A DNA stretch of 64,000 nucleotides from Fulvivirga ligni (GTDB lineage: Bacteria; Bacteroidota; Bacteroidia; Cytophagales; Cyclobacteriaceae): contig NZ_CP089979.1 in assembly GCF_021389935.1 (NCBI RefSeq), positions 5,313,001 to 5,377,000 on the forward strand, read 5' to 3'. Both the position numbers and the translations under genes were made by a program. Below, piece by piece: positions 1 through 64,000 of the stretch; the stretch's first letter is position 1, and the number at the start of each line of letters is the position of its first letter. The notes beneath the pieces were generated by a model. The model saw only the letters and a list, made by a program, of their open reading frames with translations, did no database searches and was not told the DNA's origin.

Positions 1-1709
1 TTACGATCCACCCATTCTGGAAATTCAATCTTCTCTCCATTATATGGCCTGAAAACAGAGGTAAGGTCACCACTGATGGTCCTTCTCCAACTGCTTATGT
101 TAGGCTCTTCTATCTTTTTACCAGTTTTATGAGATAAAAAGTTCTCCAAAAACTGAATTGTTGATGTAATATCACAAACTTCAGAGTTTACCCAGCCTCC
201 ACGAGACCATGGTGAAGCCACTATTAGTGGCACTCTAAAACCTAGCCCTACGGGGCTGGTTCTGGCATCTTGATCTGAAAAACTCTCTTTCTTCTCAGCC
301 GCTTTAGTAACGAACTCACCGGTTACGTCCAGACCCTCAGAAAGCTTTCCTGAACCATTATCTGCCGGATTAGGGGCTACAAATGGGGGTACATGATCAA
401 AATAGCCATCGTTTTCATCATAATTAACAATAAAAATGGTCTTTTTCCAGATTTCAGGGTTTTTAGTTAAAATATCTAGCACTTCAGATACATACCAGGC
501 TCCATACCAAGGTGCACTTGGGTGATCAGAAAACTTTTGAGGTGCCACTACCCAAGAAACCGCTGGCAGCTTGCCGCTATTTACATCACTCCTAAACTGA
601 TGTAGAATATCGCCTTTGGGCAGGTTGGTTTCGCGCTTCTCAGCCCCATCATCATAGGCCATGGATTGAACTTTGTGGTAATCAGGGTCCTTAATATTAG
701 TAGTGAAAGCCTTTTTATGTAAATTCTTTTGAACCTCAGTAAGCTCAGCAAATTTCTCTGGATTCCATTTACTGATATAGTCAGTGAGGGCCTTTAGCTT
801 TTGTTCCTTTTCTTGCTTTGCATCTATATCCTTTTCCTCAACAATTTCCTTTTCAAGCTGGACCTTAGTGGTAAGCATCCAATCATAATGGCCCGGACTA
901 AATCGTACTCCAAACTGCTCGAACCACTCTAAATTGTTATCCGTAAAATTTGCAAGTAATGAGTCATCTTCAACATTGGTAGGCAAGCTCACTTCATTTT
1001 GATATACTCGCCATGAGACCCCTGCTTCTTCCAGGCGTTCTGGAAATGTGGTCCAGTTTACCTCGTTGTCATATCCCATCTCTCCATTCCGAACTTTTGC
1101 CTTGTCCTGAGGACCATTGTGAGTTTTACCTGTCCAGAAGTAATTTCGGTTGGTAGTAGTACCTGTTAAAGCGGCACAAAAATGCTGATCACACACCGTG
1201 AAGGCATCAGCCATGGCGTAATAAAAAGGAATATCTTCACGGGTATAATATCCCATGGTTAATGGAAAATCTCTATATTCAGGGTTACCGGGGCGCTTTG
1301 CTTCAATCCATCCATCAAACTTACCTTCATTTCGAGCATCTACCTGATTCTCCCATGAATGCGGAAGGTCTCCCATCCAGGTCACTTTAGTATTCTTAAT
1401 ATCCAGTCTGTGGGGTGTAAATCTATTTCCATGATTATCAGGCTGCAGCCAAACTGGAAACTTACCTGGAATTGTAATGGCTCTGGGATCATTAAAACCA
1501 CGTACCCCTTTTAAAGTACCGAAGCAATGATCAAAAGATCGGTTTTCCTGCATCAGCATCACCACATGCTCGGCATCATAAAAAGTGGTGCCGGGATCTG
1601 GTGCTATAGCCATGGCTTTATGCACAGATTGTGGTAAAACATGCCAGGCTCCTGCTCCACCAGTGAGCAATGCTACTTTTTTAAGGAAATCTCGTCTAGA
1701 ATCAGTCAT
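1..1709 (-). CDS. Phosphocholine-specific phospholipase C, partial (C-terminus beyond left edge)
   Basis: Hydrolyses phosphatidylcholine or sphingomyelin head groups outside the cytoplasm (family knowledge). About 569 N-terminal residues are present and the gene runs off the left edge. The Met at 1709 is followed at once by a twin-arginine motif (SRRDFLKK) and a short hydrophobic stretch, so Tat export is likely and this start is convincing. Superfamily signatures are visible: EHVVMLMQENRSFDHCFG near residue 45, a later NYDENDGYFDH segment, and RVPLIVASPWSRGG. Family members usually carry C-terminal DUF756 domains, which would lie outside the window. It lies 171 nt downstream of a SusC/SusD pair on the same strand, so co-expression is possible but not shown. 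Confidence 0.9.
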   Translation of the reverse strand, partial: MTDSRRDFLKKVALLTGGAGAWHVLPQSVHKAMAIAPDPGTTFYDAEHVVMLMQENRSFDHCFGTLKGVRGFNDPRAITIPGKFPVWLQPDNHGNRFTPHRLDIKNTKVTWMGDLPHSWENQVDARNEGKFDGWIEAKRPGNPEYRDFPLTMGYYTREDIPFYYAMADAFTVCDQHFCAALTGTTTNRNYFWTGKTHNGPQDKAKVRNGEMGYDNEVNWTTFPERLEEAGVSWRVYQNEVSLPTNVEDDSLLANFTDNNLEWFEQFGVRFSPGHYDWMLTTKVQLEKEIVEEKDIDAKQEKEQKLKALTDYISKWNPEKFAELTEVQKNLHKKAFTTNIKDPDYHKVQSMAYDDGAEKRETNLPKGDILHQFRSDVNSGKLPAVSWVVAPQKFSDHPSAPWYGAWYVSEVLDILTKNPEIWKKTIFIVNYDENDGYFDHVPPFVAPNPADNGSGKLSEGLDVTGEFVTKAAEKKESFSDQDARTSPVGLGFRVPLIVASPWSRGGWVNSEVCDITSTIQFLENFLSHKTGKKIEEPNISSWRRTISGDLTSVFRPYNGEKIEFPEWVDR

Positions 1710-1824
1710 TGGAAATAAAAATCGGTCGTAGGTTAATGCGTTGCAAAGTAAGTTATCAGGTTTTAATAAAATGCCTATTCAGGTTATGAATTTGTTAACC
1801 ATAAAACATCAGCTCTGAAATGAA

Positions 1825-1856
1825 ACTATCCAATGACTGGAAAGCCATCGGATAGT
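1825..1856 (-). terminator. Weak hairpin between susD-like gene and phospholipase C
   Basis: Seven-base arms ACTATCC and GGATAGT flank an 18-nt loop just after the SusD-like stop codon. There is no clean T-run on the minus strand, so this may be a processing or pausing hairpin rather than a terminator. Confidence 0.25.
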
Positions 1857-1880
1857 CAATATTGTGATTTAAATTCTATT

Positions 1881-3356
1881 TTATTCTAACCACCAGGTAA
1901 TTTCATGGATATCATCATTGCTGGCACCAAACTGCTCAGCTATGGCAGCATCTACATTACTAGTGTTAAAATTATACTCAGACTGAGGGTACATCCATCG
2001 GTATGGAATAGTTACACCTGATGGTCTTCTAAAAGTAGGCTCGCCTGTTCTCAAATGCTCGAAATATGCTGACCAACCAATCTGTAAGAATGACTGCAGG
2101 TATTTCTGCATAATGATAAGCTCCACTTTTGATTGCATGTCACCAGCATTAGCAAAACTGTTAATACTTTTAGCCAGGTAGTCATCAGCTTCACTTTCAG
2201 AAACATACTCAGAATAGTTCTCAGCATACATTTCATAGAACTTGAACGAGGCTTTTACACCAGAATTGTACAGCTGAGCGGCATCTGCGGATATCCAACC
2301 TCTCACGGCTGCTTCTGCCAAAATGAGTTGTTGTTCGGAGAAACCCAAAAGCATATAAGGCTCATTTTCAGGATCTTGATAGTATCTCGGATTTACTTTT
2401 GAGACCTTACCATTAGCGGCTTTCAAGTTCACATCATTATACTGAGCTGCAGGGTCACCGCCTTCATAAGCAGTAAAATCATTGATAGCCTTACCATCTT
2501 CTTTGGCTGACTTGGTTTGTGTAGCATAGATGAACAACCTTGGGTCTTCACGATCTTGCAACCTTTTTATAAAGGTAGAATCCATGTACATACCAGAGCT
2601 AAAACCACTGCTATTGAAATGAGGATACCTGTTATTCTGCTGATCTAAAAATACTAACTGGCCATTATCCGCCACGCTCTCCATTAAAGGCTCATTTTGA
2701 TAAATAGAGGCAAAATCTGAAGCGCTAACCACCCCATTTTTATTAGACAAAGTAAGCATTACTTTTAGTCTGAAAGCATTGATTAGTTTTCTCCATGACT
2801 CGGTGCTTCCATCATAAATAATGTCTCCGGCGATAATAGCATTGCTGGATTTCAAAATGTCATTAGCTTCAGCTAGCTCAGCAAGAATACCTTCAAAAAT
2901 GGCCTGCTGATCATCATACTCAGGTTGATAATTTTCAGAACCTTCACCACTCAAGGCATCAGTATAAGGCACATCTCCAAAAGTGAGTGTTAAGTTATAG
3001 AAGTAATAGGCTCTGAAAAATTTACCTAAAGCGATATAAGAATCATCCTCTATACGCTCTGCCTCCTCCATCATTTTAGTGACATTTCTTAACGTAGAAT
3101 AATCGTCAAAATCTCCCCTATTCCATTTATAATATTGGTAAGAATTTTCACCATCAGTTTGAACCAGCATTTTAATGGCATACAAAGGATCAGTGCCCGT
3201 AAAGGCCTGAAAAGCATTCCATTCAACATTGGTAAGCAATAGCTGAGGGTGTGTTTTAGTTGGTGAATTAGGGTTCACATTCATTTCCTCCAGGTCCTGA
3301 CATGCAGAAAGCCCAACCACTATACTTAATATGATTAATATCTTTTTCATCTTCAT
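1881..3356 (-). CDS. SusD/RagB-family nutrient-binding outer membrane lipoprotein
   Basis: Surface lipoprotein that captures substrate for its SusC partner (family knowledge). The 491-residue protein begins with a lipoprotein signal peptide ending LSACQD (lipobox Cys about residue 19), and Met3 could also be the start. The mature N-terminus DLEEMNVNPNSPT and the TPR-like helical body resemble the SusD-like_2 branch, often paired with TonB receptors of unknown substrate. It follows the SusC-type gene by 18 nt, so the two form one transcription unit. The substrate cannot be read from sequence; the phospholipase C just downstream is the only hint. Confidence 0.9.
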   Translation of the reverse strand: MKMKKILIILSIVVGLSACQDLEEMNVNPNSPTKTHPQLLLTNVEWNAFQAFTGTDPLYAIKMLVQTDGENSYQYYKWNRGDFDDYSTLRNVTKMMEEAERIEDDSYIALGKFFRAYYFYNLTLTFGDVPYTDALSGEGSENYQPEYDDQQAIFEGILAELAEANDILKSSNAIIAGDIIYDGSTESWRKLINAFRLKVMLTLSNKNGVVSASDFASIYQNEPLMESVADNGQLVFLDQQNNRYPHFNSSGFSSGMYMDSTFIKRLQDREDPRLFIYATQTKSAKEDGKAINDFTAYEGGDPAAQYNDVNLKAANGKVSKVNPRYYQDPENEPYMLLGFSEQQLILAEAAVRGWISADAAQLYNSGVKASFKFYEMYAENYSEYVSESEADDYLAKSINSFANAGDMQSKVELIIMQKYLQSFLQIGWSAYFEHLRTGEPTFRRPSGVTIPYRWMYPQSEYNFNTSNVDAAIAEQFGASNDDIHEITWWLE

Positions 3357-3374
3357 TTTCGAATTATCAGGTTA

Positions 3375-6300
3375 TTAGAATGTAGCTTGAAGCGTAACAC
3401 CAACATATCTGGCTGATGGATCTTGCAGATCATTATCATTACCATAATCAGGATCCAGATAAGGCATCTTTTTCCAAATGGCCAGATTATAACCGTATAC
3501 AGATAGGTTAAGGTGCTGTAATTTGCTAGACTGAATGATGTTCATCAGGTCATAGCTTACAGAAACCCTCCTCAATTTAAAGTAACTACGATCGAAAGTA
3601 TTGGCGAAAAACTCATTTTCATCCTCTGTTACTTTGGCTCGGTAAGGATAAACCTGACTCCAGGTTTGCCAGCTCACAGCGGTGGTATTTTGAGAATATT
3701 TTCTAGTATCTGAGATCACGTCACCATTTACATCTCTGGTAAGCTCACCTTCTGTTATATTTACCCCTTCCGGAACGTAAACAGGCTGTCCTGCGGCATA
3801 TTCCTCATCTCTATATTTAGTAGAATTAGGATGCTTTCCACCCCACCACATTTTCTCGATAGTTAATGAATTGATGATTCCTCCCCAGGCTCCATCCACG
3901 TCTACATTAATAGTGAAGTCTTTTACTTTGAACACATTCTGAAGCCCAAGCCTCCACGATGGATCCAGGTGTCCCAGATTTTGCTGATAAGCATCTCTGG
4001 TAGGTAAGCCTGTGTTTGCATCAATAATCACCTGACCGTCAGCACTTTTCTGCCAAACCGTACCATAGTAGCTATCCGCTCTTTCTCCTTCCTTAAGGTT
4101 TCCAAATTTCTCATTATCACCATAGATATCTGTGATCTTTTTCACTGATCGCGTCCAGTTAAGCCCCACATTCCAGCTAAAATCACTGGTGTTTATTGGC
4201 ATGTAATGAATCATAGCTTCAAAACCATTAGTGGTATACTCGTTGCCATTCACTTTTCGGGTAGAGAAGCCTGAGGCATTTGAAATAGAAAGGTCTATAA
4301 TCTGATTTTCATCCAGTATTCTGTAGTAAGTACCTTCTATTGATACCTTTCTTTCCAAAAGTGAAGTAGAAAATCCCACCTCCGAAGTGGTAGATTTCTC
4401 AGGCATAATGGAAGCATTCACTAACCCTGATGGATACTGAACAGATGGTGTAGACCCATAAGTAACACCCTGATTGTAAGTAGAGAAAATAGAATAAGGA
4501 TCTAAATCACTAGACACCTGAGACCACGAACCATACACCTTAAAGTAATCCATGGCTTGAGGAAACGACATAAGCTCTGACAGCACTGCGCTTAATGATG
4601 CTGATGGATAGAAATAGGAATTAGTAGAAGTAGGCAATGTAGAAGACCAGTCATTCCTTGCGGAGAAGTTTAGAAATATAGAATTTAAAAAGTCAAGCTC
4701 TACGGTACCGTAAACACTTCGGATCGATTTCTCTCTTAGCAGGTTGCTTCCCATGATATTACCCTGAGAATTACTCAGATTATATATTTCCGGCACAATA
4801 AGTCCATCTGTAGATGAATATTCTTCCTGATATTTTCTGTAGAAGTTAGACGCTCCTGCATTGATGGTGAATCCAACATTGGTAGATAAATCCTTGGTGT
4901 ATGACGCAAGCACATCAGTATCAAAGTTTAGCTGGTTCTTATTCCAGTTTTTATAATCTCCATTTCTTGAATCTCCATAGTTAAGATAAGATTTTGGCGT
5001 TTGAATGTCTTCAAATGATCTTTGCTCTCTGGCAGAAACGCGACCTTGTAAATAAAAATCAGGCGTTATCTGATACTTCAGCTTTAACTTTCCATCAAGT
5101 GTATTCTTATTATACTCCTGCTCCAGCTCGTAAGCGGCAAAGTACACATTATTATACCACGCATAGTTATAATTAGCCTGACGGTAGCCCTCAAAACCAG
5201 GCACATACATATGATTTTTCAAGTCATTGCCATCTACATCATCACCCATCCATACCAAAATAGTATACATGTGATTTTTAGGACCATAGCCATAGCGCGG
5301 ATAATTCGGGGAGTACACTTTATTATAACTCAAAGTAGCATCTAGCTGCACCTTGCTGGAAAGGTCATAAGACGAGTTAAAGGTAAGTCCACCCGTCTGC
5401 ATGGAAGTATTTGGCACCTGCCCTTTTTGGTAGGCATAATTACCAGAAAAGTAAAACCTTGATTTGTCTCCCTGAAAGCCGATTGAAAAATCGTTTTTAG
5501 TAACAATTCCGGTCTGAAGAAAATCTTTAAGATTATCATGTCTTACCCAGTCGGTAGGCACTCTTTCATATCTTGATTTATCATCATAGATGGTCCCAGC
5601 TACGTTACCGTACCATTCTATCACTTCACCAGTTTGTTTATCTCTGATCGGGCTATTCCACTGTGGCACTTTTACGCCAGGCTCAAATTTTGGTCCCCAG
5701 ATCATATCACCATCAGAAATACCGCCATCTGCACCATCCCAAAATTCATACTGACCATTGGATCCGTTACCATATTCCGTTTGTGTTTCAGGGAATACTG
5801 TGAAGCCAGCTGTGAACATATCACTAGTTGAAAAATTGACTACAAGCCCTGGTTTAGTGGCATTTTTACGTGTAATAAGGATAGCCCCATTCTTACCTCT
5901 GGAACCATAAAGCGCTGAAGCAGCACCTCCTTTTAGTACGTTAATACTTTCAATATCTTCCGGAGAGATATCATAAAGGTTAGTCTCTACAGGTACACCA
6001 TCTAACACAATAAGTGGTGTTTTGCCTCTTAAACTAAAAGAAGGCGATTGGAAAATACCTGTTGGGTTATTTACTGTAAGACCAGCCACTCTTCCGGTGA
6101 GCGCGTTTCCGAGGTTAAGCGTGCTAGCCTCATTAATCACCTCAGTATTAACCTCCTGCGTGGCATAGCCAAGCTTTTTCTTTTGCTGCTTAATACCGAT
6201 GGCAGTAACTACCACCTCATCAAGGCTGATCTTTTCCTCCTCCATGGTGATATTAATAGTAGACCTACCAGCGATCTGTACTTCTTGCTGAGCATAACCA

Positions 6301-6518
6301 ATAAAACTGAATATAAGTGTAGCTTCAGCAGGAACTTGCAAGCTGAATGATCCGCCTGCGGCAGTAACAGTACCTAAATTGGTACCCTTTACAATAACAT
6401 TGACACCCGGAAGACCTTCTCCTGATGCATCTGTCACCTTCCCTTCTACCCTTTCCTGTGCAAAGGAAAAAGAAGCAGAAAGCAACAAGAATAAAATAGC
6501 AAGTAAATGTGTTTTCAT
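3375..6518 (-). CDS. SusC/RagA-family TonB-linked outer membrane transporter
   Basis: TonB-dependent outer membrane importer, 1047 residues. Order: signal peptide (MKTHLLAILFLLLSASFSFA), a carboxypeptidase-regulatory-like domain (RVEGKVTDASGEGLPGVNV, about residues 22-105), a plug domain with IVLDGVPVE and the SusC-typical ESINVLKGGAASALYGSRG, then a long beta-barrel ending in an aromatic residue (LQATF). The open frame extends 21 codons upstream to 6581, but that start lies at or upstream of the predicted transcription start and breaks the signal peptide, so I use 6518. Paired with the SusD-like gene 18 nt downstream. No FecR-like N-terminal signalling domain is seen. Confidence 0.93.
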   Translation of the reverse strand: MKTHLLAILFLLLSASFSFAQERVEGKVTDASGEGLPGVNVIVKGTNLGTVTAAGGSFSLQVPAEATLIFSFIGYAQQEVQIAGRSTINITMEEEKISLDEVVVTAIGIKQQKKKLGYATQEVNTEVINEASTLNLGNALTGRVAGLTVNNPTGIFQSPSFSLRGKTPLIVLDGVPVETNLYDISPEDIESINVLKGGAASALYGSRGKNGAILITRKNATKPGLVVNFSTSDMFTAGFTVFPETQTEYGNGSNGQYEFWDGADGGISDGDMIWGPKFEPGVKVPQWNSPIRDKQTGEVIEWYGNVAGTIYDDKSRYERVPTDWVRHDNLKDFLQTGIVTKNDFSIGFQGDKSRFYFSGNYAYQKGQVPNTSMQTGGLTFNSSYDLSSKVQLDATLSYNKVYSPNYPRYGYGPKNHMYTILVWMGDDVDGNDLKNHMYVPGFEGYRQANYNYAWYNNVYFAAYELEQEYNKNTLDGKLKLKYQITPDFYLQGRVSAREQRSFEDIQTPKSYLNYGDSRNGDYKNWNKNQLNFDTDVLASYTKDLSTNVGFTINAGASNFYRKYQEEYSSTDGLIVPEIYNLSNSQGNIMGSNLLREKSIRSVYGTVELDFLNSIFLNFSARNDWSSTLPTSTNSYFYPSASLSAVLSELMSFPQAMDYFKVYGSWSQVSSDLDPYSIFSTYNQGVTYGSTPSVQYPSGLVNASIMPEKSTTSEVGFSTSLLERKVSIEGTYYRILDENQIIDLSISNASGFSTRKVNGNEYTTNGFEAMIHYMPINTSDFSWNVGLNWTRSVKKITDIYGDNEKFGNLKEGERADSYYGTVWQKSADGQVIIDANTGLPTRDAYQQNLGHLDPSWRLGLQNVFKVKDFTINVDVDGAWGGIINSLTIEKMWWGGKHPNSTKYRDEEYAAGQPVYVPEGVNITEGELTRDVNGDVISDTRKYSQNTTAVSWQTWSQVYPYRAKVTEDENEFFANTFDRSYFKLRRVSVSYDLMNIIQSSKLQHLNLSVYGYNLAIWKKMPYLDPDYGNDNDLQDPSARYVGVTLQATF

Positions 6519-6556
6519 TGTGCGATTGGTTGGTTGATAAGCTGTTTCATTACAAG

Positions 6557-6568
6557 CACTTATAAGTG
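6557..6568 (-). promoter_or_regulatory. Palindrome in the 5' UTR of the first susC-like gene
   Basis: A perfect 12-base palindrome, CACTTATAAGTG, lies 39 nt upstream of the susC start and a few bases after the predicted transcription start. It could be an operator or a 5' UTR hairpin; the sequence alone does not decide. Confidence 0.4.
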
Positions 6569-6578
6569 TTTGCTTGTG

Positions 6579-6607
6579 CAAAATTATTAGCTCTAATCAC
6601 CGGCCAA
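6579..6607 (-). promoter_or_regulatory. Predicted promoter for susC-susD (first pair)
   Basis: Read on the minus strand: TTG at 6607-6605, an 18-nt spacer, then TAATTTTG at 6586-6579, a perfect match to the Bacteroidota -7 consensus TANNTTTG. It places transcription start near 6573 and supports translation from 6518. Confidence 0.55.
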
Positions 6608-6909
6608 TCACATCGGTTATTATCTGTTTTTTAATTATATCTGGTAAAACTTAATCAAAACTCAATGCATTTGTCTTTGAGTGCAAAAGCACTTAACAAT
6701 AGAGTAAAATTAAGAAAACTGCATAAAGCTGCATTATTAGACTTTAGAGGACTTTTTCAAGCTTACAAAGTGCTAAATCGATTTATTAAATAAAGACTTT
6801 TGATATATTGATTAAATATTCATGAAGTTTAAGTGATATTATATTGATAGAAATGTTGGGTTAGATGATGTGTGGGTGAAGTTAGTTAAACATTAAAAGT
6901 GAAAATATT
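6608..6909. other. Non-coding divergent intergenic region
   Basis: About 300 AT-rich bases between the divergent susC-like and BspA-like genes. I see no convincing ORF, tRNA or repeat here; only the promoters at its two ends. Confidence 0.6.
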
Positions 6910-6917
6910 TATATTTG
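6910..6917 (+). promoter_or_regulatory. Predicted -7 element for the BspA-like lipoprotein gene
   Basis: TATATTTG followed by C matches the Bacteroidota TANNTTTG element, 22 nt before the ATG at 6940. No clear -33 TTTG is seen at the right spacing. Confidence 0.45.
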
Positions 6918-6939
6918 CAATTTCCATCAAATCGCATTT

Positions 6940-8460
6940 ATGAAAAAGGAAGTTGTATTTGTACTATTAATGCTCATAACATTCATGTGGATAGGCTGCA
7001 GTGAAGATGACCCAGTGACACCACCATTGCCTCCTAACACCGATGAGCCAAATCCAGAGCTAGAGCCTATAGTAATTACAGCAAAAGATTTTCAAACAAC
7101 AATTGATGAAAATCCTGAAAGTGGAACTGTCTTAGGAAAAATTGAAGCGTCTGCCAGCCGAGATTCACTCGCTTTCAAATTATATAACATTAAACCCTAT
7201 GGATCACTAACCATAGATTCGGTAACTGGTGAGTTAATGGTAAAAGAAGCCACTCTCTTTGATTTTGAAAAAAATGAAACTATTATCAGCACTGTGGTGA
7301 TAACTGCAAAAGATAGTACACAAGCCGAAATACAAGCTGTAATAAACTTAAAAGACCTTGATGACCCGAAAAGTTTTATTACTACCTGGGTAACCACTCA
7401 GCAGAATGAAGAGATAATTATTCCCGTTAATAACTGGACCTATTCTTATAATTACACAGTTGACTGGGGCGATGGGCAAGTGACGATGAATCATACTGAT
7501 GACGCCTTTCACACCTATAAAGAGGCTGGGGAACATCAAGTTGAGATCACCGGAATATTCCCAGCTATATTTTTTCAAAAGCTATTATGGGGAAAAACGG
7601 CGTATGCACGTAAATTGGTTTCTATTGATCAATGGGGAGATAACGAATGGGCTTCTTTCGAAGGAGCATTTAGTATTGGTTATAATTTGAAGGCCAATTT
7701 CAAGGATGCTCCCAACTTAAAGAACGTTACAAAACTTAATGGTATGTTTTCATCAACCAAAATTGACTGTGACCTTAACTCTTGGGACATGAGTCATATT
7801 GAGCAAATAGATTCTATGTTTTCACACAATGAGGTTTTCAATGGTGACATCAGCCAATGGGATGTCAGCAATGTGAAAAGTATGCATAGGGTATTTAATG
7901 GTGCTGAATCCTTCAATCAGGATATTAATCAATGGGATGTGAGCAATGTACAAGATATGTCTCAAATGTTTAAATATGCCAAGGATTTTAATCAAGATTT
8001 AAACCAATGGAATGTCAGCTCTGTCACTAACATGTACGAAATGTTCAATTATTGCGCTGCGTTTAATGGTGACATATGCGATTGGGATGTTAGTAATGTT
8101 CAAAGGATGTCAGGCATGTTTTATAGTGCTAACTCTTTCAATCAGAATATTGGAAGCTGGGAAATTGGCAGTGTTACAGATTTATATACAATGTTTTTTG
8201 AAGCAAATAGCTTCAATCAAGATTTAAGTAGTTGGAATATAAGTAATGTTGAAAGAATGTACTTAATATTTGGCAGTAGTTTATCGACCACAAATTATGA
8301 TAACACCCTGGAAGGTTGGTCAAAGCAGGATGTAAAGGAAGGTGTTCATTTAGTTACGAGTGGACAGAAATACTGCTCTAAGGGTGAATCAGCAAGAGCA
8401 ATATTAACCTCCAAAGGATGGACCATAACAGGAGATGAAAAGGCAGAAGACTGCGAATAA
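6940..8460 (+). CDS. BspA-like surface lipoprotein with DUF285 repeats
   Basis: Cell-surface lipoprotein of unknown ligand, 506 residues. A lipoprotein signal peptide ends WIGCSEDD (Cys about residue 20), then a Pro/Glu-rich linker, a cadherin-like domain (IDENPESGTVLGKIEA to about residue 150), a PKD-like strand region (VDWGDGQVTMNHTDDAFHTYKEAGEHQVEI), and at least seven 25-residue repeats of the form MF..A..FNQD+..WDVSNV..M from about residue 265 to 445. These are DUF285 (BspA / Mycoplasma lipoprotein) repeats, known in adhesins and surface proteins. Monocistronic, divergent from the SusC/SusD pair and convergent with the next gene. Confidence 0.85.
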   Translation: MKKEVVFVLLMLITFMWIGCSEDDPVTPPLPPNTDEPNPELEPIVITAKDFQTTIDENPESGTVLGKIEASASRDSLAFKLYNIKPYGSLTIDSVTGELMVKEATLFDFEKNETIISTVVITAKDSTQAEIQAVINLKDLDDPKSFITTWVTTQQNEEIIIPVNNWTYSYNYTVDWGDGQVTMNHTDDAFHTYKEAGEHQVEITGIFPAIFFQKLLWGKTAYARKLVSIDQWGDNEWASFEGAFSIGYNLKANFKDAPNLKNVTKLNGMFSSTKIDCDLNSWDMSHIEQIDSMFSHNEVFNGDISQWDVSNVKSMHRVFNGAESFNQDINQWDVSNVQDMSQMFKYAKDFNQDLNQWNVSSVTNMYEMFNYCAAFNGDICDWDVSNVQRMSGMFYSANSFNQNIGSWEIGSVTDLYTMFFEANSFNQDLSSWNISNVERMYLIFGSSLSTTNYDNTLEGWSKQDVKEGVHLVTSGQKYCSKGESARAILTSKGWTITGDEKAEDCE

Positions 8461-8505
8461 CTCTTTGCAGCTTTCATCATTTTACCGAAACCCAATGCAA
8501 CAACA

Positions 8506-8949
8506 TTAATATGTACTCTGCTCTATTTCAACAATATACCTAAACCCAGGCATCAGTTCAATGATTTCAGCGGTACGGTAATGATCACTCCCTATTCCTG
8601 CCAGCCGCTGCTCTATAATTTTATGATCTGGATCATGAGGGTCTGTATAAACCACTTTTTCGTCCTCGTAAATACCTGACCTGGATAAAATCACCAATCC
8701 TATGGTCTGGAGAATAAGAAAAATAAAAGTGGTAATCATTAACGTTCGCCCGAGACTTCTCAAATTCTGTATGACATCCGCAGATAAAACCATTAGCAAA
8801 AAAGTAAAGCAAAGTACCGATAAGGCATATGCTCTATAAATAGCTGAATTTGTAGCCTCTATTGGTATAATATCTTTAATCCAAATACTGATTGTACCGA
8901 TGATCACGTATAGTAAGATCGTTAGAGCGAATTTACTTTTGGTAGACAT
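8506..8949 (-). CDS. Small three-helix membrane protein, unknown function
   Basis: 147 residues with three hydrophobic helices at about residues 6-25, 37-60 and 69-91, then a soluble C-terminal tail of about 55 residues with several acidic residues (IYEDEKVVYTDPHDPDHK). I recognise no family. It lies downstream of the luciferase-like monooxygenase on the same strand; the 67 nt between them is filled by GTTATTG heptamer repeats. Topology suggests an inner-membrane protein. Confidence 0.6.
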   Translation of the reverse strand: MSTKSKFALTILLYVIIGTISIWIKDIIPIEATNSAIYRAYALSVLCFTFLLMVLSADVIQNLRSLGRTLMITTFIFLILQTIGLVILSRSGIYEDEKVVYTDPHDPDHKIIEQRLAGIGSDHYRTAEIIELMPGFRYIVEIEQSTY

Positions 8950-8963
8950 GTGGGTAATGTAGT

Positions 8964-9031
8964 GGTTATTGAGTTATTAGTTATTTGGTTATTAGTTATT
9001 GGTTATTGGTTATTGGTTATTGAGTTATTGG
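8964..9031. repeat. GTTATTG heptamer tandem repeat
   Basis: Nine near-consecutive GTTATTN heptamers, some separated by one extra A or G. The array includes the last codons and stop of the downstream-facing oxidoreductase gene and the spacer before the small membrane protein. A related array lies at 35599-35677. Confidence 0.8.
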
Positions 9032-10042
9032 GGCTTGGTTTAGTTCATTCATCACTTCTGAGAAAATGGTGTATGATTTAATTCTATCATTAATATCAAA
9101 CGCGTGAGAGGCTACCATTACTTCATCTACTCCTGTTTCCTTTAAGAATTGAGCGGTTTTATGTTGCACTGTATCTTTTGAGCCTATGAAACCATATTTC
9201 AGCATTCTTTGAAAGGCTGGATTATCCATTAACTCTCGGATTTCTGGAGTCATGTCTACTGGTGGCTGTATGTAGTCGAGTTTGTTAGTCATAACGCCAA
9301 GCATCATTCTTACAAGTGAAGTGGCTAATCGCTCTGCTTGCTCATCAGTATCTGCGGCCAGCACATTAATTCCTGCGATGGTGTAAGGCTCTTTCAGCTG
9401 CTCAGATGGCTTAAAATTATTATAATAGATATTTAAGGCATCAAACAGATGTGTGGGTGCAAAATGACTGGCAAAAGCATAAGGCAAACCCTTTTCCGCT
9501 GCTAAATATGCACTATCTGTACTGGATCCTAAAATATAGATTGGCACATTTACTCCTTCCGCTACTATGGCTCGCACACTTGACTGCGCATTTTCTTCAG
9601 AAAAGTACTCCTGTATCTGCTGTACTTCTCTCGGAAAGCTATGCACTGCCTGTATTCTATCTGGTCTGATGGCATGTGCAGTAGTCTGATCTGTGCCAGG
9701 AGCTCGCCCCAGCCCCAAATCTATTCTGTCAGGATATAAGGCACCTAAAGTTCCAAACTGCTCAGAAACAATTAGAGGCGAATGATTCGGAAGCATTATA
9801 CCACCGGAGCCTACCCTTATTTTACTTGTAACGCCTGCGATATGCCCTATTAAAATTTGAGGAGAGGCACTGGCTATACTTATCATATTATGATGCTCCG
9901 CCAGCCAGAAGCGAGTATACCCCAACTTCTCCGCATGACGCGCCAATCTTACACTGTTATCAAAAGCATCTCTTGGTGTGCTACCCGCTGCCACTGAGGC
10001 TAATTCTAAAACCGAATACTTTATATTTTTATCTGACATCAC
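9017..10042 (-). CDS. LLM-class flavin-dependent oxidoreductase (luciferase-like monooxygenase)
   Basis: 341 residues of a single luciferase-like TIM barrel of the MsnO8-like branch. Typical segments: SVLELASVAAGSTPRDAF at the start, HAEKLGYTRFWLAEHHNM near residue 40, IRVGSGGIMLPNHSPLIVSEQFGTL, and YPDRIDLGLGRAPGTDQ near residue 105. The family uses reduced flavin (FMNH2 or F420) to oxidise small organic substrates; the substrate is unknown here. It starts at 10042 (the adjacent ATG at 10039 is equivalent). The last codons (..APITQ) are read from the GTTATTG repeat, so the extreme C-terminus is probably variable between strains. Confidence 0.85.
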   Translation of the reverse strand: MMSDKNIKYSVLELASVAAGSTPRDAFDNSVRLARHAEKLGYTRFWLAEHHNMISIASASPQILIGHIAGVTSKIRVGSGGIMLPNHSPLIVSEQFGTLGALYPDRIDLGLGRAPGTDQTTAHAIRPDRIQAVHSFPREVQQIQEYFSEENAQSSVRAIVAEGVNVPIYILGSSTDSAYLAAEKGLPYAFASHFAPTHLFDALNIYYNNFKPSEQLKEPYTIAGINVLAADTDEQAERLATSLVRMMLGVMTNKLDYIQPPVDMTPEIRELMDNPAFQRMLKYGFIGSKDTVQHKTAQFLKETGVDEVMVASHAFDINDRIKSYTIFSEVMNELNQAPITQ

Positions 10043-10103
10043 TTATTCATTGTTCAAACTTCAAATAAAGTATACGGAGCCGGTGCTATTAAGATGTGAT
10101 TTT

Positions 10104-10145
10104 ATTAAAAAAGTAAAAGCTGCCCCCTTTCGGAAAGCAGCTTTT
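10104..10145 (-). terminator. Rho-independent terminator after the nitroreductase gene
   Basis: Arms AAAAGCTG and CAGCTTTT with an inner CTTT-CGG-AAAG stem, followed on the minus strand by ACTTTTTTA. It sits directly after the nitroreductase stop codon. Confidence 0.75.
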
Positions 10146-10168
10146 GTCTGAAATTAAACTGTAGGTTT

Positions 10169-10795
10169 TTATTTCTTTATGAACAACTCTTCAGCAGGTT
10201 TTCTCACTTTAGGAAGTGACGCTAACCAATCGTTTTCTTCATCTCTGTAACCAAGCGGCATTAATGTTACACTCTTCAAACCTATTTTATCCAGGCCTAA
10301 AAGCTCATCTAACCCGGCATTATTGAATCCTTCCATCGGAGTAGCATCTACCTTTTCTTCCGCTGCAGCTACCAAGCCAAATCCCATAGCCAAATATGCC
10401 TGTCTTGAAGTCCAGTTGAAGTTGCTTTCAGCACCAGCTTTCACCAGGTTTTCAAGATAGCCTGCTACCGTAGCAAGTGATTCTTCAGTAACATTTCTTA
10501 CCTTCATGTTCAACTCAATAAAAGCTTTCGCTCTGGCCTCTGTTACCTGATCCCAGGCTGCAAAAACCAATAAATGCGAGCTATCTACCATTTGCTGCTG
10601 ATTAAAAGCCAATGGCAAAATCTCTTTTTTCAACTCATGGTCAGTGATCACAATTACCTGAAATGGCTGTAAACCCATGGAAGTTGGCGCCATACGAATA
10701 GCCTCAAGAATCTTCTCTACCTTTTCCTCTGGCACTGCAGTACCATTCATCTTCTTGGTGGCATAGCGCCAATGTAAATTATCGTATAATGACAT
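10169..10795 (-). CDS. Nitroreductase-family NAD(P)H-dependent FMN oxidoreductase
   Basis: 208 residues, the normal size for the NfsB-like nitroreductase family. Visible signatures: the N-terminal WRYATKKMNG segment, ILEAIRMAPTSMGLQPFQVIVI (FMN phosphate-binding region), and the C-terminal GYRDEENDW segment. Such enzymes reduce nitro-aromatics or quinones with FMN. It lies 171 nt downstream of oxyR on the same strand and ends at a clear terminator; a link to oxidative stress is plausible but only inferred from that neighbour. Confidence 0.88.
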   Translation of the reverse strand: MSLYDNLHWRYATKKMNGTAVPEEKVEKILEAIRMAPTSMGLQPFQVIVITDHELKKEILPLAFNQQQMVDSSHLLVFAAWDQVTEARAKAFIELNMKVRNVTEESLATVAGYLENLVKAGAESNFNWTSRQAYLAMGFGLVAAAEEKVDATPMEGFNNAGLDELLGLDKIGLKSVTLMPLGYRDEENDWLASLPKVRKPAEELFIKK

Positions 10796-10828
10796 ATTAT
10801 AAATTCAATGTTTAAACTTCAATATTAG

Positions 10829-10836
10829 CAAAACTA
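10829..10836 (-). promoter_or_regulatory. Possible -7 promoter element for the nitroreductase gene
   Basis: Minus strand TAGTTTTG matches TANNTTTG and lies 33 nt before the start at 10795. No good -33 element was found, so confidence is limited. Confidence 0.35.
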
Positions 10837-10966
10837 TTGATTCATCTGGTCATTTTCTAATTATCAGATGTAAAAAATTGGATTATTGACAAACGGCTTT
10901 GTTTCGCAAAAAGCTATATTGAGTATTTCCTATTTTATGAATTGTATGCCGAAATAATTTTAGAAC

Positions 10967-11899
10967 TCACCTCCACTTCACAGTGATGAATCGCTCATTT
11001 TTCTTGAAACTATCCGGTACGCCTTTAATGATGTATTTTCTTAGCTTGGTGAGCAGTAGCTCTTTTGTAAAACTATTATGTACCACCAAACTCACCTCTC
11101 TGGCGGGCTGAGGCTCTTCAAACCGTCTAATGTATTCATAATCATGCTTTTGATTCACAGCTAACTCAGGCACAAGCGTGTAACCACTATGACTTTGTAT
11201 CATGTTTTTCAAGGTTTCAATGGAGCCACTCTCAAATGTGATACGATTTCCGTTGTCACCATTTTTAGATTCATCACAAATATTAAGTACCTGATTTCTA
11301 AAACAATGGCCCTGATCAAGCAACCACAGGCCTTTCTTAGTGATATCTGCAGCTGTGGCTTTCTCCTTTCTCAACACCGGATGATGCTGATGAGCATACA
11401 CCAGGAAAGGCTCATAAAAGAGTGGAATCTCACGCACATGCCCCTCATGCAGAGGCGTAACCATTAAACCTATATCCAGAGTGCTATTTTGAATTCCTGT
11501 AATGATATCTTCACTCTGCATCTCTTTTATCTCAAGATAAATATCCGGATGATCATCACTAAAATCTTTCAGAAATTTGGGCAATAGGTAGGGAGCTAAA
11601 GTAGGAATTATACCTATTTTAAAAGTACCCTTTATTTCATTCAGCTCCTGATTAACCATTTCCTTCAAGCCTTCCACTTCACGCAATATTTGCCTGGCTT
11701 TAATGATGAAGCGTTCACCCATAATTGTGGGGGATATTGGCTGAGAAGATCGGTCGAAAATCGACATTCCAATCTCATCCTCCAATTTTTTCACTTGTAG
11801 TGTTAATGTAGGTTGCGCCACAAAACAACTATCTGCCGCTTTCACAAAATGCCTATGGTTATCCAAGGCTATAACGTATTGTAACTGTTGAAGTGTCAT
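10967..11899 (-). CDS. oxyR: OxyR, hydrogen-peroxide-sensing LysR-family regulator
   Basis: 310 residues. An N-terminal winged helix-turn-helix (MTLQQLQYVIALDNHRHFVKAA...QPTLTLQVKKLE) is followed by a LysR substrate-binding domain. Two cysteines lie exactly at residues 199 and 208 in the context LDQGHCFRNQVLNICDE, matching the position and spacing of the peroxidatic C199/C208 pair of E. coli OxyR (GHCLRDQAMGFC). The SIETLKNMI and GYTLVPELAV segments also agree. This makes OxyR rather than a generic LysR regulator a strong call. No katG or ahpC is divergently placed here; the nearest target candidates are itself and the downstream nitroreductase. Confidence 0.92.
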   Translation of the reverse strand: MTLQQLQYVIALDNHRHFVKAADSCFVAQPTLTLQVKKLEDEIGMSIFDRSSQPISPTIMGERFIIKARQILREVEGLKEMVNQELNEIKGTFKIGIIPTLAPYLLPKFLKDFSDDHPDIYLEIKEMQSEDIITGIQNSTLDIGLMVTPLHEGHVREIPLFYEPFLVYAHQHHPVLRKEKATAADITKKGLWLLDQGHCFRNQVLNICDESKNGDNGNRITFESGSIETLKNMIQSHSGYTLVPELAVNQKHDYEYIRRFEEPQPAREVSLVVHNSFTKELLLTKLRKYIIKGVPDSFKKNERFITVKWR

Positions 11900-11955
11900 C
11901 TGAATATGCTTATCAAATAGCCCGCAAGATTATCATTATTGGGTCTCCAGATCAA

Positions 11956-11970
11956 ATAGATTAAGACTAT
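11956..11970. promoter_or_regulatory. Candidate OxyR operator upstream of oxyR
   Basis: ATAG-ATTAAGA-CTAT, 57 nt upstream of the oxyR start. This matches the known OxyR half of ATAG-N7-CTAT, with the inner T and one mismatch to the inner A. A second, degenerate copy (TTAGATTATCTATTT) lies on its other side. Autoregulation would be typical of LysR proteins. Confidence 0.5.
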
Positions 11971-12118
11971 CGCCCATTTAGATTATCTATTTCATTAGGA
12001 AAAACTGTTGAAATTCGGGCATAAAAGGATATTTATAAAACCAATACATTTATTAAAAATATCGATTTTATAAATAACTCTCAAAAAATAAGTGCTCAGA
12101 GAAGTTCTTCCACCTTAA

Positions 12119-14518
12119 TTATTCACTAGTTAATGAATCAATGGGATTAACTCTGATAGCTTTATATAGGTGAGCAGCCACGGTACTGATTACAATAATC
12201 ATGACCAACACAAACCCCAAAGCCATTGTTTGCCAACCAAAATTAATGTGATAAGCATTTTGCTGAAGCCACATATTATTTACAAAGTAGGCGATGGGCG
12301 CTCCAATAGCATAGGCAATCAAAATCATAATTAGAAAACCCTTCCCAACAATTGAGAGCAGGTTGATAGCCTCTGCACCTAAGGTTTTTCTAATCCCTAA
12401 CTCTTTAGTTTTATTTTGTATATGATAAATAACCATACCCAAAAGCCCCAGGCAAGAGATGGAGATAACGATAAGAGTTATATAACCTAAAGTCATAACT
12501 AAAGCCTCATAGAAGCCATAACTTAGCTTAAGATCATCTTCGAAATAAGTATATTCAAAGGGCCTGTTAGTGACTTCTTTCCAAACAGCACCAAGTTCCG
12601 CCACTACATCCTTCCTCACTCGTTCATCTAATACCACAATAGCATTATTAGCATTTTGAGGCTGATAGCGAAGTAACAAAGGACCTATTTTCTCATCCAT
12701 TCTTTCGTAATGAAAATCTTTAACTACTCCTATAACTTCTAAATGATGCTCGTCCTCCACTAAGACCTCACCCACAGCCTCCATTGGGGTTTGAAGGCCC
12801 ATCTGTTTTACCGCAGTTTCATTTATAATTACGTAATGATCATCTTTTGGCATCACCTCTGGAAAACCGCGCCCAGCAAGTAGTTCCAAACCTAATGAGT
12901 TTATATAATTTTGATCCACACCAAAAAAGCTAAATATCACCGGCTCTTCCTGACCTGGAAGGGTTAGCTGTGCAGTATTATTACTTCCTAAGGCCGGCAA
13001 AAATGTGGTAGAAGCTACCGTTTTCACTCCAGATATTTGCGCAAAACCAGTGCGGACTTTTTCATAATCCACACCCTGCAAATGGACGTTTACGACCCCC
13101 TCAGTTTCAAAACCATGCCCTTCAGATAATACGAACTTAGACTGCTGATAAATGGTAACTACCGTGATGACGAAGAAAATAGAAAAGGCAAACTGAATGA
13201 CCACCAAAACCTTTCTCATATCAAATCTGGAAAAACCTAATCTACCACTTAGCTTATTGAGCTGAATGGTTTTCTTCAAGGCTTGAAGAGGGTTGGTAGC
13301 TGAGAAGAAAACAGAAGGGACAACCCCAGCCGCCAGACCGGCCAATATCACAAAGCCTAAGAACCACCAATAAAGTCCTCTAGTCTCATTAAAGCCAACG
13401 GGCGCTCCTACCGAGGCAAAAAAGCTATTCATTTGAGGCAATAAAAACTGCGTTAAAAGATCAGCAAACACAAAAGCTATTACCGAAATGATGAGGGCCT
13501 CGGTCATAAACTGAAAGAAAATATGTCTTTTCCTGGCTCCTATAACTTTTCTTACCCCAATCTCTTTAGCCCTATTCATAGCTCTGGCCGTAGTTAAATT
13601 GGCATAATTAAAGCATGCTGAACAAAGCACAATCAGGGCTATGCCTAACATGATATAAATCATAAAGTCCGGTAACCCAAAACCTGTAGTATTACTCAAC
13701 AAAGGACCTGGGGTAATACCGTTGAGCTTCTGAATTTTAAATTCATACAAGTACTCTCCTTCTGGATCATAGTTACTAGTTGCCGCCCTGGCTAAAGAAG
13801 CTTTCACACCCTCCAGATTAGCGTTATCCTCGGTTTCAAAGTAGATGTACGTCTGATAGATATTACTCCAATCTGTAAAGCCATTATAAAAGGTACTATC
13901 AGACATTTGCTGGGCCGTTGGTTGATCAAAAGAGGCCAGTGCTTCAAAGTTAAAATGCGTTTTTCCAGGGAAGTCTTCCAGAACTCCTGTTACTTTATAT
14001 TCACCCTGTCCCTCCACTGCCAGTACTTCATTGATAGGATCCTTGCTACCAAATATCTTTTGGGCCAATTGGTTGGAAATCACTATAGAGTTAGGCTCAG
14101 TTAGTGCCGACCTCACACTTCCATATTTAAGCGGAAAATTAAAAATGGAAAGAAAGTTATTATCGGCATTATAGCCTGAAAATGGTATTTCCTGATCATT
14201 CCAGGCTGCTATTCCAGCAAAGTTCCTTCCCACCACAGTCATTCGCTTTATTGAATTTTGATCCTTTAAAGCATCACTAAGAGGGTATGTAGTGGTAGCT
14301 GTTGACCAGGTAATCCCTTCGTTAGTCCTGTCAGTAATTACCCTATAAATATTGTCCTTGTTCTCATGAAAGTCATCATAAGCAAATTGATCTGCCACTA
14401 TTATGATCAACAGCAGGCATATACTCATGCTTATGGACAAGCCAAAAATATTAATGAAAGAGATGGTCCTATTCCGAAGGATATTCCGAATAGCTATAAG
14501 TAAGTAATTCTTAATCAT
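12119..14518 (-). CDS. ABC transporter permease (FtsX/MacB type, two-module)
   Basis: 799 residues from the start at 14518 (MIKNYLLIAIRNILRNRTISFINIFGLSISMSICLLL), the usual opening of this family; the frame extends 23 codons upstream without family similarity. Layout: first membrane helix, periplasmic MacB-type core domain (residues about 45-270), three helices with RAKEIGVRKVIGARKRHIFFQF, a second periplasmic domain, then three more helices with KTKELGIRKTLGAEAINLLS. Such stand-alone permeases are common in Cytophagales, and no ATPase partner is adjacent. The role is probably mechanotransmission or export of a lipid, peptide or antibiotic; the substrate is unknown. Confidence 0.88.
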   Translation of the reverse strand: MIKNYLLIAIRNILRNRTISFINIFGLSISMSICLLLIIIVADQFAYDDFHENKDNIYRVITDRTNEGITWSTATTTYPLSDALKDQNSIKRMTVVGRNFAGIAAWNDQEIPFSGYNADNNFLSIFNFPLKYGSVRSALTEPNSIVISNQLAQKIFGSKDPINEVLAVEGQGEYKVTGVLEDFPGKTHFNFEALASFDQPTAQQMSDSTFYNGFTDWSNIYQTYIYFETEDNANLEGVKASLARAATSNYDPEGEYLYEFKIQKLNGITPGPLLSNTTGFGLPDFMIYIMLGIALIVLCSACFNYANLTTARAMNRAKEIGVRKVIGARKRHIFFQFMTEALIISVIAFVFADLLTQFLLPQMNSFFASVGAPVGFNETRGLYWWFLGFVILAGLAAGVVPSVFFSATNPLQALKKTIQLNKLSGRLGFSRFDMRKVLVVIQFAFSIFFVITVVTIYQQSKFVLSEGHGFETEGVVNVHLQGVDYEKVRTGFAQISGVKTVASTTFLPALGSNNTAQLTLPGQEEPVIFSFFGVDQNYINSLGLELLAGRGFPEVMPKDDHYVIINETAVKQMGLQTPMEAVGEVLVEDEHHLEVIGVVKDFHYERMDEKIGPLLLRYQPQNANNAIVVLDERVRKDVVAELGAVWKEVTNRPFEYTYFEDDLKLSYGFYEALVMTLGYITLIVISISCLGLLGMVIYHIQNKTKELGIRKTLGAEAINLLSIVGKGFLIMILIAYAIGAPIAYFVNNMWLQQNAYHINFGWQTMALGFVLVMIIVISTVAAHLYKAIRVNPIDSLTSE

Positions 14519-14614
14519 ATGGCTGTTGTTAGTTGTGAGTTTCCGATGCCTACTCAATCGTGATGCCAATATATAAAAGACTGACAATCAAATTCTTAAA
14601 ACAAATCACAACCT

Positions 14615-14661
14615 AAACTGCCCATTTACAACACAATGAAATGTCCATTGGTGGGCAGTTT
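14615..14661. repeat. Long inverted repeat in a divergent intergenic region
   Basis: Ten-base perfect arms AAACTGCCCA and TGGGCAGTTT with a 27-nt loop, followed on the plus strand by TATTTTACC. It looks like a terminator or 5' UTR attenuator, but it lies between divergent genes, 115 nt before the next start codon. Confidence 0.5.
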
Positions 14662-14776
14662 TATTTTACCTGGAACAAATATAACATCAGAAATGCCCAA
14701 CCTTAGGTATATGATGAGGAAAGCATATCCATTAACTTATAATTTAAATCGATTTCTAACCAAAAATAATGTTATT

Positions 14777-17700
14777 ATGAAAAAATTTTGTTGGCTTTTT
14801 TTATTAATGGCGAGTTTCTTAACTCACAGAGCAATCGCCCAAGAAAAAATATGGGGAGTCCAATATGGCTCACTTTTCCATATGAATGAAGACGGCTCAG
14901 ATTATACCGTTGTATTAAGCAACTTAGTCGGACGTAATGAAAAAACCATTGCAGGTAATGATGGATTAATCTATGGCATTCTTAATACCAGGTATGCCGA
15001 TGTCCTCTATAGGTATGATCCTTCGTCAAAGCAATCAAAAAGAATAATCAGCACTGCAGATTTTAGGGTCTATGATTTTCTGCAAGATTATGATGGTTCA
15101 TTTTATGCCATGGGAACAGCCTGGAGTGGTCAATCTTTAATAGTCAAGTTTACCAGCACAGATGTTGAAACTGTGTTTTCCAGTGAAGAAATTGACTTAA
15201 AGACAATCACGGACGGCAAAGATGGCAAGTTTTATTGCACCGCAGTTAGTGAGGAGGCTTCTGTGGTACTAAGCATAAATAAAGATGGCTCTGATGTACA
15301 AACTCTCCATACTTTTAATCAAACTCTGGAAGGACAAGATCCAACTTTAAAACTTGCAATCCTAGAAGATGGTCGACTGCTTGGAGCAACAAGTAGTGGT
15401 GGTGCTTACAACCTTGGTACCCTTTATAGAATGGAGAAGGATGGAAGTGAATTTGTAGTTACTCATCATTTTAGAGTTGAGTCAATACATGAAGATTTAA
15501 CTAAGTCCCTATTCATTGCTTCCGATGGCAGCATCTATGGAAGCATTCAATCTGACGATGATAAGGTAGGCATTTTCCGCACCAACGCCGACGGTAGTGG
15601 AATGAGAATAATTAAAGAGCCCACATTTGCGTCAAAGACACAATCAAATCTGGTTGAAAAAGATGGGTACATCTACTCCCTAAACTTCAATGATCAGGCA
15701 ACATTTTTTAGATATTCCATGAGTACTGATCAGAATGAAACTATAGCAAATGATCTTGATTCAATTAGACTTCAGGATAAGATTTTTGTTATAGGAAATT
15801 CAGTCTATGGCTCATTTACAAAAACACCAGATGCGTTGGAGCGCGGTTTATTCTCCATATCATTAGATGATATATTTACCTCTGAAGAATCTGACTTTTT
15901 TAATATTGAAAGATTTTACAATAGTGAGCCTGTGGGCAATAATGTTATGCGTTTAATCAAAGGGTCCGATAATGTGGTTTACGGAGTTACCAGAGAAGGG
16001 GGTATAGGCTTTGAGGATTTTGGGGCCATTTTCAAAATCACAAATGATCAACCAGAGCTTATCAGACTGCAAGAATATGCCCAAAGCATTTCAATCAACA
16101 TAGCGCACGCTGACGATGGATATATTTATGCGGCCACCTTAAACGTAGGGGGCCCTAACGCCATGCTTTATAAGATAAAAACTGATGGCACAGGCTATGA
16201 AGATAATACTTTATCCCCCTATCACTTCAAATCAGTAGGAGGAATACTACAAACCAGTTCGGGAGAAATCATAGCTATGACCGAAGGTCATGACCGGAGT
16301 GAGAGCAGAGGATATATGTTTAAATTTAAAAATGGCATATCATGGACCGAGACCACCTATAAATTTACCACAGCTGATGGAAAAGTACCTTTAGGCGCTC
16401 TAATAGAGGGAGATGACGGCTACTTATACAGCACCACTAACATTGGCGGTGCAAATAATAAAGGAGTTATTTTCAAAGTCCTCCCTGATGGCACTAACTA
16501 TCAAAAATTGCATGAATTTAATGGAAATGATGGACAATTGCCAACTGCAGGATTAGCTGATGGTGGTGACGGCTTCTTATACGGATCTACCCCAGAAGGT
16601 GGAATGTACGGTGAAGGTGTTATATTCAAAATAAGAAACGATGGATCTGACTTCAGCATTATTTATCATTTCGATGGTTCTCCATACAGTGAGCCTTATC
16701 ATGAACTTACTTTGGTTGGAGACTATCTTTTTGGCTCTGTGAAAGGTGGTGATTCTGGTGCTGTTGCCTACAAAATTAAGAAAGATGGGTCTGATTTCAG
16801 TGTGGTACTCTCTGGTGGGACACCTACCATTTACTTCACTCGCATGCCATCACCTGAGGTTACAAGTCAAGTAACCCTCCCATCTGATAGTTCTACATAT
16901 ATTTTAGAGGGTAGTGAGCTATCCGTTATGGTCAAGTCTGTTTTTGGTGCTTCTGAGTATTACTTAGAAATCAGTGAATCAGAAACATTTGAAGACATTG
17001 TCTGGTCAGGTACCAGTTCTACTACCAGCTTCAGTATTAATGGGCTATCTACAAACACGCCATATTATACAAGAGTAAGTACGGACATTTCTTCTTTCGG
17101 AGACATCACTACATTTACTCTTGCAAATCAATATGTTACAAGATTATGGGGTGTGACTACTTCAGGTGGCGATAATCCATGCTTTAGTAATCTAGGGGGT
17201 ACAGTTTTCAGTATTTCACCAGATGGAACCGGCTTCGCAAAAATTTATGATACAGAATGTGCCGCAGATACTTCTGCAACTTTTGCTGGCGAGCAGTTTA
17301 CCAGCAGTCCTGTGATAGACAAAAGTGGTAAAATTTACGCTCTTACCATGAACACCGCATACCGAAATCCAAATGAATATTATGAAATAATTAATGGGGG
17401 TAATGGGGGTGATATCATTAGTTTTGATAGCTACACATTAAATTCAACCGCCTTATATGAAAATCTTGACATTCATATGTCTGGCGAAATAAGTATAATG
17501 TCTGACGACCAAATATACTTAATTGATTCTAAAGCAAAATCAGAACGCGGGGCTATTAGAAAATTTGCCACCGATGGAAGCTCCTCTCCCACTACCTCAT
17601 TTTTACATACCTTCACTTTTGGATATGATGGTGATTTAAATCCTGGAAGATTTCCAATAGGACGACTATTGGAATATGGTGACTACCTATACGGCACGAA

Positions 17701-18601
17701 CCATGTAGATGGGTCAGGAAATCAGGGCACCATTTACAGAATAAAACCTAATGGAACTGATCTGGAAGTGCTACATACTTTCGAAAATGGAACCGGGTAT
17801 CCCAAAGGAGGCCTTACTGATGGCGAAGATGGATTTATATATGGAATGACAACAAAGGGTGATGGCCGTATATATAAAATAAGACCAGATGGATCTGATT
17901 ATCAGGTAATTCGAAGTTTTGCAGATTATAATTCAGTCCTAGGAAAAACAGTATTTGGTAACTTAACGATGGTTAATGGCATACTCTATGGTATGACTGA
18001 GGGAGGAGGACAGTATGGTAATGGCACCATTTTTAAAATTACTACCGACGGCAGCTCCTATGTCATATTGAGACACTTAAGTGTAACCGATGGAGCCCAT
18101 CCCTTAGGTTCATTAACCTTCAACCCTGATGATCAACACTTTTACGGCATGACATCAAAGGGAGGAAATAATTCAATGGGTACCATTTTCAAAATGAGTC
18201 TGACACCAGAATATACTTTCACAAAAATTTATGACTTTACCCAATCTGGTGGAGGTGTTCCTGATGGCGATCTGCTATTGGTTAAAACACCCGTGTTACC
18301 CGCCGAGACATTGGCTAAAAAAGGAAGCAATTTAGGAAGTGAGAGTTTAGATTCCGGGATCAATTCTCCCTTTAAAGTATATCCTAATCCTTCCAAAAAC
18401 AGCTTTAAGCTGAACTCAAATTATGAAGGTGTAAGTCAGATACAAGTGGTTAATTTGAATGGAAAATTAGTATATAAAAATAAGGTAGACCCAGGACAAG
18501 CCATTGAATTTGGCGAGGACTTTATAAGTGGACTTTATGTAATTAAATTAACTCAAGGTGGCGAAACGCACACTATGAGAATAGTGAAAATGGAAAATTA
18601 A
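14777..18601 (+). CDS. Secreted GloVer-repeat protein with T9SS sorting domain
   Basis: 1274 residues from the ATG at 14777 (signal peptide MKKFCWLFLLMASFLTHRAIAQ); a longer frame to 14636 would put 47 unrelated residues before the signal peptide and run through the inverted repeat. The body is built from repeats of the kind GL..G.DG.LYG.T..GG.N..GT+FK+..DGS.+..L+.F, the choice-of-anchor GloVer (TIGR03803) repeat, in two blocks (about residues 30-690 and 790-1170). They are separated by a fibronectin-III-like domain (about 693-778). The C-terminus (VYPNPSKNSFKL to VIKLTQGGETHTMRIVKM) is a type A T9SS sorting domain. A beta-propeller-like surface or secreted protein of unknown function. Confidence 0.85.
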   Translation: MKKFCWLFLLMASFLTHRAIAQEKIWGVQYGSLFHMNEDGSDYTVVLSNLVGRNEKTIAGNDGLIYGILNTRYADVLYRYDPSSKQSKRIISTADFRVYDFLQDYDGSFYAMGTAWSGQSLIVKFTSTDVETVFSSEEIDLKTITDGKDGKFYCTAVSEEASVVLSINKDGSDVQTLHTFNQTLEGQDPTLKLAILEDGRLLGATSSGGAYNLGTLYRMEKDGSEFVVTHHFRVESIHEDLTKSLFIASDGSIYGSIQSDDDKVGIFRTNADGSGMRIIKEPTFASKTQSNLVEKDGYIYSLNFNDQATFFRYSMSTDQNETIANDLDSIRLQDKIFVIGNSVYGSFTKTPDALERGLFSISLDDIFTSEESDFFNIERFYNSEPVGNNVMRLIKGSDNVVYGVTREGGIGFEDFGAIFKITNDQPELIRLQEYAQSISINIAHADDGYIYAATLNVGGPNAMLYKIKTDGTGYEDNTLSPYHFKSVGGILQTSSGEIIAMTEGHDRSESRGYMFKFKNGISWTETTYKFTTADGKVPLGALIEGDDGYLYSTTNIGGANNKGVIFKVLPDGTNYQKLHEFNGNDGQLPTAGLADGGDGFLYGSTPEGGMYGEGVIFKIRNDGSDFSIIYHFDGSPYSEPYHELTLVGDYLFGSVKGGDSGAVAYKIKKDGSDFSVVLSGGTPTIYFTRMPSPEVTSQVTLPSDSSTYILEGSELSVMVKSVFGASEYYLEISESETFEDIVWSGTSSTTSFSINGLSTNTPYYTRVSTDISSFGDITTFTLANQYVTRLWGVTTSGGDNPCFSNLGGTVFSISPDGTGFAKIYDTECAADTSATFAGEQFTSSPVIDKSGKIYALTMNTAYRNPNEYYEIINGGNGGDIISFDSYTLNSTALYENLDIHMSGEISIMSDDQIYLIDSKAKSERGAIRKFATDGSSSPTTSFLHTFTFGYDGDLNPGRFPIGRLLEYGDYLYGTNHVDGSGNQGTIYRIKPNGTDLEVLHTFENGTGYPKGGLTDGEDGFIYGMTTKGDGRIYKIRPDGSDYQVIRSFADYNSVLGKTVFGNLTMVNGILYGMTEGGGQYGNGTIFKITTDGSSYVILRHLSVTDGAHPLGSLTFNPDDQHFYGMTSKGGNNSMGTIFKMSLTPEYTFTKIYDFTQSGGGVPDGDLLLVKTPVLPAETLAKKGSNLGSESLDSGINSPFKVYPNPSKNSFKLNSNYEGVSQIQVVNLNGKLVYKNKVDPGQAIEFGEDFISGLYVIKLTQGGETHTMRIVKMEN

Positions 18602-18615
18602 ACTATATGATTAAG

Positions 18616-18643
18616 AAGGTTGTCTCTAAAAAGGGGCAACCTT
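18616..18643. terminator. Shared terminator between convergent genes
   Basis: Arms AAGGTTG and CAACCTT with a 14-nt loop, between the stop codons of two convergent genes and just touching the stop codon of the minus-strand gene. Likely works in both directions. Confidence 0.55.
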
Positions 18644-19293
18644 TAGTCTAAGTCATCCAATACAGGCATATTCTTGTCGATGATCTGATAAACGCGCTCT
18701 AATTCTCTCACCTTATTTTTATAGCCGTACATCTCTTGAGAAAAATAATACTTGACATTGGCGCTATCATAGGTTTTCACCTTATAACGAGAAACTGAAG
18801 ATTCATCTCTCCATATGAGTTCATAATTCTTAAGTTCAGGGTTAAGGCACCTGCAATATTTATCGTAAATCTTCCTTTTCTTCACCATCTCCTTACTCAC
18901 ATCATCCAAAGCTTTAAATTTTGACATGCCCAGTGAGTCTAGCAAATAACTACCTACTTCCTCATCTACCTCATATCTAATCTTTGCTAGGGTAGAATCA
19001 ATAAAGCACATTACCAGCCCGGAAACCGGTGCTTGATGAATTTTCAAATTAGGTTGATCCAGCTTGTAAAATTTAAGACGTTTGTCAAAATATTCTCCGA
19101 TGTTTCTGGCATAGCCAAAATTAACCATCGCCAAAGACGTACTCAAAACTACAGAGTCAGTGCCGCCTCCTATTCGCCTTATTTGGGCCTTAGAAAGAGG
19201 TTTTCTATTATTAGATGCTAAGTGATCTACAGAATTTGTTCTGGTGCACGCCACAATGGCTACCAACGAGAGAAACAACAGGAAGTATTTCAT
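18643..19293 (-). CDS. Hypothetical lipoprotein
   Basis: 216 residues from the Met at 19293, where a lipoprotein signal peptide begins (MKYFLLFLSLVAIVACTRT); the open frame extends ten codons upstream without support. The mature part is charged and mostly alpha/beta with Lys-rich segments (VSKEMVKKRKIYDKYCRC) and four Cys in all. I recognise no family. Monocistronic and convergent with the GloVer gene. Confidence 0.6.
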   Translation of the reverse strand: MKYFLLFLSLVAIVACTRTNSVDHLASNNRKPLSKAQIRRIGGGTDSVVLSTSLAMVNFGYARNIGEYFDKRLKFYKLDQPNLKIHQAPVSGLVMCFIDSTLAKIRYEVDEEVGSYLLDSLGMSKFKALDDVSKEMVKKRKIYDKYCRCLNPELKNYELIWRDESSVSRYKVKTYDSANVKYYFSQEMYGYKNKVRELERVYQIIDKNMPVLDDLD

Positions 19294-19445
19294 GAGAGAT
19301 GCATTAAAGATTTCCCAACCCAACAGCCGTAATCAATTTACTTAACATCTAAAGAAATCCAAAATTATCATTGAATAATATCAATGAAGGTGTAAAACCG
19401 TTTACCTATTCTTTTATCAGCGTATCAACATTTAAATCGGAATAA

Positions 19446-19799
19446 ATGTCGGTAACTCACCAGAAAATAAAACATCAAACTACGGAGCACATATACTGCT
19501 ATGCAGCACATCTTATGCTGCAGGACAATATGAGTGTTCATCAGGTGAGTCACAATCTCAAATCTGAAGGTCTACCAGCCACACATGCAGAAACAGTCTC
19601 ATCTCATGTAGCTACCACATTAGAAACCGCTAAATCAAAGCAAATAAAAAGAGACCTTTTCTTCGGAGGTCTGTGGTTTACTGCGGGAGTATGTATTTGG
19701 GCCGGAAATGCAGGACTTATAGCACTTGCTCCGATAGTTTTAGGGACAATTCAATTGCTAAGGAGCATGCCCTTACTATCCAGATTTTCCAAAAGTTAA
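19446..19799 (+). CDS. Small membrane protein, unknown function
   Basis: 117 residues: a soluble, His-rich N-terminal half (about residues 1-70, including QDNMSVHQVSHNLKSEGLP, which reads like a small helical domain) and two closely spaced hydrophobic segments at about 72-104 (FFGGLWFTAGVCIWAGNAG, LIALAPIVLGTIQLL). I recognise no family with certainty. The next gene, the AlkD-like glycosylase, starts 48 nt downstream on the same strand. Confidence 0.6.
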   Translation: MSVTHQKIKHQTTEHIYCYAAHLMLQDNMSVHQVSHNLKSEGLPATHAETVSSHVATTLETAKSKQIKRDLFFGGLWFTAGVCIWAGNAGLIALAPIVLGTIQLLRSMPLLSRFSKS

Positions 19800-19847
19800 T
19801 TTCAACCTTTCAGCCTACATTATTTCTAGTTCTCGTAAATTGCCCTT

Positions 19848-20555
19848 ATGCTAGAAATCTTAGAGCTTCTTCGCTCCACATTAACTGATAACAGTAATGA
19901 AAAAATAAAGGCCTCAAGCCAACGATTTTTCAAAAATGAAATTAAGGCTTATGGCATAAAACTCCCCGTTTTAAAGACGCTCATTAAGCCATACAATGCC
20001 GAACTTAAGCACCTCCCAAAATCGGAAATATTTAGCCTCTGCGAAGAACTATGGAAATCTCAGATTTTTGAAGAGGGCATCGTGGCATGCCACTGGTCTT
20101 TGATTCCAAAGAAAAAATTTGAGGCTTCTGATTTAAAAATCTTTGAAAAGTGGATTACACAATATATAGACAACTGGGCTACCTGTGACACATTCTGTAA
20201 CCACACAGTAGGCACTCTTCTATTGCAATTTCCCCAATGCTTAGATACTGTAATGCAATGGAGTAAAATGGATCATCGTTGGGCACAAAGAGCCTCTGCC
20301 GTTTCATTAATAATACCAGCCAGAAAGGGGTATTTTCTAAATGAATCTTTTGAAATAGCCAAAACGCTTTTAGAAAGTGATGATGACATGGTGCAAAAAG
20401 GTTATGGTTGGTTACTTAAAGTACAGACCAAACATCATGAAAATGAGGTGTTTAAATTTGTTATGAAGCATAAAGACATCATGCCGAGAACAGCACTGCG
20501 CTATGCAATCGAAAAGATGCCCGATGATCTCAAAAAGCAAGCCATGAAACGATAG
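19848..20555 (+). CDS. DNA alkylation repair protein, AlkD-type glycosylase
   Basis: 235 residues of HEAT-like helical repeats, the size of AlkD/AlkC glycosylases that excise positively charged alkylpurines such as 3- and 7-methylpurines. Residues that align with the catalytic or DNA-cleft residues of Bacillus cereus AlkD are present: W110 and D114 in NWATCD, R148 in WAQRAS, W188 in KGYGWLLK. The spacing of all four agrees with the family (109/113/148/187). Start chosen as the ATG at 19848, which begins the conserved N-terminal helix. It follows the small membrane protein gene by 48 nt and may be co-transcribed. Confidence 0.88.
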   Translation: MLEILELLRSTLTDNSNEKIKASSQRFFKNEIKAYGIKLPVLKTLIKPYNAELKHLPKSEIFSLCEELWKSQIFEEGIVACHWSLIPKKKFEASDLKIFEKWITQYIDNWATCDTFCNHTVGTLLLQFPQCLDTVMQWSKMDHRWAQRASAVSLIIPARKGYFLNESFEIAKTLLESDDDMVQKGYGWLLKVQTKHHENEVFKFVMKHKDIMPRTALRYAIEKMPDDLKKQAMKR

Positions 20556-20639
20556 GCATAATTTCTCAAGCCTAAGTAAAACATTTATATTAAAAGCACG
20601 ATTTTATACTAGTGGAATAGATTATAGAGAAATTTGCTA

Positions 20640-20647
20640 TAGCTTTG
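20640..20647 (+). promoter_or_regulatory. Predicted -7 element before the YihY-family gene
   Basis: TAGCTTTG matches TANNTTTG. It places transcription start near 20653, so the ATG at 20671 is a better start than the in-frame TTG at 20653. Confidence 0.5.
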
Positions 20648-20670
20648 ATTCTTTGTTTATAGTGCTCCTT

Positions 20671-21573
20671 ATGATGAAAACCCTTCGAAACCTCTTTAAA
20701 ATGATGGTAATGGCCTTTAATGATTTCAAAAGGAATCAGCCTTTACTATTAGGGTCTTCAACCGCATTCTTCACAGTATTCAGCTTACCTCCAATCATTA
20801 TTATTCTGGTTGGCTTCCTGAGTATATATTTCAAACAAGAAATGCTATCTGAGCATCTTTTCGACGAAATAGAAAAGTACTTTGGAGATGGCACCGCTCA
20901 GCAGATTCACAACATAGTTCAAAATTTCAGAAACAAGGCCAGCAGCACATGGATTGCCATAGGTGGCAGCGTGTTCTTGATTTTTGTTTCTACCACCCTA
21001 TTTCACGTTATCAGGCAGGCTCTTAATCGTATCTGGAATATCAGAACTAAGTCTGGCAAGAAGTTTAAATACAACCTGACTCAGAGGCTCATATCATTCA
21101 TTTTAATACTTGTAAGTGGTGTACTATTCTTTGGATCTCTGGTAGCTGATGCATCCGTAGCTATGCTTAGAAACTACCTGGACCAGCTTATACCTGAAGT
21201 TGATGCATTCATAGTCATGATAATCAGCTACTTGCTCTCATTATCCACGGTAACACTGTGGTTTGCTATCTTATTTAAATACTTACCAGATGCCAAGCTA
21301 AATGGAAAAATAGCTATCTATGGCGGCGCTTTTACGGCTGTCTTGTTTAACATTGGTAAGTATGTCCTTGGCCATTTCCTGGTTACGGATAACATTAATG
21401 ACATTTTTGGCACCTCGGCATCCATAATGGTCTTATTGCTGTTTATCTTTTATTGCTCGATGATCATGTACTATGGCGCCACCTTCACAAAGGTCTATGC
21501 CGAGCATGCTGGAAAGAATATCCAGCCTAAGAAAAATGCGGAACTATACGAATTAACGCCGGTGGAAGAGTAA
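20671..21573 (+). CDS. YihY/BrkB-family inner membrane protein
   Basis: 300 residues with about six membrane helices. Family features: the opening FNDFKRNQPLLLGSSTAFFTVFSLPP, a short cytoplasmic region IRQALNRIWNIR, and the later helix-loop YGGAFTAVLFNIGKYVLGHFL. The family was once called ribonuclease BN in error, and its true function is uncertain, perhaps transport. Two adjacent ATGs (20671, 20674) are possible starts; the upstream TTG is disfavoured by the promoter. Monocistronic by spacing. Confidence 0.88.
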   Translation: MMKTLRNLFKMMVMAFNDFKRNQPLLLGSSTAFFTVFSLPPIIIILVGFLSIYFKQEMLSEHLFDEIEKYFGDGTAQQIHNIVQNFRNKASSTWIAIGGSVFLIFVSTTLFHVIRQALNRIWNIRTKSGKKFKYNLTQRLISFILILVSGVLFFGSLVADASVAMLRNYLDQLIPEVDAFIVMIISYLLSLSTVTLWFAILFKYLPDAKLNGKIAIYGGAFTAVLFNIGKYVLGHFLVTDNINDIFGTSASIMVLLLFIFYCSMIMYYGATFTKVYAEHAGKNIQPKKNAELYELTPVEE

Positions 21574-21636
21574 TGTCACTTAGTTGACATAAATACTCAT
21601 GTTCAAACATTAATATTGCAGCTTAAACTAATCAAT

Positions 21637-22443
21637 ATGAATAGAATAAAAACTGCAATCCTTGCTCTGTTAATCATCTCCTGCTCAGCACCAAGTAAGG
21701 AAGACAACAAGGACAACAATATAACAGATTCTGAACCCAAGATGGAATATCCAGACCTTTTGTCTAAGGTACTGGAAGCACATGGCGGCCTTGATAAATG
21801 GAAGTATTACGGCTCGTTACAATATGAGGCTGTCTCTACCTTAGGGGGTGAAAAAAGGGAGCGCCAATCAATCGACCTATATTCGCGAAAGGTGCTGATA
21901 GAGTCTGACAATTATAAGCTTGGAATGGATGGTGAAAATGTTTGGGTGGCTCCTAATAAAGAAGCCTTTGGAGAAATGTCGCCTCGCTTTTATCATAATC
22001 TCCTGTTCTACTTCTTCTCCATACCTTTTGTATTCGCCGATCCAGGGATCCAATATGAGGAACTAGGAACCAGAACCTTAGATTCTATTACTTATGACGC
22101 ATTGAAGATTTCATATCAAGGTGGTGTTGGTGATGCCTCTAATGACGAATACATTGGACTTTTTGATCAGGAGACTCATCAGTTAAAGCTACTTTTATAT
22201 ACAGTGACCTACTTCAGCGGTGAAAAACACAATAATTTTAACGCTTTAAAGTATGATTGGCAGAAAGCAAATGGTTTACTAGTACCATCGGCCATTACTG
22301 GCTATAAATATGAAGCTGATACACTGGGAGATATCAGGTATAAGACAGAATTTCAAAATGTATCATTCAGGCATGAAGATTTTGCGGATGAAATGTTTGA
22401 GATGCCCGAATCAGCAGAAATAGATAGTCTTAAACAGCGCTAA
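21637..22443 (+). CDS. Lipoprotein of the DUF6503 / LolA-like type
   Basis: 268 residues. A lipoprotein signal peptide (MNRIKTAILALLIISCSAP, Cys about residue 16) supports the start at 21637; the upstream TTG at 21616 is too close to a promoter-like TAATATTG. The mature protein begins PDLLSKVLEAHGGLDKWKYYGSLQYEA, typical of the bacteroidotal DUF6503 group. These share a curved beta-sheet with LolA/LppX-like lipid carriers (resemblance, not proof). Its stop codon is immediately next to the stop of the convergent DUF2721 gene, with no base between them. Confidence 0.7.
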   Translation: MNRIKTAILALLIISCSAPSKEDNKDNNITDSEPKMEYPDLLSKVLEAHGGLDKWKYYGSLQYEAVSTLGGEKRERQSIDLYSRKVLIESDNYKLGMDGENVWVAPNKEAFGEMSPRFYHNLLFYFFSIPFVFADPGIQYEELGTRTLDSITYDALKISYQGGVGDASNDEYIGLFDQETHQLKLLLYTVTYFSGEKHNNFNALKYDWQKANGLLVPSAITGYKYEADTLGDIRYKTEFQNVSFRHEDFADEMFEMPESAEIDSLKQR

Positions 22444-22836
22444 CTATTTAATTTCCATATCACTAAGCTCCAGATTAAGTGCTTTTGTACTGATCTGGAG
22501 TTCTATCATAGATATACCTAAGGATACAAGTAGGCAGATCATACTTGTGCCGAAAATATAGCTGCCCCACTCCTGCTTATCCTGAAAAAGCATAAACATA
22601 CTTAGCACACATAAGAAGAAACTGAAGACGCCTGTGATCTGCATATTTTTTATAAGCCGAAGACGCCTTCTTAAATTTTTTATCTGCCCATAAGTTTCCT
22701 TATTAGGATCTTCCTTCACCCTTACGTTCAAACTTCTTATCAATGATGCAATGGCCAAAAACCTATTCGTATAGGCCAAAAGCAATAATGAGATAGCTGG
22801 AAATAATAATGCAGGTGTAGTTACACTTATAGACAT
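22444..22836 (-). CDS. DUF2721-family membrane protein
   Basis: 130 residues, three hydrophobic helices (about 4-29, 65-85, 92-112). The opening TTPALLFPAISLLLLAYTNR, the charged LRRRLRLIKNM segment and the compact size match DUF2721. Function unknown. It follows bshB1 by 8 nt on the same strand, so the two are probably one operon. Confidence 0.8.
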   Translation of the reverse strand: MSISVTTPALLFPAISLLLLAYTNRFLAIASLIRSLNVRVKEDPNKETYGQIKNLRRRLRLIKNMQITGVFSFFLCVLSMFMLFQDKQEWGSYIFGTSMICLLVSLGISMIELQISTKALNLELSDMEIK

Positions 22837-22844
22837 ACGAACAA

Positions 22845-23564
22845 TTATAACAGATTAAACAAGTTCTTCACTCCTAAGTGACGGTTGATTGTGAATCCTT
22901 CTCCATAAGCAGCGCCCACACTGTGTCCTAAATCCTTACCTCTGGCCTCCAAAAGCTTCATAAATTCTGGCGATGAGATGTAAGTTTCAGGCTCAGTGCT
23001 GTTGGGGTCAAAGAACTGAGATTTAAAAGCTCTTACTGCTTCCATCTTAGTTTCCCAATGCTCGCTCACATCCACTACAAAGTCAGGCTTAATATAAACA
23101 CTCTGAATATAATGATAAACAGATTTAGGTCTCCATGGCTCTAATATGTTACCTTCCTCATCGGTCAGTTCTATTTTAGACAGCCCGGCAAGAAAGTAGG
23201 CATCTACCACCAGTCTGGCTGCTTTTCCATGATCAGGATGCCTGTCAGTAACGGCATTCGCCAGAACTATCTCTGGTCTGTACTTCCTCATAGCCTTGGC
23301 CACTTCCAGCTGATGATATTTATCATTCACAAAAAAAGCATCTTCAAAACCCAGGTTATCGCGTACGCTTAAACCCAATATCTTGGCAGAATTACCTGCT
23401 TCTACTTCTCTAATTTCTGCTGTTCCTCTGGTTCCCATTTCACCTCGGGTGAAATCTACTACTCCAACTTTATATCCTTGCTTCACATGCGCAGCTAAAG
23501 TTCCTGCACAGCTTAATTCGGTATCATCAGGATGGGCAGCAAAAGCCAAAACATCTAATTTCAT
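22845..23564 (-). CDS. bshB1: Bacillithiol biosynthesis deacetylase BshB1
   Basis: 239 residues of the LmbE/PIG-L zinc deacetylase fold. The zinc motif is AHPDDTEL (H11, D14) with the partner histidine in DRHPDHGKAA near residue 125. The segments DFTRGEMGTRGT and FKSQFFDPNS are typical of BshB1, which removes acetate from N-acetylglucosaminyl-malate in bacillithiol synthesis. BshA and BshC are not in the window. Bacteroidota commonly make bacillithiol, in agreement with the presence of OxyR-type thiol defence. Divergent from yebC. Confidence 0.9.
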   Translation of the reverse strand: MKLDVLAFAAHPDDTELSCAGTLAAHVKQGYKVGVVDFTRGEMGTRGTAEIREVEAGNSAKILGLSVRDNLGFEDAFFVNDKYHQLEVAKAMRKYRPEIVLANAVTDRHPDHGKAARLVVDAYFLAGLSKIELTDEEGNILEPWRPKSVYHYIQSVYIKPDFVVDVSEHWETKMEAVRAFKSQFFDPNSTEPETYISSPEFMKLLEARGKDLGHSVGAAYGEGFTINRHLGVKNLFNLL

Positions 23565-23754
23565 ATTTGCCTTATTTGAATTTCTAATCTTTTAGAATCG
23601 TAAATTTAGGGAATAAACCAGTAAAGGACTTTATTTTACTGTCCAATGAAAAGTGAAATCAGCTAATACAGTATTAATAAACCTTAAAAACATAATTTTT
23701 CTTCTTCATTTTGCGCGGATATTATAATTTCGCGTTTCTAAACACTATTACACA

Positions 23755-24465
23755 ATGGGAAGAGCATTTGAATATAGAAGAGCAGCGAAAGAAAAGCGCT
23801 GGGACAAAATGTCCAAACTATTTCCAAAACTAGCAAAGGCAATTACGGTGGCTGCTAAAGAAGGCGGTACCGACCCCGACATGAACGCCAAGCTAAGAAC
23901 GGCTATCCAAAATGCGAAGGCTGAAAATATGCCGAAGGATAACATAGATGCAGCCATTAAACGTGCCGAGGGTAAAGATGCTGATGCCTATGTAGAGGTT
24001 AACTATGAAGGAAAAGGTCCTCATGGTGTATTGGTATTTGTAGAATGTGCTACAGATAACACTACCCGTACCGTTGCAAATGTAAAATCATACTTCAATA
24101 AAGCTGGTGGTGGTTTAGTACCTACTGGCTCTTTAGAATTTATGTTTAACAGAAACGCCGTATTCGAGTTTGACAAAACAGATGAGATGGATCTGGAAGA
24201 GCTTGAGCTTGAGCTTATTGATGCTGGCATAGAAGAAATAGAAGAGAGAGATGAAAAAGTTTTTGTATATGGAGACTACACTAACTTCGGAACTATATCA
24301 TCTGCATTAGACGGTTTGAACATTGAGGTAACAAAAGCTAACCTACAGCGTTTTCCTACTACGCCTGTGGAGTTTTCTGAAGAACAATTGGAAGAAATCG
24401 AAAAAATGCTCGATAAAATTGAAGATGATGATGACGTGCAGGCTGTTTACACAAACATTTCATAA
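23755..24465 (+). CDS. YebC/PmpR-family regulator
   Basis: 236 residues, full length for the three-domain YebC family. The N-terminal [19 protein letters not shown] and the segment [19 protein letters not shown] are family signatures, and the acidic C-terminal domain ([19 protein letters not shown]) is normal. YebC proteins were long called DNA-binding regulators; recent work on some members points to a role in translation of difficult sequences such as polyproline (family knowledge). The next gene starts directly after the stop (TAA then ATG), so they are co-transcribed. Confidence 0.93.
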
Positions 24466-24945
24466 ATGTCGTCTAACACAACATCCATTAGCATTGCTAA
24501 AAAGTTAAAAACATTAACGTTAATACACTGGACAATAGTGCTCCCATTAGTTCTGGGAGCCGCAGTCCTTTTTTCTATTAACTTTCAAAGGCCCACAGTA
24601 GCACCCGGCGAAACTATCGATTATCTGATTTTCTTACCGCTCCTTGCCATGGTGGTGACCTTGCCCATAAGCAGCATATTCTACAACCAATCTTTAAAGA
24701 ATAAGCTTCACCTTCCGCTAGAGAAAAAAATAGATGCCTATTTTTCAGCATCTATTATGAGAGACTCATTCCTTGAAATACCAGGTGTAATTACCTGTAT
24801 TGTGAGCTATATCCTGGGCAACAGTGTAATACTGGCTTTGATTTTGATCATTCTGCTTAAGTTTTATGCCACACGACCAGTGGCTAAAAAGATATCTGCA
24901 GACCTTAGACTTAGCCGAAGCGAAGAAGATCAGCTACCTGTTTAA
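24466..24945 (+). CDS. Hypothetical membrane protein, co-transcribed with yebC
   Basis: 159 residues with four hydrophobic segments (about 19-40, 48-67, 105-118, 119-137). I recognise no family. Its ATG follows the yebC stop codon with no gap, so it is very likely in that operon. Its stop overlaps the stop of the convergent flavoprotein gene by 4 nt. Confidence 0.6.
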   Translation: MSSNTTSISIAKKLKTLTLIHWTIVLPLVLGAAVLFSINFQRPTVAPGETIDYLIFLPLLAMVVTLPISSIFYNQSLKNKLHLPLEKKIDAYFSASIMRDSFLEIPGVITCIVSYILGNSVILALILIILLKFYATRPVAKKISADLRLSRSEEDQLPV

Positions 24946-26414
24946 TAAAGAATATCTTCATATTCTCCATTAACATGTACTTTGGCACTTAAATGACCTT
25001 TAAGAGCCTCAGGCTTGAATAAAGACGTTCCCATAAGCATTCTCGCGCACTCCTGCACGCCCTCTGTAATGGACGGATGCGGATGAACACATTCCGCTAA
25101 TTCCTCTATCCCCTTATTCATACTTATCAGTAAAGCAACGGCTTGAATGGCACTGGATGCCTGATTACCCACTACCCGCATGCCTAACACCTTCATTTCA
25201 CTATCATTAGTGACTAAAAGTTTAATAAAGCCTTGAGTATTTCTCTTTGCTATCGCTCTTGAGATACAGCGATAATCCAGTGTAACCACTTTATAAGAGA
25301 TGCCTTTTTCAATAGCCTGCTTTTCATTTAGACCAACTCCGGCCACCTCAGGATTTAAGAACATAATGGTTGATATATTTTCATACATCAATGTTCTTTG
25401 TGGGTTTCCGAAAATGCGCTCTACCGCAAACCGGCCTTCCAATTCGCCTACATTTACCAAAGCTATATCAGCGGTAACATCTCCTACTGCATATATATTA
25501 GATTCGCTGGTTTGCGTCTGGTCATCATCTATTCCTCTTTGGTTGAGGTTAATATGGATGTTATTACTCCATAAATTATCGAAATTAGGTACCCTTCCTA
25601 CAGACACCAATGCTTTTTCCACATTAAAAACCTCATTGGATCCATCAGTATATTCTAGCTCATATTCTACTCTGCCTCTAACTATCTCCATCCGCACTAA
25701 CTGAGAGTTTCTATGGATATGAACACCATTATTCTCCATGTTTCGCTCAATTACGCTAACCACATCGCTGTCTTCAAATGGAAGAATATGATCACCTTTA
25801 TCTATCAGGTGCACTTTGGTTTTACCAAAGCCAGAAAATATAGTCGCAAATTCACAACCTATCACCCCAGCACCAAGAATAACCATACTCTCTGGAAACT
25901 CTTCCAGCTTTTCTATTCCATCGCTGGTAAGGATATGCTCTTCATCTATTGGAATATTAGGTAATTTACGAGGTCTACTACCTGTGGCGATGATAATATT
26001 TTCACCGTAGACAATCTCCTCACTACCCTGACCCAATATTTGCACTTCATGTTCTGTAAGAATATGTGCTGCGCCTAACTTATAATCTATTAAATGAGAC
26101 TCCTTTAGAGATTCAATATTCTCCAAGAGCATAGACTTGCGTTCATCAACGGCCTTCTGAACCTCTCTTTTTATCTCCTGAAAGTCAGCATTAGGCATCT
26201 CAAGATTGAACCTACTCAGGTGCCTGCTAACTAAATGAACATCTCTGGAGATTTCCCACCAGGTCTTTGATGATAATGCACCATTTGAAACCCCAGCTCC
26301 TCCGATAGTCTGTTTTTCTATAAGAAGAACTTTCTTCTTAAAATCCAATGCTCTCATAGCCGCAGCATATCCTGAGGGCCCCGCTCCAATAACTATCAAG
26401 TCATATTTCTCCAT
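24942..26414 (-). CDS. Dihydrolipoamide-dehydrogenase-like FAD/NAD(P) oxidoreductase lacking the redox disulfide
   Basis: 490 residues with the full pyridine nucleotide disulfide oxidoreductase layout: FAD-binding GAGPSGYAAA at residue 10, NAD(P)-binding GAGVIGCEFA near 180, second FAD motif SNIYAVGDVTAD near 308, and a dimerisation domain with the His446-x4-Glu451 dyad (HPHPSITE). The position of the redox-active CxxxxC (normally GGTCLNVGCIPSK) reads GGAGVSNGALSSK at residues 38-50, so both cysteines are replaced (G41 and A46). It therefore cannot act as a lipoamide dehydrogenase; a transhydrogenase or simple NAD(P)H oxidoreductase role, as for SthA-like proteins, is more likely. No pyruvate or oxoglutarate dehydrogenase genes lie nearby. 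Confidence 0.85.
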   Translation of the reverse strand: MEKYDLIVIGAGPSGYAAAMRALDFKKKVLLIEKQTIGGAGVSNGALSSKTWWEISRDVHLVSRHLSRFNLEMPNADFQEIKREVQKAVDERKSMLLENIESLKESHLIDYKLGAAHILTEHEVQILGQGSEEIVYGENIIIATGSRPRKLPNIPIDEEHILTSDGIEKLEEFPESMVILGAGVIGCEFATIFSGFGKTKVHLIDKGDHILPFEDSDVVSVIERNMENNGVHIHRNSQLVRMEIVRGRVEYELEYTDGSNEVFNVEKALVSVGRVPNFDNLWSNNIHINLNQRGIDDDQTQTSESNIYAVGDVTADIALVNVGELEGRFAVERIFGNPQRTLMYENISTIMFLNPEVAGVGLNEKQAIEKGISYKVVTLDYRCISRAIAKRNTQGFIKLLVTNDSEMKVLGMRVVGNQASSAIQAVALLISMNKGIEELAECVHPHPSITEGVQECARMLMGTSLFKPEALKGHLSAKVHVNGEYEDILY

Positions 26415-26688
26415 ACTCTAAGACAATTTATTAAATATACAATTTATGTAAAATATAGCCACATGTTAACCGTTTAAACATGAGGTAGTTCAATTTTGGA
26501 AGAAATCATTCAACTCATTTTTTAATTTTATAAAAAATATTACTTCCTTCTTACATCTAGGTGAAATATCACCAAATCTTCTAATATTATTATTTGCATT
26601 TTAACTTCTATTATATATCTGATTTCCGGAGGATATAATATTTTTATAATATAATTTATTTATGTTTAAAATATTCTGATATTTTTTA
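26415..26688. other. Very AT-rich non-coding region upstream of a small peptide gene
   Basis: About 270 bases with long A/T runs (for example TTTTTATAATATAATTTATT) and no ORF, RNA or repeat that I can support. Upstream control sequences for the peptide locus may be here. Confidence 0.5.
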
Positions 26689-26719
26689 TTGATTAAGGGT
26701 ATCAACAGCCATAATATTG
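26689..26719 (+). promoter_or_regulatory. Predicted promoter of the small peptide locus
   Basis: TTG, a 20-nt spacer, then TAATATTG (one mismatch to TANNTTTG). The start would lie near 26725. A perfect inverted repeat TTGTTA-T-TAACAA follows at 26722-26734, right at the predicted transcription start. Confidence 0.4.
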
Positions 26720-26763
26720 CATTGTTATTAACAATTTTTGTAACCATTTAAACTTTTAAAGAA

Positions 26764-26901
26764 ATGAAAACTGTAGCTGTTGAAAAGAACGAAATGAAAA
26801 GAGAAGAATTAATTTCTAACCTTTTAGAAAAGAATAAAAGCACTAAATCACCTTCATGCACTATAGGTAAATGCTATGCAATCGGTGATATACTAGGATA
26901 A
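26764..26901 (+). CDS. 45-residue Cys-containing peptide, possible RiPP precursor or secreted signal peptide
   Basis: Short ORF ATG...TAA. The first half is charged and helical (NEMKREELISNLLEKNKSTK), the last 15 residues (SCTIGKCYAIGDILG) carry Cys32 and Cys37 with small and hydrophobic residues. A polar helical leader followed by a short Cys-bearing core is the layout of many ribosomally made, modified peptides; no modification enzyme that I recognise is in the window. It has a promoter-like sequence upstream, an A-rich (TTTTAAAGAA) start region normal for Bacteroidota, and a strong hairpin 7 nt after the stop. The neighbour downstream is a small WHTF/HH-motif protein. I rate it as a real gene; function is unknown. 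Confidence 0.55.
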   Translation: MKTVAVEKNEMKREELISNLLEKNKSTKSPSCTIGKCYAIGDILG

Positions 26902-26908
26902 TATTAAC

Positions 26909-26941
26909 TGCCTTCCTCTCACTAAATTGATGAGGAAGGCA
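26909..26941 (+). terminator. Hairpin between peptide gene and downstream gene
   Basis: Ten-base perfect arms TGCCTTCCTC and GAGGAAGGCA with a 13-nt loop, and a poor T-run (TCTTAACTC). Best read as a partial terminator or RNA-stabilising hairpin that would leave the peptide mRNA in excess over the downstream genes. Confidence 0.5.
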
Positions 26942-26957
26942 TCTTAACTCTAATCAT

Positions 26958-27413
26958 ATGAAGACACTTGAAAAAGCATTAGATTGTGAAGATGAAAAAG
27001 TCATTTTAGAAGGCTTTATGAAGAGATACGATGTATCATACCCTGAAGCTCAAGACATCTTCAATGAAACTAAAAAATGGCTATGGCTGGCCTCAAAAAG
27101 TGCAGAAGATCAAAATTTCTCTCTTTTTATAGATCAACCTCTCACCATTATAGATGAAATGTGGCATACATTTATCTTATATACTCGAGCATATTACAAA
27201 TATTGTTTTAATAAATTCAATAGGCTCATTCATCACGACCCAGCTTCCGAATCTGAAAATCAGCTGACTAATAATATTGACCCAAAAACTCTTTTGGAAA
27301 CTCAGTATAACTTAATCTATGATTATTTAGGTCGCGAAACTCTTATAAAATGGTATGATACTTTACCCTCAAAGTATACCTTAGAATACATTAAATCCAT
27401 TAAAAAAGCTTAA
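26958..27413 (+). CDS. Conserved protein with WHTF...C...HH motif (GRDP-like), unknown function
   Basis: 151 residues, soluble, no signal peptide. The core reads IDEMWHTFILYTRAYYKYCFNKFNRLIHHDP at residues 65-95 (given here as IDEMWHTFILYT, then YC at 82-83, then LIHHDP). His70, Cys83, His92 and His93 look like a metal site. The same WHTFIL.T..Y..FC....G.FIHH.P pattern occurs in a widespread family of small bacterial proteins and resembles plant GRDP-like domains (my recollection; not checked). The gene follows the peptide gene by 56 nt on the same strand and precedes the sensor kinase by 57 nt. I do not know its function. Confidence 0.65.
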   Translation: MKTLEKALDCEDEKVILEGFMKRYDVSYPEAQDIFNETKKWLWLASKSAEDQNFSLFIDQPLTIIDEMWHTFILYTRAYYKYCFNKFNRLIHHDPASESENQLTNNIDPKTLLETQYNLIYDYLGRETLIKWYDTLPSKYTLEYIKSIKKA

Positions 27414-27456
27414 TTCTTCATAACCTAATTTTAATATTAGTACTGAAATGTTATTT

Positions 27457-27480
27457 TAGCATCCATTCCGATGGATGCTA
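27457..27480 (+). promoter_or_regulatory. Perfect hairpin that contains the start codon of the sensor kinase
   Basis: Arms TAGCATCCAT and ATGGATGCTA (ten perfect pairs) with loop TCCG. The second arm starts with the ATG at 27471. It could block translation initiation, or be a weak terminator (the following bases are TTTCACC). Confidence 0.6.
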
Positions 27481-30400
27481 TTTCACCAATTCAAATACAG
27501 CAATCAAAGAGAGCAATTCTGCTTTATATTATATTTACACTTAGCTTTAGCGTAAATTTATATTCACAGGGTGATTTCTTAATAGATGATTTCAACCAAA
27601 CAATTTATAATGCATCTCCTTCCAACTGGGGTTGTACTCAAACTGGCCTTGGAACATTATTTTTCGCCAATTATGATGGGGTGACCACTTATGATGGAAA
27701 CACATGGTCATTAATGACCATAAATAATAATTCAGCTTGCTTATCAATAGCTAGTACTTCATCAAACAAAATCTATGTAGGGTTACAAAATGATTTTGGT
27801 TTTTTATCACCTAATGAAAGGGGAGCTCTTTCTTTTCACTCATTGAAGGATCAAATTAATAGCAAGATTAATTTGAGTCCATTCTATAAAATCTTCACCA
27901 TACTTGACACTGCGTACTTTTATTCTGACAACTTAATTGTAAAATATTCGAATGGTAATTTAATACATTGGATTTCTGAAAATGGCAGTTTTAGTGATCT
28001 TTTTGAGGTCAACAATAAAGTGTATGCCCTATTAAATGATGGCATATATTCTATTAAAGCAAAAAACATGAATAAGCTTCCCAATTCAGAAAAATTAGTT
28101 CAGCATAAGATAATTTTCTTATCATCCAAAGGCAACAAACTTCTAGTTGGAACCCATGAATCCGGATTTTTTGAATATGACAAGGGAAACATAAAGAAAA
28201 TATCAGCTTCACATCTAGAAAAAATTAAAAGACCTGTCTATACAACAGCATATTCCAATAACCTTCACCTTCCATTTGAATATGCATTGGGCACCTTAGG
28301 CAATGGAATTGTTTTCATCGATAAGGACTTTAATTACGTTTCTACACTTAACGAAAAAAATGGTCTATCAAGCTCTGTCATTAAAGGTTTAACCATAGAT
28401 AACAATTACAATCTATGGTCCACAATGCAAGAAGGGGTAGCCAGAATAGAAACCTCATCACCATTTAAAAAAATTCTTCCTCTAGATGATTTATCGTGCA
28501 CTATATTTAGTATAATTAATTACCAAAATAGAATATATATAGGTACCAGCATTGGACTCTACTTCCTAGAGAACAACCAAATTCACAAAATCTCAGACCT
28601 TAATACAGCAATTTGGGATTTGATAACTTATAAAGATCAACTGATCATAGGAACAGATGACGGGTTATATTTCATGCAAAATGAAGCGCTAACAGAAAGA
28701 TCAGATTTTATAAAAGTCACCAAACTTTATATAAGCAAGAACAAAAAATTAATTATTGGTCATGCCAAAGGAGTCAGTTTGTTGGACATAGATCAACCTA
28801 CCTTAGGAGAAAAAACCTTTAATATTCCACCCTCTAGGTACAATTCTATAATGGAAGATGATTTTGGCAATCTATGGATCAGTTCAAAATTTGATGGAAT
28901 ATATCAAATTAAAAACCCATTGGATTCCACATATGAAATTCAAAAATACAATGAAGCAGATGGATTGCCTGATACAAATGAGATTCAAATAATACAGCTG
29001 AATAAAAAGCAATATTTCACTAGCTCCAACGGATTTTACCAATTCAACAATAATACAACAACGTTTTTAAAAGATTCTTCAATTGTCGATTACGGTTATG
29101 ATATAAATAATGTCACAGTAACAACAACCAATGACCTTATTCTGTCAACAAAAAACGATGAAAATAGAACATTTTTAATACAGTTAAAGAATACTAAATC
29201 AGGATATAGAACTGTATCCATTCCGTATAGACGGCTTCCTAATATGTCCATAGACGCTATCTATCAAGACGACAGCCTAATATGGATCGCCGGTAGTGCC
29301 GGGTTATTTTACTTCAATGAAAACATAAAAAAAGATTACCAGATTCCTTATAATACTCTGATAAGGCAAGTTTCGACGAATGACTCTACAATTTTCTACG
29401 GAAGTTATTTTAGCTCAAAGGATACGGCACAAGTAAAAGCCATATTGAAAGATCAACCAGATAATTTCAAGCCGACTCTCACTTATTCAGAAAACAACAT
29501 CACCTTTCAATACAGCGCTGCCTTCTATGAAGTTCCTGAAAACAACCAGTATAGCTATTATCTGGAAAACAATGACAAGGGGTGGTCTAAGTGGAGTACA
29601 GAGCACAAAAAAGAATACAGCAACTTATCTCCGGGCACATATACATTCCATGTTAAGTCGAAAAACATATATGAATTTGAAGGTAGCATTGCCACCTATG
29701 AATTCACCATCCTTCCACCATGGTACAGGACATGGTATGCATATATAGGCTATGTTTTATTGGCTGGTTTATTGATCTGGGGAATGATATTGGCTTATAC
29801 ATTCCGAGTACGGATGCAGCGTCAAAAGCTTAAGCTCGTAGTGGCTGATCGAACGTTTGAGGTTTTAAGTCAGAAAAAAGAAATCGAAAAGCAGAAAAGC
29901 CTGCTGGAGACCCAATTTGAACAAATCAAAGAACAGCGAGACAATATACAAAGTAAAAATCTGGAGCTTAGTATGGCTCAGAGAGAAACTTCCAAAGCTA
30001 ATTTAGCCCTTCAGGAACTTAATAATAATTTAGAAAAAGAGGTAGAAGATCGAACCAGCAGGATAAAAAGTATGCTTGAAGAGCTCCAAAAAACCAATAA
30101 AGAACTTGATCATTTCATATACCGTGCCTCTCATGATTTAAAGGGGCCGATAAGTAGAATAAGTGGTTTAACTTCCCTCGCAAAACTTGAAGTGGCTGAC
30201 TCTAACAGCAAAAACTATATAGATCTCATAGACTTCACGGCCAACAATATGAAGTCTACACTTACCAAACTCACTCAGGTGCATGACTTGATGAGTACTG
30301 AGTTAAATATTGAAGAAGTAGACTTTGCCTCGCTCATCAGCTCTATCCGGACGTCCATTAAATATCTGGAAAAGGATGCAGGGGTTATCAAATACAAGTT

Positions 30401-30785
30401 TGATTTTGACAAGGACTTAACAATCAAGACTGATAGTTATCGATTGAGTATCATAATTGCAAATCTCATTGAAAATGCCATTATTTATAGAAGATCTTCT
30501 CAGGATGAGCATTCTATTGACATCCGAGCTTACAAAGAAGCCGAGAGTCTGAAAATTATGGTATCTGACTCTGGTATTGGCTTGAAAGAAGATCAGTTTG
30601 ACAAAATATTTGATATGTTCGTTAAGGTTAATGACAATAACAACGGTAGCGGACTAGGTCTTTACCTCACCAAGCTAGCTCTAAATAGATTAAATGGCTC
30701 AATCAGTGTTCAAAGCAAGATAAACACTTTCACAACTTTCACAGTAACGTTACCATTAGTTCCTCCTAGCGAATCCCATCAATAA
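27471..30785 (+). CDS. Sensor histidine kinase with periplasmic beta-propeller and Y_Y_Y domain
   Basis: 1104 residues. Order: signal sequence with hydrophobic stretch about 14-33, two-component propeller repeats (Reg_prop, e.g. GTSIGLYFLENNQIHKISDL) to about 640, Y_Y_Y domain about 667-749 (YSYYLENNDKGWSKWS, LSPGTYTFHVKSKN), membrane helix about 752-774, a long coiled coil about 790-875, HisKA with phospho-acceptor His888 (RASHDLKGPISR), and HATPase with N-box NLIENAIIYR, G1 DSGIGLKE and G2 GSGLGLYL near 1060. There is no receiver or AraC domain, so it is not a hybrid regulator and needs a response regulator encoded elsewhere. It overlaps the convergent tyrA gene by 20 nt. Its signal may be the neighbouring peptide (inference). 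Confidence 0.88.
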   Translation: MDAISPIQIQQSKRAILLYIIFTLSFSVNLYSQGDFLIDDFNQTIYNASPSNWGCTQTGLGTLFFANYDGVTTYDGNTWSLMTINNNSACLSIASTSSNKIYVGLQNDFGFLSPNERGALSFHSLKDQINSKINLSPFYKIFTILDTAYFYSDNLIVKYSNGNLIHWISENGSFSDLFEVNNKVYALLNDGIYSIKAKNMNKLPNSEKLVQHKIIFLSSKGNKLLVGTHESGFFEYDKGNIKKISASHLEKIKRPVYTTAYSNNLHLPFEYALGTLGNGIVFIDKDFNYVSTLNEKNGLSSSVIKGLTIDNNYNLWSTMQEGVARIETSSPFKKILPLDDLSCTIFSIINYQNRIYIGTSIGLYFLENNQIHKISDLNTAIWDLITYKDQLIIGTDDGLYFMQNEALTERSDFIKVTKLYISKNKKLIIGHAKGVSLLDIDQPTLGEKTFNIPPSRYNSIMEDDFGNLWISSKFDGIYQIKNPLDSTYEIQKYNEADGLPDTNEIQIIQLNKKQYFTSSNGFYQFNNNTTTFLKDSSIVDYGYDINNVTVTTTNDLILSTKNDENRTFLIQLKNTKSGYRTVSIPYRRLPNMSIDAIYQDDSLIWIAGSAGLFYFNENIKKDYQIPYNTLIRQVSTNDSTIFYGSYFSSKDTAQVKAILKDQPDNFKPTLTYSENNITFQYSAAFYEVPENNQYSYYLENNDKGWSKWSTEHKKEYSNLSPGTYTFHVKSKNIYEFEGSIATYEFTILPPWYRTWYAYIGYVLLAGLLIWGMILAYTFRVRMQRQKLKLVVADRTFEVLSQKKEIEKQKSLLETQFEQIKEQRDNIQSKNLELSMAQRETSKANLALQELNNNLEKEVEDRTSRIKSMLEELQKTNKELDHFIYRASHDLKGPISRISGLTSLAKLEVADSNSKNYIDLIDFTANNMKSTLTKLTQVHDLMSTELNIEEVDFASLISSIRTSIKYLEKDAGVIKYKFDFDKDLTIKTDSYRLSIIIANLIENAIIYRRSSQDEHSIDIRAYKEAESLKIMVSDSGIGLKEDQFDKIFDMFVKVNDNNNGSGLGLYLTKLALNRLNGSISVQSKINTFTTFTVTLPLVPPSESHQ

Positions 30786-31617
30786 TAGGTCTTATCTTAT
30801 TAGCCTCTTTCATAAATTCATTCATTTCTTCAGCGTTCTTCTTATCCAGCAACTCTTTAAAAGAACTTAGCTGCTTTATATATGTCTCCAAGGCTCCGGA
30901 TAAGTTATTCTGATTTTGAACAAAAATTGGCGACCACATCTCCGGTGAGCTTTTGGCCAACCTTACCGTAGAGGCAAAGCCGGAGCCAGCCATGGCAAAA
31001 ATGTGCTTTTCGTCCTTCTCCTTTTCAAGTACAGTAGTACTAAGCGCAAAGGAAGAAATATGACTCAAATGACTTACGTAGGCAATATGTAAATCATGAT
31101 CTTTAGGCGTCATACTAACCACTTTCATGGCAAGATTCTTACAGATTTCATGAAATAGGTTGAGTTGAACCTCTCCACTTCTCTCCTGCTCGCAGAGGAT
31201 CATGATTTTATCTTCAAACAAGGTGGAAAACGCAGCTTGTGGACCAGAATACTCGGTCCCTGCCATTGGGTGGGCAGCAACAAAACACTTTCTATTTTTA
31301 TGCTCAGCCACGGATAAGCAGACAGCTTCTTTAGTGGAGCCAAAATCAATGATAAGCTGATCATCTTTAACTAAATCAAGCACTTGTGGTAATAGCTTGG
31401 TCAATGCATCTACCGGGATGGCCAGGATGACCACATCCACCTGATTTACTGCTTCTTCAAGACTTTCATATCGATCTATTATGCCTAATTCTTTAGCCTT
31501 TTCAAGGTTATCAATGTTTTTATCAACACCAACTACCTCCACATTTAATCGTCTTCTTTTTACTGCTAGTGCAAAAGAACCACCGATAAGACCTACTCCT
31601 ACTAATGCTATTTTCAT
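30766..31617 (-). CDS. tyrA: Prephenate dehydrogenase
   Basis: Converts prephenate to 4-hydroxyphenylpyruvate with NAD(P). 283 residues: Rossmann motif GVGLIGGSFALAVK at residue 7, dinucleotide-binding Asp (VVGVDKN), HPMAGTEYSGP near residue 117, and the helical dimer domain (HLSHISSFAL). No chorismate mutase or ACT domain is attached. It follows the aminotransferase gene by 3 nt as the last gene of the phhA operon. Its 3' end overlaps the sensor kinase gene by 20 nt on the other strand. Confidence 0.92.
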   Translation of the reverse strand: MKIALVGVGLIGGSFALAVKRRRLNVEVVGVDKNIDNLEKAKELGIIDRYESLEEAVNQVDVVILAIPVDALTKLLPQVLDLVKDDQLIIDFGSTKEAVCLSVAEHKNRKCFVAAHPMAGTEYSGPQAAFSTLFEDKIMILCEQERSGEVQLNLFHEICKNLAMKVVSMTPKDHDLHIAYVSHLSHISSFALSTTVLEKEKDEKHIFAMAGSGFASTVRLAKSSPEMWSPIFVQNQNNLSGALETYIKQLSSFKELLDKKNAEEMNEFMKEANKIRPIIDGIR

Positions 31618-31620
31618 ATT

Positions 31621-32769
31621 TTAAAGTCGTGCTAAAGCTTCATTGTACACCTCCACGTCACTGCAGAGAGAAATTCTGACATATTCTTTACCCTTATCGC
31701 CAAATATAAATCCTGGCGTAATGAAAATATGCTTTTCATGCAGAAGCCTTTCTACCAGGTCCTCCGCACTTTTTTCACTTTCAGATATCTTTGCCCAGAC
31801 AAACATGCCCTGCTGGCTTTTGCTATAGGTACAATTAAGTTTATCCATAATCTCCTGCACCTTCAATCTTCTTTCTTTGTAGATTGAATTTACTGAATCG
31901 AACCAATCATCACCCAGTTTTAAAGCCTCAACTGCGGCTAACATGAGTGGCTTGAACATACCCGAATCAACGTTGCTCTTTATTTTAATAATGGCCTGAA
32001 TATAATCACTAGCACCAGCTACCCAGCCAATTCGCCAGCCAGCCATATTGAATGATTTACTCATAGAGTTGAGCTCAATAGCAACCTCCTTAGCCCCTGG
32101 AATGGAAAAGATGCTAGTGGGTTTACCAGAAGGTAGGATAAGACTATAAGGATTATCATGACAAAGCAATACTTTCTTCTCCGCAGCCAGCTTAACAAAA
32201 CGTGCTAGCACCTCATTACTGGCTGGCTGCCCAGTAGGCATATGCGGATAATTGAGCCATAATAATTTGACTTTCGAATAATCTAGTTGATCCAAAAACT
32301 GCCAATCGGGCTCCCAGCTATCTTCTTTTATAGGAAAGCGGATCACCTCTGCGCCACACATTTCGGCTACTGATCCGTAAGCGGGGTAGCAAAGCTCTGG
32401 AACCAGCACCTGATCTCCTGGATTTAGAAACGCAAGTGAGATATGAGTAATACCCTCTTTGGAGCCAATCAGTGGCAATATTTCATTGGCAGGGTTAAGC
32501 TCAACAGAAAAAATCCGCTGAAGCCATTCGCTGATGGCTTGCCGTAACTCCGGCAAGCCTTGGTATGATTGATACCCATGATTACCATCTTTAAAGATTT
32601 CTTCTGAAGCTTTCTTTAAAACAGATTGTGCCGGAGCTAAGTCAGGGCTACCTATGGCCAGGTTAAGAACCTTCTTGCCTTCGGATTGCATTTGTCGCAC
32701 CTGAGCCAGCTTTTGAGAAAAGTAATATTCTTTTACCTGTCCCAGCCTATCAGCGGTAGAAATAATCAT
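31621..32769 (-). CDS. PLP-dependent aminotransferase, class I/II, likely aromatic
   Basis: 382 residues, fold type I. The PLP lysine lies in ELNSMSKSFNMAGWRIGW near residue 240, with the Arg of that motif, an Asp in LLCHDNPYS and the substrate arginine in EYVRISLC near the end. Placed between phhA (9 nt) and tyrA (3 nt), the obvious job is transamination of 4-hydroxyphenylpyruvate to tyrosine (inference from context). Sequence alone cannot exclude other substrates such as LL-diaminopimelate or aspartate. Confidence 0.85.
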   Translation of the reverse strand: MIISTADRLGQVKEYYFSQKLAQVRQMQSEGKKVLNLAIGSPDLAPAQSVLKKASEEIFKDGNHGYQSYQGLPELRQAISEWLQRIFSVELNPANEILPLIGSKEGITHISLAFLNPGDQVLVPELCYPAYGSVAEMCGAEVIRFPIKEDSWEPDWQFLDQLDYSKVKLLWLNYPHMPTGQPASNEVLARFVKLAAEKKVLLCHDNPYSLILPSGKPTSIFSIPGAKEVAIELNSMSKSFNMAGWRIGWVAGASDYIQAIIKIKSNVDSGMFKPLMLAAVEALKLGDDWFDSVNSIYKERRLKVQEIMDKLNCTYSKSQQGMFVWAKISESEKSAEDLVERLLHEKHIFITPGFIFGDKGKEYVRISLCSDVEVYNEALARL

Positions 32770-32778
32770 GGGTATTTA

Positions 32779-33555
32779 TTATTTAAGGGCTTTTAGCTTT
32801 TCGTTTAATTTGCTTACTACCTCATCAATAGAATGGTACAACTGATCGTAAGAATCTATGATGAAGTATTTTTCCTGAAAAGTATCTTTTCTGTATGGAG
32901 TATCCAAAATTTGGTCAACATTGTAAGCAAAATGTTGCGGTTCATCACTTAGAGAAAACTTGGTTTCACCAGCTGAACTTAAGATTCCGGCACCATATAT
33001 TCTTAGGCCAGCCTCTTCTCTGATCAGACCAAACTCTACTGTGAACCAGTAAATTCTTGAAAGCAATTCTATAGCAACAGGGTCGCCAGCGTGCTCAGCT
33101 CCTATTTTGCTTAGAGCCTGAAGATAATCTACAAAAGCCTGATTAGTAAGCAATGGCACATGAGCAAATACATCATGAAACATATCTGGCTCTTCCAGGT
33201 AATCTAACTCTTCCATAGTTCTTAACCAGGTAGTAGCAGGAAACTTCTTGTTAGACATAAGCTCAAAAAACAACTTATCATCCACAATGCCCTCTACAGC
33301 TACCAATTCCCAACCCGTAGCTTCTCTTAAGATCACATTGGTTTCTTCGAAATTTGGAATTTGCTGGTTAGTAAAATTCACTATGTCAAGTCCTTTCAAA
33401 AACTCTACTGTAGCAGCTTTTGGTAAGTTTACAATCTGACGGTCATAAAGAATCTGCCATACTTGCTGATCCTCAGCGGTATACTGATCATATACCTGCT
33501 GCATGTCTTTCAACGTAGGGATAACTCTTTGCTCAGATTTTGTAATTGCTTCCAT
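32779..33555 (-). CDS. phhA: Phenylalanine 4-monooxygenase
   Basis: Pterin- and iron-dependent hydroxylation of phenylalanine to tyrosine. 258 residues, catalytic domain only, as usual in bacteria. The facial iron triad is His127 and His132 in MFHDVFAHVPLL and Glu174 in WFTVEFGLI. First gene of phhA-aminotransferase-tyrA, so here the enzyme appears to supply tyrosine rather than only break down phenylalanine. The operon is preceded by a Tyr-rich leader peptide and attenuator whose terminator ends 22 nt before this start. Confidence 0.93.
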   Translation of the reverse strand: MEAITKSEQRVIPTLKDMQQVYDQYTAEDQQVWQILYDRQIVNLPKAATVEFLKGLDIVNFTNQQIPNFEETNVILREATGWELVAVEGIVDDKLFFELMSNKKFPATTWLRTMEELDYLEEPDMFHDVFAHVPLLTNQAFVDYLQALSKIGAEHAGDPVAIELLSRIYWFTVEFGLIREEAGLRIYGAGILSSAGETKFSLSDEPQHFAYNVDQILDTPYRKDTFQEKYFIIDSYDQLYHSIDEVVSKLNEKLKALK

Positions 33556-33576
33556 TGTTTTAAAATTAGTTAAAAA

Positions 33577-33610
33577 TAAAAAAGCCTGGTTCTCTTTCGG
33601 AACCAGGCTT
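33577..33610 (-). terminator. Attenuator terminator of the tyrosine operon
   Basis: Arms AAGCCTGGTTC and GAACCAGGCTT (11 perfect pairs), 7-nt loop, then TTTTTTATTTTT on the minus strand. It stands between the Tyr leader peptide and phhA. Its upstream arm plus loop (TTCCGAAA on the RNA strand, 33602-33595) is complementary to leader positions 33668-33661, so an antiterminator can form instead. Confidence 0.88.
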
Positions 33611-33640
33611 GGTATATTCAGTTATTTAATGCTTAGTGTG

Positions 33641-33718
33641 TCATGAACATACAACTCCCATTCCGAAACTCATCATTCGGTAATAGTAGTAGTAATAATA
33701 GTTGTTCATGGTTTTCAT
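33641..33718 (-). CDS. Tyrosine operon leader peptide (seven consecutive Tyr codons)
   Basis: 25-codon ORF, too short for most gene finders. Reading: MKTMNN, then Tyr7-Tyr13 (TAT TAT TAC TAC TAC TAT TAC), then RMMSFGMGVVCS and TGA. The Tyr run is the stall site. Directly after it an RNA stem CCGAA / UUCGG (33680-33676 with 33667-33663) can form, and its second arm can instead pair with the terminator's first arm. The Met at codon 4 (33709) could also be the start. Placement between a promoter and a strong terminator before phhA is that of a ribosome-mediated attenuator that senses charged tRNA-Tyr. Confidence 0.9.
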   Translation of the reverse strand: MKTMNNYYYYYYYRMMSFGMGVVCS

Positions 33719-33725
33719 ATGGCCG

Positions 33726-33756
33726 TAAAAGTAATATTAATTTTCAAATTACCAAA
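33726..33756 (-). promoter_or_regulatory. Predicted promoter of the tyrosine leader and operon
   Basis: Minus strand: TTTG at 33756-33753, a 19-nt spacer, TACTTTTA at 33733-33726 (one mismatch to TANNTTTG). The leader ATG starts only 8 nt after the -7 element, so the mRNA would have almost no 5' UTR. Confidence 0.6.
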
Positions 33757-33772
33757 CAGAAAATTTATTTAC

Positions 33773-34783
33773 TTAAAAGCTCTCTCTAAGCTCAAACGTC
33801 TTACGCAGCTTTTTAATTAGCTTTTCAGACTCTCTGAAGCTTAAAGTTTGCTGACCATCAGACCATGCCTCTTCTGGTACTTCATGCGTTTCGTAAATTA
33901 CACCGTCGGCTCCGGCCATTACACAAGCTAAAGCCACTGGCTCTACATGATCTCTAATACCAATACCGTGAGAAGGATCCGCGATAACAGGCAGGTGAGA
34001 CTTCTCTTTCAGAATAGCTATGGCGTTGATATCCATGGTATTTCTACTGGCCCTCTCGTAGGTTCTGATTCCTCTTTCGCAAAGCATAAGGTTCTCATTA
34101 CCAGCTGAAAACACATATTCCGCAGAACCCAATAACTCTTCAATAGTTCCTGAGATACCTCTCTTAATTAACACGGGCTTATCCACTTTACCCAACTCAT
34201 CTAATAAGTTAAAGTTCTGTGTGTTTCTGGCGCCCACCTGATAGATATCTACATAGTCATACATCTCCTCTATTTGAGACACCTGCATTACTTCGGTGAT
34301 GATCTTTATACCAGCTTCTCTAGCCAGTTTGTACCAGGTTTTTAAACCATCATTACCCAAACCACGGAAAGAATATGGTGAGCTTCTCGGCTTATAAACA
34401 CCACCACGCATAATTTTAATATTATTCTCTTTTAGGTGAGCAATGGTTTTTTCTATCTGTTCTTCTCCTTCTATAGAACAAGGACCCGCCATTAGTGCCA
34501 TTCCTCCTTCTTCGATTGTTACGCCATCACCCAGGTCAATTACCGTGGGCTTTACTTTCCACTTTCTTGAAACCAACATGTTAGCGTCAGAAACGATGTG
34601 GATATCAGAAATACCTTTCATATGGCCAATCTCACGGATATCAAAATCCTTCTTTCCGATACCAATGATGTATTCGCCTTTTTGCGTTTTTACTTCTGTA
34701 GTCTTGTATTTTAAAGCCTCTACTTTATCTATTATGCTTTGCTTGTTACCTTCTGAGAGGCCTTTTTCTAATTGGATAATCAT
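33773..34783 (-). CDS. aroF: 3-deoxy-7-phosphoheptulonate (DAHP) synthase, type I-beta
   Basis: Entry enzyme of the shikimate pathway. 336 residues: an N-terminal ferredoxin-like regulatory domain (residues about 1-70) and the TIM barrel with MAGPCSIEGEEQ, IMRGGVYKPRSSPYSFRG, LIKRG and IADPSHGIG. No chorismate mutase domain is fused. It follows trpA by 3 nt and so belongs to the trp operon and its Trp attenuator. No terminator is visible between this gene and the tyrosine leader 54 nt downstream, so some read-through into the second unit is possible. Confidence 0.93.
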   Translation of the reverse strand: MIIQLEKGLSEGNKQSIIDKVEALKYKTTEVKTQKGEYIIGIGKKDFDIREIGHMKGISDIHIVSDANMLVSRKWKVKPTVIDLGDGVTIEEGGMALMAGPCSIEGEEQIEKTIAHLKENNIKIMRGGVYKPRSSPYSFRGLGNDGLKTWYKLAREAGIKIITEVMQVSQIEEMYDYVDIYQVGARNTQNFNLLDELGKVDKPVLIKRGISGTIEELLGSAEYVFSAGNENLMLCERGIRTYERASRNTMDINAIAILKEKSHLPVIADPSHGIGIRDHVEPVALACVMAGADGVIYETHEVPEEAWSDGQQTLSFRESEKLIKKLRKTFELRESF

Positions 34784-34786
34784 AAC

Positions 34787-35572
34787 TTAACCTTTAATAT
34801 CCTTTACAAATTTTTTAATACTATCTTCTGATGTGCCCTCGCTACCAAGGAACTTTATAAATGCGCTACCGATAATAGCACCACTGCTATACTCACAAGC
34901 CTGCGAGTAAGTACTGTTATTTGAGATTCCAAAACCAATCAAGGTTGGATTACCCAGGCTCATTTGTTTGATTCTATCAAAATACACTAACTGCTCCTCT
35001 GAAAAATCTCCTTTGGCTCCTGTAGTACTGGCGTTTGATACCATGTAGATGAAACCATCGGTATTATTATCGATCTCTTTAATTCGGCTTTCAGAAGTCT
35101 GAGGTGTGATTAAGAATACGTTTTTCAGCCCGTGAGCTTCAAATTTTTCTTTATACACAGCCATGTATTCAGCCATAGGAAGATCTGGCAAGATTAGTCC
35201 GTCTACGCCCACCTCTTCGCAGCTTTTGCAAAAGTTCTCTATACCAAATTGAATCACTGGGTTAATATATCCCATAAGTATAATTGGAATAGATACACTC
35301 TCTCTAATATTTTTGATCTGATCAAAAAGTAGCTTAATGGTCATGCCATTATCGAGTGCTATTTTGTTACTTTCCTGAATGGTAGGTCCGTCTGCCACAG
35401 GATCTGAGAACGGCATGCCTATCTCAATGATGTCAGCGCCTGCCTTCTCAAGATTCTGTGCTATCTCAAGGGTATTATCAAGCTTAGGAAAGCCTGCTGT
35501 ATAATACACAGAGAGCACATCTTTCTTGTTTTGAAAGAGCTGATTTATTCTGTTTATAGTCGTTGTTTCCAC
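34787..35572 (-). CDS. trpA: Tryptophan synthase alpha chain
   Basis: Cleaves indole-3-glycerol phosphate to indole in the alpha2beta2 complex. 261 residues; catalytic Glu in ADIIEIGMPFSDPVADGPTI near residue 49 and catalytic Asp at about residue 60 in that motif; phosphate-binding GFGISN and GSAFIKFL near the end. Separated from trpB by 153 nt with GTTATTG-type tandem repeats, in contrast to the tight spacing elsewhere in the operon. Confidence 0.94.
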   Translation of the reverse strand: METTTINRINQLFQNKKDVLSVYYTAGFPKLDNTLEIAQNLEKAGADIIEIGMPFSDPVADGPTIQESNKIALDNGMTIKLLFDQIKNIRESVSIPIILMGYINPVIQFGIENFCKSCEEVGVDGLILPDLPMAEYMAVYKEKFEAHGLKNVFLITPQTSESRIKEIDNNTDGFIYMVSNASTTGAKGDFSEEQLVYFDRIKQMSLGNPTLIGFGISNNSTYSQACEYSSGAIIGSAFIKFLGSEGTSEDSIKKFVKDIKG

Positions 35573-35598
35573 TTTTTCTTTATTGTTTTATGCTTAGA

Positions 35599-35677
35599 GT
35601 TATTGGTTATTGGTTACTGAGTTAATAGTTATTGGTTATTGGTTACTGAGTTAATAGTTATTGGTTATTGGGTTATT
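35599..35677. repeat. Tandem repeat inside the trp operon (29-nt unit of GTTATTG heptamers)
   Basis: Two full 29-nt units (35600-35628 and 35629-35657), each two TTATTGG heptamers plus a diverged TTACTGA and GTTAATAG, then a partial third unit. It lies in the trpB-trpA spacer. It shares the heptamer with the array at 8964-9031. There are no unique spacers, so it is not a CRISPR. Confidence 0.85.
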
Positions 35678-35725
35678 TTCATACTCAATCCCTTTACTAT
35701 TTACTATTTACTCTATACTAATGAA

Positions 35726-36907
35726 TCAATATTGCCCCCATTTGATGTAGGTTTCCAAGTCCTTATCTCCTCTTCCTGATAGGTTTACCACAACAATATC
35801 TGAAGAGTTAAACTGCAGCTTTTTAAGGGCTGCCAGTGCGTGTGCGGATTCTATAGCTGGAATAATTCCTTCTAATTTACTTAGTTCCACTCCTGCTTTC
35901 ATGGCTTCTTCATCGGTAGCATTTTCAAACTTCACTCGGCCCGTGTCAAACAAATGAGCGTGAATAGGTCCAATACCCGGGTAATCAAGGCCGGCTGAAA
36001 TTGAATATGGTTCTACCACTTGTCCATCTTCTGTCTGCATAAGCAGTGTTTTACTTCCGTGAAGTACGCCTGGCTTACCTAAATAAGAAGTAGCCGCAGA
36101 TTCACCTGAGTCTACACCTTTACCAGCAGCTTCTACAGCTACCAGCTTCACTTTTTCTTCATCCAGATAATGATAAAAAGCTCCGGCAGCGTTACTTCCT
36201 CCACCTACACAAGCAAGTACATAGTGAGGAAACTCAGTTCCTTCAGCTTCGTTGAGCTGCTTTCTCATCTCATCGCTGATCACACTTTGAAAACGCGCCA
36301 CCATATCAGGGTAAGGATGTGGACCAACCACAGAACCAATGATATAGTGCGTATCTACAGGATGACTGATCCAGTGACGCATAGCCTCGTTAGTAGCATC
36401 TTTCAGGGTTTTACTACCACTTTTGGCTGGTATCACTTCAGCTCCTAAAATCTTCATACGCTCTACATTCGGTCTTTGACGAGCCATGTCAATTTCACCC
36501 ATGTAAACAATGCATTCCATTCCCATAAGGGCACAAACTGTAGCCGTAGCCACACCATGCTGTCCTGCTCCTGTTTCAGCAATGATCTTTTTCTTCCCTA
36601 ATTTTTGCGCCAAGATGATTTGCCCAATAGTGTTATTCACCTTGTGGGCACCGGTATGGCAAAGATCTTCACGCTTTAAGTAAATTTTAGCTCCATAATG
36701 CTCCGATAATCGGGATGCATAGTAGAGAGGCGTAGGTCTGCCTACATAATCTTTCAATAGCTTATGAAATTCAGACTTAAACTCGCTATCGTTCATGATA
36801 GCCAGGTAGTTCTCCCTTAGCTCTTCCACATTTGGGTAAAGCATCTCAGGAATATAGGCTCCACCGAATTGACCGTAGTAACCATTTTCATCTACACTGT
36901 ATCGCAT
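35726..36907 (-). CDS. trpB: Tryptophan synthase beta chain
   Basis: Condenses indole with serine, PLP-dependent. 393 residues, full length. PLP lysine in [19 protein letters not shown] near residue 87, the [13 protein letters not shown] substrate loop, phosphate-binding [10 protein letters not shown], and YFGGAYIP-like N-terminus ([12 protein letters not shown]). Overlaps trpF by 16 nt. TrpB1 type. Confidence 0.95.
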
Positions 36908-37533
36908 AGCATTTTATCTTTTAGCTGTTTTAATAATTCAATATTTTTTAGCCCAGGGCTTACTTCAAACTTGCTGTTCACGTCTATCGCATAGATGTTC
37001 ACATTCTTGATATCAGAAACCTGCTCTACATTATCCAGATTGATTCCACCACTCAAGAACACCGGTTTGGATAAATGAACTTTCTCTAATCTTGACCAGT
37101 CAAAACTATGTCCTGTACCGCCAAATTGATCCGTTCTGGTGTCGAATAAGAAGTAATCTACCACTTCTTCATACACCTTAAACTCCATCCAGTCTAGTTC
37201 ATTATTTCCTGAAAACACCTTGATAATAGTGATGTCGTGTTCTTTTAGCTTAGCGCAATACTCAACAGACTCATATCCATGCAGTTGCACAATGTCTAGC
37301 TGAAATTGCTTAACTAAATCCAGCACCTTATCCAGCTCTTCATTTACGAAGACGCCTATTTTCTTGATGATATCAGGAATAGTTTGAACATCTTCAGGAG
37401 TTAAATCCTCCACATATCTGGGAGATTTTGGGTAGAAAATAAATCCTACATAGTCTGGCTGAAGAGCCACTACCTCCTGGATATTGTGCTTTAAACCGCA
37501 AACCTTAAGTTTTATGTCCTTAAGCTTTGGCAT
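36892..37533 (-). CDS. trpF: Phosphoribosylanthranilate isomerase
   Basis: 213-residue TIM barrel. Catalytic Cys in KVCGLK at residue 12, catalytic Asp in [19 protein letters not shown] near residue 130, phosphate loop [12 protein letters not shown] stand-alone enzyme rather than a TrpCF fusion. Overlaps trpC by 14 nt upstream and trpB by 16 nt downstream, which suggests translational coupling. Confidence 0.93.
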
Positions 37534-38335
37534 AGTTCACTTTATCTATTTCACTTAGTTTCTCAATGAACCTTTCTGCTGATTTTTCCGGTCTACCGTT
37601 TTTCATAAACTTCTCGCCCATTAGAAAGCCTTCGAAGCCATGCTTTTTAAGTTCTACGATATCTTCAGGCTCATGAATACCACTTTCTGATACTTTTACA
37701 AACTCAGATGGGATTTTGGACGCCAGCGTAACAGAAGTATTTAAATCTACTTTGAATGAAGTAAGGTCTCTATTATTCACACCTAGTAAATCTACATGCT
37801 CGTTGATGCTTCTGGTCAGCTCAGCTTCATTGTGAACCTCTAAAAGCACTTCCATTCCTAGTGAATGAGCGAATTGCCCTAATGTCTTTATCTCTTCAGG
37901 AGTTAAAACAGCGGCAATCAAAAGAATAGCGTCTGCTCCAATTGATTTGGCCTCGATGATTTGATACTCATCTATGATAAAATCCTTTCTTAGGATAGGG
38001 CAAAAATTGAATTTTCTAGCTGTAGTTAGGTCCTCATTTTTACCTCCAAAGAATTTCGTATCAGTAAGCACTGAAAGCGCTGATGCTCCTGCCTGCATGT
38101 ATCCGATAGACGTTCTTTCTATAGACACGTTGGCATTGATAATACCTTTTGAAGGTGACTTTCTCTTGATCTCAGCTATAACTCCTGATTTGTCTGCTCT
38201 ACGGATGTACTTCCTTAAAGAAGCCGCTGGCGTTTCATAAAAAATGCTCTTCTCTAATAATCTTACCGGGAATAAATCTTTCTTCTCCTGTACCTCCTGG
38301 CGCTTATGCGCTACAATTTCTTCTAAAATATTCAT
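37520..38335 (-). CDS. trpC: Indole-3-glycerol phosphate synthase
   Basis: 271-residue TIM barrel. N-terminal helix ILEEIVAHKRQEV, catalytic Lys in VIAEIKRKSPSKG near residue 56 and in ILRKDFIIDEYQI, Glu in EVLLEVHNEAEL, LGVNNRDLTSF, and SESGIHEPED. It lies 3 nt after trpD. Confidence 0.94.
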   Translation of the reverse strand: MNILEEIVAHKRQEVQEKKDLFPVRLLEKSIFYETPAASLRKYIRRADKSGVIAEIKRKSPSKGIINANVSIERTSIGYMQAGASALSVLTDTKFFGGKNEDLTTARKFNFCPILRKDFIIDEYQIIEAKSIGADAILLIAAVLTPEEIKTLGQFAHSLGMEVLLEVHNEAELTRSINEHVDLLGVNNRDLTSFKVDLNTSVTLASKIPSEFVKVSESGIHEPEDIVELKKHGFEGFLMGEKFMKNGRPEKSAERFIEKLSEIDKVNYAKA

Positions 38336-38338
38336 AAC

Positions 38339-39349
38339 TTAATGAGTTGTATAACTTTTCGTTTTGTTGACTAATTTTTTAAATGCTTCTAATGCTTTTC
38401 CTGATTTTAAAGATTCCTTTGCTTTATCCATGCTAGCTTCAATACCGGCAGATTGATCCGCCGCATATAAAGCCATGCCTGCATTGGCAATAATCACGGC
38501 CTCTTGCTGTGGTGTGCCGTTTCCATGAAGTACATCATTAAAAATCTTAGCTGCCTCCTCAATGGTTTCACCTCCGTAAATGTCTGATTGATTAAGTACC
38601 GGCAAACCTAAATCTGACGGGAAAAGCACTCTTTCTCCGTTATTCGAAACCACTTTAAAGCCGCCGGTTAATGATATTTCATCGTACCCGTGCAGTGAGT
38701 GAAGAATCACAAACTGTTTATCTGTTTTTTGATAGAGATAACCGTAAAGACGAGCTAGCTCAAGGCTAAAAACACCTACTAACTGCTTCTTAGGAAATGA
38801 TGGATTAACCATCGGCCCCAGCATATTAAAGAATGTTTTCACCCCTAAATCTTTTCTTATCGGCGCTACATTTTTCATGGCAGGGTGAAAAAGAGGCGCG
38901 TGCAAAAAGCAGATGTTAGCTTCATCAAGACTTCTTTTTAGTTCGCCAATGTCATTCGTAAATTCATACCCAAAATGAGCCAATAGGTTTGATGAACCAC
39001 ATACTGATGAAACTCCATTATTACCGTGCTTAGCTACCGTTTGGCCAGCTCCTGCCACTACAAAAGAAGATAATGTGCTTATATTAAAAGTGTCTTTACC
39101 GTCACCTCCGGTACCACATAAATCAATGGCATCATATTCAGAGATTTCCACGGGTACACAAAGTTCTAACATAGCATCTCTGAAGCCCTGAAGCTCATCT
39201 ACCGTGATGCTCCTCATCATATATACGGTTAAAAAGGCGGCTATCTGACTTTGATTATATTCTCCCTGCGTCAGCTTCATAAGAATGTTTTTAGCATCCT
39301 CCCGGCTCAGAGATTTATGTTCTATCAGTCTATTTAAAATATCTTTCAT
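38339..39349 (-). CDS. trpD: Anthranilate phosphoribosyltransferase
   Basis: 336 residues, full length, not fused to TrpG. Phosphoribosyl-pyrophosphate site CGTGGDGKDTFNIST near residue 78, KHGNNGVSSVCGSSNLL, and the metal/anthranilate segment near GYDEISLTG. Starts 29 nt after trpG. Confidence 0.94.
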   Translation of the reverse strand: MKDILNRLIEHKSLSREDAKNILMKLTQGEYNQSQIAAFLTVYMMRSITVDELQGFRDAMLELCVPVEISEYDAIDLCGTGGDGKDTFNISTLSSFVVAGAGQTVAKHGNNGVSSVCGSSNLLAHFGYEFTNDIGELKRSLDEANICFLHAPLFHPAMKNVAPIRKDLGVKTFFNMLGPMVNPSFPKKQLVGVFSLELARLYGYLYQKTDKQFVILHSLHGYDEISLTGGFKVVSNNGERVLFPSDLGLPVLNQSDIYGGETIEEAAKIFNDVLHGNGTPQQEAVIIANAGMALYAADQSAGIEASMDKAKESLKSGKALEAFKKLVNKTKSYTTH

Positions 39350-39378
39350 TTTTAACTATTTGAGTTTAAGGTTGAAGG

Positions 39379-39954
39379 TTAATTTCTTAGCCAGTTTTCC
39401 AGCATTTGCTTACCGTTTTCCGTCAAAATAGATTCAGGGTGAAACTGCAGACCTTTCACATCATATTCTTTGTGGCTTAGTGCCATAATGTTTCCTCTTT
39501 CATCAAGGGCTGTCACCTTCAGCTGATCGCTGATGCTTTCAGGCACCACTGCCCAACTATGGTAATGACATCCCTTAAACGATGAAGGCACACCTTTAAA
39601 CATATAATCGTCAGCATCTGTCACAGTGATCGTGCTAGAAATACCGTGCATTACTTCTGGCATATTGAAAAGTTCACTACCATATACCTCTGCTATTCCC
39701 TGGTGGCCTAAGCACACGCCAAGAATACTTTTGTGATCTCCGTAGGTAGTTACGACTTGCTTCAAAATACCCGCTTCATCAGGTATGCCTGGTCCTGGAG
39801 ATATTAATATCTTATCATACTTCTCCACTTCCTTAATATCTATTTTGTCATTTCTAAAAATATCTAACTCTACACCACCCAACTCACGGATAATATGAAC
39901 CAGGTTATAGGTAAACGAATCGTAGTTATCTAAAATCAGTACTTTCATGTTCAT
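39379..39954 (-). CDS. trpG: Anthranilate synthase component II (glutamine amidotransferase)
   Basis: 191 residues, class I amidotransferase. Triad: Cys in ILGVCLGHQGIAEVYG near residue 80, and His-x-Glu in GLQFHPESILTENG near residue 170. The start at 39954 or Met3 at 39948 are both possible. It could also serve para-aminobenzoate synthesis, but its place 1 nt after trpE makes anthranilate its main role. Confidence 0.94.
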   Translation of the reverse strand: MNMKVLILDNYDSFTYNLVHIIRELGGVELDIFRNDKIDIKEVEKYDKILISPGPGIPDEAGILKQVVTTYGDHKSILGVCLGHQGIAEVYGSELFNMPEVMHGISSTITVTDADDYMFKGVPSSFKGCHYHSWAVVPESISDQLKVTALDERGNIMALSHKEYDVKGLQFHPESILTENGKQMLENWLRN

Positions 39955-39955
39955 C

Positions 39956-41362
39956 TTATCGGTTAATGGTTTCGGCTACATCCAGTGCATTTCTCAATGC
40001 TGCCAACTTATTATTCACTTCCTGAAGCTCGCTCTCTGGTGATGATTTGGCCACCACCCCGGCACCTGCCTGATAATGAAGCTCATTGTTTTTACTCAAA
40101 AATGAGCGGATCATAATAGCATGATTAAAATCTCCATTAAAGCCCATGAAACCAATAGCTCCACCATAATAGCTTCTGCTTCTGTTTTCATACTTATCAA
40201 TCAGCTTCATGGCCATGTGCTTAGGTGCTCCTGAAAGGGTACCAGCCGGAAAAGTATCAGCTACCAGTTTCAAAGGAGAAGAACCTTCTGCCAACTGGCC
40301 AGTAACTTTTGAAACCAGGTGAATCACATGAGAGTAATATTGTATTTCTTTGAACACTTCTACTTCTACCTCTTTCGAACTACGGCTCAGATCGTTTCTG
40401 GCTAAATCTACAAGCATAACGTGCTCTGAATTTTCCTTTTCGTCTGAGAATAGCTTTCTTGCCAATTCTGCATCAGACTCATCATTTCCTGTTCTTCTGA
40501 AAGTACCTGCTATAGGAAAAATGCTTGCCTTTTCATCTTTGATAACAATCTGTGATTCTGGAGACGAACCAAAAATCTTGAAGCTTCCATAATCGAAATA
40601 AAATAAATAAGGTGATGGATTAATGGAGCGTAAGGCTCTGTATACATTAAACTCATCACCTGAAAACTGGCTCTGAAAGCGTCTGGCTAGCACGATCTGG
40701 AAAACATCTCCCCGAAGGCAATGCGATCGGCCATTGGTAAGTATCTCCAGGAATTCTTCATCAGTGTAATTGGAGGTTTCTCCGTTCGTTACCTGAAAAT
40801 GGAATTCCGGGTTATTGTTAATATTAATTAATGACTCTAAATAAGCTAAATCTACACTTGGGGCTTCTTCACCCTCTACTGAATGCTCAAATAGATATAG
40901 CTCATTCTTAAAATGATCTACTACAATTACAAAGCGATAAAGTGTGTAGAATATATCTGGCACATCTTCATTTGTATTCTTAAACTCAATGTCTTCGAAA
41001 TACTGAACACCATCATAAGCCATGTACCCAAAGAGGCCGTTGGTCACGAATTTATAGTCAGACTCTTCGGTGGAGAAGCTATCTTTAAAGCTATTTAATT
41101 CTTCTAAAACAGTACTTCTATGCACTTTTCTCACCTCATCTTCCTTACCCGGGTAAGAGAGTGTAAGACTATGATTTTGCACTTTAAAAGTAGAGATCGG
41201 GGAGCAACAGATGTACGAAAAACTGTTTTCCGTACCATGGTAGTCTGAACTCTCCAATAAAATGCTTTGGGCGAATTTATCCCTCAGCCTCAGGTAGATA
41301 CTCACCGGTGTAAGCGTATCTGCCAGCAGTTTTTTTGAAATGGTTTTTAGTTTATAAGTCAT
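39956..41362 (-). CDS. trpE: Anthranilate synthase component I
   Basis: 468 residues, chorismate-binding enzyme. The C-terminal catalytic half has DVFQIVLARRFQ, PSPYLFYFDYGSFKIFGSSPE, PIAGTFRRTGND, FPAGTLSGAPKHMAM and QAGAGVVAKSSPE. The N-terminal LLESSDYHGTENSFSYIC region corresponds to the tryptophan feedback site (LLES element). First structural gene of the operon; the attenuator terminator ends 21 nt upstream of its start. Confidence 0.95.
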   Translation of the reverse strand: MTYKLKTISKKLLADTLTPVSIYLRLRDKFAQSILLESSDYHGTENSFSYICCSPISTFKVQNHSLTLSYPGKEDEVRKVHRSTVLEELNSFKDSFSTEESDYKFVTNGLFGYMAYDGVQYFEDIEFKNTNEDVPDIFYTLYRFVIVVDHFKNELYLFEHSVEGEEAPSVDLAYLESLININNNPEFHFQVTNGETSNYTDEEFLEILTNGRSHCLRGDVFQIVLARRFQSQFSGDEFNVYRALRSINPSPYLFYFDYGSFKIFGSSPESQIVIKDEKASIFPIAGTFRRTGNDESDAELARKLFSDEKENSEHVMLVDLARNDLSRSSKEVEVEVFKEIQYYSHVIHLVSKVTGQLAEGSSPLKLVADTFPAGTLSGAPKHMAMKLIDKYENRSRSYYGGAIGFMGFNGDFNHAIMIRSFLSKNNELHYQAGAGVVAKSSPESELQEVNNKLAALRNALDVAETINR

Positions 41363-41382
41363 TAGTCTAATGGTTTTAAAAC

Positions 41383-41414
41383 AAAAAAAGCCCGCTGTGC
41401 GAACAGCGGGCTTT
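41383..41414 (-). terminator. trp attenuator terminator
   Basis: Arms AAAGCCCGCTG and CAGCGGGCTTT (11 pairs), 6-nt loop, then TTTTTTTG on the minus strand. Located between the Trp leader peptide and trpE. Positions 41408-41399 of the RNA (CGCUGUUCGC) can pair with 41458-41449 (GUGAACGGCG) with two wobble pairs, giving an antiterminator. Confidence 0.9.
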
Positions 41415-41454
41415 CTAAACTTAAAGATCTATCAAAACTTTACAATAACGCCGT

Positions 41455-41514
41455 TCACCTCTCCTTTTGAGAAAAGTGCCACCACCATGCGTTATATGTA
41501 AATGTTGTTGTCAT
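41455..41514 (-). CDS. trpL: trp operon leader peptide with three consecutive Trp codons
   Basis: 19-residue ORF: MTTTFTYNA, then Trp10-Trp12 (TGG TGG TGG), then HFSQKER and TGA. After the Trp codons the RNA can fold CACUUUUCU with GGAGAGGUG (pause stem). The GUG of that stem is shared with the antiterminator, so the two are exclusive. This is the classical design of ribosome-mediated trp attenuation: stalling at Trp codons frees the antiterminator and lets trpE be transcribed. Confidence 0.92.
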   Translation of the reverse strand: MTTTFTYNAWWWHFSQKER

Positions 41515-41522
41515 AACTGAAC

Positions 41523-41553
41523 CAAATGTAAAGAGAGAATTTTTAAATCCAAA
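41523..41553 (-). promoter_or_regulatory. trp operon promoter
   Basis: Minus strand: TTTG at 41553-41550, exactly 19 nt, then TACATTTG at 41530-41523, a perfect Bacteroidota promoter. The trpL ATG begins 9 nt after the -7 element, so the transcript is close to leaderless. Confidence 0.75.
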
Positions 41554-41584
41554 CATTTTTTTTGTTTTAGTATAAAATTCTCTC
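41533..41584. repeat. Inverted repeat around the trp -33 element
   Basis: Eleven-base perfect arms GAGAGAATTTT (41533-41543) and AAAATTCTCTC (41574-41584) with a 30-nt loop that contains the trp -33 box. One arm lies within the promoter spacer. It may be an operator, or a long-loop terminator for the peptidase gene upstream, though its T-run is weak. Confidence 0.5.
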
Positions 41585-41596
41585 ATTAACTTTTTG

Positions 41597-43666
41597 TTAC
41601 CAGATTTTAACTCTCACAGAATCAGAACGATACATGCCATCTCCAGGTTTTACATCGAAAGCTTCATAGAAAGTTTCCATGTTAGATAAAGGTCCGTTAG
41701 CTCTATACATCCCTGGTGAATGAGGATCTGTATTTACCTGAGTTCTAAGTGTTTCATCCTTGTATTTAATTCTCCAGATAGTAGCCCAAGACATGAAAAA
41801 TCTTTGCTCAGGAGTCATACCATCTATTAAACCAGGATTTCCATTTTCCTCTAAATGTTTCTGAAGACCATCATAAGCTACATTGATACCGCCAAGGTCG
41901 CCTATGTTTTCACCTAAAGTGAAAGCACCGTTTACATGAACACTATCTAACGGCTCATAGCCATCATATTGAGATATAAGCTGACCTGTTCTTGATTTAA
42001 AGCTTTCAGAGTCTTCATCAGTCCACCAGTTTACTAAGTTCCCGTTAGCATCGAATCTGCTACCCTGATCATCAAAACAATGAGAGATTTCATGACCGAT
42101 TACAGCGCCAATACCACCATAATTCACCGCCATATCTGCTTTATAGTTATAGAAAGGAGGCTGAAGAATAGCCGCTGGGAATACTATTTCATTATACATA
42201 GGGTTGAAATACGCATTTACAGTTTGAGGAGTCATGCCCCACTCTGATTTATCTACCGGCTTTCCTATTTTAGCAATTTCTTCCTGAAATCTGAATTTTG
42301 TAGCATTCAGTATATTGCTCATGTAAGATGCTTTTTCAGGATCTACATCTACGGTAAGATCTGAATAATCTTTCCACTCATCAGGATATCCGATTTTCAC
42401 CGTCATTTTAGTAAGCTTAGCCAGTGCCTTCTGTTTTGTAGAATCAGACATCCATTCTAAACCTTTAATTCTATCGCCAAAAGCAAGTTTAATATTCTCT
42501 ACCATTTCCTCAGCCTTTTTCTTAGCTTCTGGAGGGAATGTTTCATCTACATATAACTTACCAATAGCTTCACCTAAGGCATAGTTAGTAGTACCTAACA
42601 CACGCTTCCATCTTGGCTGCATTTCTTCTACACCTCTAAGCTCTTTGCTATAGAAGTCAAAGTCGGCTTGTACAAAGTCATGGCTCAAATAATTAGCAGA
42701 ATGATTAATCACTCCCCATCTCAAATACTCTCTCCAGGTAGAAGCCGGCACACCTTTCAATATCGCCTCAAACTCTTCCATGTATTTAGGCTGCATTACT
42801 ATAAGTGTATCTACTCCTTTCACACCCATATCAGCAAGGTACTCTTCCCAGTTAAAATCAGGTACTATTTCGCCTAGCTCACCTAAAGACATTTTGTTAT
42901 ATAAAGCCGGTGTATTTCTTCTTTCTACGTTTGTCATAGAAGCCTCGGCTAAACGAGTTTCCAGAGCTATGATCCTTTCGGCTTGAGCCTGAGCATTAGC
43001 TTGTTCATCGCCTAACATCTGTAGCACTTTAGCTACATGCTGTACATACTTTTCTCTAATCTCTACTGATTTAGAATCAGTTTTGGTGTAGTAATCTCTA
43101 TCTGGCAAGCCAAGACCACCCTGAGATAGGTAAGTAGCTATGGCATTACTGTTTTTAAAGTCAGCAAACACTGAAAATCCAAAAAATGATCCACCACCGA
43201 TTTGCTCATTGTAAGATAAAAACTGTTGTAAGTCTTCAGTATTTTGAATACCGGCAATTTTATCGAAAATAGGTTGCAAAGGTTTTACGCCAGCGCTCTC
43301 AGCCATGGCAGAATCCATACCTACACTATAGAAATCAATGGCCTTTTTCTGGTCAGTACCGTCTTTATAATTTTTACCAGCCGTTTCAAGTACATCTAAC
43401 ACGGTTTCATTGGTCATTTCTCTTAGCTCGTTAAAGCTACCCCATCGTCCCTGATCTCCAGGAATGTCTGTTTTCTCAATCCACTTACCATTTACATAAC
43501 GAAAGAAATCGTCAGTTGGTCTTACTGTAGAATCTATGTAGGAAGTGTTAATCCCCACTACTTCTACCTCCTCCTCTTTGCTCTGCTCTTTGTTACAAGA
43601 CAGAGCCATCAATGCTGTGATCACCATTGCTGATGGAACAAAAGACTTGAAATGTTTAAAATGCAT
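41597..43666 (-). CDS. M13-family zinc metallopeptidase (PepO/neprilysin type), lipoprotein
   Basis: 689 residues. Lipoprotein signal peptide ending ALSCNKE (Cys about residue 24). N-terminal M13 domain (YVNGKWIEKTDIPGDQGRWGSF is typical) and C-terminal catalytic domain with NAYFNPMYNEIVFPAAILQPPF, zinc motif VIGHEISHCFDDQG and the third zinc ligand in GENIGDLGG. Cleaves peptides in the periplasm or on the surface. Monocistronic, same strand as and upstream of the trp operon. Confidence 0.92.
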   Translation of the reverse strand: MHFKHFKSFVPSAMVITALMALSCNKEQSKEEEVEVVGINTSYIDSTVRPTDDFFRYVNGKWIEKTDIPGDQGRWGSFNELREMTNETVLDVLETAGKNYKDGTDQKKAIDFYSVGMDSAMAESAGVKPLQPIFDKIAGIQNTEDLQQFLSYNEQIGGGSFFGFSVFADFKNSNAIATYLSQGGLGLPDRDYYTKTDSKSVEIREKYVQHVAKVLQMLGDEQANAQAQAERIIALETRLAEASMTNVERRNTPALYNKMSLGELGEIVPDFNWEEYLADMGVKGVDTLIVMQPKYMEEFEAILKGVPASTWREYLRWGVINHSANYLSHDFVQADFDFYSKELRGVEEMQPRWKRVLGTTNYALGEAIGKLYVDETFPPEAKKKAEEMVENIKLAFGDRIKGLEWMSDSTKQKALAKLTKMTVKIGYPDEWKDYSDLTVDVDPEKASYMSNILNATKFRFQEEIAKIGKPVDKSEWGMTPQTVNAYFNPMYNEIVFPAAILQPPFYNYKADMAVNYGGIGAVIGHEISHCFDDQGSRFDANGNLVNWWTDEDSESFKSRTGQLISQYDGYEPLDSVHVNGAFTLGENIGDLGGINVAYDGLQKHLEENGNPGLIDGMTPEQRFFMSWATIWRIKYKDETLRTQVNTDPHSPGMYRANGPLSNMETFYEAFDVKPGDGMYRSDSVRVKIW

Positions 43667-43839
43667 ATTATTTATTTTTTTACTGAACCACTAAACTGCA
43701 TTAGTTAATCATAAGTTCAGAGCGAATTTATATTAACGGCTAAATTTTATGGTCCATTTTATAGTAAAGAAGCGGATTTATTAGGAACTTAAGATAGCAG
43801 ATATTGTTGTTTTATTATACGCTAACTACTTTGAAAATT

Positions 43840-44307
43840 ATGGCCAATCCTAATCCACAACTAATTAAGGCGTTACGAAATACTGCCTTCGAACTCGCGA
43901 AAAGCCGAGCATATCAGTGGGGACACATGGGAAGTTGTAATTGCGGTTATTTGGCTCAGGAAATCACAAAATTGACTAAGTCAGAAATCCACACCAGAGC
44001 CATGCAGAAACATAGTGACTGGAATGAACAACTCAATGACTACTGCCCCACCAGCGGACTACTCATGGATGAAATGATATCTGATATGCTGGATGCCGGC
44101 CTCGACACCGATGATCTTAAACATCTTGAAAATTTAAGTGACAAGAGAGTGTTGAGTAGACTACCATTAGGAGTACAACTACATCATAATTATAAAAATG
44201 ATGTGGTGACATACCTTAAATTATGGGCACAGATATTAGAGGATGAACTCATCAGAAAAGTTAAAATTAATGAAATAATGCATCAGCCAATTGCTGAGAA
44301 TGTATGA
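43840..44307 (+). CDS. Conserved hypothetical protein
   Basis: 155 residues from the ATG at 43840 (a TTG 12 codons upstream is also in frame). Soluble, helical, no signal peptide. Features: GHMGSCNCGYLAQEITKLT with a CxC motif near residue 34, and a His-containing LHHNYKNDVVTYLKLWAQIL near the end. I recognise no family. The next small gene starts 27 nt downstream, so they may be one unit. Confidence 0.6.
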   Translation: MANPNPQLIKALRNTAFELAKSRAYQWGHMGSCNCGYLAQEITKLTKSEIHTRAMQKHSDWNEQLNDYCPTSGLLMDEMISDMLDAGLDTDDLKHLENLSDKRVLSRLPLGVQLHHNYKNDVVTYLKLWAQILEDELIRKVKINEIMHQPIAENV

Positions 44308-44334
44308 TCTTAGAGCTAAATAAAATTAGCGCTA

Positions 44335-44574
44335 ATGCAAAATGTAGTTCATAAGTATTATAAAAGGAATTTTGGCGATTTCACCATTCTCGTTCAGGTA
44401 AACCCTGTATCTCTTCGCGGCATAGAGCTAACCGTGCATGCGAATGGAGAGGTGGAGAAAAGAAAAATGGAATTTGATGAGGAGATTTATGATGATCTGG
44501 CCGAAGATGAGTTTAAGGAAAGCAGCTCTCTTGAGTTCAATTTGTACTTAAAAGGCCTTACGAAGGGTTCCTGA
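44335..44574 (+). CDS. Small conserved hypothetical protein
   Basis: 79 residues, acidic, no signal peptide or membrane helix. It reads like a small beta-rich domain followed by an acidic helix (MEFDEEIYDDLAEDEFKESSS). Function unknown. It follows the previous small gene by 27 nt and is followed by the SRP RNA gene. Confidence 0.55.
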   Translation: MQNVVHKYYKRNFGDFTILVQVNPVSLRGIELTVHANGEVEKRKMEFDEEIYDDLAEDEFKESSSLEFNLYLKGLTKGS

Positions 44575-44625
44575 AAAAAAATCAAAGAAATTCCTCTAAG
44601 CTTTTAACTATTAATGAAATCCTCT

Positions 44626-44633
44626 TACATTTG
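44626..44633 (+). promoter_or_regulatory. -7 promoter element of the SRP RNA gene
   Basis: TACATTTG, a perfect TANNTTTG match, a few bases before the 5' end of the predicted RNA. Confidence 0.6.
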
Positions 44634-44637
44634 CAGT

Positions 44638-44729
44638 GGCAAATCAGTACGACCAGCTCCTGCTGAATTCCCCCAGGACCGGAAGGTAGCAAGGGTAGGC
44701 GGTTGTAGCGGTGCGATACTTGATTTGCC
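44638..44729 (+). ncRNA. ffs: Signal recognition particle RNA (small bacterial 4.5S type)
   Basis: About 92 nt hairpin RNA. The ends GGCAAATCA and TGATTTGCC pair perfectly. The apical SRP domain is clear: CCCCCAGGACCGGAAGGTAG near 44670-44688 with the conserved CCGGAAGG tetraloop region, followed by CAAGGGT for the asymmetric internal loop. A T-run (44730-44736) after the closing stem provides termination. It binds Ffh for co-translational targeting. Exact ends are estimates from the pairing. Confidence 0.9.
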
Positions 44730-44794
44730 TTTTTTATTTCCTCATTACCGCGTAAGTTTACAATCAACTTAATACTTCATACAAACTTATCCTT

Positions 44795-45451
44795 ATGAAA
44801 TTCTTTATAGATACCGCAAACTTAGATGAAATCCAAGAGGCATATGACCTTGGCGTTTTAGATGGTGTAACTACCAACCCTTCTTTAATGGCTAAAGAAG
44901 GAATTAAAGGAGATGAAAATGTAAAAGCTCATTATAAAGCTATCTGTGACATTGTAGATAACAATGTAAGTGCAGAAGTAATTGCTACTGACTTTGACTC
45001 AATGATCAAAGAAGGTGAAGAGCTTGCAAAGATAGATGATAAGATCGTAGTAAAGATACCTATGATTAAAGATGGTGTTAAAGCCATTAAATACCTTTCT
45101 TCACAAGAAATAAGAACTAACTGTACTTTAGTATTCTCTGCAGGACAAGCTTTACTTGCTGCTAAAGCTGGTGCCAGTTATGTTTCTCCATTCATTGGAA
45201 GATTAGATGATATTGCTTATGATGGTCTTACTTTAATAGAGCAAATCGTAAATATTTATGATAACTATGGTTATGCTACTGAAGTATTAGCTGCTAGTAT
45301 CAGACACACCATGCACCTTATTCAGTGTGCAGAGATTGGTGCTGATGTAGCTACTTGTCCTTTAAAAGTTATCACTAGCTTATTAAACCACCCGCTTACT
45401 GATTCTGGCTTAGAGAAATTCTTAGCTGACCATAAAAAAGTGAACGGTTAA
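44795..45451 (+). CDS. fsa: Transaldolase-like fructose-6-phosphate aldolase (Fsa/TalC type)
   Basis: 218 residues, the short form of the transaldolase family. [31 protein letters not shown] opens the barrel (given up to the TTNPS motif), the Schiff-base lysine lies in [11 protein letters not shown] near residue 86, and [10 protein letters not shown] is near 130. Members act as transaldolase or as fructose-6-phosphate aldolase; which of the two cannot be told by eye. ftsE follows after 12 nt, so the genes may be co-transcribed without a functional link. Confidence 0.9.
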
Positions 45452-45463
45452 AATATTACTGAG

Positions 45464-46177
45464 ATGTCTTTTTCTTCCGATCCCGTAGTACGAATAAAGG
45501 ATGCCTCCATCTTTCAGGACGACAGAACTGTTTTGAATGATGTCAATTGCGAAATTGAAAAAGGCGAATTTGTTTTCCTTGTGGGTAGAACCGGTGGGGG
45601 AAAGACATCTCTTCTTAAAACCTTATATGCCGATCTAGACCTTAGACTTGGCGAAATTAATGTGGCCGGTTTTAACATTGGCAACATCAGACATAGTGAA
45701 GTCCCTTTATTGAGAAGAAAACTGGGGATCATCTTTCAAGACTTTCAATTATTTCCTGACAGAACTGTAGCTGAAAACCTCATTTTCGTAATGAAGGCTA
45801 CCGGTTGGAAAGAGAAATCTAAAATGAAGGCCAGAATCACCGAGGTACTTATTCAGGTAGGACTTGGTTCTGTTGCGTCTAAAATGCCTCACCAGTTATC
45901 CGGAGGTGAGCAGCAAAGAGTAGTGATAGCCAGAGCCTTATTAAACGAACCCGTTATTCTATTAGCAGATGAGCCTACTGGAAACCTCGACCCTGAAGTT
46001 TCTCAAGGCATCTTCAAACTCTTCCAGGATATCAACAAAAGCGGTACTGCAGTGCTAATGGCTACTCATGACCATAATTTGGTAAAGAACCACCCGGCCA
46101 GAGTGCTTAAATGTGAGAATGGTAAAGTGCTAGACTCTAAAATTGAAAGCTTCGAACTTAGTACCAAATATTACTAA
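45464..46177 (+). CDS. ftsE: ABC-type ATPase FtsE
   Basis: 237 residues. Walker A GRTGGGKTS near residue 42, Q-loop IIFQDFQLFPDRTVAENL, signature LSGGEQQRVVIARALL, Walker B VILLADEPTGNLDP, H-loop MATHDH. The FtsE/LolD subfamily; FtsE works with the permease FtsX to control peptidoglycan hydrolases at division. No ftsX is adjacent. Its stop overlaps that of the convergent anti-sigma-like gene by 4 nt. Confidence 0.85.
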   Translation: MSFSSDPVVRIKDASIFQDDRTVLNDVNCEIEKGEFVFLVGRTGGGKTSLLKTLYADLDLRLGEINVAGFNIGNIRHSEVPLLRRKLGIIFQDFQLFPDRTVAENLIFVMKATGWKEKSKMKARITEVLIQVGLGSVASKMPHQLSGGEQQRVVIARALLNEPVILLADEPTGNLDPEVSQGIFKLFQDINKSGTAVLMATHDHNLVKNHPARVLKCENGKVLDSKIESFELSTKYY

Positions 46178-46710
46178 ACATTAGCCCCTTCGGAGGCTTG
46201 TTCCTTTTCAGCATCAATCTTATCCAGCTTTTCCAGCTCCTTATTCAGTATATCTACACGTACTAATAAGTTGAGAATCAGCGCGTCTACTACTTTTTTA
46301 CTAGGATTAGCAACCAACTCTTCTTTGAGCACCTGGTACATGGCATCTAGCTTCTGCATGTCTTGCTCAAAGTCCGGATTCATTTCAAGTGTTTCAGATT
46401 CAAAATCTGCTATTAACTCTCTCTTTTCAGAAATTTCATTAAAGTAAAACTCCTCTACAGAGGTAAACTCAGAAGTTATTTCATTGTGAGCTGTTAAGTT
46501 CTGTGGCTGCTTTAGAGACTCCAGTCTTAGAAAAAGATATACTGAAGATAGAAAAAACAGAATAGATGCGGCCTTCCAAATCCAACCATAGCTTTTCCTA
46601 TGCGGCTGAGGCATATCCTCTTCTATCCCCTTCCACACCTTATCAGATGGATATTCATTATTGAATTCCTCCTTATGAGCATGTATAAAGTCTTCTAACT
46701 TATCCCCCAT
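46174..46710 (-). CDS. Probable anti-sigma factor (membrane protein)
   Basis: 178 residues: a cytoplasmic N-terminal part of about 40 residues (LEDFIHAHKEEFNNEYPSDKVWKGIEEDM, a pattern common in small Bacteroidota anti-sigma proteins), one membrane helix (about 43-61) and a charged periplasmic coil. It overlaps the ECF sigma factor gene by 11 nt, the usual sigma/anti-sigma arrangement. No zinc-binding HxxxCxxC is seen. Function inferred from place and topology. Confidence 0.65.
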   Translation of the reverse strand: MGDKLEDFIHAHKEEFNNEYPSDKVWKGIEEDMPQPHRKSYGWIWKAASILFFLSSVYLFLRLESLKQPQNLTAHNEITSEFTSVEEFYFNEISEKRELIADFESETLEMNPDFEQDMQKLDAMYQVLKEELVANPSKKVVDALILNLLVRVDILNKELEKLDKIDAEKEQASEGANV

Positions 46711-47257
46711 AATTTAGTCCCTCCTTTATTATCTGCTTTAGTTTTGTTTTAGATCTATTTAACTGTGATTTAGAGGTTGATTCAGAAATATCTAATATCT
46801 CGGCAATTTCACTATGGTCATAGCCTTCCATTAAATATAGTGAAAATACTATACGGTAACCATCTGGCAGCTGCATCATGGCCTCTTTTATCAAGTCTAC
46901 CTTATATTGTATATCTGGATCTTCAGACTCGCTAACCAAAACAGGCTCTTCATAGTTATCTACATCATCAAATTCCAGTCTCTTTTTCTGTAAGAAGTTG
47001 ATACTTTTATTGATTACAATTCGCTTAAGCCAGGCTCCAAAAGTAGAATCACCTTTATAGCTGGTTAGATTTTTAAAGGCGCTTACAAAAGCATCTTGCA
47101 GTACATCTTCGGCATCATTTCTATCTTTGACCATGCGAAGACATACATTGAACATAGCCTTAGCATATAGCTGATATAACTCACTATAAGCTTTCCTATT
47201 GCCATTACGACACCTCTCAATTACATCTGCGTGTATATTTATGCTCTGATCTGCCAA
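46700..47257 (-). CDS. ECF-type RNA polymerase sigma factor
   Basis: 185 residues. Region 2 (YAKAMFNVCLRMVKDRNDAEDVLQDAFVSAFKNL, followed by FGAWLKRIVINKSINFLQKK) and region 4 (LPDGYRIVFSLYLMEGYDHSEIAEILDISESTSKSQLNRSKTKLK) are complete. First gene of a two-gene unit with the probable anti-sigma factor. The regulon is unknown. Confidence 0.9.
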   Translation of the reverse strand: MADQSINIHADVIERCRNGNRKAYSELYQLYAKAMFNVCLRMVKDRNDAEDVLQDAFVSAFKNLTSYKGDSTFGAWLKRIVINKSINFLQKKRLEFDDVDNYEEPVLVSESEDPDIQYKVDLIKEAMMQLPDGYRIVFSLYLMEGYDHSEIAEILDISESTSKSQLNRSKTKLKQIIKEGLNYGG

Positions 47258-47312
47258 GTAAGTCCTGTTTCTTGTATAAAGACCGGGGCAAATTATAAAA
47301 GTTGCATCATAT

Positions 47313-47357
47313 AAAAAACAAAGCCCCCAACCAGTTAAAAATAACCATGCCGGGGGC
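47313..47357 (-). terminator. Terminator at the end of the glycoside hydrolase operon
   Basis: Arms GCCCCC and GGGGGC enclose an inner GTTA/TAAC stem, followed on the minus strand by TTTGTTTTTTATA. It lies 23 nt after the GH3 stop codon. Confidence 0.7.
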
Positions 47358-47379
47358 CACCTTATGAAATGAAAAAAAA

Positions 47380-49677
47380 TTACTCCACTAGTGAGATCTT
47401 AATTTTTTTATCGGCAACCATAATTTCAAAGTCGCCTGCTTCTGTTATTTTTTCTCCTCCTTTACCGAAGTAGCTTAAGTCTTCAGAGGTGAGGGTAAAG
47501 TCTACCGTTTTAGATTGTCCTGGCTCTAGCATGATTTTTTCAAATCCTCTAAGCCTTTTTACATCAGGAGTAATATGGCTAGCATATAAGTCGCTAGAGA
47601 ACAGATGAATAACTTCTTTACCAGCTACTTTACCTGTATTCTTAACTGTAACTGATATTTTCACTGCCTCTCCTTTCTTAAAGCTTGACTTGTCAGCCTT
47701 CAACCCTGAATATTCGAAAGTAGTGTAGCTCAATCCGTACCCGAATGAGAACTGCGGATTATAATCTGCTTCATAATTGTACACACCCTCAGCCTTTTTC
47801 TGCTCTTCAGATGGCTTATGGATATATGAAATTGTAGCATTAGGATATCTTGGATAGGTATATGGAAGTTTACCTGAAGGATTTACGTCTCCAAACAAGA
47901 TATCTGCCAGGGCATCTCCACCGAAATTACCAGGAAGGTATGTTTGTACTACAGCATCCATTTCTCTTTCAAAACGGCTAATTACACGTGGTCTTCCTTC
48001 GTTAAGTACTAATATCACTGGCTTACCTACTTCGGCTAGTTTATTAGCCAATTCAGTCTGATTCTCAGAGATATAAAGATCATTTAAGTCACCCGGCTTT
48101 TCAGTGTAAGTGTTTTCTCCCAGGCATAGAATTACCACATCCGCAGACTTTGCTGCTTCTACTGCCGCATCAATATCATCCACCTGATCTTCATAGTACT
48201 TGCCATCCATTTTATAACTTACACCAGAAGCATATGATACATTTTCCTTTCCTACTTTACCTTGAATAGCTTCTAAAATAGTATTGTATTGCTCAGTATA
48301 TTCTGGAGTTTTTTCTCCTTGCCATGAGTAAGTCCATGCTCCGTTTAAGGTTCTCATAGAGTTTGCATTAGGACCTGCCACGAGAACTTTAGTATTTTTA
48401 CCCAAAGGCAACACATTTTCATCATTCTTAAGCAAAGTGATGGCCTCTGAAGCCATAGTGTATGCAGCTTTTTCAAACTCCTCACTTCCGAATTTAGGAT
48501 AGTCTTTATAGTTGGTAGTTGGTTTTTCAAAAAGGTTCAGAGCATATTTCACTCTTAAAACTCTTCTCACGGCATCATCTATACGATCCATGCTTACCTT
48601 ACCTTCTTTCACCAATGCAATAAGATCATTACAGAAAGGCTCATATTGGTATGGAATCATTGACATGTCAATACCAGCATTGATAGCCATCATCACAGCA
48701 TCTTTGTTAGTAGCAGCTACTCTATCTCTTCTATGTAAATTTTCAATGTCTGCCCAGTCGGTCACCACTAAACCTTTAAAGCCTAATTCTTCTTTTAAAA
48801 GCTTGGTAAGTAACTCATAGTTAGCATGAACAGGCACACCATTGATAATACCTGAGTTCACCATAATAGTGTGAGCCCCGGCTTCAACGGCCGCTTTAAA
48901 AGATGGCAAATGATACTCTCTCAACACGTCTTCAGGAATATAAGACGGTGTTCTGTCTTTACCTGATATAGCAGCATGATACCCAAGAAAATGCTTTAAA
49001 CTAGAAGCGATGTGTTCTGGATTGCCTACATCATTATTATCACCCTCATAACCATCAATCATTTGTACACCCAACTCAGTAACCAAATACGGATCTTCAC
49101 CAAAAGACTCCCACATACGAGAGAAACGAGGATCCATACCGAGATCAAGTACGGGAGAGAAGTTCCATGGAATAGAGCTAGCTCTGGTTTCATAAGCGGT
49201 AATCTGAGCACCTTGCTTCACTAATTCTCTATTTCTACTGGCCCCTTGAGCTATTTGCTGAGGAAACATGGTAGCGCCTACAGTATATGTAGCTCCATGT
49301 ATTTCATCTACACCGTAAATAACCGGTATTCTTAAGCGAGTATCTTTCATCGCCACTTTTTGAATCTCGCTGATGATGTCATGCCATTTTTCAGGAGTAA
49401 GGGCGCGATTATTGGCTGTATTTAAAACTGACCCGATATGATACTTGACAAGGGCCTTTTTCATAGCCTCTGGATCTAGCTTTAGCGGCTCATAACTTGA
49501 ATATATGTTATCTCCTTTTCCTATAACATCCAGAGTAATTTGAGCCATCTGACCCACTTTTTCCTCAAGAGTCATTTTCTTGATTAGAGCTTCTATTTTA
49601 GCTTCATCGTTCTTCTGACCAAAAGCAAAAAGACTTATTAATAAAATAAACGCAGTTAATCCGGTCTTTATCTTCAT
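47380..49677 (-). CDS. Glycoside hydrolase family 3, beta-glucosidase (BglX-like)
   Basis: 765 residues with signal peptide (to about residue 20, ..SLFAFGQ), GH3 N-terminal barrel with nucleophile Asp307 in GLVVTDWADIENL, a KHF(L)GY motif near 228, the GH3 C-terminal domain with VLVAGPNANSMRTLNGAWTYSWQG, and a fibronectin-III-like C-terminus (KKGEAVKISVTVKNTG). Releases glucose from beta-linked oligosaccharides in the periplasm. Last gene of the polysaccharide locus, 15 nt after the GH30 gene. Confidence 0.93.
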   Translation of the reverse strand: MKIKTGLTAFILLISLFAFGQKNDEAKIEALIKKMTLEEKVGQMAQITLDVIGKGDNIYSSYEPLKLDPEAMKKALVKYHIGSVLNTANNRALTPEKWHDIISEIQKVAMKDTRLRIPVIYGVDEIHGATYTVGATMFPQQIAQGASRNRELVKQGAQITAYETRASSIPWNFSPVLDLGMDPRFSRMWESFGEDPYLVTELGVQMIDGYEGDNNDVGNPEHIASSLKHFLGYHAAISGKDRTPSYIPEDVLREYHLPSFKAAVEAGAHTIMVNSGIINGVPVHANYELLTKLLKEELGFKGLVVTDWADIENLHRRDRVAATNKDAVMMAINAGIDMSMIPYQYEPFCNDLIALVKEGKVSMDRIDDAVRRVLRVKYALNLFEKPTTNYKDYPKFGSEEFEKAAYTMASEAITLLKNDENVLPLGKNTKVLVAGPNANSMRTLNGAWTYSWQGEKTPEYTEQYNTILEAIQGKVGKENVSYASGVSYKMDGKYYEDQVDDIDAAVEAAKSADVVILCLGENTYTEKPGDLNDLYISENQTELANKLAEVGKPVILVLNEGRPRVISRFEREMDAVVQTYLPGNFGGDALADILFGDVNPSGKLPYTYPRYPNATISYIHKPSEEQKKAEGVYNYEADYNPQFSFGYGLSYTTFEYSGLKADKSSFKKGEAVKISVTVKNTGKVAGKEVIHLFSSDLYASHITPDVKRLRGFEKIMLEPGQSKTVDFTLTSEDLSYFGKGGEKITEAGDFEIMVADKKIKISLVE

Positions 49678-49692
49678 TCTTTCCTATAATTA

Positions 49693-51117
49693 TTATAATT
49701 GATATATATAAGTAGCCACAGCTCCCGGCTGTAATTTGGTTGTAATTTCTTTATCCTTAATTCTCATTGTAAATACCTGATCATCAGAACCTTCATTTAG
49801 TACGATATTGATGATCTCACCTGCTGGAGTTTTAAAAGCCACATTTGGCAAGCCATCTATCATGTTGCTCTCTACCCTTACACTACCCGGCCTCACATAT
49901 TTAGAAGCATGAGCTATGATATAATAAGCAGGGTTCCTGATTACCTCATTACCATCAATAGTTACCGCACCAAGACATCTGTCACAGCCACCTCTATCAG
50001 TATGTGGGTTCTGATCTGGATCAGCCGCAAGGTTCCATTCCAATACCGTTTTACACCAATTTCTAGTAGCCCCAATAATCAACTCTTTAGTATGCCACTT
50101 GATATCCTGAGGAAAATTACCTGGAGCTCCAATCCATTGCTCTGTGAAATATAAATTCTTATCAGGGTATTGATCATGAAGACTTTTGAGCGTGTCAATA
50201 GTACCGCCGTATAAATGGAAAGCTGCTCCATCTACATATTTGGCAGCTTCTTCATCCTGGTAAATGGTAGCCGGATAATCTGGTCTATCGGCATTATGAT
50301 CATATACTATAATCTTAGTTTTAATGCCGGCATCTTGAAAAACAGGCCCTAAACTGGTTTTTATAAACTCAGCCTGTTGATCAGCCTTCATGAGTAGACT
50401 TGGGTTATTACCAGGATGCAGAGGTTCATTCTGAATGGTTAAGGCATGGATAGTAATCCCTTCAGCCTCCATTCCTTGAATATACTTCACTAAATAATGA
50501 GAATATGCATCATAGAATTTAGGGAGAAGACTTCCTCCTCTGGTATCCTTATTATCTTTCATCCACTTAGGCGGAGACCATGGTGATCCTAAAATTTGAA
50601 TATCAGGATTAATGGATAAGATTTCCTTCAAAACCGGAATAAGATGTTCTTGGTCTCTCTCCAATGTGAATTTCTTTAATTCAACATCTTCTTCTCCATC
50701 AGCAAGATCATCATAAGAAAATGGCTCCGCATCTAGATCAGAAGCTCCGACACTGAGCCTCAGATAGCTCACTCCAATAGACTCACCATCAGTTGAAAAC
50801 AGATTTTGTAATAGCTGATGACGTGAACTGCTATCCATCTGGTGAATGTGCATCGCACTTCCGCCTGTGAGCGTATATCCAAAGCCATCAATCTCCTGAT
50901 ACTTCTGCTCAGGGTTAATTTCGATAACAGCATTGGATACATCTGTGGCAGTGTCAATATGCACAACTTCTTGTTCCAATAGCAATTTACTTTGATCGCC
51001 CGTGGTGATCATGGCCTTTAATGGTAAAACCTGAATTTCCTGAGCTTCCTTTTTACCGCTACATGCTAGGGTTAATAATCCAGCTGAAATTAACGCAAAT
51101 ACTCCCTTCACTCTCAT
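49693..51117 (-). CDS. Glycoside hydrolase family 30 lipoprotein (beta-1,6-glucanase or glucosylceramidase type)
   Basis: 474 residues. Lipoprotein signal peptide ends LTLACSGKK (Cys19). GH30 features: YQEIDGFGYTLTGGSA, LGSPWSPPKWMKDN, acid/base Glu231 in IQNEPLHPGN, nucleophile Glu326 in LYFTEQWIG, and the C-terminal beta domain. In related loci GH30 enzymes next to GH3 attack beta-1,6-glucan; that substrate is an inference here. Overlaps the GH5 gene by 4 nt. Confidence 0.92.
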   Translation of the reverse strand: MRVKGVFALISAGLLTLACSGKKEAQEIQVLPLKAMITTGDQSKLLLEQEVVHIDTATDVSNAVIEINPEQKYQEIDGFGYTLTGGSAMHIHQMDSSSRHQLLQNLFSTDGESIGVSYLRLSVGASDLDAEPFSYDDLADGEEDVELKKFTLERDQEHLIPVLKEILSINPDIQILGSPWSPPKWMKDNKDTRGGSLLPKFYDAYSHYLVKYIQGMEAEGITIHALTIQNEPLHPGNNPSLLMKADQQAEFIKTSLGPVFQDAGIKTKIIVYDHNADRPDYPATIYQDEEAAKYVDGAAFHLYGGTIDTLKSLHDQYPDKNLYFTEQWIGAPGNFPQDIKWHTKELIIGATRNWCKTVLEWNLAADPDQNPHTDRGGCDRCLGAVTIDGNEVIRNPAYYIIAHASKYVRPGSVRVESNMIDGLPNVAFKTPAGEIINIVLNEGSDDQVFTMRIKDKEITTKLQPGAVATYIYQL

Positions 51118-53870
51118 TTTCTTACTAAAACCCTCTTTGTATATGCACTATCCTTTTCTGTGATGGTTATAAAATAAAGACCATCTCTAAGATTTTGATT
51201 TACACTAAATTCGGACGATCCTTTACTTTCTCCTGACCATATTTTCTTTCCTGAAGCGTCACTTAAAACTACTAGTTTAACGTCTGCAGCATTGGTGAAA
51301 TGAATTTGGATAGGTCCATCAGTAGGGTTAGGATAAATAAGGGTACCATTACTTTTTTCATCTATTCCGGTGGGTAGGTCAGGGCCAAGATAAGTCAGCT
51401 CAAACCAGTTAATGTTAAATAATGAAGCGGTTGCCTGAAGACGGATTGTTTGATATCCTTTTTCTAAGAAGGCCATTGAGCCAGAGGCTGTTGACCAATC
51501 TTGCCAGCCACCCGTTGCGGAAAAGGCAACACTACTTATCTCCTCTGCATTTCCTTCAGCATCAACAGTGTGTAAACTTAACGAGCCACCCGCTTCTTCT
51601 GAAGCCACCCTGTAACCTACTTTAAAATATCCTGTTTCTTCTACCTCTACATCATAATCCAAATAATCACCATTATCTGTATACCCTACATTTTGTCCTC
51701 CTCCAGTATCTTGAGTAGTTTCTAACTCAAAGCCATTATTAACGGTAAAGTCTTCCGCTTCGATTCTTCCTGGTACAGATAACGGTAAAGCGCCGCCTTC
51801 TAAGAAAATATCTATCAGAAGATCTGAGAAGGCATCCAATGACATGTCATAGATGGTTTTGATTTCTGTACCGCTATATGATATTAGCACCTCATCTCCA
51901 TATGAAACCTCTTGAGATAAGTAAATATTAATCATCTGAGACGCGTCATCATTTAAAACAACACTGTCAATCTCCACGCTATTCCCATTGATTGATGCAG
52001 TAAATCCATGATCCTCTGGGATAGAAATGAAAGGTTGATTAAATATCAGTCCTACCTTTTTTTTTTGATCAATAGCCTTTTTCTCAATGACCTTTGGTTT
52101 CTCTGTTACCTCCGAAGGGCCATTTATTTGGAAGTAATTAAAATTAAAACCTCCTACATCAATCTGCACCTTGAGCTTTTGTCTACCAGCTTTTAGATAT
52201 ACATCATTTATCGTAGTGGTTTTCCATAACTGATAGCCACCTGTACTTAGCATCGTAGTGCTTTCTGCTACACGCACATTATCTGAATAAAAAGAAATTT
52301 TACCGTCACCTGACGAGGCTGTTCTAACGGAAATGCTATACATTCCTTCCTCTTCAACATCTATGGTATACTGTAACCATTCCCCATCTTCCGTCCAACC
52401 TACATTATATCCATTGGTGGTTTCATCTAAACAAGCTTCAATATCTACCCCATCATTTCTATACTGACCACCATTATTCCAGGAAGCACCACCCGCATTT
52501 CCGGTGGTATTAGTTGAAACTTTATCGTAGTAGGCAAACCCGTCTTTACCCAAATCGTAATTGACAGCAAATACCACGTTTTCTTCTCCATTAGCTTCAA
52601 TTATATGTTGCTTAAAGGGTTTAGTTTCATCGGTATGAGGCTGTCTGATGAGAGCATCCACCACGTCTTTTTTAAATATTGTATTTTCAAGCTTTGTATT
52701 TTCAGCAAATTGCATTAACCCATCAAAAGCAACTGATTCAGAGGGCTTTGCACCGCCGTTCCAGTAGTTAAGAACACTTTGATAGGCATCGGGCTTCTTA
52801 ATTTGAAGTGGATTATTCCCACCTAGTTTTTTAAGTGGCCACCAACTCCAGCCCATATTGTTAGACTCGAACAGAGCCACAGCATTAGTAAACCATTTAT
52901 TAGAATTCTCTCCAGTTTCACCAAGCCAGATAGGTACATTCCTGCTATTTCGCATGTTTAACATACCTTGTATAGCTCCCACTTCGTTTGAGTTCCAATA
53001 TTTATGGAAGCTGATAACCATATTATTATCCCACAATGATGGTAGGCCAGAGTAATTGTTACCCCAGCAATTTCCTTCTATTATTATAATGTGGTTTTGA
53101 TCGACCTCTCTTATAGCGGCCGTAATGTCTTTTTCTAATTGCCATAACTGAGCATTTGAACTTTCTGCACATCCATTTGGATCTGACTCGTGATTTTGAA
53201 AGCCCCAGTTAGGCTCATTGATTATATCGTACCCTCCTATCATTGGCTCGTCAGCATATCTTTCAGCTAACTTTTTCCAGAGAGCAATCATTTTATTTTT
53301 ATTATCCTGGCTTTCCCATAGTGAAGGTTTTGAGGGATCGTAATCACTAATGTCTGCATTTTCACCTTGACCGCCAGGAGCTGCATGCAGATCTAAAATG
53401 AGGTATATATTGTTGGCTTTACACCAGGCGAGAAGATTGTCGGTTAGCTCAAAACCCTTATCTAGCCACGTATTTTGGCCTTGAACCGGCTCTTCTTCAA
53501 TAGGTAGGGTAAACAGCTTGTAGTGCATGGGTAATCTCACCATATTAAAACCCCATGATGACATAGAGTCTATATCAATCTCTCTGGTGTGATTAGAGAG
53601 CCACGCATCATAGAACTGTTGCTTCTTTGTTTCGCCTACTAATTCTTCTATTCTAGCTTCTATTTCGTGCTGAGCTCCAGAAGTTTGTAGCATATAACCT
53701 TCCTGTAACATCCATCCGCCTAAACCAATACCTCGCCATAATACATTTTCCTCGGTTTCAGAATCTATAATTCTGGTTCCTGATGCTTTGAGAAATCCCT
53801 GAGCAAAACCTGAGTAGGATAAAACAGAAAATGTGAAGCAAGCTAAATAAGTAAGTAGTTGTTTATGCAT
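51114..53870 (-). CDS. Glycoside hydrolase family 5 with two CBM6 modules and T9SS sorting domain
   Basis: 918 residues. Signal peptide (to FAQG), GH5 domain about 25-375 with acid/base Glu219 in YDIINEPNWG and nucleophile Glu318 in IWLGETGEN, an unclear linker, a first CBM6-like module about 425-580 (GYNVGWTEDGEWLQYTIDV), a bridge about 585-690, a second CBM6 about 695-825 (GRIEAEDF, NVGYTDNGDYLDYDVEV), and a type A T9SS sorting domain at the end (IYPNPTDGPIQIHF to VLVRK). It would be exported by T9SS and act outside the cell, upstream of GH30 and GH3. The barrel resembles exo-glucanase-like GH5 members; the exact linkage cleaved is not clear. Confidence 0.9.
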   Translation of the reverse strand: MHKQLLTYLACFTFSVLSYSGFAQGFLKASGTRIIDSETEENVLWRGIGLGGWMLQEGYMLQTSGAQHEIEARIEELVGETKKQQFYDAWLSNHTREIDIDSMSSWGFNMVRLPMHYKLFTLPIEEEPVQGQNTWLDKGFELTDNLLAWCKANNIYLILDLHAAPGGQGENADISDYDPSKPSLWESQDNKNKMIALWKKLAERYADEPMIGGYDIINEPNWGFQNHESDPNGCAESSNAQLWQLEKDITAAIREVDQNHIIIIEGNCWGNNYSGLPSLWDNNMVISFHKYWNSNEVGAIQGMLNMRNSRNVPIWLGETGENSNKWFTNAVALFESNNMGWSWWPLKKLGGNNPLQIKKPDAYQSVLNYWNGGAKPSESVAFDGLMQFAENTKLENTIFKKDVVDALIRQPHTDETKPFKQHIIEANGEENVVFAVNYDLGKDGFAYYDKVSTNTTGNAGGASWNNGGQYRNDGVDIEACLDETTNGYNVGWTEDGEWLQYTIDVEEEGMYSISVRTASSGDGKISFYSDNVRVAESTTMLSTGGYQLWKTTTINDVYLKAGRQKLKVQIDVGGFNFNYFQINGPSEVTEKPKVIEKKAIDQKKKVGLIFNQPFISIPEDHGFTASINGNSVEIDSVVLNDDASQMINIYLSQEVSYGDEVLISYSGTEIKTIYDMSLDAFSDLLIDIFLEGGALPLSVPGRIEAEDFTVNNGFELETTQDTGGGQNVGYTDNGDYLDYDVEVEETGYFKVGYRVASEEAGGSLSLHTVDAEGNAEEISSVAFSATGGWQDWSTASGSMAFLEKGYQTIRLQATASLFNINWFELTYLGPDLPTGIDEKSNGTLIYPNPTDGPIQIHFTNAADVKLVVLSDASGKKIWSGESKGSSEFSVNQNLRDGLYFITITEKDSAYTKRVLVRK

Positions 53871-53915
53871 AAGTTATGGCATTTGGAGTTCAAAAAAAGG
53901 CATAAGTATTACACT

Positions 53916-53930
53916 CTCGCACTTTGCGAG
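53916..53930. promoter_or_regulatory. Small palindrome before the GH5 gene
   Basis: CTCGCA-CTT-TGCGAG, 45 nt upstream of the GH5 start. Possible regulatory site or RNA hairpin. Confidence 0.3.
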
Positions 53931-53953
53931 CATCATTTAAACATTAAATTTTT

Positions 53954-53989
53954 AATAAGAAGAAGCACCCGGAAATGGGTGCTTCTTTT
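53954..53989 (-). terminator. Intra-operon terminator after susD
   Basis: Minus strand arms AAGAAGCACCC and GGGTGCTTCTT with a 6-nt loop, T-rich tail. It lies between susD and the hydrolase genes, so susC-susD could be expressed above the enzymes. Confidence 0.7.
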
Positions 53990-54004
53990 ATATTGGATTA
54001 GATA

Positions 54005-55522
54005 TTAATATCCATCATTTTGTCTAAGACCAGCAGATCTCACGTCATTAAGTGGAATTGGCAGGTGCTCATGAGTTCCAGTTTTAAAACCTAACGGACC
54101 TAACTCTTGAGGTGCTAGCCCCCAACGAACTAAGTCTAAGAATCTAAAACCTTCGAAGGCTAACTCTAATTGACGCTCAGTAACTATAGCATCAAAAAGA
54201 TCACCTCCCGTTGCAGTTACATCAGGTAAATTTGTTCCTGGTCTGCTTCTTACCTCATTAATGTAATCGCGAGCTTGCGCCTCATTGTTAGTTCTATATT
54301 CAGCCTCTGCAGCCATCAATAGAACATCAGCATATCTGATAATTTTAAAGTTTGTGGTATAATTTAATTCTCCCACATCTACGGTATTGGTATTGAATGT
54401 TCCGTATTTTCTTCTGAAATATCCTTCAAAATCATAAGCATCATCAACACTCCAGTTTCCTCCATTATCTTCTAATTCCTCTTCAGACATCACGGTGTAA
54501 ACTCTTCTATTTACATCGCCCGCATCTACATAGGCATCGTACATTTTTTTGGTAGGAACGTTAAATCCCCAACCTCCAATTAAAGAATCACCAGGAGCCA
54601 TAGTATAATAATCTGCTCTTGGCCCCATTAATTGTACGTGGATGTTACTTTCAGGTCTTCCTCCCCATGGGAAATTCCCCCAATCATATGCTTCAGCAGA
54701 TGAGAAAGAAAGTTCAAATAAAGATTCTTTACCGAACTCACCTTCCTGAGAAAATACGATTCCCAAATCATTCTCAAGTTCATAAACTCCCGAACCTATC
54801 ACTGCATCAAATTGAGTTTTAGCTTTAGGGAAATCTTCCATGAATAGATATGTTTTACCCAAAAGTGCTTGGGCCGCACCTTTAGACATACGGAATTTAT
54901 CCATATCAGCATATGCACTCTTTAAAGGAAGATCTGCTATTGCATCTAAAAGATCAGATTCAATTTGTCCATAGATATCCGCCTCAGGAGTTCTTCCAAA
55001 CGTTGTATAACTGCTTGGATCCACATCACCTAAAACTAATGGAACATCACCCCAAAGGGTAACGAGATCAAAATAACACAAAGCCCTAAGCGCCTTAGCC
55101 TCTGCCACTAATCTCTTCTGAAAAGCATTTTCTCCAGTAGCATTAACAACTACTCGATTCGCTCGCATAATAGCTGCATAAAGGTGACCCCAAACATCTC
55201 TTACTTTGTCATTCTGATCGTCAGTTTTGAAGTCATCTAAAGTCTGATAACCTAACTGATCACCGTTATTACTGCCTCCAGCATTCCCTTCATCTGATAA
55301 TAGTGTTTTTACCATATACAAACTAGCCCAGTTTGTATTGTACTCCGCTGAAATCATATCATAAATCGCAGTAACACCTAGATTCAGATCTTCATCAGTT
55401 TTATAATATTCTGTTTCAGGAAGTTTCCCTGGCACCTCTTGGTCCAGAAAGTCCTCACAAGCTGTGGCTATGAATAATGTCATTACCACAAATAATATTT
55501 TCTTAATTGATATCTTATTCAT
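54005..55522 (-). CDS. SusD/RagB-family glycan-binding lipoprotein
   Basis: 505 residues. Lipoprotein signal peptide ends IATACEDFLDQEVPGKLPE (Cys22), a standard RagB/SusD start; the body has the SusD TPR pattern and the typical C-terminal RQLELAFEGFRFLDLVRWG and HLPIPLNDV. Binds the glycan at the cell surface. It starts 11 nt after the SusC gene. Confidence 0.94.
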   Translation of the reverse strand: MNKISIKKILFVVMTLFIATACEDFLDQEVPGKLPETEYYKTDEDLNLGVTAIYDMISAEYNTNWASLYMVKTLLSDEGNAGGSNNGDQLGYQTLDDFKTDDQNDKVRDVWGHLYAAIMRANRVVVNATGENAFQKRLVAEAKALRALCYFDLVTLWGDVPLVLGDVDPSSYTTFGRTPEADIYGQIESDLLDAIADLPLKSAYADMDKFRMSKGAAQALLGKTYLFMEDFPKAKTQFDAVIGSGVYELENDLGIVFSQEGEFGKESLFELSFSSAEAYDWGNFPWGGRPESNIHVQLMGPRADYYTMAPGDSLIGGWGFNVPTKKMYDAYVDAGDVNRRVYTVMSEEELEDNGGNWSVDDAYDFEGYFRRKYGTFNTNTVDVGELNYTTNFKIIRYADVLLMAAEAEYRTNNEAQARDYINEVRSRPGTNLPDVTATGGDLFDAIVTERQLELAFEGFRFLDLVRWGLAPQELGPLGFKTGTHEHLPIPLNDVRSAGLRQNDGY

Positions 55523-55533
55523 AATAATTCTTC

Positions 55534-58500
55534 TTAAAAACTAAATGATAATCCTCCTAAAATAACTCTTGGAACAGGGTAAACTCCTCTATCAATACCA
55601 ATTGATCTCACATCATTACTTCCCGCTTCAGGATCCAAACCAGGGTACTTTGTGAATGTGAAATAATTATCTAAGGACACATACATTCTTAAATTTTTAA
55701 TACCAGCATTCTTCAATACTGATTGAGGTAAGGTATAACCTAACTGTAGCTGCTGAATTCTTGCGAATGAACCATCAAAAACCATTAAGTCACTGCTATA
55801 GATGAATGAATCATCTGTATTTGCTGCAAACCAGTCATTTGTAGAGCCTTCACCTGTCCATCTATCTTCATAGAAGAAAGCAGGTTTGTTGGTAGTTGGT
55901 CTATCAGTTCTGTTGAAGCCCATAACCACTTCTCTTCCAAATTGTCCTGTTACGAATGCAAGAAAATCAAAACCTTTGTACTTCAACTTAATTGTGGTAC
56001 TTAATGTATAATCAGGAACAGCATCTCCCAAGTAAACTCTGTCATCACTATTTATTACGCCATCATCGTTTTGATCTATGATAACAGGGTATCCAGGCTC
56101 CGGAGTATAACTATCAGGAATCTCAGCTAAATAAGCGTCAACTTGTTCTTGATTTTGGAAAATTCCATCAGTTTCAAAACCTGAATAAAACCATACTGGT
56201 CTACCTTCAGTAAATTGAGTCACCTGACTCCAACCTGTTCCTACATTTACACCTGCAAGCACCGGATAGTTAGGATCTAAATAAGTTACTTCATTCTTCA
56301 ATGTTGAGAACATAACGTTAACATCATAACTGAAGTCTCCAGCAGTATTACCATAACCTAGGTCAAATTCCAATCCTCTGTTAAGAACCGTTCCTGCATT
56401 AAAGAATGGTAAACCATTTCCAACAAATCCTGGAGGTGATCCTGGAGTGATAAGGTCTTTAGTAGTCTTTTTATAGTAATCAAAAGTAAAATTTAATTTA
56501 CCATCTAAAAATCTAAAATCAGCTCCAAAATCTAACTGCTCACTTGTTTCCCAAGTTAAGAAAGGATTTTGCAGGTTTGTTGGTGCAGCTCCTATAATAT
56601 ATACGTCACCATCCGGTCCTGGAACAGGATATTGTATGATACCATTAATATTGGTAGAGATTGAGTTTTGCCATTGCCCTGGGCTTAGGTTAGATAAACT
56701 ACCATTTTGACCCCAACTCGCTCTTAACTTGGCATAGTTAACAATACTAGATAATCCTGTTGGGAAGAAGTTTTCATTAGAGAACACCCAACCAAGTGAT
56801 ACTGAAGGGAAAGTACCCCACTGCTTACCATCTGCCAACATTGATGATCCGTCTCTTCTTACCGTAGCATTAAATAAATATTTATCTTTATATTCATAGT
56901 TAATTCTACCAAAGAAAGATGCTAAAGTTCTGGTTTCATACCCACTTCCTATTCTATCATCATCTTGAGGAACGTAATCAGCATAAGACCACTTATCTTG
57001 TTCTCTAAATAGACCTGCATAACTACCATTGATCCAGTTCGCAGTATATTTTTGTTGAGATAAACCTGCTAACAACGTAAAGTGGTGATCACCTATGTTT
57101 TTGTCATAAGAAGCAAAATTCTCAAACTGCCAAGTATACCACTCATTCCAGCTATCTGATCCATTAGCATCTGTATTTAAGCTTTCTGAAGAAAACCAGA
57201 AAGAAGGGGTCCAATTATGATATTTTTGCCATGCTGCATCAATACCAAAACGTGAAGTAATTTTAAGACCTTCTATAGGCGAAAGTTCCAAAAATACATT
57301 ACCTAAAATCTTATTTTGAACTGTATTTCCATTTGCAATATCGATTCTTGCTAAAGGGTTTCCATACTCACCTTTTACAAAATTAGAAATTCCATAGTAA
57401 TCTCCATTCCTATCTGTCAATAGGGGCTTATCCATGTTATTAACTACATGAGCCGGCAGAAATTCGTTATCTTCATATGTAACCGGTGTAATTGGGTCTA
57501 ATGCTAATGCACTACCAACTATAGATCCAAACTCCGTATCTTCTGAAATACCTTTTCTATTCAGGTTAGCATAAGAAATATTTTCACCCACGGTCAACCA
57601 TTTCTTAATCTCATGCTTTGAATTAAATCTGAAAGTGTATCTATCAAATTTGGCTTTATCTCCACCAGCAACACCTTCTTGCTTGAATAGTGTACCGCCA
57701 ACAAAATAAGTTGACTTATCAGTACCTCCACTGAATGTTAAACTATGGTTTTGCTGAGGAGCATCTTGAAAAAGTTCGTCAAACCAATTTGTACCGTTTC
57801 CTACTGGTGGCAGATCAGTTTCAGCAGGAGCTCCAGATACTCCAGCAGTTTCCATATATTCCTGGTATTGCTGAGCATCCATCATAGGCATTAAATCTGG
57901 TCTTACAGACTGAACTCCATATTGTCCACTGTAAGTAACAGTAGTGGAATTTGCCTTACCTTTTTTAGTTGTAACGATTACAACCCCATTTGCACCCTCT
58001 GCTCCATAAATAGCTGCTGAGGCCGCATCTTTTAACACTTCAATTGACTCTATTTCTGAAGGACTTAAATAATCCATACCAGCAGCACCAGTTCTAACAC
58101 CATCTATAATGAATAATGGGTCAGTTCCACCATTTGATGATACTCCTCTAATTCTAATTTTAGTACCACTACCCGGTGAACCTGAGTTTCTAACGATGTT
58201 AACGCCTGAGGTTCTTCCTTGTAAAGCCTGATCAATTCTTCCTGCAGAAACTGTTTTCAATTCATCTGCTTTTACAGAAGATATAGCTCCAGTAGTTAAA
58301 CTCTTCTTCTGAGTACCATATCCAACTACTACAACTTCCTCAAGAGTCTCCACATCCTGAGCAAGCACAATATTGAAATTAGTTTTATTTCCTACTACCA
58401 CTTCTTGTGATAAGTAGCCTATAAAAGAAAAAATCAATTCATTTTCCGGTGCGGCCTGTAGTGTAAAGGAACCGTTAATATCTGTAACAGTACCTTGGGT

Positions 58501-58644
58501 AGTGCCTTTTACAAGAACACTCACTCCAGGTAGCGGATCCGAAGTCTCCGCATCAGTCACTGTACCTGTGACTGTACCCGACTGGGCAAGAGCCCATCGA
58601 GAAAGAATCAAAAAGCTAATGATTAAGTAGCATTTTACTTTCAT
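55534..58644 (-). CDS. SusC/RagA-family TonB-linked outer membrane transporter
   Basis: 1036 residues: signal peptide (to ALAQSG), carboxypeptidase-regulatory-like domain (GTVTGTVTDAETSDPLPGVSV), the TonB-box-like EEVVVVGYGTQKK, plug with GRTSGVNIVRNSGSPGSG and IESIEVLKDAASAAIYGAEGANG, and a beta-barrel ending LGGLSFSF. Imports oligosaccharides produced by the surface GH5. First gene of the locus. The intergenic region of 321 nt to the divergent regulator holds its promoter and a 20-nt palindrome. Confidence 0.95.
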   Translation of the reverse strand: MKVKCYLIISFLILSRWALAQSGTVTGTVTDAETSDPLPGVSVLVKGTTQGTVTDINGSFTLQAAPENELIFSFIGYLSQEVVVGNKTNFNIVLAQDVETLEEVVVVGYGTQKKSLTTGAISSVKADELKTVSAGRIDQALQGRTSGVNIVRNSGSPGSGTKIRIRGVSSNGGTDPLFIIDGVRTGAAGMDYLSPSEIESIEVLKDAASAAIYGAEGANGVVIVTTKKGKANSTTVTYSGQYGVQSVRPDLMPMMDAQQYQEYMETAGVSGAPAETDLPPVGNGTNWFDELFQDAPQQNHSLTFSGGTDKSTYFVGGTLFKQEGVAGGDKAKFDRYTFRFNSKHEIKKWLTVGENISYANLNRKGISEDTEFGSIVGSALALDPITPVTYEDNEFLPAHVVNNMDKPLLTDRNGDYYGISNFVKGEYGNPLARIDIANGNTVQNKILGNVFLELSPIEGLKITSRFGIDAAWQKYHNWTPSFWFSSESLNTDANGSDSWNEWYTWQFENFASYDKNIGDHHFTLLAGLSQQKYTANWINGSYAGLFREQDKWSYADYVPQDDDRIGSGYETRTLASFFGRINYEYKDKYLFNATVRRDGSSMLADGKQWGTFPSVSLGWVFSNENFFPTGLSSIVNYAKLRASWGQNGSLSNLSPGQWQNSISTNINGIIQYPVPGPDGDVYIIGAAPTNLQNPFLTWETSEQLDFGADFRFLDGKLNFTFDYYKKTTKDLITPGSPPGFVGNGLPFFNAGTVLNRGLEFDLGYGNTAGDFSYDVNVMFSTLKNEVTYLDPNYPVLAGVNVGTGWSQVTQFTEGRPVWFYSGFETDGIFQNQEQVDAYLAEIPDSYTPEPGYPVIIDQNDDGVINSDDRVYLGDAVPDYTLSTTIKLKYKGFDFLAFVTGQFGREVVMGFNRTDRPTTNKPAFFYEDRWTGEGSTNDWFAANTDDSFIYSSDLMVFDGSFARIQQLQLGYTLPQSVLKNAGIKNLRMYVSLDNYFTFTKYPGLDPEAGSNDVRSIGIDRGVYPVPRVILGGLSFSF

Positions 58645-58684
58645 ACATGTAAGGGTTTTAGTTAAGATTTAAATTACTTCTACA

Positions 58685-58704
58685 AAACGATTGCACAATC
58701 GTTT
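58685..58704. promoter_or_regulatory. 20-nt perfect palindrome in the 5' UTR of the polysaccharide locus
   Basis: AAACGATTG-CA-CAATCGTTT, nine-base arms, 41 nt upstream of the SusC start and downstream of the predicted transcription start. Candidate operator for the divergent LuxR-type regulator or RNA hairpin. Confidence 0.55.
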
Positions 58705-58731
58705 GCAGGTTTTGGTAGTTAAAAACTCATG

Positions 58732-58761
58732 CAAGATAGTTTTACACTTCACAATGCCAAA
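58732..58761 (-). promoter_or_regulatory. Possible promoter of the polysaccharide locus
   Basis: Minus strand: TTTTGG with TTTG at 58761-58758, 19-nt spacer, TATCTTG at 58738-58732 (a shortened TANNTTTG). The 5' UTR would be about 80 nt. The remaining bases up to the regulator gene are AT-rich with no further feature I can support. Confidence 0.4.
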
Positions 58762-58965
58762 AAAAAGTACTACACTTAAATTACATCATGCGCTCCCACT
58801 GCCTCAACAAAAATACATCATGTAAAAATAAATTATTGATAATCAAATATTTAACCAATACATTCACTACTACAACACGGCGTTTTTTACCGGATAAAAA
58901 GTAACTAAATATTCTTTTATTAATAAATTCGCACCTATCTAAATTATTTTAGCGACCTTCATAAT

Positions 58966-61875
58966 ATGACTTTCAACCTGACCAATAAACCTCTTTTTAT
59001 ATCTAGTTTAATTATTGCGTTGATAATTGTAATATCACCTATCGCTATGTGTCAAAACGACATAGAACTTGCAGGAAGGCCGGGAATCTTACATTATACA
59101 CAGAACGAATTTAAGGGGGATCAGCAGTTCTGGTCAGTGTGTGAAGACAATGATGGCATCCTCTATTTTGGCAATAATGACGGCACATTAATTTTTGACG
59201 GTGAGGAATGGCACAAGGTGAAGCTTCCTAATAACTCATCAATACGTAGCCTCGCCTCAGATTCAGCGGGTAACGTTTATGCAGGTGGTTTTAATGAATT
59301 CGGGCTGATTAAAAAGGATATAACTGGCAAATACTATTACCAATCGTTATTTGATACACTGAAATTTTCAGATAATAAGATAGAAAACCTATGGGATGTA
59401 CATATTGTAGATAACACCATAGTCTATAGAAGCTTTATAAAGCTCATTGCCATCTCAGGTAAGAAAGCCACTCAACTTCCCGCCACAAGCCATTTTATTA
59501 ATTCTTATGTAGTTAATGGAAATTACTTTGTACAGGATATTGCCACTGGAATATATAAACTGGATTTGAAAACTATGCAGTTTGAGCAATACTTCACTAA
59601 GCAGGATCTACTTGGCGAGGAAATTATATCAATATTACCGACGGATAACACTGATTCGCAACTTGGCATTAGTAAAACCGGCAAAATTTTCGAAATAAAT
59701 ATAGCTGAAAAGCAGTGTAAACTAATAGAGCAGCTATTTTCTAATGAGGACGCAAATCAGGTAGAATGTGCCATCAATGTTAACAAAGACATCTACATAG
59801 GCACATTAAGCACTGGAATAATAAGAATTGATCAAAATGGCCATATTTTGGACAATGAAGGAAGTCTCCCTCAGCTTCAGGATCAAAGCGTACTCAACTT
59901 ATATAAGACTCAACAGGGTAATGTCTGGGCTCTATTGAATAATGGTCTTGATTGCATTACTTCTAACTCGCCCATCACCTCTATTTTTCAGAATGCTAGT
60001 TTATTTGATGTATTTATAAAAGATCAGGCAATGTATCTGGCCACCAACCAGGGTGTATTTTATTCTGATAATTTTAGAAATAGAATACCAAAATTTAAAA
60101 AAGTGGTAGGCACAGAAGGCCAAACATGGTCTATAAGAGAGTATAAAGGAGATATTTTAGCCGGACATGATAAAGGACTTTACAAAATAGATAAGCTCAA
60201 CAGCAAAAAAATAGGCAGTACTTCAGGCATTTGGAAAGTAATACCTGTAAGAGAAAATTCGGACATATTCTTAGCTGCCAATTACAGTGGCCTCTTTGTT
60301 GTCACTAAAAGAAACGGTGAATGGGTTTATTTAAACGAAATACAAGGATTTGAAGAATCAACGAGAGATATTCTTGAGGCCGATGAAGACGGAACTTTCT
60401 GGGTATGCCATGGATTTAAAGGCGTTTTTAGAATTAAAATAGATACTAACTACGAAAGAGTAACCTCAGTGGAGCATTTTACTACTCAAAATGGTCTGAT
60501 TTCTCCCTACAGTATCAATGTAGCCAAATGGGAAGACCAAATCATCTTCACCACCGACAATGGCATTTATACATACAATAAAACCAATAATCAGTTTGAA
60601 CCACACGCCAAACTGAACTCTATCCTGGATCCCACAGAGAATACTCGAACCATCATGCAACACGGTGACAAGACCTGGTTTATACAGGATGATGAGGCCG
60701 GATACTTCTTAACAAATAATCATGAGGAGTATGAAAAGGGCTACTTCCTACAGTTTAAAGGTGAATTTAATCGCGGTATGGAGTGTATAGCACCTCTTAA
60801 CAGTCAACAGGTAATGTTAGGGACCAAGATGGGCTTATACCTTTTTGATCTAACCTACAAAGAGAGAGTAGCTCCTGCTCAGACTATAATCACCGGAGCT
60901 CAGTATATGTCAGCTACGGAAAGTGAGCACCTTCCTTTAGATGGAGAAACAATCACCTTACCCAACAATACTAATTCTATCCGATTCGATTTTGCAGTTC
61001 CTGATATGCAAAATGATGTTGACATTCAGTATTCCTACCAATTAGAGAATATGGATGAGGAATGGTCCACTTGGCAATCTGATAGTTATAAAGAGTATTC
61101 CCATCTGAGACCAGGAACTTATACTTTTAAAGTAAGAAGCAGAAGCCTGGTAGGTACGCAAGGAGAAGAAACTTCCATAAGCTTTAAGCTATTGCCATTG
61201 TGGTATCAAACAAAATGGGCCGTTATATTATACTTTTTAGTGGCATTCTTGATCACCATAGCAGTAATAAAAATAGTTAAGGCCAGGATTATAAAAGAAA
61301 GAGAAAAAGCCAGAGAAGAAGAACAAAAGGCGAAAAAGCTTTTAGAGCTAGAACTGGAACAGTTAAAACTAAAGGCTGAGAAGGACAAAATTAAGCGTGA
61401 TAAAGTGCTGCTGGAGGAAGATGTAATTCTTAAAAGTAAAGAGCTGGCCAATTACACTATGATGCTTGTAAAGAAAAAAGAAATTTTCTCTGAGATTCAA
61501 GGTGACATCAAAGAATTAAGAGGGCAGGTTAAAACTGAAGGATCCAGAAAGAAATTACAAAATATGTATTCCAAACTCAATAAACATTTAATAGGTGAGG
61601 AATACATGCAAGTTTTCGAGTCCAATTTTGAAAAAGTACACCATGATTTCTTCAATAAACTAAAAGCAGAATACCCTCAACTAACTCAGCGTGAGCTTAG
61701 AGTTTGTGCTTTCATTAAAATGAACCTAACTAATAAGGAGATTTCTCCACTATTGAATATTTCTGTAAGAGGTGTAGAAACTGCCAGATATAGAATCAGA
61801 AAGAAAATGAATCTGGAGCATGAACATAACTTCACAGAATTTTTAGAAGGACTAACGGAAAAAAGTAAGAGGTGA
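58966..61875 (+). CDS. Membrane-spanning one-component regulator: propeller, Y_Y_Y, LuxR-type HTH
   Basis: 969 residues. N-terminal signal/anchor helix (about 9-29), a periplasmic two-component-type beta-propeller (about 35-640, e.g. FWSVCEDNDGILYFGNNDGTLIFDG), Y_Y_Y domain about 680-745 (YSYQLENMDEEWSTW, LRPGTYTFKVRSRS), membrane helix about 749-770, a Lys/Glu-rich coiled coil to about 830, and a C-terminal helix-turn-helix about 905-955 (LTQRELRVCAFIKMNLTNKEISPLLNISVRGVETARYRIRKKM). No kinase, receiver or AraC domain is seen. It likely senses glycan fragments and binds DNA while tethered to the membrane. Divergent from the polysaccharide locus, which it presumably controls. Confidence 0.88.
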   Translation: MTFNLTNKPLFISSLIIALIIVISPIAMCQNDIELAGRPGILHYTQNEFKGDQQFWSVCEDNDGILYFGNNDGTLIFDGEEWHKVKLPNNSSIRSLASDSAGNVYAGGFNEFGLIKKDITGKYYYQSLFDTLKFSDNKIENLWDVHIVDNTIVYRSFIKLIAISGKKATQLPATSHFINSYVVNGNYFVQDIATGIYKLDLKTMQFEQYFTKQDLLGEEIISILPTDNTDSQLGISKTGKIFEINIAEKQCKLIEQLFSNEDANQVECAINVNKDIYIGTLSTGIIRIDQNGHILDNEGSLPQLQDQSVLNLYKTQQGNVWALLNNGLDCITSNSPITSIFQNASLFDVFIKDQAMYLATNQGVFYSDNFRNRIPKFKKVVGTEGQTWSIREYKGDILAGHDKGLYKIDKLNSKKIGSTSGIWKVIPVRENSDIFLAANYSGLFVVTKRNGEWVYLNEIQGFEESTRDILEADEDGTFWVCHGFKGVFRIKIDTNYERVTSVEHFTTQNGLISPYSINVAKWEDQIIFTTDNGIYTYNKTNNQFEPHAKLNSILDPTENTRTIMQHGDKTWFIQDDEAGYFLTNNHEEYEKGYFLQFKGEFNRGMECIAPLNSQQVMLGTKMGLYLFDLTYKERVAPAQTIITGAQYMSATESEHLPLDGETITLPNNTNSIRFDFAVPDMQNDVDIQYSYQLENMDEEWSTWQSDSYKEYSHLRPGTYTFKVRSRSLVGTQGEETSISFKLLPLWYQTKWAVILYFLVAFLITIAVIKIVKARIIKEREKAREEEQKAKKLLELELEQLKLKAEKDKIKRDKVLLEEDVILKSKELANYTMMLVKKKEIFSEIQGDIKELRGQVKTEGSRKKLQNMYSKLNKHLIGEEYMQVFESNFEKVHHDFFNKLKAEYPQLTQRELRVCAFIKMNLTNKEISPLLNISVRGVETARYRIRKKMNLEHEHNFTEFLEGLTEKSKR

Positions 61876-61899
61876 AAATAGGTGGTAGGATGAGTAGGT

Positions 61900-62316
61900 T
61901 TACTTCAAAAGCTTTCTGATGTTTTCAAGCTTTTGTTCAGTAATTGGCTTCGACTGAAATAAGAGAACATCTGAGTTATTTTTTATTCTCTCCTTGTCAT
62001 TACTATTGTCTGAGCTGGTAAGAACAATTATGGTTACTTTTTCTCTAATTTGGTCTGAAAACGTGGAATACTCCTCTAAAAACTTGAATCCATCTATTAC
62101 AGGCATGTTTAAATCCAGGAATATAACATCTGGAATATCCTGAATAGGAGCTTCTGCCAGATAGGTTAAGGCCTCTTTAGCGGAGTAATAAGTGATTATT
62201 CTTTCAGCAAACTGATCAAACTCTAAGACTTTCTGATTAATAAACACATCGATTTCATTGTCATCAATCAGCATGACAACCTCCGCACTTTTACTATTCA
62301 TCTCTCCCGAATTCAA
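61900..62316 (-). CDS. Stand-alone receiver-domain response regulator (CheY-like)
   Basis: 138 residues, a receiver domain only. Acidic pair Asp18-Asp19 in LIDDNEIDVF, phospho-acceptor Asp68 in IFLDLNMP, Thr100 in VLTSSD, Lys123 in QSKPI. Of the CheY-like group common in Bacteroidota. Its partner kinase is unknown; the orphan kinase at 27471-30785 is far away. Met6 could also be the start. It is convergent with the LuxR-type regulator gene (24 nt between stops). Confidence 0.88.
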   Translation of the reverse strand: MNSGEMNSKSAEVVMLIDDNEIDVFINQKVLEFDQFAERIITYYSAKEALTYLAEAPIQDIPDVIFLDLNMPVIDGFKFLEEYSTFSDQIREKVTIIVLTSSDNSNDKERIKNNSDVLLFQSKPITEQKLENIRKLLK

Positions 62317-62599
62317 ACCAAAAAAATTAAGCAGCGATATTAATTATTAACACAGATGATTCCTACTGACTACAAAAAACAATTCCATCAAACTAAGAAA
62401 TATCATATATATTAGTCATTTAAAAACATTATTATCTATACATCCCCGTAATTGTCGCAAAGTTACTACTTACCAAATATTAGTACACATTCTCCTCCAG
62501 AAATTTATAGAGGCCGAATCAGTAAAAAATGACCTGAGATGTTTTATTCGCAAAAAAAATATATTAAAATTGAAGAATCATTATTTAACTAGAAAAACT

Positions 62600-63493
62600 A
62601 TGAATTATAAGAGACTCGGGTCCATATCCTTTTCTTTATTATTAATATTTGGCGTGTTTTCATGCGGTCAAAAAGCTGAGAAGGAAAGTGAGCAATCTTC
62701 AGAAGAATTTGAAGCCGCTGAATCTGATTTAAAAGAGCAGATAGAAGAAGTAGTTTATGAAATCCCTTCTCCTTCTGAAATACCTTCTTTATTGGAAAGA
62801 ACGGGCGCAGAATACAATGGCTCATTGATTAATTCTAATGATAAGGCAGAGTCTTATGCATCTAGAAATGATAAAGCAGCTTTAAATTTAGGTGCGTATG
62901 CTACTGACATCGGATACCTGGTATCTTATGATAAGGTTCAAGAGGCACTTACTTACATGAGCTCTACAAAGAAGCTTGCAGATGATTTAGGTGTTACTGG
63001 TGCTTTTGACGCCAGCCTAATCGAAAGATTTGAGAGCAACCTATCAAGAAAAGATTCTTTAGCGATCTTAATCAACTCTACCATCAACAAAACTGAGTCT
63101 TATCTTAAAGATGATGACAGAAACAGACTTGCTGCACTTGTAGTTACTGGTTCTTTCATTGAAGGTCTTTATATTTCTACAGCTTTAGTTGATAGCTACC
63201 CTACAGACATACTTCCTGAAGACAAGAGAAACCTTGTACTTACTCCGCTTATCAGAGTGGTATTAGAGCAGGAAAAATCTGTGAAGGATTTAGTTAAAAT
63301 GCTTGAGACTATTGAAAATACAAGCCCAGTAGCTGAGATGATCACTAAACTAGAAAGCCTTGTTGCTGACTACGAAAAGCTTGATATTGAAGAGCAAATT
63401 AAAAATAACAGAGCTGATTTGGTTCTTTCTGATGCTACACTTGCTGAAATTACAAAGAAGGCAGCTGAGATCAGAAGCTCTATTGTAGAGTAA
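62600..63493 (+). CDS. Helical lipoprotein, unknown function
   Basis: 297 residues from the Met at 62600, which begins a lipoprotein signal peptide (MNYKRLGSISFSLLLIFGVFSCGQK, Cys near residue 22); a ten-codon upstream extension is not supported. After an acidic linker (ESEQSSEEFEAAESDLKEQ) the protein is all-helical with GAYATDIGYLVSYDKVQEAL and LAALVVTGSFIEGLYIST. It reads like a conserved Bacteroidota lipoprotein, but I cannot name the family. Ends at a strong terminator. Confidence 0.7.
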   Translation: MNYKRLGSISFSLLLIFGVFSCGQKAEKESEQSSEEFEAAESDLKEQIEEVVYEIPSPSEIPSLLERTGAEYNGSLINSNDKAESYASRNDKAALNLGAYATDIGYLVSYDKVQEALTYMSSTKKLADDLGVTGAFDASLIERFESNLSRKDSLAILINSTINKTESYLKDDDRNRLAALVVTGSFIEGLYISTALVDSYPTDILPEDKRNLVLTPLIRVVLEQEKSVKDLVKMLETIENTSPVAEMITKLESLVADYEKLDIEEQIKNNRADLVLSDATLAEITKKAAEIRSSIVE

Positions 63494-63516
63494 GAAAATT
63501 AGCACATAAAAAAATT

Positions 63517-63548
63517 AAAAGGATCGAATCTTATTCGATCCTTTTTTT
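63517..63548 (+). terminator. Rho-independent terminator after the lipoprotein gene
   Basis: Arms GGATCGAAT and ATTCGATCC (nine perfect pairs), loop CTT, then CTTTTTTT. Confidence 0.9.
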
Positions 63549-63589
63549 ATTGCCGCAATAGTATATATTCGTGTCTTATCGTGTAGTGT

Positions 63590-64000
63590 ATGAGTGAATC
63601 AGTTCTAAAAACAATCATCCAACTTTTTGCCATTGTAGCCAAGGAAGACTCTGTGACCGTAGAGGAAAAGCGTTTGATTGAAGCATTTTTAAAAGATCAT
63701 CTAAACAAGGCCAAAGTAGAAACATACCTGCAGCTGTTTGAAGAGTATAGTGAAAGCATCACTCATAGCTCTGAAAACCAACTTGAAGAAGAGCACGATC
63801 AGATTAAGAAGATCTGTCAGCATATTAACTCTGAGCTCACTCAAAAGCAGAAGGTGGTAATTATTCTGGAACTGATAGCTATAATACTTGCAGACAGCCA
63901 TATCTCAGATCGTGAAGAGGAATTAGTGCGTTTCACTGCTAGTCTTTTCAACATCCCTGATGAAGAGGTCTCACTGATAGAGTCCTTCGTAACTGCATCT
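63590..64000 (+). CDS. TerB-like domain protein, partial (C-terminus beyond right edge)
   Basis: 137 codons are visible from the ATG at 63590 and the frame is open at the right edge. The sequence is helical and acidic and has the repeated pattern of TerB-like domains (IIQLFAIVAKEDSVTVEEKRLIEAFL, then LIAIILADSHISDREEELVRF). In Bacteroidota this domain is often found at the N-terminus of larger proteins, so the rest cannot be predicted from here. Confidence 0.6.
   Translation, partial: MSESVLKTIIQLFAIVAKEDSVTVEEKRLIEAFLKDHLNKAKVETYLQLFEEYSESITHSSENQLEEEHDQIKKICQHINSELTQKQKVVIILELIAIILADSHISDREEELVRFTASLFNIPDEEVSLIESFVTAS

Follow-up and report, generated by a model that had tools for sequence, protein, structure and literature searches.

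What is the role of a 25-codon open reading frame with seven consecutive Tyr codons that lies directly ahead of phhA in Fulvivirga ligni? A sequence-only reading of the window (the whole stretch of 64,000 nucleotides that was analysed) had taken it for the leader peptide of a tyrosine-sensing attenuator. The analysis described here makes it highly likely that the element is a ribosome-mediated transcription attenuator which senses charged tRNA-Tyr and controls phhA, an aminotransferase gene and tyrA, and the gene order given in that reading was right. Upstream of the leader are found trpE-G-D-C-F-B-A (the best match of trpE, TIGR00564, is below its cut-off, and trpG scores above the cut-off of TIGR00566) and a DAHP synthase gene; the attenuator is therefore internal to an aromatic cluster. 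The features are collected in Table 1.

Table 1. Positions in the window of the leader, its regulatory elements, the surrounding genes and further features.
Feature	Position	Strand	Remarks
-33 element TTTG of Bacteroidetes-type promoter	33753..33756	(-)	from the sequence; consensus in the available text of PMC7366714
-7 element TACTTTTA	33726..33733	(-)	one mismatch to TAnnTTTG; separated from TTTG by 19 nt and from the first ATG by 7 nt
Leader ORF MKTMNNYYYYYYYRMMSFGMGVVCS	33641..33718	(-)	25 codons and a stop codon; Met1 at 33718, with Met4 at 33709 as alternative start; counterparts in relatives
Tyr run, codons 7-13	33680..33700	(-)	regulatory codons; region 1, which serves as 5' arm of the protector hairpin
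Region 2, TTTCGGAA / UUUCGGAA	33661..33668	(-)	partner is region 1 (protector) or region 3 (antiterminator)
Region 3, TTCCGAAA / UUCCGAAA	33595..33602	(-)	within terminator 5' arm and loop; antiterminator partner
Intrinsic terminator (regions 3:4)	33582..33610	(-)	11 pairs, 6 of them G-C; T-rich tail 33581-33572
phhA, phenylalanine 4-monooxygenase	32779..33555	(-)	first gene past the attenuator; TIGR01267 274.0 bits, cut-off 264.75
Class I aminotransferase, probably aromatic	31621..32769	(-)	best NCBIfam matches are LL-diaminopimelate aminotransferase models; matches shown are below cut-offs
tyrA, prephenate dehydrogenase	30766..31617	(-)	NF006307 370.8 bits, cut-off 295
DAHP synthase gene (aroF)	33773-34783	(-)	upstream neighbour of the leader
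Candidate trp attenuator before trpE	41553-41387	(-)	leader MTTTFTYNAWWWHFSQKER, terminator
1104-aa ORF, sensor histidine kinase-like by eye	27471-30785	(+)	overlaps the tyrA 3' end by 20 nt on the opposite strand
Small SRP RNA	44630-44734	(+)	RF04183, 81 bits

The elements named in the sequence-only reading were recovered at the locus. The reading frame with Tyr7-Tyr13 is present base for base on the minus strand, and an intrinsic terminator, described as an 11-bp stem with a T-run, lies between the leader and phhA. The leader segment and the terminator segment said to be complementary (regions 2 and 3) indeed form an exact 8-nt complement, which gives an antiterminator that excludes the terminator. 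The stem reported just past the Tyr run (CCGAA/TTCGG) was also found; it belongs to a more extended hairpin in which the Tyr run itself provides the 5' arm. Folding of the RNA from the leader to the terminator gave -42.5 kcal/mol as compared to a shuffle mean of -23.1 kcal/mol (z -6.0), with none of 200 shuffles as stable. In folds of 54 leaders from which the terminator was left out, the run (Tyr or Tyr/His) usually made up part of the 5' arm of a hairpin with region 2 on its 3' side, a pattern that was judged by eye and not counted. Region 2 therefore has two candidate partners, the run region and the 5' arm of the terminator.

The promoter-like sequence noticed upstream of the leader was borne out as one of the Bacteroidetes type, with TTTG, a 19-nt spacer and a -7 box with one mismatch to the consensus (available text of PMC7366714 and PMC9723704). 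A sigma-70 promoter was rejected as a candidate, since a sigma-70 scan found none at the leader and the Bacteroidetes consensus fits instead. Of the 54 leaders, 30 have an exact TAnnTTTG box in the 45 nt that precede the counted ATG (shuffles: mean 1.9, maximum 9). In 23 of these 30 it sits 5-8 nt ahead of that ATG, and in four beyond the 23 (L002, L006, L083 and L092) it sits 5-7 nt ahead of an upstream in-frame ATG. The Algoriphagus-type leaders show no well-placed exact -7 box. Because the -7 box spans positions -12 to -5 (PMC9723704, as far as its available text goes), transcripts from leaders with such a box would begin some 1-4 nt ahead of the ATG. The leader transcript, with a start site deduced from the position of the box, is thus probably nearly leaderless. 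Such transcripts appear to be rare in the phylum: the available texts give 5.5% leaderless mRNAs for Flavobacterium psychrophilum (PMC9723704) and 5' UTRs shorter than 10 nt in ca. 3.7% of cases for B. thetaiotaomicron (PMC7366714).

The Tyr run by itself is rare. The longest run of Tyr codons elsewhere in the window is three, and in 60 dinucleotide shuffles of the window the longest runs were three (46 shuffles), four (12) or five (2). Six successive TAY codons occur at two places in the 6.5-Mb genome, the Tyr leader and a TATTAT repeat. This rarity is not decisive, because a control pattern of the six codons read backward likewise has two matches in the genome.

More weight is carried by conservation at phhA. 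The loci were taken from the best 80 of 587 confirmed stretches from named genome records and from 58 further relatives (38 with a match, 30 loci), and the sample therefore leans to near relatives of the window's PhhA. After recognised duplicates and two loci with 2 nt upstream were dropped, 101 upstream regions were scored. By a strict rule (a short ORF with a stretch of eight codons of which four or more are Tyr, then a terminator) 37/101 have a leader and terminator, and by a broad rule (Tyr plus His at least five, with at least one Tyr) 53/101; random control windows from the same loci gave 0/689 by either rule. The leader is therefore not a product of chance. Forty-seven of the 101 phhA genes pass neither rule, and five of these do carry a leader ORF (L007, L031, L035, L051 and L067). 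A short ORF with a codon run for an amino acid of the operon, here Tyr7 before phhA and tyrA, is thus conserved.

A covariance model built from 32 leaders gave matches with E <= 0.01 in 122 of the 291 genomes of the order. Among the 30 best loci of the order, 19 precede phhA, 6 precede hisH without phhA and 5 precede a DAHP-synthase-like gene (named by eye; the near-identical L199 was matched by tblastn). A class-wide search gave matches at E <= 1e-4 in 27/295 genomes; seven of the 19 class loci inspected are phhA loci outside the order, six of them with a clear short ORF that has three or four Tyr codons in eight. In other Bacteroidia the Tyr model also matched, in a shifted frame, Thr/Ile-rich leaders (e.g. 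MTTNNTIIITIITTGINLGGR; L186, L187, L191 and L200) before a gene that by eye is aspartokinase-like. Distant phhA relatives (41-42% identity) occur on four viral contigs (L244-L247).

Since there is a real terminator between aroF and phhA, it might be held that this is the ordinary terminator of the trp-aroF transcript and that the Tyr ORF is incidental. Promoter-like boxes lie upstream of the terminator, however, and Tyr runs and antiterminators are kept across genera. The leader is also present where aroF is not beside phhA, for example in L007, L012, L029 and L031, where none of aroF, the aminotransferase gene, tyrA or trpAB was found alongside. We regard an incidental ORF as very unlikely.

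The check named in the sequence-only reading, conserved Tyr runs with covarying stems in related genomes, was carried out, and the proposal passed it. Two alignments were used, A1 (32 of the 39 non-Algoriphagus leaders, picked for alignability) and A2 (15 Algoriphagus-type leaders). In A1, the terminator has 92.6% of its cells paired and both-side changes in 8/11 pairs. The A1 antiterminator is paired in 72.1% of cells, a figure that scores as broken those genera which use a shifted antiterminator register. It has 14 cells with both-side changes as compared to 6.8 in shuffles (0/500 as high) and 6-12 in slid registers; counted as pairs with both-side changes (5), it is not above shuffles (4.0; 159/500). 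The protector hairpin (1:2) is present and partly covarying: 68.0% of A1 cells are paired, with 41 both-side cells versus 26.3 in shuffles, and its 11 pairs with both-side changes were reached by 207/500 shuffles. In A2 the antiterminator has a different sequence (GGAAUAGG with CCUAUUCC) and is 100% paired but mostly invariant, so that it hardly varies in the covariation count (108/500 shuffles); the A2 protector is 76.9% paired. The antiterminator is thus kept by covariation in A1, and in the Algoriphagus set it is fully paired but nearly invariant. Antiterminator duplexes with their own partners have a mean energy of -14.5 kcal/mol, as compared to -11.3 kcal/mol with swapped partners, and for each terminator arm a median of 6.5 of 53 foreign zones pair better than its own. 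Tested against shuffles, the antiterminator reaches p <= 0.05 in 38/54 leaders and is not better in 16/54.

The peptide could also be thought to matter as such, as a small protein that works in trans. The 15 aligned Algoriphagus-type leaders share the start [MV][NS]PTPRT, but apart from the run the peptide differs greatly from genus to genus, whereas the RNA pairing and the type of codon are kept. This makes a trans-acting product extremely unlikely. In A1 the codon column 46-48 is Tyr in 31/32 leaders, and within the run, compared for 27 of the 32 A1 leaders, there are 427 synonymous and 451 nonsynonymous differing pairs; these codon changes give no sign of selection on the leader peptide as such. 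The longer motif [NS]PTPRT[YF][VI]HHS is seen in L046, L048, L049, L054, L056, L057, L059, L060, L063, L070, L072, L074, L077, L080 and L081. RNA pairing across the hairpin may account for part of its conservation.

To model attenuation, a ribosome was placed codon by codon on transcripts of the 54 leaders that end before the terminator 3' arm. The mean antiterminator pairing reached 0.87 when the ribosome stood on the run, as compared to 0.22 when it stood at the stop codon and 0.34 for ribosome-free RNA. Pairing was higher on the run than in free RNA in 50/54 leaders and higher than at the stop codon in 54/54, contrasts that are partly a matter of geometry because region 2 is defined by its best match. 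With swapped arms the difference was modest, with 12.1 expected pairs for own arms and 10.5 for foreign arms (own higher in 49/54). For the leader in the window, pairing is 0.93 when the ribosome sits on the run, 0.24 when it has reached the stop codon and 0.87 when no ribosome is present. The model thus favours the antiterminator in the absence of a ribosome, and the protector of this leader is therefore weak; termination would depend on a translating ribosome.

According to the proposed mechanism, transcription would begin no more than a few bases from the start codon of the leader. When Tyr-tRNA is ample, the ribosome would translate past all seven Tyr codons and arrive at the stop codon, region 2 would be either masked or bound to region 1, and the terminator would form. 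When Tyr-tRNA is scarce, we infer that the ribosome stalls on the Tyr run and covers region 1, which would leave region 2 to pair with region 3, and the genes would be transcribed. The Tyr7 leader would thus very probably act as a tyrosine gauge that permits reading of the tyrosine-making genes at low tyrosine. The attenuator interpretation of the sequence-only reading is in this way supported by conserved leaders, covariation and a codon identity that tracks the pathway; the response to charged tRNA-Tyr is still one that we infer.

T-boxes bind tRNA directly and have no leader peptide. Sensing of tRNA-Tyr by such an element, or by a protein that binds the leader, is the least probable of the alternatives weighed here. 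No T-box was found at gathering score in the window, nor among the six sub-threshold Rfam matches with E up to 5 in 33500-33850, which include Thr_leader (18.6 bits, gathering 55) and Trp_leader (16.1 bits, gathering 41). The element is moreover centred on a run of Tyr codons in an ORF. In its favour, tyrosine genes of other bacteria are regulated by T-boxes, the form of RNA-level control that the available text of PMC1262725 describes for them. The Tyr leader would resemble tyrosine T-boxes in the dependence of control on Tyr-tRNA (PMC1262725, available text) and differs from them in that they bind tRNA directly and in having no Rfam T-box match.

The leader codon run tracks the operon content in relatives. 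Where phhA occurs without his genes the leaders are Tyr leaders, whereas operons of the type phhA-hisH-hisA-hisF have leaders with Tyr and His. In seven His-mixed loci (L009, L010, L024, L026, L031, L062 and L072) the gene after phhA is hisH with a TIGR01855 score above cut-off. The three of these loci that were tested further (L009, L062 and L072) have hisA and hisF next, and L009 also has hisIE; in the remaining loci hisH was found by tblastn. A set of 57 leaders was compared, from which L079 and L096 (no leader) and L027 (downstream sequence too short) were left out, and to which L007, L035, L051 and L067 (terminator missed or misplaced by the scan) were added by hand. At least two His codons in the densest eight were found in 39/41 leaders with hisH next and in 0/16 without. 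With 16 further loci, which reach ca. 490-800 nt past phhA (73 rows; nine duplicates and L192 left out), the counts are 42/46 and 0/27. The hisH-linked exceptions are L026 and L091 with one His, and L125/L126 with none, in which phhA lies ca. 310 nt from the leader. Within the loci named Marivirga, those that lack hisH (L029, L032 and L034) show a single His; of those with hisH, L035 has two, L062 three and L026 one.

Raw Fisher p-values for His versus hisH are 2.6e-12 (57 rows) and 4.2e-16 (73 rows), but these overstate the evidence because the trait changed few times: on the PhhA tree hisH requires at least 5 (57 rows) or 7 (73 rows) changes. Independent pairs number 3 and 2, respectively, on supported branches and 5 and 7 on the best tree. 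The His trait goes in the same direction as hisH in 2.8 and 1.6 pairs on average and never in the opposite one, and a sign test on these pairs cannot reach 0.05. Independent support is thus limited, and all of it points one way.

The excess of His prompted another idea, that the leader responds to slow decoding of NAY codons in general rather than to tyrosine. Among the codons that replace Tyr in the run, those for His are far more frequent than any others (the run definition favours His), and queuosine is found in the tRNAs for Tyr, Asn, Asp and His (available text of PMC4425180). This idea was set back when hisH was found behind phhA, since leaders with at least two His codons are confined to loci with hisH behind phhA (42/46 vs 0/27), a pattern for which no queuosine is needed. 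A general sensor of NAY decoding is, like the trans-acting peptide, extremely unlikely.

The relation between codon run and operon, which agrees with the tyrosine-sensing attenuator, extends to other leaders. Those of hisH without phhA (7 loci) have His in the run and no more than one Tyr. At hisG loci, an upstream ORF with at least four His codons in eight occurs in 20/30, a count of ORFs alone with no control set; the window's own genome has an H6 leader MNLSVNKYHHHHHHFNIDLMHGRYMF before hisG (L210, G000:C1:5144900-5145700), a weak match to the Tyr model. A Phe/Tyr leader (e.g. MNNTFTIYFSYFFFYLQKKGWRYM) occurs in 5/5 same-genus genomes without a close phhA (L205-L209). In each of the five, the operon behind it contains an aminotransferase gene, tyrA and a DAHP-synthase-like gene; the first gene is prephenate-dehydratase-like (pheA-like), family-tested in L205 only and there below cut-off. 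The single prephenate dehydratase gene of the window's genome is located elsewhere, and at its locus a search for a Phe/Tyr leader gave just two unconvincing Phe/Tyr stretches. The trp cluster in the window has its own WWW leader and terminator before trpE, so that two attenuators would stand in series within one aromatic cluster. In the trp leader, a box TACATTTG lies 8 nt ahead of the ATG, and GAACGGCG/CGCTGTTC form a possible antiterminator. A wider proposal, to which we give about an even chance, is that in Bacteroidia one nearly leaderless attenuator design was re-coded as operons were rearranged, with the same type of hairpin scaffold: Tyr for phhA, Phe and Tyr for pheA-AT-tyrA, His for his genes, and Tyr and His for phhA-hisHAF. 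The last would be a two-input sensor that opens the operon when one or the other of two amino acids with unrelated biosynthesis runs short.

Enterobacterial attenuators, hisL included, combine a codon run with a mutually exclusive terminator and antiterminator. The Bacteroid-trp RNA (RF01692), which precedes trp genes, has no match at gathering score in the window. The trpL and pheL leader-peptide attenuators are described in the available text of PMC11802643. Like trpL, pheL and hisL, the Tyr leader has a run of regulatory codons and a mutually exclusive terminator and antiterminator; unlike these, it uses Tyr codons, has a phenylalanine hydroxylase as its target and a Bacteroidetes promoter, and is probably transcribed nearly leaderless. 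The aroR leader of Corynebacterium glutamicum is likewise an aromatic leader with a Tyr codon (Phe-Tyr-Phe), located before a DAHP synthase operon, but it responds to Phe limitation and is unaffected by the availability of Tyr (PMC11802643, available text). In the Bacteroidetes, the Bacteroid-trp RNA is a candidate cis-regulatory RNA (PMC2864571) and clues of leader-peptide attenuation were reported before amino-acid operons of F. psychrophilum (PMC9723704). These candidates resemble the Tyr leader as cis-regulation or leader-peptide attenuation in this phylum, and differ from it in that the available texts name neither tyrosine nor phhA. According to a 2010 paper (PMC2965389), the demonstrated leader-peptide systems known to its authors came from Proteobacteria and Actinobacteria alone, until its own case from Firmicutes was added. 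We do not claim the Tyr leader as the first attenuator of the phylum. The open-access literature matches listed, judged by title or opening of the abstract, contain no Tyr-dedicated leader peptide or phhA attenuator, and a comparative study of 2010 by Lopatovskaya and colleagues could contain some of these predictions. The novelty would lie in the dedication to Tyr, the probably leaderless transcript and a codon run that changes with operon content.

A Tyr-dedicated leader that is conserved within the Cytophagales and at phhA in further Bacteroidia would fill a gap beside the T-boxes. The match between codon run and operon suggests that the purpose of an operon can be read from its leader, and it points to a biosynthetic, not catabolic, role of phhA in these bacteria. 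The leaders form a natural series for studying how the specificity of a sensor changes codon by codon.
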